The notes below the pieces were generated by a model. That model had not been told where the DNA came from. It saw only the letters and a program-made list of their open reading frames with translations, and made no database searches. Both the position numbers and the translations under genes were made by a program. Shown in pieces: positions 1 through 64,000 of a stretch of 64,000 nucleotides of DNA. Position 1 is the first letter of the stretch. Each line of letters opens with the position of its first letter. This DNA comes from Lepus europaeus (taxonomy: Eukaryota; Chordata; Mammalia; Lagomorpha; Leporidae), in assembly GCF_033115175.1 (NCBI RefSeq), contig NC_084850.1:19561218-19625217 (forward strand). The letters run 5' to 3'.

Positions 1-2005
1 TATTATTGCCTTATGTCCTCTGCTCATGCTGGGAATTGGAACCACCATCATATCTCCCATGTTTCCCAAGTCTGATCTATTTCTCATAGAAGCAATCATA
101 AGGAGGATGAATCAAGCAAGAGACACTGTCCCCTAGTTAGATGGATGGGAGGAAGCCCAGAGGGAGAATTGGTTAGATGCTCAGTCAGGGCGATTTTTAA
201 TGCAAAGAATGGTGGGAACAGCAGAGACAAATTTGCTGCCCTGTCTCTACTCACTCCCACTTCATAGTGGTTACGCCTCTGGAACAGGCTTAGTCTCAAG
301 CCCAGAGAGGGTGCTCTGGCATTAGTCCCTCACAGTGTGTTAGAAACAGTGGAGGACTCCAGGTGTAGGAGATAACTTTTCTGTGATACAGCAGCTGTGT
401 TCTTGCCTTTACATAGGCAGACACCTGCTTGAGCTTTATATGGAAGGGATAGGTGTGGGTGTTGATTTGGGGTGGGAAAATGTGCATCAACAATGATCCT
501 CACCTTGTGTGGTAAGCTGGAAGATGGCTCAGAGGCTGGTTTGCCAAAGAGGCTGACCTTGTTTAGGGACTTCTGAAAAGATTCTGTGGACTGGTAGGAG
601 CATTATGGAAAAGTTGTTACAATGTCTTCAGTAGTGCTTACCTTTCCAGGCCTTGCCTATTTTGCCAATAGGCCCACTCACTCTATACCTCCCTGCCTTT
701 CTCCTTTTACTGATATTTCACTGCCTTTGTTTTATAGAATCAAGGGCCTGGAGAACCCAACCCTTCTTCACTCTTCTGCTTTACCCTTTGTCTAACAGAG
801 AATTGTATGTTGATTCATAAGGAAAGGATTAGTTAGTAGGTAACTTCTTCTAGGGCTTTCAGAAACTTCTCAGAAAAGAAACGGCCTAGGGATAATGGAG
901 TCATCAGGACCAAATGAATAATGGTAGAATTGAAGAATGGACCAGGAGAGAAAGAATCTGATGTGTTTGTGGTGCTCAGAAGCCTTTCCAAAGGCCACCT
1001 CAAATCAGCCAGGGTAAACTGCAACTACTTCTGATGCTAACCATGTTTACAGGTAGCAGTGCCACTCCTTGTCTTTCCTGCTTCCCTTCACCTTCATGCC
1101 TGTCTCATTCTCTAAGAAGTCTCTAAAACGAACGCCAGTCAGAACCAAATGAGCCAGAGCTCAGAGAGAACATCTCTGGTTTCAGGAGAAGCGTAGGGCT
1201 GAGTCCCCTCCTTGGGTCCTCTGTTGGTAGCTTCCATTGTTCTGTACTCCCATTTCCACGCATGGAAGAAGAATTTGAGAAAGCCCTGGCCCTGGGTAAC
1301 AAGGCAGAAGAGTACTATTTCATCAAAGCTTGGCTTTCATGCCTAGACAGAAGAAACAGGTGGCTTCAATCCAGCAAATTGGTGGCTTCCATTAACCCAA
1401 GAATCTAGCTCGAAGCAGTCATGACCACAGTCAGGATAACTGAGCATGCACAGGTAGGTGTCTGAAGCTTACTCTCTCCCTCATATTAGTGCTAAGATTT
1501 GCACCCTCCCCGGGAGGAGCTTAAGCCTTACTACCATAACATGTGATGTATGGCTAAATATGTTTCTAAACTGTGCCTGTGTACCCTTGTATCCACCCCC
1601 ACAAGTGATGACAAGTACTCCTCCTATTGCCTGATCACTTCCCCTAAGATAAAAGATAACCATTTATCTGTGCTTGGGAGCCACAGCTTTATAAATGATT
1701 TCCCAGGGTTTTACTTGCTACAAATAAATTACTTTGTGTGACAAGTACTGATGGAGATCTTGATTTCTACTCACCAAGAAGCATGTGGTGGTAACACTAC
1801 TCTGATGGAAGTGTGGCATGAAGGCCTCCCTTCCCTAGCCTCCCTATGCTCCCTACCCCACCAACTCACTTCTTACCTCCCCTGAATGGCAGAAGGAGTC
1901 CCTGGGCATGGAGGCCTGCTCATTCTCGTAGGTATCCTGGTGAGGGTGGAGTCCCATTGATCTACCTAAGCGCTGGCTCCTACTAATCATTGCTGGATCT
2001 GTAGC

Positions 2006-2074
2006 AGGGTCCACTATAGCAAACTACCCATGGAAAGGAAACTTATAGGGTCCCCTACAGGAAACTACCCATGG
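2006..2074. repeat. Short tandem duplication, period 41 bp
   Basis: Two 28-bp units at 2006-2033 and 2047-2074 both start agggtcc and end aaactacccatgg, with a few mismatches. This is a small local duplication with no evident function. Confidence 0.7.
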
Positions 2075-2668
2075 CTATGAGTGTGGTATGTTGAGGTCTA
2101 CATCCACTTCTGGGGGTGCCTACAGAAAACACTGCAAAGGCCGAAATGCCTATGGTACTGTGGCTCCCTCTTCCTCTGTCACGAGGTCCTAGATCTCTTC
2201 AGGCACAGTGAGGCTCATCCTTGGTGCCCTGTGGCAAAATATTTGATGCAGCCCATTCCTGAGTTTTTAAGTCTGTTACACCCTCAAAAGGCTAGAGGAC
2301 ACCAGAGCATCTCTTTTGCAATGCAGTTTCCTCCTGCTAGCAGGTAGACTTTTTATACTGAGCTAAGTGTGGAAAACTAATACAACATATGTGTACTTAT
2401 AAGAGTCCTGATACAGTGAGCCAAATTTTGGACAAATAGATTTGAAAGCATTAAGTCACTCCTAGCCAAATGACATTTGATTAAACCATTTACATCTTGC
2501 CAGGACAGAAGCCATCAGAAGCCTCAGTCACACTCACTGTAACCAATAAATCCCTTCCAAAGCAACCTTCATCTTTTGATCTCCAATCATCCACACCAAG
2601 ATGATGGCCTAAAATTAGTCCACTTCTGGCATTTTTCAAAAATTCTGCAGGCAGGCTACTGCTGTTTT

Positions 2669-2710
2669 ACACACACACACACACACACACGCGCGCGCGT
2701 ACACACACAC
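2669..2710. repeat. Compound (AC)n-(GC)n-(AC)n microsatellite
   Basis: The tract is an AC run, then GC alternation, one GT, then AC again. It is an alternating purine-pyrimidine tract with Z-DNA-forming composition, and is probably length-polymorphic. Confidence 0.95.
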
Positions 2711-3289
2711 TTTAGATGTCTCCAGGACCAGAGCCAATCTCATTCTCTCTTCCACCCTCTCTCCTTCCTGCACCTGAACATCAGAGAAGCTCTCTTGCCC
2801 AAGGATGGTGCAATGAAGGGAAGTCCCTGGATCACTGACAACAATCCTTGACATTCTGGCACAAGGGAAAGGGGGAGTAGGCACAGAGACAGAACGAAAG
2901 AGAGCACAAGCATATGCCAAGTTTGGTTCTGGGGATGTATATATAGGAGTAAACCTTTGAATTTAATGGGATCAGTGGCACTTGGGTGGTATATTTGAAT
3001 ATCTAGTAACCTTAAGCAGGACAGGACAGTAGACCTGACAATGGCTAAGCTAGACCATGAACAACTGTGTCCTAGGTAGGACACTAGGTTGGAGGTAAAG
3101 GCATAGATCCAGTGACTAGAAGGACTAGCATTTAAGAGGGGTTTGACCCTTGGCCAACATGTGTGCAGAATGGTTGAATGCACAGCTTTGCAGTCTTCCC
3201 ATTCATCACAGCATCCAGCATGTGCCAGGTACAGACACTGGGCTAGGTGCTGGGTATACAGTGACAACTAAGAGTGACGACTCCCAAGT

Positions 3290-3462
3290 GTATTAGTCTA
3301 CGCAGGAAGCCACAACAAAATACCATAGACTGGGTGGCATAAACAACAGGCAGATATTTTCTCACAGTTCTGGAGGCTAGAAGACACCAATCAAAACCTA
3401 GTGGAGTTGTTCCTTTCTCATCCCATACTCACATGGTAAGGAGAGGGAGACAATGAGCTCTT
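3290..3462. mobile_element. Ancient interspersed repeat, split by a young L1
   Basis: The text around 3315-3375 (caacaaaataccatagactgg, then ctcacagttctggaggc) is the wording of an old dispersed mammalian repeat also seen at 12870-13635. The copy resumes at 6938-6984 after the L1 insertion (3477-6923). I do not name the family with certainty. Confidence 0.5.
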
Positions 3463-4692
3463 TGGTATCTCTTCTTTTTTTAACTTTTATTTAGTAAATA
3501 TAAATTTCCAAAGTACAGTTTATAGATTACAATGGCTTTTCCCCCCATAACTTCCCTCCCACCTGCACCCCTCCCATCTCCCGCTCTCTCTCCCATTCCA
3601 TTCACATTGATTCATTTTCTATTATCTTTATATACAGAAGATCAATTTAGTATATATTAAGTAAAGATTTCATCAGTTTGCACCAACACAGAACATAAAG
3701 TGTAAAATACTGTTTGAATACTAGTTATAGCATTAATTCACATTGGACAACAGATTAAGGACAGAGATCCTACATGAGGAGTAAGTACACAGTGACTCCT
3801 GTTGTTGACTTAACAATTTGACACTCTTGTTTATGGCGTCAGTAATCTCCCTAGGCTCTTGTCATGAGTTCCCAAGGCTATGGAAGCCTTTTGAGTTCGC
3901 CAACTTTGATCCTATTCCGACAGGGTCATAGTCAAAGTGGAAGTTCTCTCCTCCCTTCAGAGAAAGGTACCTCCTTCTTTGATGGCCTGTTCTTTCCACT
4001 GGGATCTCACTCGCAGAGATCTTTCATTTAGGTTTTTTGTTTGTTTGTTTGTGTTTTTTTTTTCCAGAGTGTCTTGGCTTTCCATGCCTACAATACTCTC
4101 ATGGGCTCTTCAGCCAGGTCCAGATGCCTGAAGGGCTGATTCTTAGGCCAGAGTGTTGTTTAGGACGTCTGCCATTCTATGAGTCTGCTGTGTATCCTGC
4201 TTCCCATGTTGGATCGTTCTCTCACTTTTAATTTTATGTGTTAGTATTAGCAGACACTAGTCTTGTTTATGTGATCCCTTTGACTCTTAGACCTATCAGT
4301 GTGATCAATTGTGAAGTGAAATTGATCACTTGGACTAGTGAGATGGCATTCGTACATGCCACCTTGATGGGATTGCATTGGAATTCCCTGGCACGTTTCT
4401 AACTCCACCCTTTGGGGTAAGTCTGATTGAGCATGTCCCAAATTGTGCATCTCCTCCCTCTCTTATTCCCACTCTTATATTTAACAGGGATCACTTTTCA
4501 GTTAAATTTAAACACCTAAGAATAATTGTGTGTTAATTACAGAGTTCAACCAATAGTATTAACTAGAACAAAAAAAATACTATAGTGGATAAAGTATTGC
4601 ATTGTACATCAACAGTCAGGACAAGAGCTGATCAAGTCACTGTTTCTCATAGTGTCCATTTCACTTCAACAGGTTTCCCCTTTGGTGCTCAG

Positions 4693-4965
4693 TTAGTTGT
4701 TGCCGATCAGGGAGAACATATGATATTTGTCCCTTTGGGACTGGCTTAATTCACTCAGCATGATGTTTTCCAGATTCCTCCATTTTGTTGCAAATGTCCG
4801 GATTTCATTGTTTTTGACTGCTGTATAGTATTCTATAGAGTACATGTCCCATAATTTCTTTATCCAGTCTACTGTTGATTGGAATTTGGGTTGATTCCAG
4901 GTCTTAGCTATTGTGAATTGAGCTGCAATAAACATTAATGTGCAGACAGCTTTTTTGTTTGCCAA
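4693..4965 (-). pseudogene. L1 ORF2 C-terminal fragment
   Basis: An open frame of 90 codons encodes the conserved C-terminal end of the L1 ORF2 protein. It includes WNQPK, a YYTAVKNNE block and the ending DKYHMFSLIGNN; near-identical copies lie at 23111-23383 and 37196-37468. ORF2 normally carries endonuclease, reverse transcriptase and a C-terminal region. Only the tail remains here, so no active product is expected. The frame ends at the natural ORF2 stop, with the 3'UTR beyond it. Confidence 0.9.
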
Positions 4966-5185
4966 TTTAATTTCCTTTGGGTAAATTCCAAGGAGTGGGA
5001 TGGCTGGGTTTTATGGTAGGGTTATATTCAGGTTTCTGAGGAATCTCCAGACTGACTTCCATAGGGGGCTATGCAACAGATAAAGGGTTAATAACCAAAA
5101 TCTACAAAGAGATCAAGAAACTCCACAACATCAAAACAAACAACCCACTTAAGAGATGGGCCAAGGACCTCAATAGACATTTTTC

Positions 5186-6704
5186 TTTTTTTTTCCTTAT
5201 TTTCATCTTTATTTCTTTTAACTTTTATTTAATGAATATAAATTTCCAAAGTAGAGCTTATGGATTACAATGGCTTCCTCCCCTCCATAACTTCCCTCCC
5301 ACCCACAACTCTCCCCTTTCCCGCTCCCTCTCCCCTTCCATTCACATCAAGATTCATTTTCAATTCTCTTTATATACAGAAGATCAGTTTAGTATATATT
5401 AAGTAAAGATTTCAACAGTTTGCAACCACACAGAAACACAAAGTGAAACATACTGTTCGAGTACTAGTTATAGCATTAAATCACAATGTATAGCACATTA
5501 AGGACAGAGATCCCACATGAGGAGCAAGTGCACAGTGACTCCTGTTGTTGACCCAACAAATTGACACTCTAGTTTATGGTGCCAGTAACCACCCTAGGCT
5601 CCCGTCATGAGTTGCCAAGTCTATGGGAGCCTTCTGAGTTCGCCGACTCTGATCATATTTAGACAAGGCCATAGTCAAAGTGGAAGTTCTCTCCTCCCTT
5701 CGGAGAAAGGCACCTCCCTCTTTTTTTTTTTAAGGGAAAGGGTTTATTGGGGAACACCCAACAGACTGGAAAGCTGATTCCAGCTAAGACTGGGAGAAAA
5801 GTCACTCATCTTTTGTAGGTAGAGGGGTTTGTCTATAGAGAAATTTTGAACAATTATACAGCATTAAGTGGGGAAGAGGACCATCAGTACACACAGGTTG
5901 GGAGTAGAGCCATTGGTGGTAGAGTAGAGGTTATGATTACAAAGGAATGAGGCCCAAGTGGGCTAGACAGGGTCTAGAACAAAGGACAGAGTCATTATTA
6001 GAGGAGCTAAGAAAGGTGCTGTCTAAGCTACAATTAAGTTTTCTGATTGAGAGGCAAATAGAACCTGATAGAAGGGGCTTGATAATAATCTGGTGGGCTT
6101 TAGGCCTTGTAAGTTAAGAGGCCCAGACCTATCTATCTCTTCACATGGGGTATATCCTAAGGGAGGTGTGAACCTCCTAGGGGAAGGCACTCTGTTGACT
6201 TTCATTACTTAGCTGGCCTGGGAGGAGAGCTGGCTAGGTAAAGGCAGGTGGCATCTCTAACAAGAAATTTACAGTTCTTCCTGCAATGTTGCTGACCCTA
6301 CTTGGCCGTCCCCTCAGCTGCAGTGGTCACTTTGGAAGTTGGGCTGAGTGAAGGGCTTTTCAGCTTAGAGCCAATAAGATCTGTGGCTCTGACCTGGGCA
6401 TCCTTCAACTCCAGGGCAGGTCTATTTCCAGTGATCCAACTCTTGGCAGAGCTGCCAGGGCTCTTCACAAGCTGACTTCTACTGAAGCCCAGGCTTACCA
6501 CTTTGAAAGCCACTGCAGTGGACTGGCCTGTTGGGTCTCCTTGTGAGCAGATCACTTACAGAACAGCCATTAATAGGCCTGCCACCCATTGCTTCTGATG
6601 CCTAGCTTTGTTTTCCTCCTAGTTTTTGTTAAAGCAGACCAGAGGATGCAAGTCAAGGGAGTGCCCAAGTCCCATCTCTAATCTTTGGTGGCCTAAACTA
6701 CAAA
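5186..6704 (-). mobile_element. Composite retroelement, copy 1: retroviral-derived segment joined to L1 3'UTR
   Basis: This insertion lies inside the L1 at 3477-6923 and has a 16-bp duplication, tcaatagacatttttc (5170-5185 and 6705-6720). Read on the minus strand, it begins at 6704 with sequence homologous to 31118-31966 of the large composite element, and this runs to about 5852. A 120-bp tail (5851-5732) follows, ending in an AATAAA signal (5743-5748) and an A-run (5721-5731). Then comes an ordinary L1 3'UTR end (5720-5186). The retroviral part shows a degraded nucleocapsid/protease-like region. It is 5'-truncated relative to copy 2. Because it has its own duplication and tail, it moved as a unit by L1-type reverse transcription. 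Confidence 0.88.
5732..6704 (-). pseudogene. Endogenous-retrovirus-derived segment (degraded gag-pro-like), copy 1
   Basis: It is homologous in order and sequence to 31118-31966. Two open pieces survive on the minus strand (6298-6555 and 6023-6205), and they correspond to the pieces at 31312-31527 and 31620-31802. The segment ends with an AATAAA hexamer and an A-run, like the polyadenylated end of a retroviral transcript. It has multiple stops and frame changes and cannot encode a working product. Assignment to a class I (gammaretrovirus-like) source rests on the knuckle-like and protease-like patterns described for copy 2. It is an inference from motifs, not from alignment. Confidence 0.6.
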
Positions 6705-6998
6705 TCAATAGACATTTTTCAAAAAAGGAAACCCAAATGGCCAACAGACACATGAAAAAAAGTTCAAGATCACTAGCAATCAGGGAAATGCAAGTCAAAA
6801 CCACAATGAGGTTTCACCTCACCCCGGTGAGAATGGCTCACATTCAGAAATCTACCAACAACAGATGCTGGCGAGAATGTGGGGAAAAAGGGACATTAAC
6901 TCACTGTTGGTGGGAATGCAAACTGGTATCTCTTCTTAAAAAGCACTAATCCTACTGGACCAGGACTCAAACTTACGACTCATTAAAACTTCATTTTT

Positions 6999-7334
6999 AA
7001 AAGATTTATTTATTTATTTGAAAGCCAGAGTTACACAGAGAGAGGAGAGGCAGAGAGAGAGAGAGAGGGAGAGAGGTCTTCCATCTGCTGGTTACTGCCC
7101 AGATGACCCCAATGGCTGGAGCTGTGCCAACCCAAAGCCAGGAGCCTGTAGCCTCTTCCAGGTCCCCCACGTGGGTGCATGGGCCCAAGGATTTGGGACA
7201 TCCTCTGCTGCTTTTCCAGGCCATAGTTGAGAGCTGGATCATATGTGGAGCAGCAGGGTCTCGAGCCAGCTCCCACATGGGATGCTGGTGCTTCAGGCCA
7301 GGGCGTTAACCTGCTATGCCACAGCACCGCCCCC
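6999..7334 (-). mobile_element. CSINE (rabbit C repeat)
   Basis: A minus-strand SINE: the A/T-rich tail and GA-rich tract are at the left, the tRNA-like head (complement of gcggtgctgtggcatagc) at the right near 7310-7330. The duplication aaaacttcattttt flanks it at 6985-6998 and 7335-7348. Confidence 0.95.
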
Positions 7335-7454
7335 AAAACTTCATTTTTTTTTTTACTTAATGCTTTTTCTCCAAATACAATTCTATTGGAAGTTAGAACA
7401 TCAGTTCATTAAATTGGGATAGGCACAATGCGGTCCATTGTATAAATTCTTGTG

Positions 7455-7620
7455 AATTTAGATGAACAGAAATGGCTTCAGCTGTATTACTAGATTTGCG
7501 GTCTTTGGCAAGTCACTTAACCACCCTGGGACTTGGTTTTCTAATCTGTAAAATAGGGATGATAATGCCTTTCTCATAAAGTTGTTTTGAGACAATGTCA
7601 GCTTCAGTGACTTAGGTACA
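7455..7620 (+). mobile_element. MIR relic
   Basis: The text ggcaagtcacttaaccaccc, followed by ctaatctgtaaaatagggatgataatgcc, is the central MIR pattern in plus orientation. A probable 3' continuation (gtgcttactacagtgcctggcatgtgg) is at 7840-7866, after about 190 bp of intervening sequence. Confidence 0.8.
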
Positions 7621-7974
7621 GTCTAGTTAGAGGGGACAGCCAGGGGGGAACTTGCCTTGAATATCCTAGCATATGGAGTGTCTTTTTTATTTTATGCATG
7701 TATTTATTTTGAGTTCTTTTCCAGGATCTGCTGGGCATAGAGAAGGATAGCTAAAGCTGCTCCCCCGCATCCCACATCCCTCATGCCACCCCTTGATTCA
7801 AATAATTTGTGAAGATAAAATAAAATAATATCTGTAAGGTGCTTACTACAGTGCCTGGCATGTGGTGAGCAGATCCTTAAAATCCAGATACACAATTTAG
7901 TCCACAAGTCTGGACATAAGAAACCACAATCCGAGTGTTGGGCTAGATTTACACTGACAGTTTGTCTTCACTTT

Positions 7975-8125
7975 GTCTTAGAATCATCTGGGGATCTTTG
8001 AAGAGGTACTTATGCCTAAGCCCCAGGCCCAGAGGTTCTAAATTAATTGGTCCTTTCCATTTATCATGTTTTTAAAAATCACTCAAGGTCATTCCTAGTG
8101 TGCAACAAGGGTTGAAAACTGATGT
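7975..8125. mobile_element. hAT-type DNA transposon relic (MER5A-like)
   Basis: The pattern tagaatcatctggggatctt, then ccaggcccagaggttctaa, then a final gtgtgcaacaagggttgaaaactg matches the common MER5A wording. It is non-autonomous and very old. Confidence 0.65.
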
Positions 8126-9117
8126 TAGGGCCCAGGTATGGGAGTGGGGAGTCAAACTGACATTGCTTGGTAAGAAGAGAGGCCTGCAGAATCTAGCGAT
8201 GAGTCAGAGCCTCCTAAGTAGGGTTGGGAGCTGATAAATTACTACTCTGATCAATCACTGGATATGTAGATGTTCCCTTTCCCTTTTTTTCTTGTGAAGG
8301 TATAGAATTATATCAATAGATCTATAATGACAAGGTTCTTTTTCATGTTTTCCCCAGTGGAAAGCTATATCATGAGGTATTTTGGAAACTAACTGGCTAT
8401 TGGAATAAATAATTCAATTTTCAGGAAATTAGAAACAGCAAAAACATTCCTTTTTTTATTTCTACTTTGAACTCAAGATGTTGCTTGGATAATACATGTG
8501 GGAATATTTATATCTTGTTTATTTCTGGGTCCACAACATCCATTATAGTGGCTTATATGGAGTATAATGGATGAATGAATGAATGAAATGCTCATGGCTC
8601 CGCGCAGAGATCAAGGGAACCGAGCTTGCTTCCAGGACATATCCCAGTTGAGGCATGTGTGCATGTAAGGCAGCTATCTTGTCTTTGTTTCAGTGGGCTA
8701 ATGTTAACTTTTAAATCAGTTATTGTAACTAAGAAGCCTTCTGTATGCTGCCACTTCAGAAGACTAAACTGAGTGAAGAGAAGGTAGAGTTCTTATCGTA
8801 AGCTAATAAGTTCTGATACTTCCTTCTTGAATATATGCTGCTAGACCTGGGCAAGCTTTCATCTTGATATTGAACAACCCATGGGGGCCATAGTGTTTAA
8901 TATTATCAGATTGTGGTCAGTTTACCCTGAGATCTAGAAGGATGTTTCGTTGTCGATAGAATGGACATTTCCCTAGCCTGTTTGCTTAGGTCTATCTAAC
9001 TCTCTTACTTTTGTGCTCACTTTAGTTACCTTAGTTATAATTTGTAAAGAGCTTTAGAGCATCAGTGAAAATGTTCCCTTAATGGAATCTTCGAAGCAGG
9101 CACATAAGATGGAAGCA
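8126..9117. other. Unassigned stretch with an L2-like end
   Basis: No gene is seen. About 8505-8590 resembles an L2 3' end and finishes in a short (GAAT)n run, as L2 copies do. The rest is not recognised. Confidence 0.5.
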
Positions 9118-9445
9118 GTCCACAATCCCTTATCTAAAACCCCTGGGGCCAGCTGCATTTCAGAATTCAGAAATTTTTATATTTTAGAAAGATAATATGA
9201 TAATATACTTTATATTACTAACACTCATAATGGGGCCTAGAGAAATATCTCATAAGAAAACACATTAATATTTCTTCAGTGAAATGGATGTATATTCACA
9301 CTAAGTAGGATAAATAAAGACCAAAAATAGCCTTATGTCATTTCAGGACAGGTTTTTCCATCAGATGATCTCTTTTAAATTTAAAATTTCCAGAGCTTTT
9401 TGGATTTTGGAATTGTAGATAAATGGTTATGGATCTTCAATAGGT
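9118..9445. mobile_element. Old DNA transposon relic, probably Tigger/MER2 type
   Basis: The left part (cacaatcccttatctaaaac) and the right part (tttttggattttggaattgtagata) read as the outer ends of a non-autonomous pogo/Tigger-type element with a decayed middle. The name is a judgement from wording only. Confidence 0.45.
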
Positions 9446-10559
9446 ATTCATTAATGGAATCTGTTTACAATAGTACTTGACACTAAGTTCCAGGTAATTA
9501 TTAGCTTTGTTATTGTCCTTATTACCCACACTAGTCAAATATACTGCCACATTTAGAAGAAATGTGGCTGAACCAAGGACAAAGACATCACCATCATTCC
9601 TTCTACTCTGTTAACTGAAGTTCTGACTTAGGATTCCAGACAACATGGAGAAGCCCATTCCTCCCAGATCCTCCTTTAATAATTAAATAACACTGTATGC
9701 AACAAAAGGAATTGATATAAGAGGATTCTGAAAGTTGGGGTGAAGATAGCCTGCCTTGGGATCACAGGACTTGAGTACCTCAGATGGTAAGTCTGCCAGA
9801 GTTTCCTCATTGCCCCCAATATACCCTGGACAGGATGCTAGAGATGTCTTCAGCCAAGAACTGCTATAGTAGCTCTAAAAGAAGTTTTTTCCTATAGAAA
9901 AGACCAAGAAAAGGGTAACCTGATTGACTAAAAAAGAATTTGAGATCGCCTGCCCTCCTCCAGCTGAACATCAATTAAAAACTACACTGGTCCCCATGGC
10001 TTTAGCATGGCTGAATAAAGAAATCATATGCCCATCACTCAACAAAAGCAGATGATATTCTGATTCCCCTACCAGGGCACTGTCAGCAGAGGCATGTAGG
10101 GAGCTGAGACTCCACCTCCCACCACTAGGCAACAATGAGACTAAACAAGATATCGACACAGTGGCTCTAGTCTGCATTCTGATTTGCTACCCACCACGAG
10201 GTCAGTGGGATCCAGTGGGATCCAGAGATCATTCGTTACCTCCATGTAGTATCAGCAGAATACAATGAGTCAACATGAGACAGTGACTTTCTTTGGCTAT
10301 ATAGTCAAGAGGGGAAGGTTGAACTTCTACCTACCCATCTACAAGGAGGCATGTGAATGATCATTTACTTTTGCTGAGGTGGTATCAAAAAGGCTCAGTG
10401 AGGAGCTAACCATTCTCCCTCACATGAACCTACACACTACACCCAAATAACAGACAAGATTAAACAGAAACCAAAATCTCTTACCATAATCATCTCCTAC
10501 CATAATCATCACTTACCATAACAGAACAGAAAACATCATCACACCAAAGACCAGGACAA
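9446..10559. other. Unassigned AT-rich stretch, possibly the 5' part of an ancient L1
   Basis: No gene is seen. A short tandem pattern around 10480-10522 (taccataatcatc repeated) and a duplicated ccagtgggat at 10203-10223 are the only structures noted. The position suggests the degraded 5' region of the adjoining ancient L1. Confidence 0.4.
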
Positions 10560-12184
10560 GCACATCAAACAAGAACAGACAATCAATGGACACCAACAAA
10601 GATGATTCAGATGTTGGAATTATCTGACAATTGTTTTAAAATAGCAATCATAAAAATGTTTCAGCAAGCAAATATGAACGCTCTTGCTCTTGAAACAAAA
10701 AATTCAAAATTTCAGCAAGGAAATAAAAGCTATTAAAAGCCAAATGAAAATTAATAGAACTAAAAATAAATAACTCAGCGAACAGAACAGACTCAATAGT
10801 AGATGGGAGACAACAGAGGAAATCAGTGAAATCAAAGATCAATGAAAAGTACCTTATATGAACCACAGAAAGAAAACAGGGGAGAAATATGAATAGACCT
10901 TCAAGGACCTGAGGATAATAATAAAAATATATCTAAATTCACATCACTGGAATTCCAAAAGGAAAAGAGAAAGTGTTTGGGAATGAAAACATGTTTGAAG
11001 AAATAAAAGCTGAACAATTCCACAATTTATAGAAAGATAAGAGTCTTGCGCAATTAAACAGCAAAGAAAATCCCAAATAGGAAAAACCCAAAAATATACA
11101 TAAAAGGATGTATCATAATGAAAGTCTTGAAAAACTGAAGACAAAGAAAAACTCTTGAAAGGAGACAGGGAAATGCGATATGACTTACAAAGAAACAACT
11201 GTTCAATGCCAGGGTATTTGTCTCTTGAAATAATGAAATCAGAAGGAAGTTGTTATGGGGAAGCTGATTATTTAAAAACAAAAATCTGGTAAACATCTAG
11301 AAAGATTTACAAAGGTAAAAAGATGACAAATTAGCAAAATAAAGAATAAAAAGGATATTATTACAGAATAATGAGGGACTACTAGTTCAAAGAACCTACA
11401 TACATAAATGTGACAGCTTAGTTGAAATTTATCAAACCCCCAGAAAGCAGAAACTACCATAATTTACCCAATATGAAAAAGATAGTCTGAATTATTGCAT
11501 AACCATTAACAAAATTGAATCCATGACTTTTAAAAGAAATGCCCATATCTAGATAACTTCACTGGAAAGAGCATCAACAAAAAATCCACAGCTAATATTA
11601 TACAGAATGGTGAAAGACTGAATGTTTTTCCTCAAAGATCAACAAGGCAAAAAAGTACACTCTCACGTCTTTTTTTTCAGTATAGTCCTGGAAGTTCTGG
11701 CCACTGCAATAAAGAAAGAAAAAGAAATAAAGTCATAGAGATTGAAAAGAAAGAAATCAAATTGAAATAGCATGGATATTGAAAGACTAGAGAGAGAGAG
11801 AGAGAGAGATCTTCTATCTGTTGATTCACAGAAGATATCCAGGAATCTTCGAGAGCATTAGCAACATTTCACGATACAAGATCAGTGTGCAATGTTCAAT
11901 TAAATTTCTGTATATTAGAAACAAACATGAGGAAATGGAAATTAAAAATACTGTTTTATTTTTGAACACCCTAATGAAAATGGGATACTTTGGTACAAAT
12001 TGAACAAAAAGCAAATAGGATCTCTATTCTGGAAATTATAAAATGTTGATAGAATATATGTAATTAATGTAGAGAGATACATTTTTCATTTGTTGGAAGA
12101 CTCAAAATAGTAAAGATTTCAATTCTTCTCAAGTTGATTATAAATCTAATGCATTTCCTATCAAAATCCTAGGAGTATGTTTTA

Positions 12185-12310
12185 TAGATATACACAATGT
12201 TAATGCACATACATTAACATTATATATAGATATACACATTACATATAGATATACACAATGTTAATGTGTATATCTGGATATATATATATATATATACATA
12301 TATGTTATTT
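12185..12310. repeat. AT-rich imperfect tandem/palindromic repeat
   Basis: Units of agatatacacaatgttaatg recur in direct and partly inverted form and run into a (TA)n tract. The central ttaatgcacatacattaa is near-palindromic. It probably arose by slippage inside the ancient L1. Confidence 0.8.
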
Positions 12311-12364
12311 ATATATGGAAAGCAAAGGAATTATAATAGGTAAATTAGTTCTGAAAAATAAAGT

Positions 12365-12514
12365 TCCAAGCTCCTGGCTTTGACCTGACCCAGCCCTGGC
12401 TGTTGCAGCCATTTGGGAGTGAATCAGCAGATAGAAGATCTCTATCTCTCTCTTGTCTTTCTCTCTCTCTCCCTATAGTCTTTCAAATAAATAAATAAAT
12501 CTTTTAAAAAAATC
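12365..12514 (+). mobile_element. CSINE fragment (3' half)
   Basis: It starts in the middle of the SINE (aagctcctggctttgacctg) and continues through ctgttgcagccatttgggag and a CT-rich tract to an (AAAT)n tail. The tRNA-like head is missing. It sits inside the ancient L1, whose sequence resumes just after it. Confidence 0.85.
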
Positions 12515-12869
12515 AATGGACTAGAATAAAGATCTAGCACAGATGAACAGAAATCTATACAAATGATTTTTGATAAAGTAATTCAATGAAGAAAGCATAA
12601 TGTTTTCAACCAATGCAGCAAGAAAAATTAGATATCTATACACAAAATCAAAATGAACCATGACCTAAACTTCACATTGAAAATAAAATTACTTTAAAAT
12701 AGTTGATAGATTTTAATTAAAACATAAGAATTTAGCACAAAACATAGGAGATAAAAAGAGGTCTTAGACGTTGACACTAAGAACACAAATTCCTTTCTCT
12801 AGAAAAATCCTGTAAAGAGAATGCAAAAAGTAGAGACTGGGAGAAAATATTTACGAACCAAATTGCTTT

Positions 12870-13635
12870 CCTATAACAAATGAGCAGAAACTTATGGGCT
12901 TAAACAAGCAGAAGTTTATTCTCTCACTGTGTTGGAAGTTACAAATCCAATATCAAGATGTCAGCAGAGCCACAGTCTCCCTGAGCCAGGAGAGGAGGAA
13001 TCCTTTTTTGCTTCTCCTTTTTCAAAAGACGGGTTTGTTTGTTTACTTATTTTTATTTTTTAAAGGTAAAGTGACAGAGAAGGAGATCATCCGCTGGTTC
13101 ACTCCCCAAATGGCGGCAATAACCAGGACTGGTCCAGGCCAACGCTAGGAGCCAAAACTCCATCCTCATCTCCCATGTGAGTGTCAGGGGCCCAAGCACT
13201 TGGACCATCTTCTGCTGCTTTCCCAGGCACATTAACAGGGAGCTGGATTGGAAGTGGAGCAGCTGGGACTCAAAACAGCACTCTGATTTGGGATGCCAGG
13301 GTCCCAGGTAGCAGCTTAACCTGTTGCACCACAATGCCAGCCCCTTGCCTTTTCTTAACTTCTAGTTGTTGCTCCCAATCTTTGGCACTTCTTGTCCATA
13401 GATGCATCATTCCAATCTCTGACTCTTCTGTCACATGGTCTTCTCCCTATGTATATGTGTCCAAATCTCTTTTGTTCTTATAAGGGCATTAATCACTGGA
13501 TTAGGACCCACCCTAATCCAATATGGTGACCTTTTAACGTGATTGTATCCACAAAGACCCATTTCGAAATAAGGTCACATCACAGATCCTGGGAATTTAG
13601 AATTAACATATCTTTTGTTGAGACACAGTTAAACC
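12870..13635. mobile_element. Ancient interspersed repeat, split by a CSINE
   Basis: 12890-13030 (ttattctctcactgtgttgg) and 13344-13635 (tcacatggtcttctccctatg, ttaatcactggattaggacc, aaataaggtcacatcac) form one old dispersed repeat in correct order around the SINE. The family matches the split repeat at 3290-3462. I do not assign a name. Confidence 0.6.
13036..13343 (-). mobile_element. CSINE
   Basis: A minus-strand SINE with an A/T tail at the left, then ctggttcactccccaaatgg, ctgctttcccaggcac and, at the right, the complement of the tRNA-like head (aacctgttgcaccacaatgcc). Confidence 0.92.
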
Positions 13636-14299
13636 AAAACCAATCCAGCAATGATTGGTGGCTTCCATGGAACAGGAATGGGGGTTAGGGAAAAATCCAA
13701 GGGGTAACTGAAGGGAGTTATTTTGTGCTAATGAAAACAGTTCTCTATCTTGATTATGGTGGTGGCCGCAAGAATTTACGCTTGGAGTCAGATTCCATAG
13801 AAGTATATACATGCATGTGAATGCAGTTTAAAATAATAGCAAATATTGCATAAGTTCTTTAGTTAACAATATTGTTCCAGTGTCCATTTCCTGATTGTGG
13901 TATTGTACTGCAGCCATGTAACATGTTATCATTGGAGGAAGCTGGGTGCCAGTTATGCAGGACTGTTACTACTGTTCTTTCAACTTCCTCTCAGACTATA
14001 GGGAAAATGTTGATTATCTGATTTGGTCGGTACATATTGTATGTTTATTGAAATATCACACCATACCCCATAAATAAATAAAATTATAAATGTCAGTTCA
14101 ATTTTTTTTAATATAAGGAAGGGAAAATGATAACTAACCTGATTTTATCATCATACATTAAATGCATGCATTGAATTATCACATTGTCCTGCATAAAAAA
14201 GTACAATTAATATATTGATGATATATAGAAAATAAAACAAATTATTTAATCACCTTTTTGGGATTATCAGAAATATTATAAGCTCTGTGTTGTAATAAT
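13636..14299. other. Unassigned stretch with a probable ancient L1 3' end
   Basis: About 13850-14095 reads like the 3' end of an old L1 (catgtaacatgttatcattgg, then aatatcacaccataccccat before (AAAT)n). No gene is seen in the rest. Confidence 0.4.
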
Positions 14300-14530
14300 A
14301 AAGGTTTGCTATGCATTCACTCTGTGTGAGACACTGTGATAAGCATTTTATATTCATTATCTCATGCTGTTGCCAGAAGTAGATAATATTAGGAGACCTG
14401 CTTTTGCATATGTGAAACTGAAATTCAGGGAAGTTCCGTAACTTTCCCCAGGTCACTAAGCTCTACTACTTTGAACCTCATCAGCCTGACTCCAAAGCTT
14501 GTGATTCTAAGTGTAATGCCATAATGGTTC
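14300..14530 (-). mobile_element. MIR relic
   Basis: The wording is that of an antisense MIR: gagacactgtgataagcatt, tcattatctcatgctgttgc, gaaactgaaattcaggg, then tgacccagg-like and tcagcctgactccaaagc blocks in the expected order. Confidence 0.8.
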
Positions 14531-14718
14531 CTTACTTGAGCAGTGGTGAGGCCAAAATGAGGCATCACATGTCAGTTTCCTAGCTTTGTGTTTGCACTAT
14601 ATCATCACCGTGCTCGTCATTATTTATTAATTGTTGTCTTAGCTTTAGCATTGAAGGACATCTGGTTCTCACACTTACTTCACAGTAAATAGTTCTATAA
14701 GAAAAGACTGAAATGATT

Positions 14719-15338
14719 ACTGACGCCATGAACAGGAGTGTCAAATTGTTAAGTCAGCAACAAAAGTCACTGTGTACTTACATCCCATGTGGGATCTGTC
14801 CCTAATGTGTTGTCTAATATGCAGTGATGCTATAACTAGTATTGAAACAGTATTTTTATACTTTGTGTTTCTGTGTGGGTACAAACTGATGAGATCTTTA
14901 CTAATTATATACTGAATCGATCTTCTGTATATAAAGATAATTGGAAATGAAAAAAGGAAAAACCTGGTGTTAAATTGGAAATGGCATAGAAAATTAATTA
15001 ATTTTTTAAAAAAATATATATTATGTAAGATCTCTGTCTTTAATGTACTGTACACTCTTATTTAATGCTATAACTAGTACTCCAACAGTATTTTTTTTCA
15101 CTTTGTGTTACTATATGGGGGCAAACTGTTGAAATCGTTACCTAATATATACTAAACTGATCTTCTGTATATAAAGAGAATTGAAAATGAATCATGATGT
15201 GATTGGAAGGGGAGAGGGAGCGGGAAAGGGGAGGGTTGTGGGTGGGAGGGAAATTTTGGGAGGGGGAAGCCATTGTAACCCATAAGCTGTACTTTGGAAA
15301 TTTATATTCATTAAATAAAAGTTTAATTTAAAAAAAAA
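14719..15338 (+). mobile_element. Young L1 3' end, tandem-duplicated 3'UTR form
   Basis: A 620-bp 5'-truncated L1 made only of 3'UTR. A 20-bp duplication, aagaaaagactgaaatgatt, flanks it at 14699-14718 and 15339-15358. The gctataactagta to tgtatataaagataattg section occurs twice (about 14830-14945 and 15068-15185) with an AT-rich spacer, defining the duplicated 3'UTR form. A purine tract follows (15205-15265). Confidence 0.95.
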
Positions 15339-15358
15339 AAGAAAAGACTGAAATGATT

Positions 15359-16606
15359 GTAAAAACGATACTCACCACATTGAGTTATTTTGAATTTGGG
15401 GTATACTGGAAGTGATCATATACATGCAAAGTGTGCTGTAAACCGTAAAGCTTCCTGCATGCTAGCAGCATTGTGTTCTCTTTCATTACTTTACCTCTAG
15501 TCTGGCAGCTAAAAAGCTTTTTGCCTCTCAGCCATGTCAAAATCTACAAGCTCATCACCCCGCTCGTTCACTGTGTGTTTCTATGGCATCTATCACCATA
15601 GTTTCTAGATTCTCTGACAGAAATATTAGATGGAAGGCAGTTTAACAGAAGAAATCAGTGAATTTGATTCAAAGAACTCCATCTGTACACCTTGAATCAG
15701 TGTTTAACTGGGCAGCAGATCACATACAGATGGCTCCTCCATTCAATGCTTCCATATTCTTTTTGCAAATCTTAACTAAAGTGGTGACTTTTGAGTTATT
15801 TTTGGGTACTTCAATAACCAATACTCTCTGAGACCATCTTTGCTCCTGACATAAAATTTCCAAAGTATTCTTCTATATTAGAGTTTGTCAACTATGACCT
15901 ATGGGCCATTTATTTTTGGATACCCATGAGCTAAGAGGGTTGTTTAGTTTTTTCTAATGCTAATGAAAATTTCATGATCTGTGAAAATTACATGAAATTC
16001 ACATTTCAGTGCACAAATGAAGTTTTGTGGGACTATAACAACTATAGTTTATGTAGAATTAAATAGTTGTAAAGCCAAAAACTATGTACTATCCGCCTTA
16101 TTAATATAAATCTTGTTAATCCCTGCTATATATAGTAAGTAACCGATAGTATATTTAGGTGTAAACTCAACCTAAATACACCATCTCATCCACACCCTTT
16201 GCCCATATGCACAGCCCACACCAGTCTCCTCCTCTTCAATGCCCCTAAATCCCGTTTCTTTTCTTTTTTTTTTTAACATAACTATCTCTCACATAACAGT
16301 GCAAGGAAGACAAGGTCAATTTTGTCTATTTCATATTTCTATCCCATAAGGTGCCTAGCATAGAGTTTTACTCAAAATAGACAAATAATGGATGCTTTTT
16401 AAACAACAAAGCTGGATGCAATTTCCATAGCAACAGGTTTCCCGACTAAAGGTTCGCTGCAGCATCCATTATATTCAGTGCATTCCCTTCAGTGCTGGAG
16501 GTCAGATGTGAAGATGCTACAGGTAAAATAGTACTTAAACTGTGTAGCAAGGAGATTAAAGAATCATGTTTCTGTTCAAATGGCTGCTGTTTTTACTTTC
16601 TAAATA
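15359..16606. other. Unassigned stretch with a possible hAT relic
   Basis: About 15885-16060 (gtttgtcaactatgacctatgggcc, then aagttttgtgggactataac) resembles an old dispersed hAT-type element. The rest shows no gene and no clear repeat. Confidence 0.35.
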
Positions 16607-16729
16607 TGAGGGGACTTCAAAAATTCATGGAAATGAAATTAAAAGATAAGTTTATTTTGGTGGAAAAAATTTTGCATAGTTTTTCCCATAACACACATTT
16701 TACATGGACTTTCTGAAGACTCCCTTCCA
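16607..16729. mobile_element. Small mariner-type MITE
   Basis: The left end tgaggggacttcaaaaattc and the right end ctttctgaagactcccttcc are imperfect terminal inverted repeats. A TA dinucleotide lies on each side (16605-16606 and 16730-16731), the target duplication of Tc1/mariner elements. At 123 bp it can only be non-autonomous. The short open frame crossing it is accidental. Confidence 0.75.
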
Positions 16730-16799
16730 TATGTCACAAAAAACATAAACGATAAACCATAAAAGAAAATGTTACTATGCTTGACAATATAATAATAAT

Positions 16800-17420
16800 A
16801 AAGAATTTTGGCATGGCATAACTCACCTAAACACAGTAAAAAGGCAAATGAATTGGGGCAAAAGAGGCATATTGTCAGCTAAAACGTCAATTTCCATTCA
16901 CCAATGAGTAAGAAAAAGATCAGCAAGCCTTTTACAAAAAAAGAGGTGAGGAAGATCACTTCATTCATAGAAGAGCACATGTAAGTGGCTATTGGCCTTT
17001 AAAAAGCAGTTCAGCTTCAGTAATAACTATAGAAATGCAAATTTAAAATCTACCAGGGTACCATTTTCACCTGTAACACTGACAAAGTTTAATGACATAC
17101 TTTATTGGCAATAGCACAGGAAAACATGCATTCTCATACACTGGTGGGAGAAGTATGGATTTTCTCTTTGTGAAAAAACACATGCCTTTTGACCTACCAG
17201 TTCTGCTACTAGTAATTTATTTTGCAAATGTACTTGTTTATGTGTGAAATGATTTTTTGTCATTTCAGTATTTATTGTAAAAGTAAAATTTTGACAACAC
17301 TAATTGTAAACTTGTAGGTAACAAGCCAAATAAATGGCATGTAATCCATATGAAGCTATAAAATGAATAAGGCAGTGGTTTACATACCAGAGACAGAAAA
17401 AAAAGGTATTATTTTTAATG
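16800..17420 (+). mobile_element. Ancient L1 fragment (ORF2 end to 3'UTR)
   Basis: Old ORF2 C-terminal wording is in order: tatagaaatgcaaatttaaaatc, then accattttcacctgtaacac, then catacactggtgggag, then cttttgacctaccagttc. All frames are broken. Confidence 0.7.
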
Positions 17421-18185
17421 AATACTCTTTTGTACATGTTGAATTTGTACCATGTGATACATTGCCTTTACAAAAGCAGACAATTTTTTAAAATGTGTGT
17501 ATATTTTTTGTTTTTTGATGGTGGATATTTCAAGTTTAGTATATTGTCTTTATTTATACCTATAATATACATTACTTTTATATGTATTCAGTAGTTAATG
17601 AAATCTATTAAAACACAAATATCGTTTTAGACATTTTATTAATTGTTAATTAAGGAAATATTGGACTATTGATAAGAAATTTGGGGCCCATAAAAATTGA
17701 GTTGGGTTTTGCCATGAAAATCAAGATTTGTGGCAACCCCAAAACACTTAAATTTAATTGCAGGCAATGATGGTAATGAACATGGGCAAAACTCTCACTT
17801 AGACTGAATCACTCATTTTGACAATAGAAGTGTAAATAGGCTCATAAATAGAATTTCCAATCATTCGCCTAAGCAAAAAACATCAGATAGGGTTTAGTCA
17901 TGACACATTTATACTAAGCAATATTTTCCCCTTATTTTCTGCACCCTAGTCTGTTGATCATGATCATGAAAAAAATAAAGATCTCTGCCTCTCCCCAGGT
18001 GGCTTTTGATTTGTTATCTCTTTCAAGGCAAACTTTCCCCACACAAGTAAAACAAATTGCAATCATTAATAACTACTTCACAAGCTAACAAAATTAGGAG
18101 ACTCCTTTGTCCTCTTGAGGACATTCTTTCTAGGAATGAGATTTAATTTAAAGCATGTCTATGTGCATATAAAATTAACTGTTAT
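17421..18185. other. Unassigned AT-rich stretch
   Basis: I see no gene and no confident repeat in this stretch. Confidence 0.5.
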
Positions 18186-18201
18186 AAGAGTAACTCATTT
18201 T

Positions 18202-19144
18202 GCCCCAAATGCTAGAGTTAGAAACGTGCCAGGGGATTCCAATACAATCCCATCAAGGTGGCATGTACCAATGTATCACTACTCAAAGTGATCAGTTTCA
18301 GTCCACAATTGGTCATAATGATAGGATTAAGAGTCAAAGGGATCACATAAACAAGACTAGTGTCTGCTAATACTAACTGATAGAATTAAATGGGAGAGAA
18401 CAATCCAACATGGGAAGCGGGATACACAACAGACTCATAGAATGGTGGATGTCCTAAACAGCACTCTGGCCTCAGAATCAGCCCTTAAGGCATTTGGATC
18501 TGGCTGAAGAGCCCATGAGAGTATTTCAGGAATGGAAAGCCAAGACACTCTGGGGAAAAAAAAAACAAAACTAAACTAAATGAAAGATCTCTGCGAGTGA
18601 GAGTGAGATCCCCGTGGAAAGAATGGGGCCATCAAAGAAGAAGGAGGTACCTTTCTCTGAAGGGAGGAGAGAACTTCCACTTTGACTATTACCCTGTCAG
18701 AATAAGATCGAAGTCGGTGAACTCAAAAGGCTTCCAGAGCCTTGGCAACTCATGACAAGAGCCTAGGGTGATTACTGACGCCATAAATAAGAGTGTCAAT
18801 TGTTAAATCAACAACAGGAGTCACTGTGTACTTACTCCTCATGTAGGACCTCTGTCCTTAATGTGTTGTGCTATGTGAATTAATGGTATAACTAGTGCTC
18901 AAACAGTATTTTACACTTTGTGTTTCTGTATGGGTGCAAACTGTTGAAATCTTTACTTAATATATACTGAATTGATCTTCTGTATATATAGATAATTGAA
19001 AATGAATCTTGATGTGAATGGAATGGGAGAGGGAGAGGAGATGGGAGGGTTGTGGGTGGGATGGGAGTTATGGGGGTGGGGAGCCACTGTAATCCAAAAG
19101 CTGTACTTTGGAAATTTATATTTATTAAATAAAAGTTAAAAAAA
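18202..19144 (+). mobile_element. Young L1 3' end, single-unit 3'UTR form
   Basis: A 943-bp 5'-truncated L1 made only of 3'UTR, ending in the purine tract (19020-19080) and poly(A). A 16-bp duplication, aagagtaactcatttt, lies at 18186-18201 and 19145-19160. It has the single, non-duplicated form of the 3'UTR. Confidence 0.95.
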
Positions 19145-19160
19145 AAGAGTAACTCATTTT

Positions 19161-19637
19161 ACTTACACTAGCTACCACAGCTGAACATCCTCTAGTTCCA
19201 ATGTTGAAGCAATATACCAAAGGATTCAAAAATCCTAGGACTAGCCAATGCTTTCCAAGGATGCTAACAATTTCATATTGTGTTAGAAGTGTAAATGCTG
19301 TTTGCTGGCCTATCAACATTATAAGCTTCCGAATTTTGTAGAACAGGAATGAATGGTGCTTTTTTTTCATCCTTTTAGCTTTCTCCTCTAGGTTTCCATC
19401 TACACAACATTGATTGTTGGATGAGTGCATGACTAAGTAACCTTCCCTGTTGTTTTCTGCCACAATGTTGAATGCAAAACCATTCAGAAAGTTGATCATT
19501 CAGATTTTGGAATAGAAGTAAAGGGCAAAAGACAAGAAGGACTCCAAGCAATGCTTTACTCTCCATAGGAGGCACCGACCAGCTGCACCTGAAATCTGTA
19601 TGGTCTATACCTAGCAGCATGAAGAAAGAATCATACA
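19161..19637 (-). other. Unrecognised hydrophobic open frames, possible old pseudogene
   Basis: Two overlapping minus-strand frames (about 19638-19375 and 19499-19125) are open for 87 and 124 codons. The second has a hydrophobic run ending LGFLNPLVYCFN (near 19230-19195), which superficially recalls a membrane-protein helix with an NP-x2-Y-like pattern. The first has a hydrophobic run LLGVLLVFCPLLLF. The second frame runs past 19160 into the target duplication and tail of the L1 insertion, so its last residues are not original. I do not recognise the gene. It could be a decayed membrane-protein pseudogene, an unknown repeat, or chance. Confidence 0.25.
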
Positions 19638-19991
19638 CAGTTGTCCCTTGCTATCCACAGATAATTGATTCTAAGATCCTTTGTGGAAACAAAAATCTGT
19701 GGATGCTTAAGTCCCTTCTATAAAGTTGTGTCACTTTTACACATAATTTATGCACAACTTCCCATATATTTTGAATGATCTCTGGATTACTTAGAATAAT
19801 TAATACAATGTAAATGCTATATATATATAGTTGTTATATTGTATTATTTAGGGAATGATGATAAGTAAAAATATCTGTTCATGTTCAGTAGAGATGCAGC
19901 CATTGCAGGTCTATTCTGCACCTGCACTTGGTCAAATCTGCCGTTGATTGAATTCTCGGATGTGGACTCTCCGGATATGGAAGGCCGACTG
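19638..19991. mobile_element. Tigger-type non-autonomous DNA transposon, near complete
   Basis: The ends cagttgtcccttgctatcc and ggatatggaaggccgactg are inverted-repeat termini of the pogo/Tigger kind, with TA at the right edge (19992-19993) and TA just left. The interior (cttaagtcccttctataaag, atgctatatatatatagttg, gggaatgatgataag) fits the MER8/Tigger group. It has no coding capacity. Confidence 0.75.
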
Positions 19992-20367
19992 TATCTGAAA
20001 GAATAAATGGGCACTAAGTCTATACCACTGCACCTTTAGTTTCCACACTAACCTGTGGCTTATTAATTTTATTTTGGTCTTTGCTGTCCAATTTGTTTAC
20101 CAATATAGGTAAGCAAGAATTCAGACAACAGCTAATAGAAAAGCTTTGGTGAGTTTCTTTATGGCTTAAACCTCTGTTTATTAGTTGAAATGAAAATTAA
20201 GTGCTTGCAATACATTTTAATTTATGCTCCTAACTAGATTTACTGTTTTTATTCATGGTTATTTTTTGCCCATTTGCCACCCTATGAAACAGGAGTTCCT
20301 AAACTATGGCCCATGGGCTTGCCACTTTTTTTTTTCTGAGATCCAGAGAGAGAGAGCTAAAAAGGTA
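19992..20367. other. Unassigned stretch
   Basis: I see no gene. A short hAT-like phrase (cctaaactatggcccatggg) occurs at 20298-20317. Confidence 0.4.
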
Positions 20368-20692
20368 GTGATGGGACAGCGCTGTGGCACAGTAGGTTAA
20401 TCCTCTGCCAGTGGCATCAGCATCCCGTATGAGCTCTGGTTCCAGTCCCAGCTGCTCCTCTTCCAATCCAGCTCTGTGCTATGGCCCGGGAAAGCAGTAA
20501 AAGATGACCCAAGTCCTGGGGCCCTTGCACCCACGTGGGAAACCTGGAAGAAACTCCTGGCACATGGCTCAGATTGGCTCAGCTCTGGCTGTTGCAGCCA
20601 TTTGGGGAGTAAACCAACAGGTGGAAGATCTTTCTCTCTGTCTCTCCCTCTCACTGTATGTAACTCTACCTCTCAAATAAAATCTTTTTAAA
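20368..20692 (+). mobile_element. CSINE
   Basis: The plus-strand tRNA-like head (cgctgtggcacagtaggtt) is followed by ggttccagtcccagctgctc, ccatttggggagtaaacc, a CT-rich tract and an A-rich tail. The tail runs directly into the 3' end of the next L1. Confidence 0.92.
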
Positions 20693-21653
20693 AAACTTTT
20701 ATTTAATGAACATAAATTTCCAAAGTACAGCTTAAGGATTACAATGGCTCCCCCCCCCCAATAACTACCCTCCCACCCGCAACCCTCCCCTTTCCCGCTC
20801 CCTCTCCCCTTCCATTCACATCAAGATTCATTTTCAATTCTCTTTATATACAGAGATCAGTTTAGTATATATTAAGTAAAGATTTCAACAGTTTGCACCC
20901 ACATAGCAACACAAAGTGAAAAATACCGTTGGAGTACTAGTTAAAGCATTAAACCACAATGTACAGCACATTAAGGACAGAGATCCTATATGATATTTTT
21001 AAAAAATTGATTAATTTTCTATGCAATGTCCAATTTAAAAACCAAGTTTTTTTTCATTTTCAATTATCTTTATATACTGAAGAGCGATTCAGTATGTACT
21101 AAGTAAAGATTTCATCAGTTTGCACCCACACAGAAATACAAAGTGTAAAAATACTGTTTCAGTACTAGTTATAGCATCACTTCACATTGGATAACACATT
21201 AAGGACAGATCCCACATGAGACGTAAGTACACAGAGACTCCTGTTGTTGACTTAACAATTTGACACTCTTGTTTATGGTGTCTTTAATCTCCCTAGGCTC
21301 TAGTCATGAATTTGCAAGGCTATGGAAGCCTTTTGCATTCACCGACTTCGATCCTATTCTGACAGGGTAATAGTCAAAGTGGAAGTTCTCTCCTCCCTTC
21401 AGAGAAAGGTACCTCCTTCTTTGATGGCCCTGTTCTTTCCACTGGGATCTCACTCGCAGAGATCTTTCATTTATGTGTTTTTTTTCCATGGTGTCTTGGC
21501 TTTCCACTCCTGAAATACTCTCATGGGCTCTTCAGCCAGATCCGAATGCCTTAAGGGCTGATTCTGAGGCCAGAGTGCTGTTTAGGACATCTGCCATTCT
21601 ATGAGTCTGTTGTGTATCCCGCTTCCCATGTTGGATCATTCTCTCCCTTTTTG
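20693..21653 (-). mobile_element. Young L1 3' end, tandem-duplicated 3'UTR form
   Basis: Minus-strand L1 3'UTR of about 960 bp, with the pyrimidine tract (complement of the purine tract) at 20745-20815. Two copies of the AT-rich unit lie at about 20830-20960 and 21055-21175. It abuts a CSINE on the left and another L1 on the right, so target duplications cannot be defined. Confidence 0.9.
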
Positions 21654-23621
21654 ATTTTTTTTCATTTATTAAACTTTTATTTAATGAATATAAATTTCCA
21701 AAGTACAGCTTATGGATTACAATGGCTTACCCCCTCCCATAACTTCCCTCCCACCCACAACCCTCCCCTTTCCCGCTCCCTCTCCCCTTCCATTCACATC
21801 AAGATTCATTTTCAATTCTCTTTATATACAGAAGATCAGTTTAGTATATATTAAGTAAAGATTTCAACAGTTTGCCCCATATAGCAACACAAAGTGAAAA
21901 ATACTGTTGAAGTATTACTTATAGCATTAAATAACAGTGTACAGCACATTAAAGACAGAGATCCTACATAATATTTTTTTAAAAATTAATTAATTTTCTA
22001 TGCCATTTCCAATTTAACACCAGGTTTTTTTCCATTTCCAATTATCTTTATATACAGAAGATCGATTCAGTATGTACTAAGAAAAGATTTCATCAGTTTG
22101 CACCCACACAGAAACACAAAGTATAAAAATACTGTTTCAGTACTAGTTATAGCATCACTGCACATTAGACAACACATTAAGGATAGATCCCACATGAGAT
22201 GTAAGTACACAGTGACTCCTGCTGCTGACTTAACAATTTGACACTCTTATTATGGCGTCAGTAATCTCCCTAGGCTCTAGTCATGAGTTGCCAAGGCTAT
22301 GGGAGCCTTTAGAGTTCGCTGACTTTGATCTTATTCTGACAGGGTAATAGTCAAAGTGGAAGTTCTCTCCTCCCTTCAGAGAAAGGTACCTCCTTCTTTG
22401 ATGGCCCCGTTCTTTCCACTGGGATCTCACTCACAGAGATCTTTCATTTAGGTCTTCTTCTTCTTCTTTTTTTTCTTTTCTATGGTATCTTGGCTTTCCA
22501 TGCCTACAATACTCTCATGGGCTCTTCAGCCAGATCCGAATGCCTTAAGGGCTGATTCTGAGGCCAGAGTGTTGTTTAGGACATCTGCCATTCTATGAGT
22601 CTGCTGTGTATCCCACTTCCCATGTTGGATACTTCTCTCCCTTTTTGATTCTATCAGTTAGTATTAGCAGACACTTGTATTGTTTGTGTGATCCCTTTGA
22701 CACTTAGACCTATCAGAGTGATCAACTGTGAAGTGAAATTGATCACTTGGACTAGTGAGGTGGCATTGGTACATGCCACCTTGATGGGATTGTATTGGAA
22801 TCCCCTGGCACGTTTCTAACTCCACCCTTTGGGGTAAGTCTGATTGAGCATGTCCCAAATTGTGCATCTCCTCCCTCTCTTTTTCCCACTCTTTGTGTAA
22901 CAGGGATCACTTTTCGGTTAAAATTTAAACAGCTAAGAATATTTGTGCGTTAATTACAGAGCTCAACCACTAGTACTAAAACAAGAACAAAAAAATACTA
23001 AAAAGGATAAAGTATTACATTGTACATCAACAGTCAGGACAAGGGCTGATCAAGTCATTGTTTCTCATGGTGTCCATTTCACTTCAACAGGTTTCCCCTT
23101 TGGTGCTCAGTTAGTTGTCGCCGATCAGGGAAAACAAATGATATTTGTCTCTTTGGGACTGGCTTATTTCACTCAGCATGATGTTTTCCAGATTCCTCCA
23201 TCTAGTTGCAAATGACCGGGTTCCATTGTTTTTGACTGCTGTATAGTATTCTATAGAGTACATGTCCCATAATTTCTTTTTCCAGTCTACTGTTGATGGG
23301 CATTTGGGTTGGTTCCAGGTCTTAGCTATTGTGAATTGAGCTGCAATAAACATTAATGTGCAGATGGCTTTTTTGTTTGCCAAATTAATTTCCTTTGTGT
23401 AAATTCCAAGGAATGGGATGGCTGGGTTGTACGGTAGGGTTATATTCAGGTTTCTGAGGAATCTCCAGACTGACTTCCATAGTGGCTTAACCAGTTTGCA
23501 TTCCCACCAACAGTGGATTAGTGTCCCTTTTCCCCCACATCCTCACCAGGATCTATTGTTGGTAGATTTCTGAATGTGAGCCATTCTAACAGGGTGAGGT
23601 GAAACCTCATTGTAGTTTTGA
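21654..23621 (-). mobile_element. Young L1, ORF2 C-terminus plus duplicated-form 3'UTR
   Basis: The poly-T at 21654 starts a second minus-strand L1. Its 3'UTR has the duplicated unit (about 21795-21920 and 22035-22150). ORF2 C-terminal sequence follows up to 23621, where it meets a plus-strand L1 head to head, with 'gac' shared at the junction. Confidence 0.92.
23111..23383 (-). pseudogene. L1 ORF2 C-terminal fragment
   Basis: An open frame of 90 codons almost identical to those at 4693-4965 and 37196-37468, ending DKYHLFSLIGDN at the normal ORF2 stop. It lacks endonuclease and reverse transcriptase domains, so it is a relic. Confidence 0.9.
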
Positions 23622-24405
23622 CCTAAATGAAAGATCTCTGCATGTGAAATCCCAGTGGAAAGAACCAGTCCATCAAAGAAGGAGGTACTTTTCTCTGAAG
23701 TATGGAGAGAACTTCCACTTTGACTATTACCCTATCGGAATAAGATCAAAGTCGGCGAACCCTAAAGGCTTCCATAGCCTTGGCAACTCATGACTAGAGC
23801 CTAGGGAGATTACTGACGCCATAAACGAGAGTGTCAAATTGTTGAATCAACAACAGGAGTCACTGTGTACTTATGTCTCATGTGGGATTTGTCCTTAATG
23901 TGTTTTCCAATGTGAAGTGATGCTATAACTAGTACTGAAACAGTATTTTTACACTTTGTGTTTCTGTGTGGGTGCAAACTGATGAAATCTTTACTTAGCA
24001 TATACTGAATCGATCTTTTGTATATAAAGATAATTGAAAATGAAAAAAAACTTGGTTTTTAAATTGGAAATTGCATACAAAAGTAATCAATTTTTAAAAA
24101 ATATCATGTAGGATCTCTGTCCTTAATGTGCTGTACATTGTGGTTTAATGCTTTAACTAGTACTCCAACAGTATTTTTCACTTTGTGTTGCTATGTGGGT
24201 GCAAACTGTTGAAATCTTTACTTAATATATACTAAACTGATCTCTGTATATAAAGAGAATTGAAAATGAATCTTGATGTGAATGGAAGGGGAGAGGGAGC
24301 GGGAAAGGGGAGGGTTGCGGGTGGGAGGGAAGTTATGGCGGGGTAAGCCATTGTAATCCATAAGCTGTACTTTGGAAATTTATATTCATTAAAAAAAAGC
24401 TTAAA
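23622..24405 (+). mobile_element. Young L1 3' end, duplicated form, head to head with the previous L1
   Basis: It begins at ctaaatgaaagatctctgc within the L1 3'UTR, carries two AT-rich units (about 23925-24035 and 24145-24260) and the purine tract (24285-24335), and ends in an A-rich tail. No target duplication is apparent at either side. Confidence 0.9.
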
Positions 24406-24518
24406 AAAATTGAAAGAAGCACATATTCCCTCAATAAATAGCAAATAACTAATATGTAACTAAAACTCTAATATGTGCTGGCACAAAGAATTAAAAGATA
24501 CTTAAGATACTAATAGTG

Positions 24519-24812
24519 ATCTCTGTCCTTAATGTGCTGTACATTTTGATTTAATGCTATAACTAGAACTCAAACAGTATGTTTCACTTTGTGTTTCTAT
24601 ATGGGTGCAAACTGTTGAAATCTTTATACTAAATTGATCTTCTGTATATAAAGAGAATTGAAAATGAATCTTGATGCAAATGGAAGGGGAGAGGGAGCGG
24701 GAGAGGGGAGGGTTGCGGGTGGGAGGGAAGTTATGGGAGGGGGAAGCCATTGTAATCCATAAGCTGTACACTGGAAATTTATATTCATTAAATAAAAGTA
24801 AAAAATATATAT
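24519..24812 (+). mobile_element. Young L1 3' end, short
   Basis: A 294-bp insertion of the last part of the L1 3'UTR with purine tract and tail. A 12-bp duplication, atactaatagtg, lies at 24507-24518 and 24813-24824. Confidence 0.93.
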
Positions 24813-24824
24813 ATACTAATAGTG

Positions 24825-25094
24825 TTTATACAAAACATACTCTCAGCACCAGGAAAAGTATCCATTCTAATTCCAGATGACAAGATCAACACTGCCACAT
24901 TTTAATTCTACCTGTTAGGATGAAAAGCCACTGGATGTAACATGGAAAGCTGAGGCAGACTAATCTGCTCTTTCACAGAAGCATTTACATACTTTGTGGA
25001 AACCCAGGAAAACGTCATTCATTCAGCACAGAAATCCCTGACTCAATCAACTAACACAAGTTGGACTGAAAGTAGAAAAACTCTTATTTCTGCA
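24825..25094. other. Unassigned stretch
   Basis: No gene is seen. A simple non-repetitive stretch between young insertions. Confidence 0.5.
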
Positions 25095-25147
25095 GCTAAC
25101 AATAATAGTAAAGCTAACACACATAGCATTTATTATATGCAAAATAC

Positions 25148-26478
25148 CTTTTTAAACTTTTATTTAATGAATATAAATTTCCAAAGTACAGCTTATGGAA
25201 TACAATGGCTTCCCCCTCATAACTTCCCTCCCACCAGCAACGAATCTTGGGACAACCCACTCTGCTGCATGGTGGACGTGAGGTGCGTGCCGGAGCCAGA
25301 CTGCGCTGGGCAGGGAGAGGAGAGGCTGATGGTGTGACAGAGACCAGGGTCTGGATTCAGACATGCATCGGGCATTTCCCACTGCTGCTGAAAACGTGTT
25401 CGGTCTCGGTTGGGACAGACAGGATTGTTTTGTCTGTTGGAAATATTCATAGCTCTTTCCTTTCATCTCATTCCATTTCTGCGTTGACATTAGTTCTGTG
25501 CGGGGAGGCAAGCTCAGGGGAACCCTTTGCCATCAAACTTCTGGCCGCCTGGGCCGGCGTGTTCCGGGAGCTTCTCTGGCCCTGAGTGGGGCCTCGTGCA
25601 CCTGTTGCTGCTCCCACGCCCCTCCTCCCGACCGCCGCCTCTTTCCTCTCGGGTTCCTTCCGGGTAAAACTTGTCTGTCATTCAGTTCCTCTTTTACCTC
25701 CTCTATCGTCTGTTTTTCCAAAGAAGAGAAAGCATGAAGAACTTGAAAGTCTGATTGGAAACTTCTCCCCTTCCATTCACATCAAGATTCATTTTCAATT
25801 CTCTTTATATACAGAAGATCAGTTTAGTATATATTAAGTAAAGATTTCAACAGTTTGCACCCACACAGAAACACAAAATGTAAAATACTGTTTGAGTACT
25901 AGTTATAGCATTAAATCACAATGTACAGCACATTAAGGACAGAGATCCTACATGAGGAGTAAGTGCGTAGTGACTCTTGTTGTTGAGTTAAAAATTTGAC
26001 ACTCTTATTTATGGCGTCAGTAATCACCCTAGGCTCTTGTCATGAGTTGCCAAAGCTATGGAAGCCTTTTGAGTTCATCGACTCTGATCATATTTACACA
26101 AGGTCATAGTCAAAGTGGAAGTTCTCTCCTCCCTTCAGAGAAAGATACCTCCTTCTTTGATGACCTGTTGTTTCCACTGGGATCTCACTTGCGGAGATCT
26201 TTCATTTAGGTCATTTTTTTTTCCAGAGTGTCTTGGCTTTCCATGCCTGAAATACTCTCATGGGCTTTTCAGCTGGATCGGGCATGCCTTAAGGTCTGAT
26301 TGTGAGGCCAGAGTGCTGTTTAGGACATCTGCCATTCTATGAGTATGCTGTGTATCTCACTTCCCATGTTGGATCATTCTCTCCCTTTTTTATTCTATCA
26401 GTTAGTATTAGCAGACACTCGTCTTGTTTCTGTGATCCCTTTGACTCTTAGTCCTATCATTATGATCAATTGTGAGAT
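25148..26478 (-). mobile_element. Young L1 3' end with an internal foreign segment
   Basis: Minus-strand L1 3'UTR, single-unit form. An imperfect duplication, tatgcaaaatac (25136-25147) and tatgcaaatac (26479-26489), sits on both sides, inside a MIR. The L1 text breaks at about 25241 and resumes at about 25764. The roughly 20 bp of pyrimidine tract expected there are missing and replaced by 522 bp of unrelated CpG-rich DNA. Confidence 0.88.
25242..25763. other. CpG-rich foreign segment inside an L1 3'UTR
   Basis: Composition changes abruptly from AT-rich L1 to GC-rich sequence with many CpG sites (for example gggccggcgtgttccggg near 25552-25569 and cccgaccgccgcc near 25626-25638). It resembles a CpG-island promoter or 5' exon. 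Frames are open on both strands for 60-115 codons, as expected for GC-rich DNA, and I recognise no protein. The edges show no poly(A) and no target duplication, so it did not arrive by L1-type priming. Likely alternatives are patch repair of a break in the purine tract using a distant template, or an assembly error. Confidence 0.75.
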
Positions 26479-26700
26479 GTATGCAAATACTTAAATTAAC
26501 TTGTCTAGTCCTCATGAAAACCTATGAACTAGGGACCGTTATCATCATCTCTACTTTGTACATGAGGAAACTGAGGTAAATAAACTTGTCCAAATCACAC
26601 AGCTAGTAAAAGATTAGAAATATGAATCTATCTAGTTAAGCTGTTGGCCAATCCACTGGGCTCTTAACCATTTGTACTGACTGACTAATTCTATGACTGC

Positions 26701-27087
26701 AGACATGAAATGAAAATGTTGATGTCAATTTCTCAGGTTCATCTAATCATAGTATTCCAAGATTCTTGATCTTAATAGATAGTTGCATGTACCTAACTGT
26801 GGGAATTGCAAGAAACAATGTGAAACATTTTATTCATTCATACAACAAAAAATTATTGAGTGCTTACAATGTCCAAGTTGTGTTCCAGGAACTGAGGCTA
26901 TAGAAGTGAACAAAACAGAGGACATACCTGCTCATATAGTGCTTGTATTCTAGTAGAGTACAATACCAGTAATAAAAAACATTTGTAGAGTTCATGTCGT
27001 ATCTCACATTACACTACCTTCTTTATAAGACTTCTATGACCAATTGACTAAAAGGCATTCAGTTATAGTGCAATGGCCTAAAAAGAA
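26701..27087. other. Unassigned stretch with an L2 relic
   Basis: About 26830-26965 (tattgagtgcttacaatgtcc, aagtgaacaaaacagaggac, cttgtattctagtagag) reads as an L2 3' region. No gene is seen. Confidence 0.5.
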
Positions 27088-27373
27088 TACTCTGGGAGTA
27101 GGCACTTGGCCTAGCAGTTAAGACACTTGCATTGTCACACATAGGAGTGCTTGGATTTGATTCCTGGCTCCAGCTTTCTGATAATGCAGACCCTGAGACA
27201 TAGCAGTGATGGCTCAAGTACTTGAGACCCTGCTCTCCATGTGGGAGATCAAAATTGCGCCCCTGGCTCCCAACTTAGGCCCAGCCCAGCTCTAGCTATT
27301 ATGGCCACTCAGAGAATGAACCAGCAGAGAGCAGCTCTATCCATCTGTCTGTCTCTCTACCTCTCTAAAAATA
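27088..27373 (+). mobile_element. CSINE, diverged
   Basis: An older plus-strand SINE: head tagcagttaagacacttgc, middle cccagctctagctattatgg, and a CT-rich tract at 27340-27368. The composite element at 27387 inserted into its A/T-rich tail. Confidence 0.8.
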
Positions 27374-27386
27374 TTTTTTGAAATCT

Positions 27387-28298
27387 GAAGATGGCGGAAT
27401 AGGAAGGGAGCACACTATTAGTCCGGGCGAGAGACAGTTTAATAAAAGTGGGGATACTGCAGGGTCAAGGAAGAGTAGGGGAAGAAACAGCAGAGGAAAC
27501 TCTTCCGGAACTAGTGGTTCACAGTGGACCTGCGTGGAGAGCGTGGGAGCCCAAGTTCGGGACACCAGCGGCAGAATCAACACACCAGCGCTGGAACGCG
27601 AGGTGAGCCGAACCTCCATAGCCCGAGACACCAGCGGGCAAGCGGAAAGGGGAGACTAGAGGGAACGAGGCTTGAAACTCCGTGGGGAAAAGTTCACCAG
27701 GCTAACTAGAAGAGAGAGAGGAAAAAAAAAAGTGACCGATACGGACACGAGTTTCTCTCTCTCTGCTCACCCCTCAAAGGCGAGCAAGACAAAGAGCAGG
27801 CGCCATTTTGGACATACGTCATAAGCAGGGCGACCTCAGGTCTGCACCGGCCCTGAGCCTAGCAGAAAAACCTGACTCTGGGGGGGAGGGGTGAAATAAC
27901 AGGAGATTAGGATCTAACTTGGCAACCCAGTGGGAGACTGCAGGAGAATTGGAGCCCACACTGAGGGCAGCAGAGATTCCCTGTGTGGTCCTTGGGAAAG
28001 AGCTTCCAATCTCTGGCTCCTGTGGGTATATCATTTGCCTGCTAACTACCTCCAATTACGTTCAGCTGTGCGGAATTACTTCCCTTTTGAATAAAAAAAA
28101 GAAAGAAAGAGAGATTTACCACGCCTAACCTGGGAGTGTCATCTTTGACATACCCTCAACCCTGAGGAACCAAACACAGCTCTCAGGCCACACTCATCTC
28201 AAGCCTCTAAGGCTCCACTGAAAGCAGACAGTACACTTAATATAGAGCCATAGTGTAACAAGAAAAACACCACAGTGAAGAAACCAAATAGCTCCAAC
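27387..28298 (+). promoter_or_regulatory. L1 5'UTR (internal promoter) of the composite element
   Basis: It starts directly after the target duplication, so it is probably full length (912 bp). aagatggcgg at 27388-27397 matches the YY1-type site found at the start of other mammalian L1s, which positions transcription initiation. A reverse gccatttt core lies at 27802-27809. The region is GC-richer than its flanks and CpG-containing, as expected for an internal RNA polymerase II promoter. Activity today is unknown. Confidence 0.75.
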
Positions 28299-29322
28299 AT
28301 GCCAAACAACAAACGCAAAAACCAAGCTAACAAGAACAAGGAAGAAACTATGACGCCCCCAAATGAAAAAGACACCCCAATTCAAGATTATGAAGATGAT
28401 GAGATCGAAGAAATGCAAGAAGCGGATCTCAAAAAATTGATAAGAACATTAAGAAGTTCTCAGAAACAAATTCTTGAACTACAGAAATCCTTAATGGACA
28501 AGATAGAAAATCTCTCTCATGAAAATGAAATATTAAGGAGGAATCAAAATGAAATGAAACAACTAGTAGAACAAGAAACTGTGATAGTGACGAAAAATCA
28601 TAATGAAATGAAGAATTCAATAGCTCAAATGACAAACACATTAGAGAGCCTTAAAAACAGAATGGGTGAAGCAGAAGAGAGAATATCACTTAGAAGACAG
28701 AGAACAAGAAAGAAAACAGGCAAACCAAAGAAAAGAAGAGGAAATTAGAAATCTAAAAAATATTGTCAGGAATCTACAGGATACTATTAAAAAACCGAAC
28801 ATTCGGGTTCTAAGAGTTCCTGAAGGCATGGAGAGGGAGAAAGGATTAGAAGGCATTTTCAGTGAGATACTAGCAGAAAATTTCCCAGGTTTGGAGAAGG
28901 ACAGAGGCATCTTAGTACAGGAAGCTTATAGAACCCCTAATAAACATGACCAAAAGAGATCCTCACCACGACATGTTGTAATCAAACTCACCACAGTGAA
29001 ACATAAAGAAAAGATCCTAAAAGGTGCAAGAGAGAAACGTCGGATCACTCTTAGAGGATCTCCAATTAGACTCACAGCAGACTTCTCATCAGAAACCCTA
29101 CAAGCTAGAAGGGAATGGCGAGACATAGCCCAGGCACTAAGAGAGAAAAACTGCCAGCCCAGAATATTATATCCTGCAAAGCTCTCATTTGTGAATGAAG
29201 GTGAAATTAAGACTTTTCATAGCAAACAGAAACTGAAAGAATTTGTTGCCACTCATCCTGCCCTGCAAAAGATGCTTAAAGATGTGTTACACACAGAAAC
29301 ACAGAAACATGGTCACCAATAG
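28299..29322 (+). pseudogene. L1 ORF1 protein (RNA-binding chaperone), one frameshift
   Basis: ORF1p is a trimeric RNA-binding protein that coats L1 RNA in cytoplasmic particles. The chosen start, MPNNKRKNQ, follows a 912-bp 5'UTR. Residues 1-45 are charged and disordered. A heptad-rich coiled coil follows to about residue 125 (ILELQKSLMDKIENLSHENE). A single frame change near 28686-28692 separates this from the second half (about 28690-29322). The second half holds the RRM-like domain (IRVLRVPEG to NFPGL) and the C-terminal domain (CQPRILYPAKLSF, FATHP-like tail). Length is about 340 residues, normal for L1. With the frameshift, only the coiled-coil half would be made. Confidence 0.9.
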
Positions 29323-29374
29323 GAAAGAAGGTAAAGGAAGGAAACCTCACAGCAAAAGATCACAGGAAGCTCAA

Positions 29375-31117
29375 TTTCTCTTTGACATAGAATTAAACTC
29401 TGATGCTCTGTTAAAGCAATGTGTTAAAGGAATCTATTATGTTCTCTTGATGTCTGTTAAATTCTAATTGTTCAAAAACAGCTGCATTTTTATTAAGAGC
29501 TATGGGTTATTTAAATATGTGCTTTGTTCAAAAATTTGAATAATCACCTTGTAACAATGATCAAATTTGGTCTATGTTATGCCATGATTTTAAGGAATCT
29601 TATTTCAACCAGATATTTTGGATTTTGAGCCTTCTTGGCATTCTTGACAGGCATTCAAAAAATCAAAGTTTCAAACAATCTGGTCTCTAAAATTTCCAGT
29701 AAATCCTGGACTTTGGTTTTTCCAGTTTGGGCCCAACTGAAAAAATCGAAGGACCTATGTCTCTCATCTTATAGAGACACCAACTAATCAGGCTATTTGG
29801 ATTATATTAGAAGGACTGTCAAGATGTGATGTGGTACCAAACTTTAAGTTTCTATAATGGAAAATGCTATTAATACAAATGTTTGAGAATTAAAAAGTCT
29901 AAGGATCTTGTGTTACTAGACATGATAGTTATCTTAATGAGAAAGCCCCAGAGGCCTAAAGGGTGAAATACTTGTAAAACCCTACATGTGCTTTCAAAAC
30001 TACTGTGAAGTAAGCAAGTGCCTCTTGTTGGTTGATGAGTTTATAATTTTAAACATGGCGACTTAAAGTCTTTTGTCATCCACAGTTATATATGATCTGC
30101 TGCTCATAAAACTAAAGCGTTGTTGCTTCTGTGTTTAGCTGTCCTCCTATAGGTTCCTATGGACTTTTTCCAGCCACTTCTATTGTATTCAGTACTTTGG
30201 GATGGCTCTGTAAACAGATGAAGCCAATAATGTATTAACAGTACCAACTGAGAGAAAGTATGGTTAACTGAGGTTACTAAAAACAAAAAAACAATTCAAA
30301 TCAATTGGCAATCTACAAAAAGAGTTAGATTTTAAAAGCTATTATTAAAATTACTATATTGGTCTATTATGCTATGTTATATGTGTGTACATATTGTATG
30401 TCCACATGGGGAAATTTCATTAAGAGTTTTATTTTAAATGGCTTATAGATAAGATTGTCCATAAATTTAAGCTGCTAAAATCAATCAAAGATACATTTTA
30501 ATTTGTGTGACCTGAATCTGTGTATCATATGTTTTATACTTGTTGGTAGAAAAAAACTAAAAACATTTTATATGGTTGTGCTTAAGTTTACTGGTTAAAC
30601 AAACTACACCATGTTAGATATTTAAGAGGTGTTTTCAAATACATGATTCTTAAAATTTATAGAAGGCATTGGACCTTCTGGTAAATGTTTTCTTAAGTTG
30701 TTATCTAATGGTTGAAACTGTTTGCTAAGTATTCATGTGATATTGCTATTGTCAGCAAGCGATCTAGGACTTGCTCCCTCATTTCTCTATTCTAAGCCCA
30801 ACTTGTTCTTTCATTTCTCTATTCTCTTCAAGGTAGGAAACTAATTCTATTAGGAAGGAATCTGTAGGACGCACAATTTAATCTTTAGACCTTATAAAAG
30901 AGATGGCTAACATTTTTCTGTAATAGCATAGCCAAAATAAGAACTTAAATAATAATCTCATAGCTAAATTCACTTCGCCATCAGCGAAGTATACAGTAAG
31001 TAGAAAAAACCTCCCTTTCAGACCAAAGGGAAAGAAAGTTTTAAAGTGAGAATATAACTTTCCTCATGGGCATTGTCTACCTTAGAAAAACTACTACAGA
31101 ACATGCCTGTGACTATA
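29375..31117 (+). other. Cargo part 1: unidentified AT-rich sequence within the composite
   Basis: The sequence leaves L1 exactly after ggaagctcaa (29365-29374), where the intact L1 at 35975-41595 continues into the ORF2 leader. No long open frame and no L1, SINE or obvious retroviral pattern is seen over 1.7 kb. Composition is AT-rich. It is not present in copy 1, whose 5' end lies just downstream. It could be retroviral non-coding or LTR-like sequence, or a captured genomic or transcript segment. Confidence 0.7.
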
Positions 31118-32028
31118 GACTTGTAGTTCAGGCCACCGAAGATTAGAGATGGGACACGGGCACTCCCTTGACTTGCATCCTCTGGTCTGCTTTAACACAA
31201 ACCAGGAGGATAAGAAAGCTAGGCATCAGAAGCAATGGGTGACAGGCCTATTAATGGCTGATCTGTACAATAATCTGCCCTCAAGGAGACCCAACAGGCC
31301 AGTCCACTGCAGTGGCTTTCAATGTGGTAAGCCTGGGCTTCAGCAGAAGTCAGGTTGTGAAGAGCCCTGGCAGCTCTGCCAAGAGTTGGATCACTGGAAA
31401 TGGACCTGCCCTGGAGTCGAAGGATGCCCAGGTCAGAGCCACAGATCTTATTGGCTCTAAGCTGAAAAGCCCTTCACTCAGCCCAACTTCCAAAGTGACC
31501 ACTGCAGCTGAGGGGACGGCCAAGTAGGGTCAGCAACATTGCAGGAAGAACTGTAAATTTCTTGTTAGAGATGCCACCTGCCTTTACCTAGCCAGCTCTC
31601 CTCCCAGGCCAGCCAAGTAATGAAAGTCAACAGAGTGCCTTCCCCTAGGAGGTTCACACCTCCCTTAGGATATACCCCATGTGAAGAGATAGATAGGTCT
31701 GGGCCTCTTAACTTACAAGGCCTAAAGCTCACCAGATTATTATCAAGCCCCTTCTATCAGGTTCTATTTGCCTCTCAATCAGAAAAGTTAACTGTAGCTT
31801 AGACAGCACCTTTCTTAGCTCCTCTAATAATGACTCTGTCCTTTGTTCTAGACCCTGTCTAACGTACTTGGGCCTCATTCCTGTGTAATCATAACCTCTA
31901 CCACCAATGGCTCTACTCCCAACCTGTGTGTACTGATGGTCCTCTTCCCCACTTAATGCTGTGTAATTGTTCAGACCTGGTTAATGGCACTCTTAGGATC
32001 ATTGGTTACTATCCTCAACCTGTCTTTT
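31118..32028 (+). pseudogene. Cargo part 2: degraded class I retroviral gag-pro-like segment
   Basis: 31149-31460 encodes a zinc-knuckle-like pair. The second knuckle keeps exact C-x2-C-x4-H-x4-C spacing with Trp in place of the first Cys (Trp 31368, Cys 31377, His 31392, Cys 31407). The first keeps QCGKPG but has lost its His. About 31529-31588, in another frame, resembles the start of a retroviral aspartic protease, but the catalytic triplet position (31568-31576) reads Glu-Met-Pro, so it would be dead. A further open piece follows at 31620-31802. Two-knuckle nucleocapsids suit class I endogenous retroviruses. Homology to copy 1 stops at about 31966; the last 62 bp are unique to this copy. 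Confidence 0.6.
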
Positions 32029-32490
32029 ATGACCTTGTCTAAATATGATCAGAGTCGGCAAACTTGGAAGGCTTCCATAGCCTTGGCAACTCATGACGAC
32101 AGCCTAGGGTGGTTACTGGCGCCATAAACTAGAGTGTCAATTTGTTGTGTCAACAACAGGAGTCACTCTGCACTAGCTCCTCATGTGGGATCTCTGTCCT
32201 TAATGTGCTGTACATTGTGATTTAATGCTATAACTAGTACTCAAACAGTATTTTTCACTTTGTGTTTCTATGTGGGTGCAAACTGTTGAAATCTTTATAC
32301 TAAATTGATCTTCTGTATATAAAGAGAATTGAAAATGAATCTTGATGTGAATGGAAGAGGAGAGGGAGCGGGAGAGGGGAGGGTTGTGGGTGGGAGGAAA
32401 GTTATGGGAGGGGGAAGCCATTGTAATCCATAAGCTGTACACTGGAAATTTATATTCATTAAATAAATGTTAAAAAAACATTAAATTTTT
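32029..32490 (+). mobile_element. L1 3'UTR end and tail of the composite element
   Basis: It starts at atgaccttgtctaaatatg, an internal point of the L1 3'UTR, so the 5' half of that UTR is missing. It has the single-unit form, the purine tract (32350-32415), and the conserved end followed by a short A-rich tail. This end is what L1 ORF2 protein would need for priming. Confidence 0.92.
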
Positions 32491-32503
32491 TTTTTTGAAA
32501 TCT

Positions 32504-33513
32504 ATTAATGTTTTTGATAGTTTCTTTTTAAATGAAGCAAGGGTAATGGTAGGAACCTAATCTTCAAAGTCACAACAGAAAATTTGGGCTGACAGTTTAG
32601 AATTCAAGGAGTCATATCTACATGATGACCTCTGGGCCTTTCCAAAGGAATCACAAAAGGGATTTAGACATTAATGGTCTCCCAGGATACTAGGATTAAA
32701 ATTTGGGTATAAGTAATAGATCCCAAAGAATTTCTGTGGCTGGGGTACAGAGGATCATAGAGAGTTCGTCCTCAGAAAGAAGAGAGATGAAAAATACTCT
32801 TGTGCCTTGGATCTTGAGTTGAAAGTCATCAAATAGTGCATTTGTCATCCAGAGTGTTGCTCTCTAATCCAGATCATTGAAGCACTGGTTTCTCCAACAG
32901 AGTGTACTATTAAAACAGAGTTAATAGCAAAACTGTGCAAGATTCAGAGTCAAATTTTTTGATTATCACCCAAATTTATGAATTTCCTAAAGTTTTGTGG
33001 GACTTCAGCAAACAGTGTTTACAACTCTGAATACATGTGACTGTTTCAAATAAACCAAAAGTGTTATGAAGTGTTTAGGTATTTATGACATGTATTTAAA
33101 ATAACTCAAATAAAACCAAAGGCTGAATAACTATCCAATAATTTAGAATATTCCATTCTATCAAGCATTGTACAAATGTTTTACCAATCAGTTGCTGCAG
33201 AATAGATCCACTTGGCTGGTTAGATGTTAGGATTTTTTGCTGTTAGTGGAATGTGTAGGGAGAGAGTTAATCAGGTTTAAATCTAAACTAGGGTTCAGAC
33301 ATGTCTCAGTTTTCCTTGATCCCTTTGAGATCTCCAATCCACTAAGTTAGCACTTTTTTCAATTCTTCAACTTCTTCCCACCCTCACTTCCTGGTTCCAA
33401 GGATCATTATTATAATCACTTCTTTGAAACTCCCTGGTGTGTGTGTGTGTGTGTGTGTATCTTTTTCTGCTCACATCCCAGAGCATTCACTTGGCAAAAA
33501 TGCAACTCTGATT
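32504..33513. other. Unassigned stretch
   Basis: No gene is seen. It ends with a (GT)n run at 33437-33458. A phrase like that at 16020-16035 (aagttttgtgggactt, about 32991) hints at an old hAT-type relic. Confidence 0.45.
33437..33458. repeat. (GT)n microsatellite
   Basis: Eleven GT units. Confidence 0.95.
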
Positions 33514-33525
33514 GAAACCCAGCCT

Positions 33526-33884
33526 ACCCACCCCCCGGGGTCCAGTGCCGTGGCGCAGTAGGTTAATCCTCCGCCTGCAGCGCCAGCATCCCATATGAGC
33601 TCTGGTTCCAGTCCCGCCTGGTTATCTTCCATTCCAGCTCTCTGCTATGGCCTGGGAAAGCAGTAGAAGGTGGCCCAAGTGCTTGGTCCCCTGCACCCAC
33701 GTGGGAGACCCAGAAGAAGCTCCTGGCTCCTGGCTTCAGATCAGTGCAGCTCTGGCCGTTGTGGCCATTTGGGAAATGAACAACGGAAGGAAGACATTTC
33801 TCTCTGTCCCTCCCTCTCACTGTCTGTAACTCTACCACTTAAATAAATAAATTTTAAAATCTTTTTTAAAAAGTCATAAAAAAA
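33526..33884 (+). mobile_element. CSINE
   Basis: A full plus-strand SINE with tRNA-like head (tggcgcagtaggttaatcc) and B-box-like ggttccagtcc, ending in (AAAT)n. The duplication gaaacccagcct lies at 33514-33525 and 33885-33896. Confidence 0.95.
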
Positions 33885-33896
33885 GAAACCCAGCCT

Positions 33897-34839
33897 CTGA
33901 GCCAAGATTGTTTTTGGAGACAGTCACAGAACTGGGATGCCAGTTTTCACTTTAAATTCATGATCACAAATATCAAGTGGCACTTAATAATGCAAGGTAT
34001 TTTTGCTACTTTTCCTTGGTAAGTTCATTTTCTTATCTGCTAAAATAGTTATTTCATACCTTCCCCTATCTCTACTTAAAACTTTTACATTTCTCTATTT
34101 CAAATATTTCATCGAGATAATAGAAATCCAATAAACAAGAATCAACTCCTTACTGCCATCATCTAGCAGTTCCCCAGTCTTACCGTTATTCATTGATGAT
34201 TTCAGTACCTGACTTACTATATTCTCAGCCCAAATGCTCAATATACTTAATGATTACAATATCTAACTCTAGAATGAATCCAGTACCCTGAACACACATA
34301 TCTATGGCTTTCTCCCTTCTTTTCCATCTCTTTTTTTTCTTCATCCCACTTCAGCAACCTACTCCCATAGTCGTACTTTAGACCTTGTCATTATCAGAAA
34401 ATGCACCACCTAAAGATCTTTACTTACAGCATCCCAGTATCTACTACCTCTGACCTGTCCTGTTCACTTTCTCTAAGTCACCCACTCCAATCGTTCTTTA
34501 GCTCTTAGCTGGATCTCCAATTCATGAACCACTTTGCTTTTTCGCTGATCAGATGAAACTCTCACACCTTCATTTCCTTACCTACGTAGCTAAGACCCAA
34601 TGACCCAAAATTATAATCACCCTCTTGCATACACCTTCAGATGACTGACTCCTCTCTCCCTTAATCATACTTGCCTGACAGCATTTCCGTGGTGGTTAAA
34701 TTCAACTTTCCACCTACTCTGTACCAGCTTCCAAGCAGCTAAACCTTTCTAGAGGAAAGCAGACAGCCAGGCAGACTGGTCTTACTTAACATTTCTGCCA
34801 AAACTTTGTTTTCCCTGCTTCTTTCTTTGTTGTCCTATA
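33897..34839. other. Unassigned stretch, possibly old L2
   Basis: A C/T-rich stretch with broken frames. It may be the upstream part of the L2 copy that follows. No gene is seen. Confidence 0.4.
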
Positions 34840-35440
34840 ATCCACTCCCTATAGAGTGTTGAGTATATGGTATCATGTCACTCTTCTACATAAAATTCTC
34901 CAGTGATTCCCATTGCTTCTACAATAGAACCTAAAGTTTTTGCTATGACATACAAGGATGTTCACAAACTTCCTATGCCCAATTCTGCAACCCTGAGCCT
35001 GACATTTCTTCACTAGGTTCCAATTACACTTGTCTTTCTCTATAATTACCTCTGATATGTTTCTTCCCTCAGAGATTTCTGCTCAGCATTCCTTCTCCCT
35101 GAAGCATTCTTTCCTCTCACGCTTTTAGGGCTCTGTTCTTCAGAGAGGACTTCTTTGACTAACTACTCTTTTTAAAATAACTATTTCAACTTTTTATGCA
35201 CACGATCTCCCTCTAGCCCCTTTGCCTATTTTAGACTTCTCCATAGCATTTATCTCTCTCTCTCTCTCTCTCTCTGAAATTTTACTATATACTATGTATT
35301 TCAACTTTTTTATTATGTTTCCTCCCTTAGAATTAAAATTCCATGACTTGAGAACAAGGATTTTGTTTCACAGTATCCTCAGATACAGCTGAGCACAGTG
35401 ACCAATATGTGTTCATTGAATTAATGAATCTTTTTTTCAT
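34840..35440 (+). mobile_element. L2 3' region
   Basis: The pattern ctccagtgattcccattgc, gtttttgctatgacatacaagg, then ccatgacttgagaacaagga and gttcattgaattaatgaat is the L2 3' order. A (TC)n run lies within it at 35253-35275. Confidence 0.7.
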
Positions 35441-35961
35441 GAGCCTGTCTTATTTTACACCAGCCTCTCCTTCCTTTCAATTCAATGAAATACATCTCCT
35501 TCTTAACAAAGGCCAAACTTACCACTTCTGCCCTGTATCCCAATCTTTCTCATTGACTCAAAGTTTTGATTATTTCACTTATTGACTCTATTTCCTACAT
35601 CTTCAATCACTACATCTTTGCTAGGATATTGTCATCAGTAATTGAACATATAGTCTATTATCTCTCATTTTAAAATATCCTGTAATCCCACACTCACTTC
35701 ATGATGTCCCTGCTTCCCTGCACAGCAAAACTGTCAGTATAATTATCTTCACCTGTTATGCTGTCTTCACTTCCTTACCTACCATCCGCTCTTCAGCTCT
35801 GTCAGATCTGGTTTCTTTACCCATTATTCCACCAAGACAGTCGTGAATAAATTTCACCAACAATCTTCATTTAAAGAATCCTGTGGACACTTTAGGATTC
35901 TTAAGTTACCTGACCTATCAGCAGAACTAGAGGTCATTAACTACTTGCCTCTTGAAACCTA
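35441..35961. other. Unassigned stretch
   Basis: A C/T-rich stretch with no gene seen. It could be another decayed L2 piece. Confidence 0.4.
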
Positions 35962-37195
35962 CTCCATTGCTTTTCATTTTTTATTTTTTTAACTTTTATT
36001 TAATGAACATAAATTTCCAAAGTACAGCTTATGGATTACAATGGCTTTTTCCCCCCATAATTTTCCTCCCACTCATAAACCTCCCCTCTCCTGCTCCCTC
36101 TCCCCTTCCAGTCACATCAAGATTCATTTTCAATTCTCTTTATATACAGAAGATCAATTTAGCATATATTAAGCAAAGCTTTTAACAATCTGCACCCACA
36201 TAGAAACACAAAGTGTAAAATACTGTTTGAGTACTAGTTATAGCATTAAATCACAATGGACAGCACATTAAGGACAGAGATCCTACATGGCAAGTAAGTG
36301 CACAGTGACTCCTGTTGTTGATTTAACAATTTGACACTCTTATTTATGGCATCAGTAATCACCCTAGGCTCTAGTCATGAGTTGCTAAGGCTATAGAGGC
36401 CTTTTGAGTTCGTCAACTTCGATCTTATTTAGACAAGGTCACAGTCAAAGTGGAAGTTCTCTCCTCCCTTCAGAGAAAGGTACCTCCTTCTTTGGTGGCC
36501 CCATTCTTTCCACGGGGATCTCACTCTCACTCGCAGAGATCTTTCATTTATGTTTTTTTTTCCCAGAGTGTCTTGGCTTTCCATGCCTACAATACTCTCA
36601 TGGGCTCTTCAGCCATATCCGAATGCCTTAAGGGCTGATTCTGAGGCCAGAGTGCTGTTTAGGACATCTGCCATTCTATGAGTCTGCTGTGTATCCTGCT
36701 TCCCATGTTGGATCATTCTCTCCCTTTTAATTCTGTCAGTTAGTATTGGCAGACACTAGTCTTGTTTATGTGATCCCTTTGTCTCTTTGTCCTATCATTA
36801 TGATCAATTGTGAACAGAAATTGATCACTTGGACTAGTGAGGTGGCATTGGTACATGCCACCTTGATGGGATTGTATTGGAATCCCCTGGCACGTTTCTA
36901 ACTCTACCATTTGGGGCAAGTCCGATTGAGCATGTCACAAACTGTACATCTCTTCCCTCTCTTATTCCCACTCATATTTAACAGCAATCACTTTTCAGTT
37001 AAGTTTCAATACATAAGAATAATTGTGTATTAATTACAGAGTTCAACCAATACTATTAAGTAGAAGAAACAAACAAAAAATACTAAAAGGGATAAAGTAT
37101 TAAGTTGTTCATCAACAGTCAGGGCAAGGGCTGATGAAGTCACAGTTTCTCATAGTGTCCATTTCACTTCAACAGGTTTCCTTTTTGGTGCTCGG

Positions 37196-40100
37196 TTAGT
37201 TGTCACCGATCAGCGAGAATATATGATATTTTTCTCTTTGGGACTGGCTTATTTCACTCAGCATGATGTTTTCCAGATTCCTCCATTTTGTTGCAAATGA
37301 CCGGATTTCATTGTTTTTGACTGCTGTATAGTATTCTATAGAGTACATGCCCCATAATTTCTTTTTCCAGTCTACTGTTGATGGGCATTTAGGTTGATTC
37401 CAGGTCTTAGCTATTGTGAATTGAGCTGCAATAAACATTAATGTGCAGATGGCTTTTTTGTTTTCCAATTTAATTTCCTTTGGGTAAATTCCAAGGAATG
37501 GGATGGCTGGGTTGTACGGTAGGGTTATATTCAGGTTTCCGAGGAATCTCCAGACTGACTTCCATAGTGGCTTAACCAGTTTGCATTCCCACCAACAGTG
37601 GATTAGTGTCCCTTTTTCCCCACATCCTCACCAGCATCTGTTGTTGGCAGATTTCTGAATGTGAGCCATACTAACCGGGGTGAGGTGAAACCTCATTGTG
37701 GTTTTTGAGTTGCAGTTCCCTGATTGCTAGTGATCTTGAACATTTTTTCATGTGTCTGTTGGCCATTTGGATTTGCTCTTTTCAAAAATGTCTATTGATT
37801 TCCTTGGCCCATCTCTTAAGTGTGTTGTTTGTTTTCATGTTGTGGAGTTTCTTGATCTCTTTGTAGATTCTGGTTATTAATCCTTTATCAGTTGCATAGT
37901 TTGTGAATATTTTTTCCCATTCTGTCAGTTGCCTTTTCACTTTCCTGACTGTTTCTTTTGCAGTACAGAAACTTCTCAATTTGATGCAATCCCAATAGTT
38001 AATTTTGGCTTTGACTGCCTGTGCTTCCAGGGTCTTTTCTAAGAAGTCTTTGCTGGTGCCAATACCTTGCACGTTTTCTCCAATGTTCTCTAATAATTTG
38101 ATGGTGTCGGGTAGTAGATTTAGGTCTTTAATCCATGTTGAGTGGATTTTTGTGTAAGGTGAAAGGTAGCGGTCTTGCTTCCTGGTTCTAGTCCCGGTCA
38201 GTGCACCAATCCTGTCCCGGTTGCGCCTCTTTCAGGCCAGCTCTCTGCTGTGGCCAGGGAGTGCAGTGGAGGATGGCCCAAGTCCTTGGACCCTGCACCC
38301 CATGGGAGATCAGGAGAAGCACCTGGTTCCTGCCATTGGATAAGCGCGGTGCGCCAGCCGCAGCGTGCCTACCGCAGTGGCCATTGGAGGGTGAACCAAC
38401 GGCAAAAGGAAGACCTTTCTCTCTGTCTCTCTCTCTCTCTCACTGTCCACTCTGCCTGTCGAAAAAAAAAAAAAGGAAATCCAGTTTTCCTAGCACCATT
38501 TATTGAATAGACTGTCCTTGCTCTAGGATTGGTTTTGGATCCTTGATCAAATATAAGTTGGCTGTAGATGTTTGGATTGATTTCTGGTGTTTCTATTCTG
38601 TTCCATTGGTCTATCCATCTGTTTCTGTACCAGGACCATGCTGTTTTGATTACTGCCTTGTAGTATGTCCTGAAATCTGGTATTGTGATGCCTCCGGTTT
38701 TGTTTTTGTTGTACAAGATTGCTTTAGCTATTCGGGTTCTCCTGCATCTCCATATGAATTTCAGCATCATTTTTTTTCAGATCTGAGAAGAATGTCTTTG
38801 GTATTTTGATTGGTATCGCATTGAATCTATAAATTGCTTTTGGGAGAATGGACATTTTGATGATATTGATTCTTCCAATTCATGAGCATGGAAGATTTTT
38901 CCATTTTTTGGTATTCTATTTCTTTCTTTAAGATTTTGTAATTTTCATCGTAGAGATCTTTAACGTCCTTGGTTAAGTTTATTCCAAGGTATTTGATTGT
39001 TTTTGTAGCTATTGTGAATGGGATTGATCTTAGAAGTTCTACCTCAGCCGTGGCATTGCCTGCGTATACAAAGGCTACTGATTTTTGTGCATTGATTTTA
39101 TATCCTGCTACTTTGCCAAAATCTTCTATGAGTTCCTATAGTCTCTTAGTAGAGTTCTTTGGATCCCCTAAATAAAGAATCATATCGTCTGCAAAGAGGG
39201 AGAGTTTGACTTCTTCCTTCCCAATTTGTATCCCTTTAATTTCTTTTTCTTGCCTGATGGCTCTGGCTAAAACTTCCAGAACTATGTTGAAGAGCAGTGG
39301 TGAGAGTGGGCATCCCTGTCTGGTACCAGATCTCAGTGGAAATGTTTCCAACTTTTCCCATTCAATAGGATGTTGGCCATGGGTTTTTCATATATTGCTT
39401 TGATTGTATTGAGCAATGTTCCTTCTATACCCAATTTGCTTAGAGTTTTCATCTTGAAAGGGTGTTGTATTTTATCAAATGCTTTCTGTGCATCTATTGA
39501 GAGAATCATATGGTTTTTCTTCTGCAGTCTGTTAATGTGGTGTATCACGTTGATTGTTTTGCGAATGTTGAACCATCCCTGCATACCAGGGATAAATCCC
39601 ACTTGGTCTGGGTGGATGATCTTTCTGATGTGTTGTTGCATTCTATTGTCCAGAATTCTATTGAGGAGTTTTGCATCTATGTTCATCAGGGATATTGGTC
39701 TGTAATTCTCTTTCAATGCTGCATCTTTTGTGGCTTAGGAATTAAGGTGATGCTGGCTTCATAGAAAGAATTTGGGAGGATTCCCTCTTTTTCAATTGCC
39801 CTGAATAGTTTGAGAAGAATTGGAGTTAGTTCTTCTCTAAATGTCTGGTAGAATTCAGCAGTGAATCCATCTGGTCCTGGGCTTTTCTTTGTTGGGAGGG
39901 CCTTTATTACTGTTTCAATTTCTGTGTCAGTTATGGGTCTGTTTAGGTTTTCTATGTCTTCCTGGTTCAATTTAGTTAGGTTGTATGTGTCCAAGAATCT
40001 CTCCATTTCTGATGGATTTCCCTGTTTGCTGGCATACAACTCTTTGTAGTAATTTCTGATGATTCTTTTTATTTCTGTGGTATCTGTTGTTACATTTCCT

Positions 40101-41281
40101 TTTTAATCTCTGATTTTATTGATTTGGGTCTTTTCTTTTTTTAGTTAGTTGGGCCAATGGGGTGTCAATTTTATTCATTTTTTCAAAAAACCAGCTCTTC
40201 GCTTGGCTGATTTTTTGTAACTTTTTTGGATTCAATCCTGTTGATTTCTTCTCTGATTTTAATTATTTCTCTTCTCCTACTAGATATGAATCTGGTTTGC
40301 TGCAGTTTTTCTAGATCCTTGATATGCATTGATATGCATTTATTTGGTGCCTTTCCAATTTCTTGATGTAGGCACTTATTTGCTATAAACTTTCCTCTCA
40401 ACACTGTTTTTGCCATATCCCATAAGTTTTGATATGCTGTGTGTTGTCCTCATTTACTTCCAGAAAGTTTTTGATTTCTCTTTTGATTTCTTCTGTGATC
40501 CAGTGTTCATTCAGGAGCATGTTGTTCAATCTCCATGTGTTTACATATGCTCTAGGGACTCCCGAGTTGCTAATTTCCACCTTCATTCCACTGTGGTCTG
40601 AGAAGCTGCATCATATGATTCTAATTCTTTTGAATTTGCTTAGACTTGCTTTGTGGCCTAGTATGTGGTCAATCCTTGAGAAGGTTCCATGCACTGCTGA
40701 GAAGAATGTAAATTCTTTAAGTGTAGGATGAAAAGTTCTGTAGATACCTTTTAGATCTATTTGGGCAATAGTGTCGTTTAAATCTGCTGTTTCCTTGTTG
40801 ATCTTCTGTCTGGATTATCTGTCTATTTCTGAGAGTGGAGTATTGAAGTCCCCCAGTACTATTGTATTGGAATCTAAGTCTCCCTTTAAGTCCCTTAATA
40901 TATCTTTTAAAATACCAGTGCCCTGTAATTAGGTGCATATACATTTATAATAGTTACATCTTCCTGTTGAATTGAACCCTTAATCGTTATATAGTGTCCC
41001 TCTTTGTCTCTCTTAACAGTTTTTGTGTTAAAGTTTATTTTGTCTGATATTAATATGGCTACACCCGCTTTTTTTTGGTTTCTGTTGGCATGGAATATCT
41101 TTTTCCAACCTTTCACTTTCAGTCTGCATGCATCTTTGTTTGAAAGATGTGTTTCTTGTAGGCAGCAAATAGATGGGTTTTGTTCCTTAATCCACTCAGC
41201 CAGTCTGTGTCATTTAACTGGAGAGTTGAGGCCATTAACGTTCAATGTGACTATTGATAAGTAGTAACTTTGCCCTGCCAT
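37196..41281 (-). pseudogene. L1 ORF2 (endonuclease-reverse transcriptase), full length but broken
   Basis: ORF2p nicks genomic DNA and reverse-transcribes L1 RNA at the nick. The start (ATG at 41281, followed by an AGQSYYL-like N-terminus) and the stop at 37196 give about 1,260 codons after removing the SINE, the normal size. Endonuclease sequence is seen at 41116-40907 (GVAILISDK, NVYAPN). Reverse transcriptase is seen at 39716-39333 and 39351-39136, and the catalytic FADD is intact at about 39195-39184. The C-terminal tail is at 37468-37196. Stops and frame changes split it into many pieces, and a CSINE interrupts the thumb region (38182-38474). It is therefore inactive. Confidence 0.92.
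38182..38474 (+). mobile_element. CSINE (G/C-rich subtype), head truncated
   Basis: It starts at ctggttctagtcccgg, lacking the first part of the head, carries the GC-rich ataagcgcggtgcgccagccg section of one CSINE subfamily, and ends in a pure A run. L1 ORF2 sequence resumes at ggaaatccag (38475). Some L1 bases appear lost at the insertion site and no clear duplication is seen. Confidence 0.88.
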
Positions 41282-41319
41282 TTTCCCAAAGATATTTTCT
41301 AGTATATGCTTTGAGCTTC

Positions 41320-41595
41320 CTATGATCTTTTACTGGGAGATTTTCTTCCTTTACCTTCTTTCATATTGATGGCCGTGTTTCTGTGTTTCTGTGTGTAGCA
41401 CATCTTTAAGCATTTTTGCAGGGCTGGACGAGTGGCGACAAATTCTTTCAATTTCTGTTTGCTATGAAAGGTTTTTATTTCACCTTCATTCACAAATGAG
41501 AGCTTTGCAGGATATAATATTCTGGGCTGGCAGTTTTTCTTGCTTAGTACCTGGGCTATATCTTGCCATTTCCTCCTAGCCTGTAGGGAAACCCT
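41320..41595 (-). pseudogene. L1 ORF1 C-terminal fragment
   Basis: It encodes the ORF1p C-terminal domain (NCQPRILYPAKLSFVNEG, then SKQKLKEFVATRPALQK) and closely matches the end of the ORF1 at 28299-29322. The rest was lost by 5' truncation, so there is no function alone. Confidence 0.9.
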
Positions 41596-41608
41596 CTCCA
41601 TTGTTTTT

Positions 41609-43119
41609 CTAGCTACCTCACTGATCATTGTTCTCAGTGTCTTTGTGAGTTCCTCTTATTCTACCTAATCTGTAAATGTTGCAATTACTAAAAATTTGGA
41701 CACAGACTCTCATTCTTTATACACACTCACCTGGTTCCATGGCTTTAAGTTCTATCTATATGTCAATGAAAGCCTCTGGAAGGCATCTGGCCCCAACATC
41801 TCTGCTTAAGTTTACCATGGGATGAGGTGCAACAACAAAACCACAAATAGAAGAGAGACCTTGTTTCCTACTTGCAAGCAAAGTTCTATGTAGCTTTAAT
41901 ACACCAATTGTTATGAAAGATAACCAAGACCATTAGGTGCCCAGCAGATAGAGGGATACCTGGCAGATGCCCAGAAGGAAATGAAATTATTTGTGAATAT
42001 TTATGAGGTGTTCTCTGAGGGATCTCGAGATTTTGTGGGAGCTACATAAATGCAATTTGTTATTAGTAATATGAGTCCATTCATACTGAAGTATGGAGAA
42101 ACATAGAGTTTGTTTCAAGGTATCATATTTTCCATCTAATAGCTTGCAAGGCATTGTCATTAGTAGTGGGGGGAAAATCTGTGTGTGACTCTATCTTGAA
42201 AACACACATCTCACTATTTACTCAATACTACTAATAAATAGAAAAGAATGTCAACTACTTTGCAACAATTACTCGATTGGAAAAACACAAACAGGGATGA
42301 CCAAGACATGGAAAAAATGGCTACAGATCAATACATTTGCTCTATTCATTTGCAAGGCTTTCTAGACATAATTACACCCAGATAAACACAGACATAACTA
42401 AATAGCAACACTAAATAACCCAGACATAACTAAACAGCCATGCTAAATAAATATGTCTCTCTAATTTGCCCTATTAGCAATGCTTTAGAATTTTAATAAT
42501 GGGTATTTTTGAGTATGCAGGATTTTTTGTTTGTTGTTCTTTTTTTTTTACTAATATCAAATGACCAATCATCTCAGCCAGACTTTCTTCCTTGGGACAG
42601 AGTAACAATCCTGTCTATCACATATCAGTTCCTATGCTCTTAGATAAAAGCAAAATAGTTAAGGTACCAACTATTCAGGCAAGAGTTCCAGGTGTAATGA
42701 CATTTCTTTGCAACTAGAAGACATTTCAAGATCAGGTGACTGACCAAAGAAATGGTTATTTCCTGTTTAAGTCTATAGTAGATATTTTTAGATATATAAT
42801 GGGTAGGGAAAAGATTAAATTCATATAACTGATATATTTGGGTATCCATCACTCCTGGATCATCTTCTGGGAATAGTATCAGATAAATTAATGGGAACTT
42901 GATGATCAATAGCTTGTTCTTTAACTGGTGTCAGTTCCAATAATGAACTTCTAAGTAGAGGTGATCAATTACCCTTTATAGTTACTTAAATCTGTGAGGT
43001 TTATGAATCTCTTTGCCTCCATAATATGGATCGCCTTGGGGATACTGAAGAGACAACATTTTAAGAAAAGAATTGGGAATGACTATATAACAGAAAGGGC
43101 ATAATGGAATGATAGTGTG
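41609..43119. other. Unassigned stretch
   Basis: No gene is seen. A short tandem duplication (agacataactaaa repeated at about 42389 and 42422) is the only structure noted. Confidence 0.5.
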
Positions 43120-43380
43120 AATAATAACAGCAATAATAAATACTTACTGACCACTTGATGTGTATCAGACACTGTGCTGAGTTTCTTATGTACATAATCT
43201 TATTTAATCTGTACAGCACTCCTATATGGTAGGTACGTATATTACTGAAAAAGAAATTAAGTCTCCAAGAAATTAAATGACTTACTTGAGGTCACATGGT
43301 TAATATTATATCAGAGTCTGAATTCAAATTCAGTGATGTCTTACTCATCCAGACTCACACTATATGCCATTCATTATATT
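43120..43380 (-). mobile_element. MIR relic
   Basis: Antisense MIR wording: tcagacactgtgctgagtttc, ataatcttatttaatctgtac, ggtaggtacgtatattac, gaggtcacatggttaatatt. Confidence 0.8.
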
Positions 43381-44179
43381 AACCTGGATGGAAGGAAAAC
43401 AAAATTAAGGAAAAAGTGGATAAAATATAACTAACATACTAAAATGTTCAAAGATATCAATCATGTGCCTTCAAACTTTTTCCCTCACCCAATATAATGA
43501 AACTGCTCAGAAGAAAGATATATTTCAGATGAAAATAAGTTCATCTTTATTGCCCCTCAATCATTCACATTTTTCTATTTCCTTTTCCATGAAGCAACTA
43601 GTGTCATGCTATCGTGATTTTGAGGTTTCAAACTGAATTATCTAAAATATCAAATTAAATCCATTCTTATTGTGCCTCTTGGAGTGATATTTGCTGCAAG
43701 AACCCACCCAGCCTTTAGCAACAGCAAGTAGGACTGCAATAGTGAAAGTTCTTCTGTCCCATGCTATTAGCAGAGACCCTGTCTGAACACATTGCTCCCT
43801 GTTCCTCCTTGGGAATACAGGGAATCAGGGAAGGGAGAGGAGAACTATCTAGGATATAGTAAAAGTGGTTGACTTTGGAGCCTAAAGGCCAAGGCCAAGA
43901 TGGTGAAGGACCCACGGCAAGGAGGGGCAGGAAGAGATTAAAGTACAAGTCCTTACTGTGTACTTGAGAATCAAGCTATGGAAAACGGTACAATCACTAT
44001 AGCCCATCAACCAAGTTGAGGCAGAAAGTTACAGACAACAACTATAACTGGTTGGAAAGAAGGTTAAAAATCAGTTGAGAGTATTTGCAAATTCTGAGTA
44101 TCCTTTTAAACTTTAGCTTCACCTTCTGAGTGCTCCAGCACACACTTCCATCCTCTAAGGATGTTACTTTAGTTTGTAG
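43381..44179. other. Unassigned stretch
   Basis: I see no gene and no confident repeat. Confidence 0.5.
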
Positions 44180-44565
44180 TACCTTATACCCATGCTCTGG
44201 CTCAGAAAAATCAATTTATTTTTCATGGATTGGCTTAAAACCTACTTCTTCTGTGAAGCCTTCTTCATGCTTCCCAACTTTGAATCAATCAATAAAGTCC
44301 TCTGCAGAAGCATAAACTTTATTTGTATCCTTCAGAGCACATAAGTTACAAAGTATATTGTAGTTATTGATGCACATATGTCTCTTGCTAATGTGCAAAC
44401 TCTTTGAGGACAGTTTTGTTTCTCCCTTATATCCCAGTCTCTTGAGGACAAGGAATTTTAATGTTTGTTCTATTTATCTTCGTGTCCTCAGAGTCTGGCA
44501 AAGGACCTAGGAGAAAGTAAGGATTTTGATAAATGTTTAACCAGTTTTGGTTATTAAACAAGGAG
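44180..44565 (+). mobile_element. L2 3' region
   Basis: The order aaacctacttcttctgtgaag, ccttcttcatgcttccc, caaactctttgaggacag, cctcagagtctggcaaagg, gataaatgtttaacc is the L2 3' end pattern. Confidence 0.75.
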
Positions 44566-46564
44566 TTCATGAATGAATGATGGAGGCAAACCATGGCATG
44601 CACAACACTAAAACAGTAGACAAGGCAAGTAAAATCTTGTTTTATTTATATACTATTTTTCCCAAAAAGTATTTGATGTGGTTTGAAAATCATGTATATT
44701 TGTATTAGGGAGGCCTTTAAAGAGGACAGCAAGGGAATGATTTTGTTGTAATGACTAATATCTTGGCTTAGAGTAGTAAGGAACAATATACATCTCCAAA
44801 AGTCCACTTTCTGCTTTGTCATTCGAGCAGAAGTACACAACCCTCAGCAAAACAATGATCCTGTTGGTAAAACTCAAAAACACAGGATACCCACAGGCAT
44901 GTTGTCCTTTTCCATTAATTTTTATTACTCTTTTCTCAGGGCTATCTGGTAAAGGACATAAGTGAGAAAAATGTCAAGTAGAGAGGAAGAAGAGAACTGT
45001 CTAAAAGAAATAAGTTTTCAAGTAAAAGATGAAGTAACCTTTGCCCACTGAGCTATGCTATTAAATGAGTCAGCTTTCCTCAAATCTAACACAGCCACCA
45101 ATTTCGAAAGAGGATTTGAATAAGCTTACTGTAAGAAAGAGACAGAGGTAGAGATATGAAGATTCACAGATAGATAAGAGATAGAGGAACAAAGAGAGAG
45201 AATACACCCAGATGAATTAAAGGGAAGATAACAAAGGAAAATCAGCAACTCCATCAGAAAAAGGAGAAACGTGAACAGACTAGGAATGGAGATAAAGAAG
45301 TCACTGCAACTGAATACTGAAATTGGTTCTGGCCTTTCTGGCAATCAGGAAAATAATTCATGATGGGCTACAAATCTTGCCTTGTGTAAAGAAAATGTAG
45401 CTCATCAACTCTGAGCTACTTCCCAGGATGGAGAATAGCTTCTGTGTGTAGCCTTCTCCATTCTCGTGGCCAGTGCCTTGTGTGAGCCATGACACACACT
45501 GCCAGGGTTGACTGTGACATTGGGTTGGAGGGAAGTTGAAAAGCCTATAAGGCACTGAAAATATGACATTGTTAGCTCTCTGCTCCTACCCACTGAGCTG
45601 CCTAGCCATGGCCTTTGAAAAGTGATAGACACAAAACCTCCCCCTGAAAAGAACCATATGTTTTAATGCAAAGATTTAACATTTAAAATACAAACATTTA
45701 CATTATTTACCCTGGCTACTTTTAGTAAAGAACTCTTGAAAATTACAATGATGGTTTATTTAATTTCTCAATTTAGAAAAAGTTTCCAGAATACAGGGAA
45801 GTAAAACCCAAATTCTTCTGTTTGTTAATGAACTTTTCTCATTGCTAACAGCTTAAAATGAGTCCCCTTCTCCCCAGAAAGACAAGCTGCAGCAAACGCT
45901 TAAACACTCATCTTCCCCTTCTAATTGCTGTGTAGGAGTAATTCTGTGATTCTGGAAGGAAACTTCAGTGAATAAATGAACGACTCTCATTTGCTATTTG
46001 GAAGTTATAAAAATTACAAGACATCATTCCATTATATTCACCCATTTCCTTGTCATTGGGAGAGGTTCCAACCTTTCATCATATTAAAAAGCAATTATCA
46101 AAATGTTTTATTCCATAATAAATTTGACTAGTAGGGGAAAAAGTGTGAAGAAATCAAAATAAGGGGGTCCTTTTTAGCACATAAACAGGTGAGTCAACCC
46201 TCTAAAGCTGGGGAAAAAAATCAGTGAAAGATTCCTCTTGAAATCATCCATTTGGAACTTAGTGTCTTCCCTTTGGTGTCCCCATACAGCTTAACTCCCA
46301 TTAAGCCATTGTCATTGCATTAGAAATGTTGGCTGTTTTGCTGACTATGCAAGCTAATGGAGTTCGTTTACAGTTCCTACAAAAGTTGGCACCCAGTGCT
46401 ATTCACTAAGGTAAGCTGGGCTTTGTTAGAAAGAATTCAGAAAGCACCTCCTCCTGCAGTGGGTCAACCAGTAATAGGCTCTGAAGCCACCACATGCCAG
46501 GCACTGTGCTTCTGAGCTGGGGAGAATTACAAACGGATTTAAAGATATGCTACCTAACCCCTTC
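44566..46564. other. Unassigned 2-kb stretch
   Basis: No gene is seen. Frames are short and on both strands. An A/G-rich section at 45125-45260 is low-complexity. Confidence 0.5.
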
Positions 46565-46765
46565 ATAATAATCCTTAACATTTGTACAGAAACTTACAAT
46601 TTACAAAGGGCTTTCCCCTAGGTTATCACTTTTATCCTTACAATAACCCAGAGAAGCCAGTAAAGTAGATCTTACCAATCCTTATTTGATAAACGAAGAA
46701 ACCAAGGTTCAGAGGGTTCATATGTCTTTCCTGCAGCCACGAAGTTAGTAAAAATACAAAACAAA
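46565..46765 (-). mobile_element. MIR-like relic
   Basis: tttacaaagggctttccccta, ccttacaataacccagagaag and gataaacgaagaaaccaagg follow the antisense MIR order, diverged. Confidence 0.6.
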
Positions 46766-48949
46766 ATAAACAAAAAAAAATAAAACCCAGCAGGAATCCA
46801 ATGCTAGAGCCCAAGTCCTTTGATGCACAAGAGTGGTGCAGTGCTGCTTTGCATCCTGTTGCTTCTAACATAACAGCAAAGAATGCATGGGATACACATA
46901 AAAGAGCAGAATCAAATCATATATAGAACCATCCACTGGAGTGATAAATCAGAGGGGAGCAAAGGATAAATTGTGGGGTGGGCTACGGTGCCACTGATGG
47001 GCAAGGCCACTAGAGCATAGAGCACCTTTGTGTGAATTAGAAACCAGGTGCTTGCTTCTGATGAGTGCAGTCCTGAGGTTGCATGTAACTTACAGAACCT
47101 TTGTAGGAAGTAGAAAAAGGGTGAAAATGTGTCACTTCCACCCAATTGCAGCCATTACCAGACTGCAGAGTTTGGAGAGCACAGCTTTGATTTCAATCAT
47201 CACTGTTCTCTTTGGGTGCCTTGATATCTACCAGGCATTTTCACACAAATGTAAATGTGTGGTGGTACTGTGTAAAGTGGCTAGAAGGCCAGAGAACAGG
47301 GAAAGTTAGAACCTTTGATACTCGAAGTGTGGTTCTTGAACTAATAGTACCTGGGAGCTTGTTAGATCTGTAGTATCCCAGGTCCCCCTGCCAACCCTAC
47401 CAACAAAGAATCTGCAAGTAATTTGAGATTCCCAAGTGATTTGAGATGCCCTGTGCTACAAACAGGAGTTGGGCCAAGAGCAGTATTTCTGGGAGTTGGA
47501 GATGGGTGAATTGATGATTACTCATGGAATGGCCAGCACATTTGCCTGGCTGGACAAGGGACACTCAGTAAGTGAGTGCCCTTAAAGCACACTCTGCCTG
47601 AAATTCTGCTTAGAATCAATTCTTACTTTCCTTGTGTTACCTGATTCAACAGACATTGTTAGAGCCACCTCTGATGCACTAGGCCCTTCGTGTCTAATGC
47701 TTGGTATGTCACTGTCCATTTTATCAAGGAGGTCACTGTTTAGGGATGATAGAGACTATTCAACACAGTGTGTCAAGAGCCGAATGTAGATGCATTCAGA
47801 GAACAGATGAAAAGCACACAGCTCTACCTGTGATAAGTGTCAGCTGTTGCACAGAAAAAAGGAGAAGGGTATCCCTCTAGGCAGAGTGCCTAACTCTGCT
47901 ATTGAACTGTGGACCTTTTGTGGGGATCCAGTTTAGTTCACATCTCTCTCCCTTCTTCTATCTCAGGGCATGGCACTATGACCAATGCACAGCCCTTACT
48001 CAATTAACTGAAAAGAAAACTGACAGGCTGACCGAAAAAAAATTAGTTAATGGCTTTGGGAAAAGGAGTCACGAAAACTAACATGGGAGGTGGAGAGATC
48101 TTGTAATTGCCCAGGGATTATGTGATTAAGATCTACATTTAGGCTATGGCTGAAAAAACGAGAGAAAGATCTAAGAAATACTATACTATGCTAAGGTTTC
48201 TTGTCTGAAAGAAAAATGTAACAATGAGACAGAGACATTTTAAAAATACATCTTTGTTAAATCTGAATAATCTTTAACAATGAACTTAGCAAACCTGCAA
48301 TCAGATCCATTCTGTCCCAGTGGGCTGAATGGAAGGCTTTTTCCAGCTCACCACAGGGTTCCATTTTGCTTTGGGTGAGAGAATGGCCATTTTCCTCTTA
48401 CAAATCGTCATTGTACAGAATAAGGCAGGAGTTCCCTGAATGAAATCCAGTCATTAGTCTGTCTTTTATAATCTACATAATACTTCCAGCAAGGGGCAGA
48501 GGGAGGGGGTTCATAAGGCCAGCAAACCAGGGTCCCAAAGGGGCTCTTCTGGACCCTGTTAGTACAACAAAGCATATTGCAACCTGGCAGCCCCAGTCTC
48601 CATGCACTGAATATTCAGTTATGCAGTGTAATTGGCTTGGAGTCTGCATATACTGTAAGTTGAATGTAGATGGCATTTTATACAATAAAAGAAATACATT
48701 TCAGAAACGTAAGACTTTGCTCCTTAGAGTGCAAAGGAGCACTTTGGGCATTCAAGGAAGTAAAGGAGTTCAATGCGGATGAAGTCAGGAATGCTGACAG
48801 GAGGCAGGGCTGGCAAGGAGGAGGGGAACTTCATGGAACAGATGCAGAGGTCCTGAACCAAGCCGTGATACACAAATAAGTGGGGCATAAGGATTCTGGA
48901 GGTACTTCAGAACTCAGAAACAACTTGAATGTGGGTAGAAAAGATTGAG
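46766..48949. other. Unassigned 2.2-kb stretch
   Basis: I looked for exons on both strands and see none that I can support. No confident repeat is seen either; 47640-47780 may be a weak L2 trace. Confidence 0.5.
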
Positions 48950-49640
48950 GAGAATTGAGAATGACTCCCAGATTTCTAGTTTAGGCAATGGCATGAGGCT
49001 GAAGCCAAGGGGATGATGATGATGAATTTGGGTATGAACACGTTGAGTTGCAAGTGTCTATGGGTTATTTAGGTGCAGACAGCCAATAAGAGAAATATGG
49101 GGCTAGAGTTCCGTGGAGAGAGGTTTGGACTGGAAATACAAGATGATAGAAGCATATTAATAAAGAAAATCAGAGAAGAGGATTCCTATCCTAGGGAGAA
49201 TACATAGAGCAAAGAGAAGAACAAAATGAGAGAAACAAGGGAAAAGCCAACAAAAGCCAAGACAAAATTATGTCCAGGAAGCTGAGAGGGGACAAAGTTT
49301 CAGGACAGGGTGTTTGTAAAAAGTCTGGGATGCTTAAGAGGTTTGAATGCTAAAGGATGAGAGGAAGTCATCAAATTGGTTAATTAGTAGGTCAGTTAGC
49401 AAGTGTTTGTTAATCAAACTGCTTTGTCAGAGTGGATTGAACAGAACATGCAAAGAAAGATCTCAGTTGTAGAGAGAGGAAGAATGGCTACAAAATGAGC
49501 CTACAGACTATAAGGGATGGAAGAAAGAAGAATCAGGTGGTGACTGGAAGAAAAGACAGGTTCTAGGAAGGACTTTCAGGATTTCAAGTACATGAGCATG
49601 TTGAATAGAGAGGGATGTATATGGGTGATGGGAGAAAGGG
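48950..49640 (-). mobile_element. L2 internal region, antisense
   Basis: Phrases such as atgactcccagatttctagt, acacgttgagttgcaagtgtc, gagaggtttggactggaaat and gcctttgtca-like endings match the antisense of the L2 reverse-transcriptase region, which is seen in sense at 51060-51590. Confidence 0.65.
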
Positions 49641-49963
49641 TGTTGAAGGAGGTGCACCCTTGATGCGGTGCCAGAAGGATATATTTTAGAAAGGAAGAGC
49701 ACTTTTCCTTTGAAACAAGAAGGAATCGATAAATAAGCAAATAAACAGAAAAGAATGTGATGTTTTGGAAAACATCCTCCTTGTTAGTAGAAATATTAGT
49801 ACCTGGAAAATTAACAAAGCAATCAGGCTTGGTGGTGTCAAAGAACAACTTAAGTTGAATCGTCCACGCCAATGACTTATGATTTATGCCTAGTTAATGC
49901 ACAGCATCCTTAAAAATATGCAAAGCAATGTGTACTTATCAGGTCAAGTTCATTTTAAGTTGT
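49641..49963. other. Unassigned stretch
   Basis: No gene is seen. It is probably the decayed continuation of the L2 copy. Confidence 0.4.
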
Positions 49964-49973
49964 GTTTTATTTC

Positions 49974-50287
49974 TTTGTTTTTAAGATATTATTTATTTGT
50001 TTGAGAGATATTGTTACAGATAGAGAGAGGGAGAGACAGAGAGGTCTTCCATATGCTGGTTCACTCCCCAAATGGCCATAATGGCCGGAGCTGAGCTGAT
50101 CCCAAGTCAGGATCTTCTTCCAGGTCTCCCACATGGGTGCAGGGACCTGAGTACTTGGGCCATCTTCCACTGCTTTCTGAGGCCATAAGAAGTGGAGCAG
50201 CCTGGACATGAATTGGTACCCATACAGGATGCTGGCACTGCAGGCAGAGGTTTAACCTACTACGCCACAGCACAAGCCCCAAATTTT
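49974..50287 (-). mobile_element. CSINE
   Basis: A minus-strand SINE. The duplication gttttatttc lies at 49964-49973 and 50288-50297. The head complement (aacctactacgccacagcac) is at the right end. Confidence 0.94.
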
Positions 50288-50297
50288 GTTTTATTTC

Positions 50298-51059
50298 ACA
50301 ACCAAACTGTCATTAGGTCTAATCAGTATTCTTAACTTGCAGCTTCTGTAATATTGTTTGTTCATCATCTAAAAAAAGATTATAGAAGGAGCATTATTTG
50401 AGTAGGAGAAAAATTCTCAGATGTCAGTTTACTTCCATGACATTTAACTTGGCAATTAGGGGATGAGAGAGAGAGAGAAAAAAAAATAATGTATATATGA
50501 GAAAAAAGGAGGACAGCGTTATGGCCTTGTCACACTCAAGAGATATGCTTACTAATGGAGATGCTTGTCCCATTTTGAGAGAAGATTGTGTTTTTGAAAG
50601 AAGCATTATTTCCTAGCCCTCTGGTAGTTACATATAATTACTATATCCGAGGGAACACAAGTGACATGAAAACTCAGCAAATGTGCTCTCTGAGGGTCAA
50701 CGTGTGAGATGTGGTTTGGTGAGCACTTCAGCTATTGGTTTGAGACGGTAAAGCCTGTATGATGTTAAAAGATGTCAGCATATACTTTTTAATTCTGGCA
50801 CAAAAATTATAAAAGGAATCATTACTATTTTCAGATGCCTACCATGTGAAAGATATTACACGTAATCTCATAATATTCAAAAACTTTTATTGAATCTTTT
50901 AAAACTTTTTCAAAAATCCCAAGAGATAGCAAAACCATTAATCCATTTTTAACAGAGGAGAAAAGTGAACTTATCTGCCAACTGCCACACCGTTTCTTTG
51001 TTCCCATTTGTAGCCTTTATCAGTACAAAGTCTACTCCCTTTCTCCAATCTTTTCTTAG
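50298..51059. other. Unassigned stretch with a weak MIR trace
   Basis: A (GA)n-A run lies at 50465-50490. About 50815-50980 has a faint antisense MIR order. No gene is seen. Confidence 0.4.
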
Positions 51060-51667
51060 AACCACTTCCATCAGGCTCTGGACTCCCCTGTTTCACAAAA
51101 ACTTCTCCAGGTAAGTCATTAATTACCTTCACAATTCCAATCCATAGGTCAATTCTCGGGCAAAACTCGCCTTGATCCAACAACAGCTTTCAAGACAGTG
51201 GATCATGCCTTCTTCCTTAATCCCATTTGCTTTCCTTAGTTTTCATGACACCACACTATCTTGCTTTTCTTCCAACTTTGCTGATCATTCCTTGTCTCCT
51301 CTACTGAACGTGCCACCTCTATGCCTTCCTAATGTGGTAGAGTCTTTGGATTCAGTCCTTGGATCTCTCTTTTCTATCTCTGCCACTCCCCAAGTGACCT
51401 CATCTGGTCTCATGACAGCATAGGCTCTCTCTATACCTATGACTCCCAAATTTCCATCTCCAGCTTGGGACTCTTCCTTGAACTTTAGAGTTGAATATCC
51501 AACTTCCCATTAAACATCTTCTCCACAAAGATTTCTAATATGAATCTTAATATGTCCAAAACACTGCTCCTGATCTTTGTCACAGTAAAAAAGGTAAGGT
51601 AGAATTGTATATGTATATGATAATAAAACCTTGCACCTCACAGTTTGTCAATTTACAATTTAAGGAA

Positions 51668-53042
51668 TGATTTTATTTTATTTTATTTTATTTTAACTTT
51701 TATTTAATATATATAAATTTCCAAAGTACAACTTTTGGATTATGGTGGCTTTTTCCCCCCATAATCTTCCTCTCACCCGCAACCATCCCATCTCCCACTC
51801 CCTCTCCCATTCCATCGACATCAAGATTCATTTTCAGTTATCTTTATATGCAGAAGATCAATTAGTATATACTAAGTAAAGATTTCAACAGTTTGCACCC
51901 ACACAGAAACACAAAGTGTAAAATACTGTTTGAGTACTAGTTATACCGTTAATTCAAATTGTACAACACATTAAGGACAGAGATCCTACATGGGGAGTAA
52001 GTGCACAGTGACTCCTATTGTTGATTTAACAATTGACACATTATTTATGGTGTCAGTAATCACCTGAGGTTCTTGTCATGAGCTTCCAAGGCTATGGAAG
52101 CCTTTTGAGTTTCCAGAGTCCGATCTTATTTAGACAAGGACATAGTCTAAGTGGAAGTTCTCTCCTCCCTTCAGAAAAAGGTACATCCTTTGATGGCCCA
52201 TACTTTCCACTGGGATCTCACTCACAGAGATCTTTCATTTAGGTCACTTTTTTTTGCCACAATGTCTTGGCTTTCCACGCCTGAAATACTCTCATGGGCT
52301 TTTTAGCCAGATCCAAATGCCTTAAGGGCTGATTCTGAGGCCAGAGTGCTGTTTAGGACATCTGCCATTCTATGAGTCTGCTGTGTATCCCGCTTCCCAT
52401 GTTGGATTGTTTTCTCCTTTTTAATTCTTTCAGTTAGTATTAGCAGACACTAGTCTCGTTTATGTGATCCCTTTGACACTTAATCCTATCATTATGATCA
52501 ATTGTGAACTGAAATTGATCACTTTGACTAGTGAGATGGCATTGGTACATGCCACCTTGATGGGATTGAATTGGAATCCCCTGGCACATTTCCAGCTCTA
52601 CCATTAGGGGTAAGTCTGATTGAGCATGTGCTGAACTGTACATCTCCTCCCTCTCTTATTCCAACTCTTATGTTTAACGGGGATCACTTTTCAGTTAAAT
52701 TTAAACACCTAAGAATAGTTTGGTATTAATTAAAGAGTTCAACCAATAGTATTAAGTAGAACAAAAAAAAAATACTAAAAGGAATAAAGTAGTAAGTTGT
52801 TCCTTGACAGTCAGGACAAGGGCTGATCAAGTCATTGTTTCTCATGGTGTCCATTTCACTTCAACAGGTTTCCTTTTAGGTGCTCAGTTAGTTGTCACCA
52901 ATCAGGGAGAATATATGATATTTATCCCTTTGGGACTGGCTTATTTCACTCAGCATGATGTTTTCCAGATTCCTCCATTCTGTTGCAAATGACCGGATTT
53001 CATTTTTTTTTTTACTGCTGTATAGTATTCTATAGAGTACAT
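51668..53042 (-). mobile_element. Young L1 3' end with (TTTTA)n tail
   Basis: Minus-strand L1, single-unit 3'UTR plus the first part of ORF2's C-terminal code, stopping at tctatagagtacat (53042). Its poly(A) tail has become a (TTTTA)n microsatellite at 51672-51697 (plus-strand reading). Target duplications are not clear. Confidence 0.88.
51672..51697. repeat. (TTTTA)n tail repeat
   Basis: Five pentamer units directly at the L1 3' end, derived from its tail. Confidence 0.9.
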
Positions 53043-53069
53043 AGAGTGCCTTGCATGCTATGAGGGATT

Positions 53070-53398
53070 TTTAAAATATTTATTTATTTCTTTGAATGGC
53101 AGAGTTACAGAAAGAGAGAGAAGGAGAGACAGAGAGAGATCTTTGATATGCTGGTTCACTCCCCAATTGATGCAACAGCCAGAACTGGACCAGGACAAGA
53201 CCAGGAGCCACGAGCTTCTTCTGTATCTCTCATGTAGGTGCAGGGACCCAAGAACTTGGGCCATCCTTCTCTTCTTTTCAGGCACATTAGCAGGAAGCTG
53301 GATTGGAAGTGGAATAGCTGGTACTCAAACTGGTGCTCATATAGGATGCAGGTGCTGCAGGCAGCAGCTTTACTCACTGAGCCACAGAACCAATCCCA
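53070..53398 (-). mobile_element. CSINE
   Basis: A minus-strand SINE with an A/T tail at the left, gctggttcactccccaattg in the middle and the head complement (ttactcactgagccacag) at the right. Confidence 0.92.
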
Positions 53399-54015
53399 GG
53401 AAAGATTGTTTTCAAAGAGGTAATAGAGAAAGGAAACCTGCCCCAAACTATACCTTTCCTTAGTTATAAGCAGTGTCTTTATGCTGCTGGTTGTTCAGGC
53501 CAAAAATCATGGTGTTATATTCTTGACATCTCCCATTTTCTCATTCATCATGTCCAGTGCTTCATGAAATCATTATGCACTCACCTCTGAGATATATCCA
53601 GAGTTCGAGCTTTTCTCACCACCTCCACTGTGTTCCTTGATTGCATCACTAAAATGCTTCTGCCAGCCACAGAGGCCCATGTTGCTAGTCCTCCCCTGTT
53701 TGTTCAAATGTCACCTTCTCAGCAAGGACTATCCTGAGCACCCTTTTTTTATACCATTCCCTCTCCACAGAATCCCATGCCAGAGTAGCCTGCTTAACTT
53801 TTTCTTTAGTCCATGGTGTTTGCCACCTCCTAACACAACATACAATCTACTTATTTATTATTATGACTATTTATAATCTATTTCCCTTTAATTATAATCT
53901 AAGCCTCATAAGGGCATGGATTTTTGTATGCATTGTTCACTACTGAAACCCAATTGCCTGGAATACAACTTGACATATTAAAGCCCCATATATTTTTGTT
54001 GGATTGAATTAGAAA

Positions 54016-55274
54016 GCTCAAGTACCTTGTCAAAAGTTGGTTACACAGAGATACATCTAGCATTTAAACCTCAGCAGCCCTGATACCAAAGTCCATGCTT
54101 TTAATGACTCAATACAACTGTCTCCCATGTTAGTATGGAGAGCAGGTGTGTCCAGATCCTTCTGGGAAATCAAGAAGGCAATGTATTGTGGCTACAATCA
54201 AGCATGCAGAGCATCATGTTGATGACTCAGAGAGAATGCTGAATTGAATAGGTTACACAATAGAATATGGACAGCACTTCTATTTCTTGTAAGGGGAAAG
54301 AGATATGGGACAACATCAACATATTGTTGGGGGTAAAGGGGAGAGGGAAATGAAGAGTTATTCTTCGATGTGTATAAAGTGTCAGTTATGCTAATATGAA
54401 TAAGTTTTAGACATTTACTATATAACATAATATATCTACTATAAAATCATAATGCCCATGGTTAACAATATGATGTTGTACACTTTAAAAATTTCTCAAG
54501 AGGGTCACAACAAAATTCAGGAGGTGTTGGGTCTATGACCTTGATTGCGATGCTAGAATCACAGGTAGGGAACTTCAAGACATTTACACATTAACTACAT
54601 ACATTTTTGTTATGTCAATTATATCTCAATAAAGCTGTTTAAAAGCTTTAAAAAAATCAAGTGAGTGTCACAGAACACTATCACACCTGTGTGTGGAAAG
54701 CCTGCCTGTCCATTTGCTGCATGGGTCTAGAAGTGGGCATGATGAGGGCAGAGCACTGTTCAACTTGAACTGTGACATAAGGCTGAGGTGTATGCTATCC
54801 CATGCTATCCCAGGGCCTGCAAGGCAAAGTTCAAGGACGACAGGGGTGACATGACAATCATGACTGACTTGTTCAATGAACTTTTTAAATCCCTTCAAGT
54901 ATGCTGCCAAGAAGTCTAGGATTTAGAATTGTGTCATAGATGATCAAAAGAAAAATGTTGAGATTCCTTGGCATTAGGCAAGCTACTGGCTTTAACGTAG
55001 GTAGAGCAGGGTACCATTTTTTCCCCTGTTTTTATTTATAAATTTAAGAGAATTATAGAGAAAAAAACTTATAGAATGCAACTTAATTCATGCAAGAATC
55101 AAGCAACAATTACCAAAACAACTACCACAAAATCAGTGGGAATTCTCGTGAATGGATATGCGTGATACAAAGAGCAGTACACTCCCAGGAGACCTGGATC
55201 TAGTTCAAACTTTGCAACTAAATTTGTGACTTTGTCCAAGTCATTTCTCTCTCCTAAGCCTGTTTCCTTGTTCA
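54016..55274. other. Relic-rich stretch without genes
   Basis: 54016-54125 has an antisense MIR end (tgataccaaagtccatgctt). 54350-54645 reads as an ancient L1 3' end (gttaacaatatgatgttgtac, gtcaattatatctcaataaag). The remainder is unassigned. Confidence 0.5.
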
Positions 55275-56335
55275 TAAAAAAGTTGAGGTAAAAATTAAAA
55301 ATAGAATTATTATATGATTCAGCAATCCTACTCCTGGTTATATATCCAGAGGAAATAAAATCACTATTGTAAAGGGAAATCTGCACTCCCATGTTCATTG
55401 CAACATTGTTCACAATAGCAAAGGTAATAAAACAGAGGCTGGTGCTGTGGCATAGCGGGTAAAGCCACAGACTGCAGTGCTGGTATCCCATATGGGCACC
55501 AGTTCAAGTCCCAGATGCTCCAGTTCCAATACATCTCTTTGCTATGGACTGGGAAAGCAGTAAAAGACTGCCAAGATCCTTGGGCCCCTGCACCCATGTT
55601 GGAGACTTGGAAGAAGCTCCTGGCTCCTGGGTTCGGATCGGCTCAGCTCCAGCTGTTGTGGCCATCTGGGGAGTGAACCAGCGGGTGGCAGACTTCTCTC
55701 TCTCTCTGCAACTGCCTCTCTGTAACTCTGCCTTTCAAATAAATAATAAATAAATCTTTTAAAAAGGTACTAAAACAAGAAAACTGTATATTGATGGAAG
55801 AACAGATAAAGAAAAATGTGGTGTATGTATACAAATAAGTATTACTCAGTCTTGAAAAATAATGAAATTATATTGTTTGTAACCTGAAAGACATTATATT
55901 AAGCTAAATAAGCCAGTCACAGGAGGATAAATATTTCAGACTGTCCCTTATATGTGGAATCTAAAAAAGTTCATCTCACAGAAATTGAGGGTAAGATATT
56001 GGTAATTAGAGCCTGGGGAGAAGAGGAGGGCTTGGATAATGGGGAGATGCTGGTCAATGGGTACCAACATTCAGTCATCAGATGAATAAGTTCTTGGGAT
56101 CTAATGTACAGCATGAGGGCTATATTGTATACTTAAAGTTTGGTAAGACAGTATACCTTAAGTGTTCTCATCATGAGAAGAAAGATATCTATGTGAGGTG
56201 ATGGGTATGTTAATTAGCTTGATTGTGACAATCATAGAACAATGAATACCCACATCAGATCACATTGTAAACACTTATCAGGTGTCCTTTTTATTTGTCA
56301 GTTATATGTCTGTCACTAAAGCTGGGAAAATATAA
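55275..56335 (+). mobile_element. Ancient L1 3' part, split by a CSINE
   Basis: Old ORF2-end and 3'UTR wording in order: attcagcaatcctactcctgg, ttcattgcaacattgttcac, then after the SINE cttatatgtggaatctaaaa, gcctggggagaagagg and gggtatgttaattagcttg. Confidence 0.85.
55434..55762 (+). mobile_element. CSINE
   Basis: A plus-strand SINE with head ggtgctgtggcatagcggg. The duplication aaaggtaataaaac (55420-55433) and aaaggtactaaaac (55763-55776) has one mismatch. Confidence 0.95.
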
Positions 56336-57469
56336 GTGCCAAGATGAGGGGCAGCCCTAGATGAGCCGTACACTCTCCTCCAGCACTGTGTGAGTCCATT
56401 TTTGTGGGCTGAAAACAAAGACATTGCTTGAGACAGTCTACAAGAGGTTAGGAGAGCTTTATAAGTCATTTATTTATTTCTGTATGTAGTTAGTGTCTAT
56501 TTAGATGCAGAGAGTTAATAAAACTCAGCCCATGGCACATTTATCATCATCAGTACCTCGTTTAATTTATTTATCCCCTTTCAACTCCACACCTCACTCC
56601 AACTCTCTCCCTTCCTCATTAGCAACCATTCTCTTCAGTTTAATTATGATATTTGTGTTTGCATATGTTCTTAAAATGTGCATTACAATTTTGAGTGAAT
56701 GTCCTTTTAATTTCTGTAAATTATATATTGTGGTATTGCAAAAGATATATAGACAATGTTACCTCAAAGAGTTTGTAGAAAGCTCATTATCTTATTTCAA
56801 TTTTCCTTGTACTTACTTTTTGAAATACCCTCGTGTGTGTGTGTGTGTGTGTAACTAAATAAAATCTTGCTTTTCCTCTTGTTTTCCAGCCAGCTATATG
56901 TTTTAAAAATCTGTACATGTTGCTGTATGTACGAGTAATTCTTTGCATGCAATTGCTGAAAACTTCTCCAGAATGTGCATCCACCACATTTTGCCTCTCC
57001 ACTCTCTCGGTGATGGATGCCAGATTGCCTCCAACTAACTCCCTGTCACCATAAATAATGTTGCAATGAGAAGCACTCCAATTTACAAAAGAATTGTAGG
57101 TGAGGGTGTGAATAGGGAGCTGCTTCTGAGCTGTGACTAGAATGATGAAGTGCTGCTGTTAGGGTCACCTTTTCTCCAACATGCTGTAGAGCTTTGGGTG
57201 ATGGAATTAAATCCAAATGCTTCAGCCAGGGCAGTAATCAGGATTTGGGCTCTTGTGGTGCCAAGTAATTATATTAGAATGTTTTCTTCACGGAGTTGAC
57301 TGGCTGTTTGAGTCAATTGACTCTGTTGATCAGGGAATTTGACATTCTGTAGATACTCCACCTCCGCTGTTCCTCTCAGGAGAATGCGCCACACAATTGC
57401 CTCAAGTTCTCTAGACCATGCTCTCGGACCTTAAGTAAAATTTCTAAGAGGCCTACAAATTCTTCCTTC
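56336..57469. other. Unassigned stretch with old L1 traces
   Basis: No gene is seen. A (GT)n run lies at 56832-56852. Parts of 56880-57110 resemble antisense ancient L1 (gaatgtgcatccaccacatt, caccataaataatgttgc). Confidence 0.4.
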
Positions 57470-57640
57470 TCCCCACTTAGCTCTTCCTCCTCCTCTCCTT
57501 TCTTCTCACCATACCTACCCTCCTCTTCCTTCCTCTTCCCTTCCCTGTCCCATTCTCCATTAAGATTCATTTTCAATTAACTTTATACACGGAAAACCAA
57601 CTCTATACTATGATTCTTCAATTCTTAGCAGTCTTTTACT
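57470..57640 (-). mobile_element. Older lagomorph-type L1 3'UTR relic
   Basis: A long pyrimidine tract (57478-57555) is followed by ttaagattcattttcaatta and actttatacacgg. This is the same order as the young L1 3'UTRs read on the minus strand, but much diverged and lacking the terminal part. Confidence 0.55.
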
Positions 57641-57707
57641 TTTATTAGTAAAACCATCACCAATAACTCTCCACAGATGAAACCACTATTAACAATAATT
57701 ACAGACT

Positions 57708-57710
<3 letters not shown>

Positions 57711-57750
<40 letters not shown>
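57711..57750. repeat. (AT)n microsatellite
   Basis: Twenty AT units. Confidence 0.97.
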
Positions 57751-57753
<3 letters not shown>

Positions 57754-58249
57754 GGCACATGAAGTTTTGTTTTTACATATACTCTATCATCCTGTATATA
57801 CCATCATGCAAATTGCTTTCTAGCAGAAAAATATATTGTGGTTGCCTTGATTTATTAATCATATTATATAATTCATTCTTATTAGCTGCATATTATTCTA
57901 TAGAGTATATAGCTTGCATCTATTGAACCATTTTTATATTTAAGGGCCTTTAGCTTATTTCCAGTTTTCACCATTTCAGGGTTTTAGTTAATGATTTTGC
58001 CCATAAATCTATATTCTTGTTCTAGGGTAGAATGATAGAAGCAGGATTTCTAAGTATATGTACCATTTAATTTTGGATAGATAATGCTAACATGTTCTCA
58101 AGACAGTTTCATGGATTTTTTTTCCTTTGCTTTTTCAAATGAGAGAAAATTTACGTAAAGTACATAACACTTTAAAAGTGCAACTGGATGGACTTTTGTA
58201 TGTGCATACCCCTGTGTAACCTCCATAAATATCAAGATATATACCATTT

Positions 58250-58629
58250 GCACGGCAGGTGTTGTAGTACAGTGGGTTAAGTCATCTCTTGGGATGGCTA
58301 CATCCCATACTGGAGTGTCAATTCAAGTCCTGGATCCTCCACTTCCAAACAAATTTCCTGCTAATGCACCTGGGAAATAGCAGAGGATAACTCAAGTACT
58401 TGGGCTCCTGCCACTCACATGGGAGACCCAAATGGAGTTCCTGGCTCCTGGATTTGGCCTGGCCCAGTCTGGCTGTTGTGGGGCATTTGGGAGTACACCA
58501 GCAGATTGAAGATCTCTCTCTCTCTCTCCCTCTCGCTCTCTCTCTCTCCCTCTCCCTCTTCCTCTCCTTCTCCCCTACTCTCTGTCACTTTGACTTTCAA
58601 ATAAATAAATAATAAGTCTTTAAAAAGAC
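58250..58629 (+). mobile_element. CSINE
   Basis: A plus-strand SINE with an extended CT-rich tract (58513-58580). The duplication ataccattt lies at 58241-58249 and 58630-58638. Confidence 0.93.
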
Positions 58630-58805
58630 ATACCATTTCCCTCACCTCAGAAGGTTTCCTCTTAAACCTTTCCAGGATATACTTCTCCCTGAGAGACAGC
58701 CATTGTGTGGTTTCTAGAATCATCAATCATTTTGCCAGTTCATATAAATAAAATAATACAGGATATATGCTTTTGTGTCTGGCTCCTTTGACTCAACATA
58801 TTTTT

Positions 58806-59103
58806 AATTTTTTTTATTCATTTCTGAGACAGAGAATGAGATCTCCTATTCACTGGTTCACTCCCCATATGCCTGCAATGGCCTGTGCTGGACCAAGCCA
58901 AAACCAGGAGCCAGGAACTCAATCCATTTCTTCCATGTGGGTGGCAGGAATCCAAGCATTTGTCCCATAGGTGTTGTTTCTCAAGGTCTGCATTAGCAAG
59001 GAGCTGGAATCAGGAGCCAGAATAGGGAATTAGTTAATCCAAGTATTCCTATGTGGGATACAGGAGTCTTGACCAGCATCATAACTGCTAGCATTAATAC
59101 CTG
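58806..59103 (-). mobile_element. CSINE, diverged
   Basis: An old minus-strand SINE: ttcactggttcactccccat, tgctggaccaagccaaaacc. An imperfect duplication (ctcaacatattttt at 58792-58805; ctcaataccttttt at 59104-59117) marks its ends. Confidence 0.85.
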
Positions 59104-59480
59104 CTCAATACCTTTTTCCATGTTGTTGTATGTTTCCATAATTCATTCTTTTTTTTTTTACTGTTACATAGTATTCTATTATATGAATGTCCTACAATCT
59201 ATTTATCTACTGTGTTAATGGAAGTTTGGTTTGTTTAAACTTTTTTGACTGTTATGAATAAAGCAGCTATGAATACTCATGCACAATTTTTTTTTGTGGA
59301 CACACATTTTCATTTCTGTAGAGTGTATACCAGGGAATGGAAATACTGGGTCGCAGGATGTGTTTAACTTTTTCAATAACTACAAAACGATTTCCCAAAT
59401 AGGCTACATCTGTTTGCCCTCCCACCACTCGTACAAATTGGAACCTCCAATAACAGTATATGAGAGTACCACACACTGTA

Positions 59481-62158
59481 TTGTTACTGCACATTTAATT
59501 GTCTGTCTCCCAGATGATTCTAGAAATTCTGTATGTCTTTGTGCAAATACCTCAGACATAATGAATACTCAGAAAGATTTGTGAAATTGGATTAATAATT
59601 AAGTGGTTGCTATTTATCATGCCTACAGGTCTCTACTACACAACTGAAAGAGTTAACCTATGTTATATGTAGATGCACATGTTTTGTTATTACAAGAAAA
59701 ATCATAGTTCATCGCAGATAGAACAGTGGCTTTGACCTTAGTGTGTCATTTACTGATGCTTGGCATAGGACTGGGCACAGAGAAAGTGCCTGGTTAGCTA
59801 ACAGAGTGAAAGAATACTAGATATCTCTGAAACTTTTATCTGATCACATTTCTGGACTCGGATCTAAAGGGGTAGAGAAAGGAGAGGGATCCTCTTCTAT
59901 TCTTCACTAGCTCCATGGTCAGAAACTCCAATAGAAAATATATCCCAACCCCAACTCCACAACTCAATTTCCTAGGTCCACTACAGACCTAGATCAGGCT
60001 GGGGAAGTTCTTTCTATTTTAGTGCCTACTTTTATGCTTCTGCTTCTGAAAGGGCTAGTGTCTGAAGAATTGATATAGCCTTTTATAATAGTTCTTTATT
60101 CTTCCATTATAATTGCCTCAAAAGTTTTCCATTTCTCTGGGAATTTGTGGCTGAGTATTCACAAAAAAAAATATCTTTTTTGCATGAACTGGGCCTTCAT
60201 CAAAATTCTCCACAACTCAGATTCATTTCCATTTCTAGTCCCATTGCTGCCCATAATCAACTGAGCATGATGGATTAGCTGGCTAACATTTTGAAGGTGA
60301 AAACTATTATCTACTTATCTAACCATCTATCTAGCTCATCTCCTGACCCGAGTGTCTTCACCCTATTAATGTAGCATATCCTTCAAGTCTAGCCTCTCCT
60401 TACATCTAAGTGGTATAGGATTTAACCAAAGATCTTCAACTTTGTTTCTGTGATGAATACTAGGTTAACATGAATAAATCTTGGAAAACTGGGAATTTGC
60501 CAGTCCCAACTTTTTATTTAATATGCATAGGATTGCATACATTAAGGAAACATCTGCACTTTTTTTATGCATTTAGAGTAGATTCTTTTTTAGTATTTGA
60601 AGTTACAATTTATTGATTTCTTTTGGGTCTTTTTTAATACTACACCACAATCCTCCAGTTTCAGGTCCTGAATTCCATCTGTCTCCCCCTTTTTCTATGA
60701 ATCTTGCTTTGTCAATATCATGTCATTAGGACCATAAGATGGAGAATCTTATGGTTGTAGCACATCTCCTATCTTTCCTTCTCGGACAACTAACCGAGAT
60801 CTTCCTTATCAGAGCTCAAGGGTCCTAGAACTTGGATTCAAAATGTATTTTCAGATATTGGGATGAGGGGAGAGTCTTAGAAAGCTGTATGATGAAGCGT
60901 CCTCAAAAATGTGATCAGTTGTGAACTCATGTGGAGACATGCAGCAAGGCAGTAACCTAGACATCTGATTAAGTTCCTTTTTAGTTATGGGTTTTCCATA
61001 GACTGAAAAAAAGTTTTTTATCCAACATCTCTAAAGGCCACTTTTCCCAACAACACTCTTTTGTATCATTCTTGGATGTTTAATTTGAACTCATCATCTC
61101 CCTGAATGCATCCTGATTCACATTAGCCTTAAAAAAACAAAAACAAATGAATGCCTGAATGAGGCCTGGGGTGGGAGAGAGACCTCCTCTTCTAAGTACC
61201 GTTGCCTCTGCACTGAAAAAGTATGCTACTGGAGCAAGTATTCATTAACTCAAAATATGGTCAGTCTTATATTGTGTGCAGTGGACATATGTGAGTGTTT
61301 TGTCCAAACTTATTCATTCATTCCTAGCAACACCTTAATATCTTTTTGTACAGGGATTTCTCTCTTGGTGGCACAGTAAATCTAAGAATCTGTTTTACCA
61401 TTATCAAAATCAAAGGGCTTCTGGAAGGTTTCTCTACCACTTTTATCTTCTCACTGTTCAATATAGCACAATATTTAAGCTCAGCCGATAGGAAGCCGTA
61501 TCATACAGTTTTGAGATTTAAGCTAGTAACATGAGGATGGAAGAAAGTGCTGCTTATCCTTCCCAGCAGTGGTGCCCTTATGAGGTTCCCTGCTGGAAGA
61601 CTACCCTTGTGGTTCCTGTTTTGTAGATTTCTGCCATTTTTCAAGCCCTGTTTTTTAATCTTCCCATAAAGAATTGGAATTCTCCAAATCCTTTCAATAA
61701 ATTTCCTTAAGCTTGGTTAACTGGAACTGACAATATTGTCAGTTCAATGGCATGTGGCTTCTGTTGCTGGCAACCAAGAACCTTGATGGGAACCTAGTAC
61801 ACTGAGAGTACAGCAGTAAACAAGACAAAGTTTCTACCCTAAAGAAGCTTATATATTAATAGAAAGCATAAGTTTATTCAGCACTAAGAAATCCTAGATT
61901 AGGAAAAACCAGCTACTGTTTTCATATATGTATGTATTTCAGACCATCCATTGATGGCTGCATGTGACAAACATTTATGAAATGTCTTTGGGGTGCCAGA
62001 CATTGTATGTATGAATTTAATCGTTTCCACTTTTTTACCTAGTCTGTCTATCTATCTATCTAGATCTATCTATCCATCTATCTATATTTATATCTATATT
62101 CATATATACTAGGTTTTTCTCCATTGCTCCAAATTTGTTGTGTCCCCTAAATGTTTAA
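59481..62158. other. Unassigned 2.7-kb stretch
   Basis: I see no exon I can support. L2-like traces lie at about 61790-61860 (gcagtaaacaagacaaagtt) and 61960-62010. A (TCTA)n run lies at 62044-62100. Confidence 0.5.
62044..62100. repeat. (TCTA)n microsatellite, interrupted
   Basis: Tetranucleotide units with several interruptions. Confidence 0.9.
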
Positions 62159-62172
62159 AGATCATAGCCAGA

Positions 62173-62505
62173 GGGGCCGGCGCCATGGCTCACTTGGCTA
62201 ATCCTCCACCTTCGGCACCAGAATCCCATATGAGCGCTGGGTTCTAGTCCCGGTTGCTTCTCTTCCAGTCCAGCTCTCTGCTGTGGACCGGGAAGGCAGT
62301 GGAGGATGGCCCAAGTCCTTGGGTGTCTGCACCTGCGTGGGAGACCAGGAAGAAGCACCTGGCTCCTGGCTTCGGATTGGCATAGCTCCGGCCGTAGTGG
62401 CCATTTGGGGGGTGAACCAACGGAAGGAAGACCTTTCTCTCTGTCTCTCCCTCTCACTGTCTGTAACTCTACCTGTCAAATAAATAAATAAATCTTTAAA
62501 AAAAA
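62173..62505 (+). mobile_element. CSINE, complete and young
   Basis: The head ggggccggcgccatggctca is canonical for the lagomorph C repeat. The duplication agatcatagccaga lies at 62159-62172 and 62506-62519 with no mismatch, and the tail is (AAAT)n then A-rich. It is the least diverged SINE in the window. Confidence 0.97.
62186..62250 (+). promoter_or_regulatory. RNA polymerase III A and B boxes of the CSINE
   Basis: The A box tggctcacttgg (62186-62197) and the B box ggttctagtcc (62240-62250) sit at tRNA-like spacing. They fit the tRNA ancestry of C repeats and would direct internal pol III transcription. Confidence 0.7.
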
Positions 62506-62519
62506 AGATCATAGCCAGA

Positions 62520-62856
62520 AACCCACCAGTTAACCATAGGTCTGAGCTCTTGAAGATACAAGTTTTACCTCTGCCTCTTGTTCCTCTCCCAACTTACCAT
62601 ACCCTGAATGCAGGGAGCTGTGTCATTACAGATGGTCACTATCATATTTGGGGCTTCTGAAAAAAACAGCAATGAGTAGAGTCCTGGGCAGGATCCTCCT
62701 CAGACTTGCCTCACAGGAAGTTAGCACCATTCAATGTTTGCCAGTTTGCTCACAGGCACACAAGCACAGTGGAGGATAAAAAGACAAAGCTCATTCCACA
62801 AAGCTCTATGGAACTTTGTGAATTTGTTGACCAGTGCTTAATAAAGAGAGTTTGAG
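62520..62856. other. Unassigned stretch between two CSINEs
   Basis: I see no gene or repeat. Confidence 0.5.
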
Positions 62857-63190
62857 GGGCCGGTGTTGTGGCACAGTGGGTTAAGTCACTATTTGCACCA
62901 CTAGCATCCCATAGGAACATGGATTGGCATCCCAGTTGCTCTACTTCTGACCAGCTCCCTGCTAATGCATTTGAGAAGGCAATGGAAGATGGCCCAAGTA
63001 CTCTCACCCATGTGGGAGGCACACATGGGGCTCCTGGCTCCTGGCTTTGGCCTGGCCCAGCCCTGGCCATTGCAGCCATTTGTGGAGTAAACCATCGGTT
63101 GGAAGATTCCTCTCTCTCTCTCTCTCTCTTGTTTCTCCATTTCTTTCTGTAATTCTGCATTTCAAATAAATAATTCTTCAAAAAAAAAAT
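62857..63190 (+). mobile_element. CSINE
   Basis: Plus-strand head ggggccggtgttgtggcaca, a (TC)n tract at 63110-63129, and tail aataaataattc followed by an A run. Confidence 0.93.
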
Positions 63191-64000
63191 AAAGATCATT
63201 TGCTTTTGGTATTAATAAATGGAACCTAGTGCTACACAAGCTGTCCACCCCCAACCCTGATGGCTCCATCAGAATTACCCCACTCTCATCCAAATTGAAT
63301 CCTGCAGCATTTCTTGGCTGTGAAGTACTTCCCTTATTCTACCATGTCCTTGTTTAAATCATTCACTATTCCAGTGTGTATATGATTCCCCCTGGTGAAC
63401 AGCAAGCTGTTAGGAGAAGTGGTCTAAATATGATGTATCCAGATGTATTTCTCCATGCCAGGACCCCGTGAATATGTGGGAGTTGACTGTGGATTGAAAG
63501 CAGCCCAAGGTCCTAAGGGTTTCTTTTCCCTAATTACTTGAGTCTATCTTAACACAAGTGTTAGCCATTTTGTAGGCCCAGAAAGAACAAACCAAAGGAT
63601 TCCTGAAAGATATTAAATCAGTGTTTTCCTTGTAGTTTCAAACTGTCATCTAATTTGCAGAAAAGCCATGTTTTACTAATTAGCAAGAGGAGTCATGACA
63701 GGAATCATGAACTTTTTCTATTAAATAATGTTCTATTCCTGACAGCATGTCAGGTCATTAGAAACAGACTTTCCATCCATCACTCCAGCAAAAGCACAAA
63801 AATCAGGGTCCTATTACTCATTGAAAATATGTACAATCATGGACACTGTAGTGGTCAAATGATCCCCCAAACTGAACCCCTTGCAAAATGAATACATTTG
63901 TGGATTTCCTAATTACAGCCAAGTCCTGTGCTTAGATCTATTTTTGAGTACAGATGACAATGTTTGCTCATCATTTATGTTCATTCCTTCACACACACAC
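63191..64000. other. Unassigned stretch to the window end
   Basis: No gene is seen. A (CA)n run begins at 63991 and is cut by the window edge. Confidence 0.5.

Follow-up and report, generated by a model that had tools for sequence, protein, structure and literature searches.

Composite L1 elements with ORF1 and a non-L1 cargo in the genome of Lepus europaeus

Introduction

A 64,000-nucleotide stretch of Lepus europaeus DNA (contig NC_084850.1, positions 19,561,218 to 19,625,217; hereafter the window) contains an element in which an L1 5'UTR and ORF1 are followed by sequence that is not L1 and then by an L1 3'UTR. This anatomy raises the question of whether the chimera is an accident of one locus or a mobile unit in its own right and, if it is mobile, what its ORF1 and its cargo contribute. 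An earlier note on the same DNA had read it as a half-L1 with retrovirus-related cargo that is copied with the help of L1 ORF2 protein. The evidence assembled herein makes it likely that this main element belongs to a large L1-derived family that is nonautonomous and has been active recently.

Anatomy of the element

The features of the main element, and of a second copy in the window (copy 2), are collected in Table 1. The L1 5'UTR and ORF1 continue to position 29374 and the sequence then leaves L1, as the earlier note had stated: a window L1 on the minus strand (41588-41311) matches 29096-29374 at 90.7% and diverges thereafter. The exit does lie upstream of ORF2, but about 29 bp before its ATG rather than the 40 bp originally given. 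Likewise, the return to L1 falls inside the 3'UTR, though at 32028 and not at 32029; matches to copy 2 and to eight further L1 3' ends in the window begin at 32028-32030, and shorter 3'UTR matches in the window begin later, at 32110-32383. ORF1, which had been described as running normally, is present with its Pfam domains but is frameshifted in the main element into pieces of 157 and 218 aa; most intact copies encode 345 aa. At the 5' end, about 6-15 first bases (GGAGAGGCGGCAAG-like), which precede the match in most other copies, are missing. A single duplication was found around the whole chimera, exactly as proposed.

Table 1. Coordinates, strand and supporting observations for the main element and copy 2 (window positions).
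Feature	Position	Strand	Remarks
Main element, left target-site duplication ttttttgaaatct	27374..27386	.	sequence and repeat family D1; with mismatches could reach 27367
Main element, L1 5'UTR	27387..28298	+	
Main element, L1 ORF1	28299..29335	+	Pfam Transposase_22 RBD 2e-25, Tnp_22_dsRBD 5.5e-27
5' junction L1/cargo (29374/29375)	29365..29398	+	34-mer, genome-wide matches
Non-L1 cargo, about 2.65 kb	29375..32027	+	no recognised domain
Cargo part deleted with differing breakpoints in delA, delB and delC	29437..30355	+	
Longest cargo ORF piece, 113 codons stop-to-stop	31119..31457	+	no database support
3' junction cargo/L1 3'UTR (32027/32028)	32019..32052	+	34-mer, genome-wide matches
L1 3'UTR, purine-rich tract, A-rich end	32028..32478	+	matches to the window's other L1 3' ends
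Main element, right target-site duplication, copy of ttttttgaaatct	32491..32503	.	sequence and repeat family D1
Copy 2, left duplication GAAAAATGTCTATTGA, 16 bp	6705..6720	-	
Copy 2, 5'-truncated cargo	5724..6704	-	end = AATAAACCCTTTCCCTT + A-run
Copy 2, L1 3'UTR and tail	5186..5723	-	
Copy 2, right duplication, 16 bp	5170..5185	-	

Genome-wide occurrence and mobility

Junction patterns of 34 nucleotides, allowed up to three mismatches, were found at 7,936 places (5' junction) and 17,293 places (3' junction) in the window's genome, and reversed-pattern controls gave 0 in both cases. Because the junctions recur to this extent, the composite anatomy is not a product of chance; searched for across the genome, they proved not to be unique to this locus. 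With comparable patterns, the 7,936 composite 5' junctions stand against 2,170 ordinary ORF1-ORF2 boundary sites. The whole element was spanned in 17 of the 20 regions fetched first, with both common ends present in 16, and 24 of 28 fetched regions contain the 3' junction, which is missing from the stretch fetched in the remaining four. Own duplications were recognized in 14 of the 17 full-span copies, the best duplication beating all 30 random draws from the same locus, and 11 of these 14 begin with A.

The earlier view that the composite moves as one unit is thus borne out by the same junctions at thousands of places and a single flanking duplication, and the family that it anticipated, with many full-length copies sharing the junctions and differing in their duplications, was recovered. 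The L1 5'UTR, ORF1, 2.65-kb cargo and L1 3'UTR have been copied together many times, and the copies carry L1-type target sites, duplications and A-tails. Because ORF2 is absent and target starts are A-rich, the composite probably depends on L1 ORF2p in trans. In the mechanism proposed, the composite RNA would be transcribed from the internal L1 promoter and translated into its own ORF1p, which would coat that RNA in cis. Ordinary L1 would supply ORF2p, which would recognize the 3'UTR/poly(A) common to composite and L1, and the RNA would be reverse transcribed at the target.

A second architecture and the origin of the composite

The shared cargo of copy 2 is 95.7% alike to that of the main element, and its 3'UTR joint lies about 50 bases upstream of the main element's joining point. 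The empty site is clean: when its flanks are joined, they align with an ordinary L1 (37582-37899) at 93% across 318 bases. In the window's genome, a second architecture, the copy-2 form, was found in 430-476 copies, in the order of about 52 bp of ORF2, cargo ending in AATAAA and an A-run, and L1 3'UTR. Its joints were counted 476 times (internal), 87 times (exact A-run/3'UTR) and 25 times (ORF2 start/cargo), with controls at 0; in the one copy read, the approximately 52 bp of ORF2 are followed by cargo from 30252.

Because this second architecture keeps AATAAA and an A-run at the cargo/3'UTR joint, the composite probably has its origin in an L1 reverse-transcription event that linked a polyadenylated RNA to L1, and both architectures may descend from an L1 that had acquired such an RNA. 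ORF2 would have been lost afterwards by template jumps, probably twice and with different breakpoints. The complete history remains tentative: an autonomous L1 would once have held polyadenylated foreign RNA in its 3'UTR, and deletion of ORF2 on more than one occasion would have left two ORF1-bearing, ORF2-less forms, of which the larger has its ORF1 under selection and is more numerous than the matching ordinary ORF1-ORF2 boundary, a repeated half-L1 origin.

It is rather doubtful that the two forms were instead assembled independently, by separate template switches that involved L1 RNA and one donor RNA common to both, and with no common cargo-bearing L1. Joints that differ on both sides would suit such an origin (29374/29375 versus a joint from about 52 bp into ORF2 to cargo position 30252 at the 5' side; 32027/32028 versus AATAAA/A-run/GAGGGAGG at the 3' side), but the similarity of the shared cargo and the placement of copy 2 inside the spread of the main family (with weak support) speak against it. 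Furthermore, a single longer ancestor with deletions accounts for both forms, and microhomology deletions are recurrent in the family.

Coding state of ORF1 and selection

ORF1 is open for at least 338 aa in 19 of 37 copies and not open in the other 18. These 37 related sequences, 36 of them on one contig, were drawn from an exact-match list, which favours young copies. Private ORF1 changes (56 synonymous, 133 nonsynonymous, 8 stop) were found to match a neutral simulation (26.8/69.0/4.2%), whereas shared changes (39, 44 and 2, respectively) do not; the two classes differ with a Fisher p of 0.0059, or 0.0058 without CpG. When seven rows were added, the counts became 47/60/2 for shared versus 65/161/9 for private changes (p 0.0063). 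Nei-Gojobori ratios gave no separation, at 0.25-0.50 between groups and 0.25-0.59 within groups. Since amino-acid changes are depleted in shared and not in private variants, source copies seem to have needed a coding ORF1, held under selection; exchange with ordinary L1 could mimic this signal.

A passive passenger, in which the L1-like 3' end alone moves the composite RNA and ORF1 protein plays no part, as with SVA or processed pseudogenes, is unlikely. Such transport would agree with the 18 copies in which a long ORF1 is lacking, and with the excess of 3' over 5' junctions (17,293 vs 7,936), as given by 5' truncation of L1 products. It fits poorly with inherited ORF1 changes that are depleted for amino-acid change next to neutral-like private ones, and with an ORF1 that is open in all seven copies of the deletion group delA; in one of them (L041) the usual stop is missing and the frame extends to 362 aa.

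Comparison with known systems

In the passages available, HAL1 (half-L1) elements keep L1 ORF1, lack ORF2, have an A-tail and target-site duplications, and need the L1 enzyme (PMC5322556); several independent origins are described (PMC5753468), and mammalian HAL1 elements are cited to Bao and Jurka 2010 (PMC4161310, PMC5753468, PMC5322556, PMC4859970). The composite shares this anatomy, which the earlier note had recognized with respect to ORF1 and ORF2: ORF1 is kept with RBD and dsRBD domains and is coding in about half of the copies (19/37), L1 ends before the ORF2 ATG and resumes only in the 3'UTR, and A-tails, own duplications (14/17) and junctions at 7,936 and 17,293 places accompany a multicopy state. 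By analogy, the composite would work like HAL1. It is unlike HAL1 as described in those passages in that 2.65 kb of non-L1 sequence stand in place of ORF2 and that a second architecture is built on the same cargo.

SVA and LAVA elements are not known to contain L1 ORF1. The composite differs from them in its ORF1, whose domains are detected by Pfam and which is apparently under selection, and in its native L1 5' end. Common to the composite and these hominoid elements, as the available text presents them, are a composite structure, a nonautonomous state and mobilization by L1 in trans, presumed here for the composite (PMC7353768). L1 chimeras with other RNAs likewise join L1 sequence to another RNA; in the available passages of Law and Burns 2026 (PMC13174262), these are human-lineage insertions whose partner lies on the 5' side of L1. 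In the composite, by contrast, the partner is internal and has founded a family with 17,293 3' junctions; the A-run at the second-architecture joint fits RNA-level joining.

In the part available, a table of PMC3183009 names HAL1 families for guinea pig and marmoset. Its rabbit row gives three LTR families and does not list a HAL1 among the youngest; one of the reviewers comments there that the annotation of rabbit is low. The composite family is not described in the passages covered on HAL1/half-L1, rabbit L1 and composite retrotransposons, a scope without most subscription papers and repeat libraries; possibly, it is already in the latter. If the proposed history is true, this young family of many copies is a natural experiment that asks why L1 parasites retain ORF1 with ORF2 supplied elsewhere and how much unrelated RNA one L1 transcript can hold. 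It would also show that thousands of copies can stem from an L1/RNA chimera, their nested deletion subfamilies being open to dating and testing.

The cargo

Recurrent, precise gaps were found in the cargo, in 7, 4 and 3 of 30 loci. Three groups are distinguished by their breakpoints: delA (29542/30095), delB (29436/30277) and delC (29628/30356). The seven delA rows form one clade with 0.75% diversity within the group, delC also forms one clade, and delB (three rows) does not. These recurrent deletions mark subfamilies. Because groups without 0.55-0.84 kb of cargo went on amplifying, the cargo appears to be a passenger or spacer, not a required gene. It is very improbable that the gaps are introns spliced out and not inherited deletions: their precision and recurrence and the scatter of delB would suit splicing, but the borders are without GT-AG, short microhomology is seen at the joints by reading, and delA and delC each form one clade. 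The idea that cargo unlike the window's L1s, breaking up the L1 anatomy, entered an ordinary L1 as a later separate insertion at the main-element locus only is refuted by the same junctions at 7,936 and 17,293 places, the single duplication around the whole and the own duplications of 14 of 17 copies.

The description of the cargo as retrovirus-related found no support, as no gag, pro, pol or env domain was found by Pfam, PDB and protein-collection searches. None of five cargo ORF pieces matched Pfam at E values up to 10; one piece searched against PDB had an unrelated protein as its best match (E 1.6), one piece had no homologue in the protein collection, and Rfam returned nothing usable. In a search of the window's genome for a parent of the cargo, the cargo start preceded by non-L1 context had 0 exact matches and the cargo end with non-L1 downstream context had 11, which look like members of the family that lack one T. 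Of parents with exactly matching sequence, each pattern would detect between about a third and two fifths. In addition, a cargo 24-mer had 0 exact matches in a viral-contig collection, and the 5' junction had 0 in a further genome-contig collection.

A joint into a CTCCCTGAG stretch within one copy (L059) was considered as a family feature; it has 1 match only and is therefore taken as a local change, outside the family structure. By eye only, a degenerate CCHC-like Cys/His pattern can be seen in the longest cargo ORF piece.

The main element and its layout

The composite is a genuine, large and young ORF1-only family. Within the window, its proposed layout of ORF1, non-L1 sequence and L1 3'UTR was borne out: the match with an ordinary L1 at 41588-41311 (minus strand) stops at 29374, L1 similarity resumes at 32028-32030 for eight other L1 3' ends and for copy 2 (a second cargo copy), shorter L1 3' matches start at 32110-32383, and a 13-base duplication, ttttttgaaatct, flanks the element on either side. 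As the earlier note had stated, L1 is left shortly before ORF2, although the distance to the ORF2 ATG, as placed in that ordinary L1, is about 29 bases and not 40. Joined-flank comparison within the window yielded no empty site for the main element. L1 RBD-like and dsRBD-like domains were detected by Pfam in the downstream ORF1 piece, and ORF1 is frameshifted in the window copy.

Principal features of the composite element
Feature	Position	Strand	Basis
L1 5'UTR + ORF1	27387 to 29374	+	sequence matches
Cargo	29375 to 32027		

This anatomy shares the testable features of half-L1 (HAL1) elements, families of which, according to the relevant passages of the sources, occur in several mammals (PMC5753468; PMC5322556; names in PMC3183009). 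No description of the composite family was found in the literature searched, and as far as could be seen it is a new variant on HAL1-type anatomy; being so abundant, it may already be catalogued. Elsewhere in the window, several L1 3' ends in both orientations are crowded together at 20681-24805, and in some of them 3'UTR matches to 32028-32339 and 32181-32478 adjoin, as if a 3'UTR variant carried an internal duplication.

Genome-wide abundance and mobility

Across the assembly that holds the window (649 contigs, 2.93 Gb in all), 34-mers with at most three mismatches located the 5' junction at 7,936 places and the 3' junction at 17,293, and reversed-pattern controls for both gave no match; the many copies with the same junctions expected of a family are thus present. 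For the L1 at 41311, a 30-mer across its ordinary ORF1-ORF2 boundary (at most three mismatches) hits 2,170 places; older, diverged L1s escape this pattern, so that the ratio to the composite junctions is indicative only. Each of the 30 loci listed by the first junction search matches the main element on either side of the junction; being exact matches from the opening portion of a single contig, they are biased toward young copies.

Element-spanning copies were recovered in 17 of 20 fetched regions, 16 of them with both common ends; the match of L036 ends at 32414. In 14 of the 17 copies the target-site duplication outscores every one of 30 random draws from that locus, the exceptions being L041, L042 and L036 (the last tested with an estimated end), and a wider search chose a different, shorter duplication for L035. 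The first base is A in 11 of the 14, and such an A-start is characteristic of L1 endonuclease sites. Full-length copies with their own duplications agree with the earlier proposal that the composite moves as a unit. Furthermore, the same 3' junction occurs in 24 of 28 regions (the 20 and eight further), and is absent from L037, L048, L052 and L057 within the stretch fetched. In L032, a second composite copy with another internal gap (29576/30028) begins about 150 bases past the end of the first. In L054 and L007 the 5' part is inverted and the halves lie head-to-head, as expected from twin priming.

A second architecture around the same cargo

Copy 2 matches cargo 31110-31973 from 6714 to 5847 (minus strand) at 95.7% in self-BLAST and then continues into L1 3'UTR. 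It has its own 16-base duplication, its joined flanks match an uninterrupted ordinary L1 at 37582-37899 (93% over 318 bases), and by these sequence comparisons it is a separate 5'-truncated insertion. Its cargo extends to AATAAACCCTTTCCCTT and an A-run before L1, and its L1 joint lies about 50 bases more upstream in the 3'UTR than that of the main element. The L1 stretch in which copy 2 sits (5170-7400) shows homology opposite in direction to the adjoining L1 at 3472-5067, and resembles a 5'-inverted L1 of the kind left by twin priming.

In the window's assembly, the copy-2 tail was found at 430 places, its internal joint at 476 and the exact A-run/L1 3'UTR joint, with varying A-run length, at 87 (controls 0 for each). 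One copy of this form, L059 (contig C6; 1.1 kb read, its 5' end outside the stretch), starts as ordinary L1, remains so past the end of ORF1 to about 52 bases into ORF2, and passes from there into cargo at the 30252 equivalent. This ORF2-start/cargo joint occurs at 25 places. By eye, among the matches listed, at least 13 of the 25 lie 1.5-2.9 kb upstream of a copy-2 tail, internal or A-run joint on the same strand; a further one has such a joint close by on the other strand, and for 11 no neighbour is listed. The same cargo thus sits between two different L1 breakpoint pairs. At L059:959-1101, cargo at the 31114 equivalent runs into other sequence; this joint has one genome match and is apparently a local change.

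The AATAAA and A-run where the cargo meets L1 are consistent with a polyadenylated RNA having been attached to L1 in the course of reverse transcription. The 5' breakpoints differ, in keeping with later template jumps that would have taken out ORF2, events of the sort that still strip pieces from the cargo. That the main and copy-2 forms arose as two separate assemblies is a possible, less likely alternative; in the cargo tree, with weak support, copy 2 falls inside the main family's spread, not outside it.

The earlier description of the cargo as retrovirus-related gained no support from database searches: Pfam gave no match for five cargo ORF pieces, PDB no meaningful match for one piece, the protein collection no homologue for the L043 counterpart of that piece, and Rfam no match in 27300-32600. 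A Cys/His-rich piece at 31119-31457 resembles, to the eye only, a decayed retroviral nucleocapsid. Two context patterns of limited sensitivity found no parent locus.

Probable ORF1 selection, cargo deletions and age

Of 37 rows (the window copy and 36 of 38 fetched genome copies, without L007 and L054, the latter not containing the whole piece), 19 keep an open ORF of 338 aa or more, among them all seven delA copies (one of three groups, delA to delC, with different cargo deletions); in L041 and L058 it exceeds 345 aa. Changes private to one copy number 56 synonymous, 133 nonsynonymous and 8 stop, with 26.8/69.0/4.2% expected from a neutral simulation based on the cargo substitution spectrum, whereas those common to at least two copies number 39/44/2 (Fisher p 0.0059; 0.0058 without CpG). 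With seven added rows, the values are 47/60/2 shared versus 65/161/9 private (p 0.0063). The contrast is absent from simple Nei-Gojobori ratios (0.25-0.50 between group sequences, 0.25-0.59 within). On a simple reading of the difference between shared and private changes, insertions decay neutrally and ORF1 seems to have been necessary to source copies; the contrast could also owe something to exchange with ordinary L1 or to row non-independence.

Among the first 30 loci, the delA gap (29542/30095) occurs in seven, delC (29628/30356) in four and delB (29436/30277) in three; short microhomology marks the joints, which lack GT-AG borders. In a 28-row tree (two of the 30 candidates were dropped for not covering the whole piece), delA (seven rows, support 95) and delC (four rows, support 94) each form a single clade and delB (three rows) does not; a smaller tree, built from the cargo of 19 rows, requires two changes for delA. 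In the ORF1 region, pairs among 30 rows differ by 3.2% on average; within delA the mean is 0.75%, and the minimum is 0.18%. The corresponding mean for cargo 31110-31970 is 2.3% over 18 rows. At mammalian substitution rates, and in a sample that leans young, this means that the sampled copies are a few million years old and delA activity is very recent.
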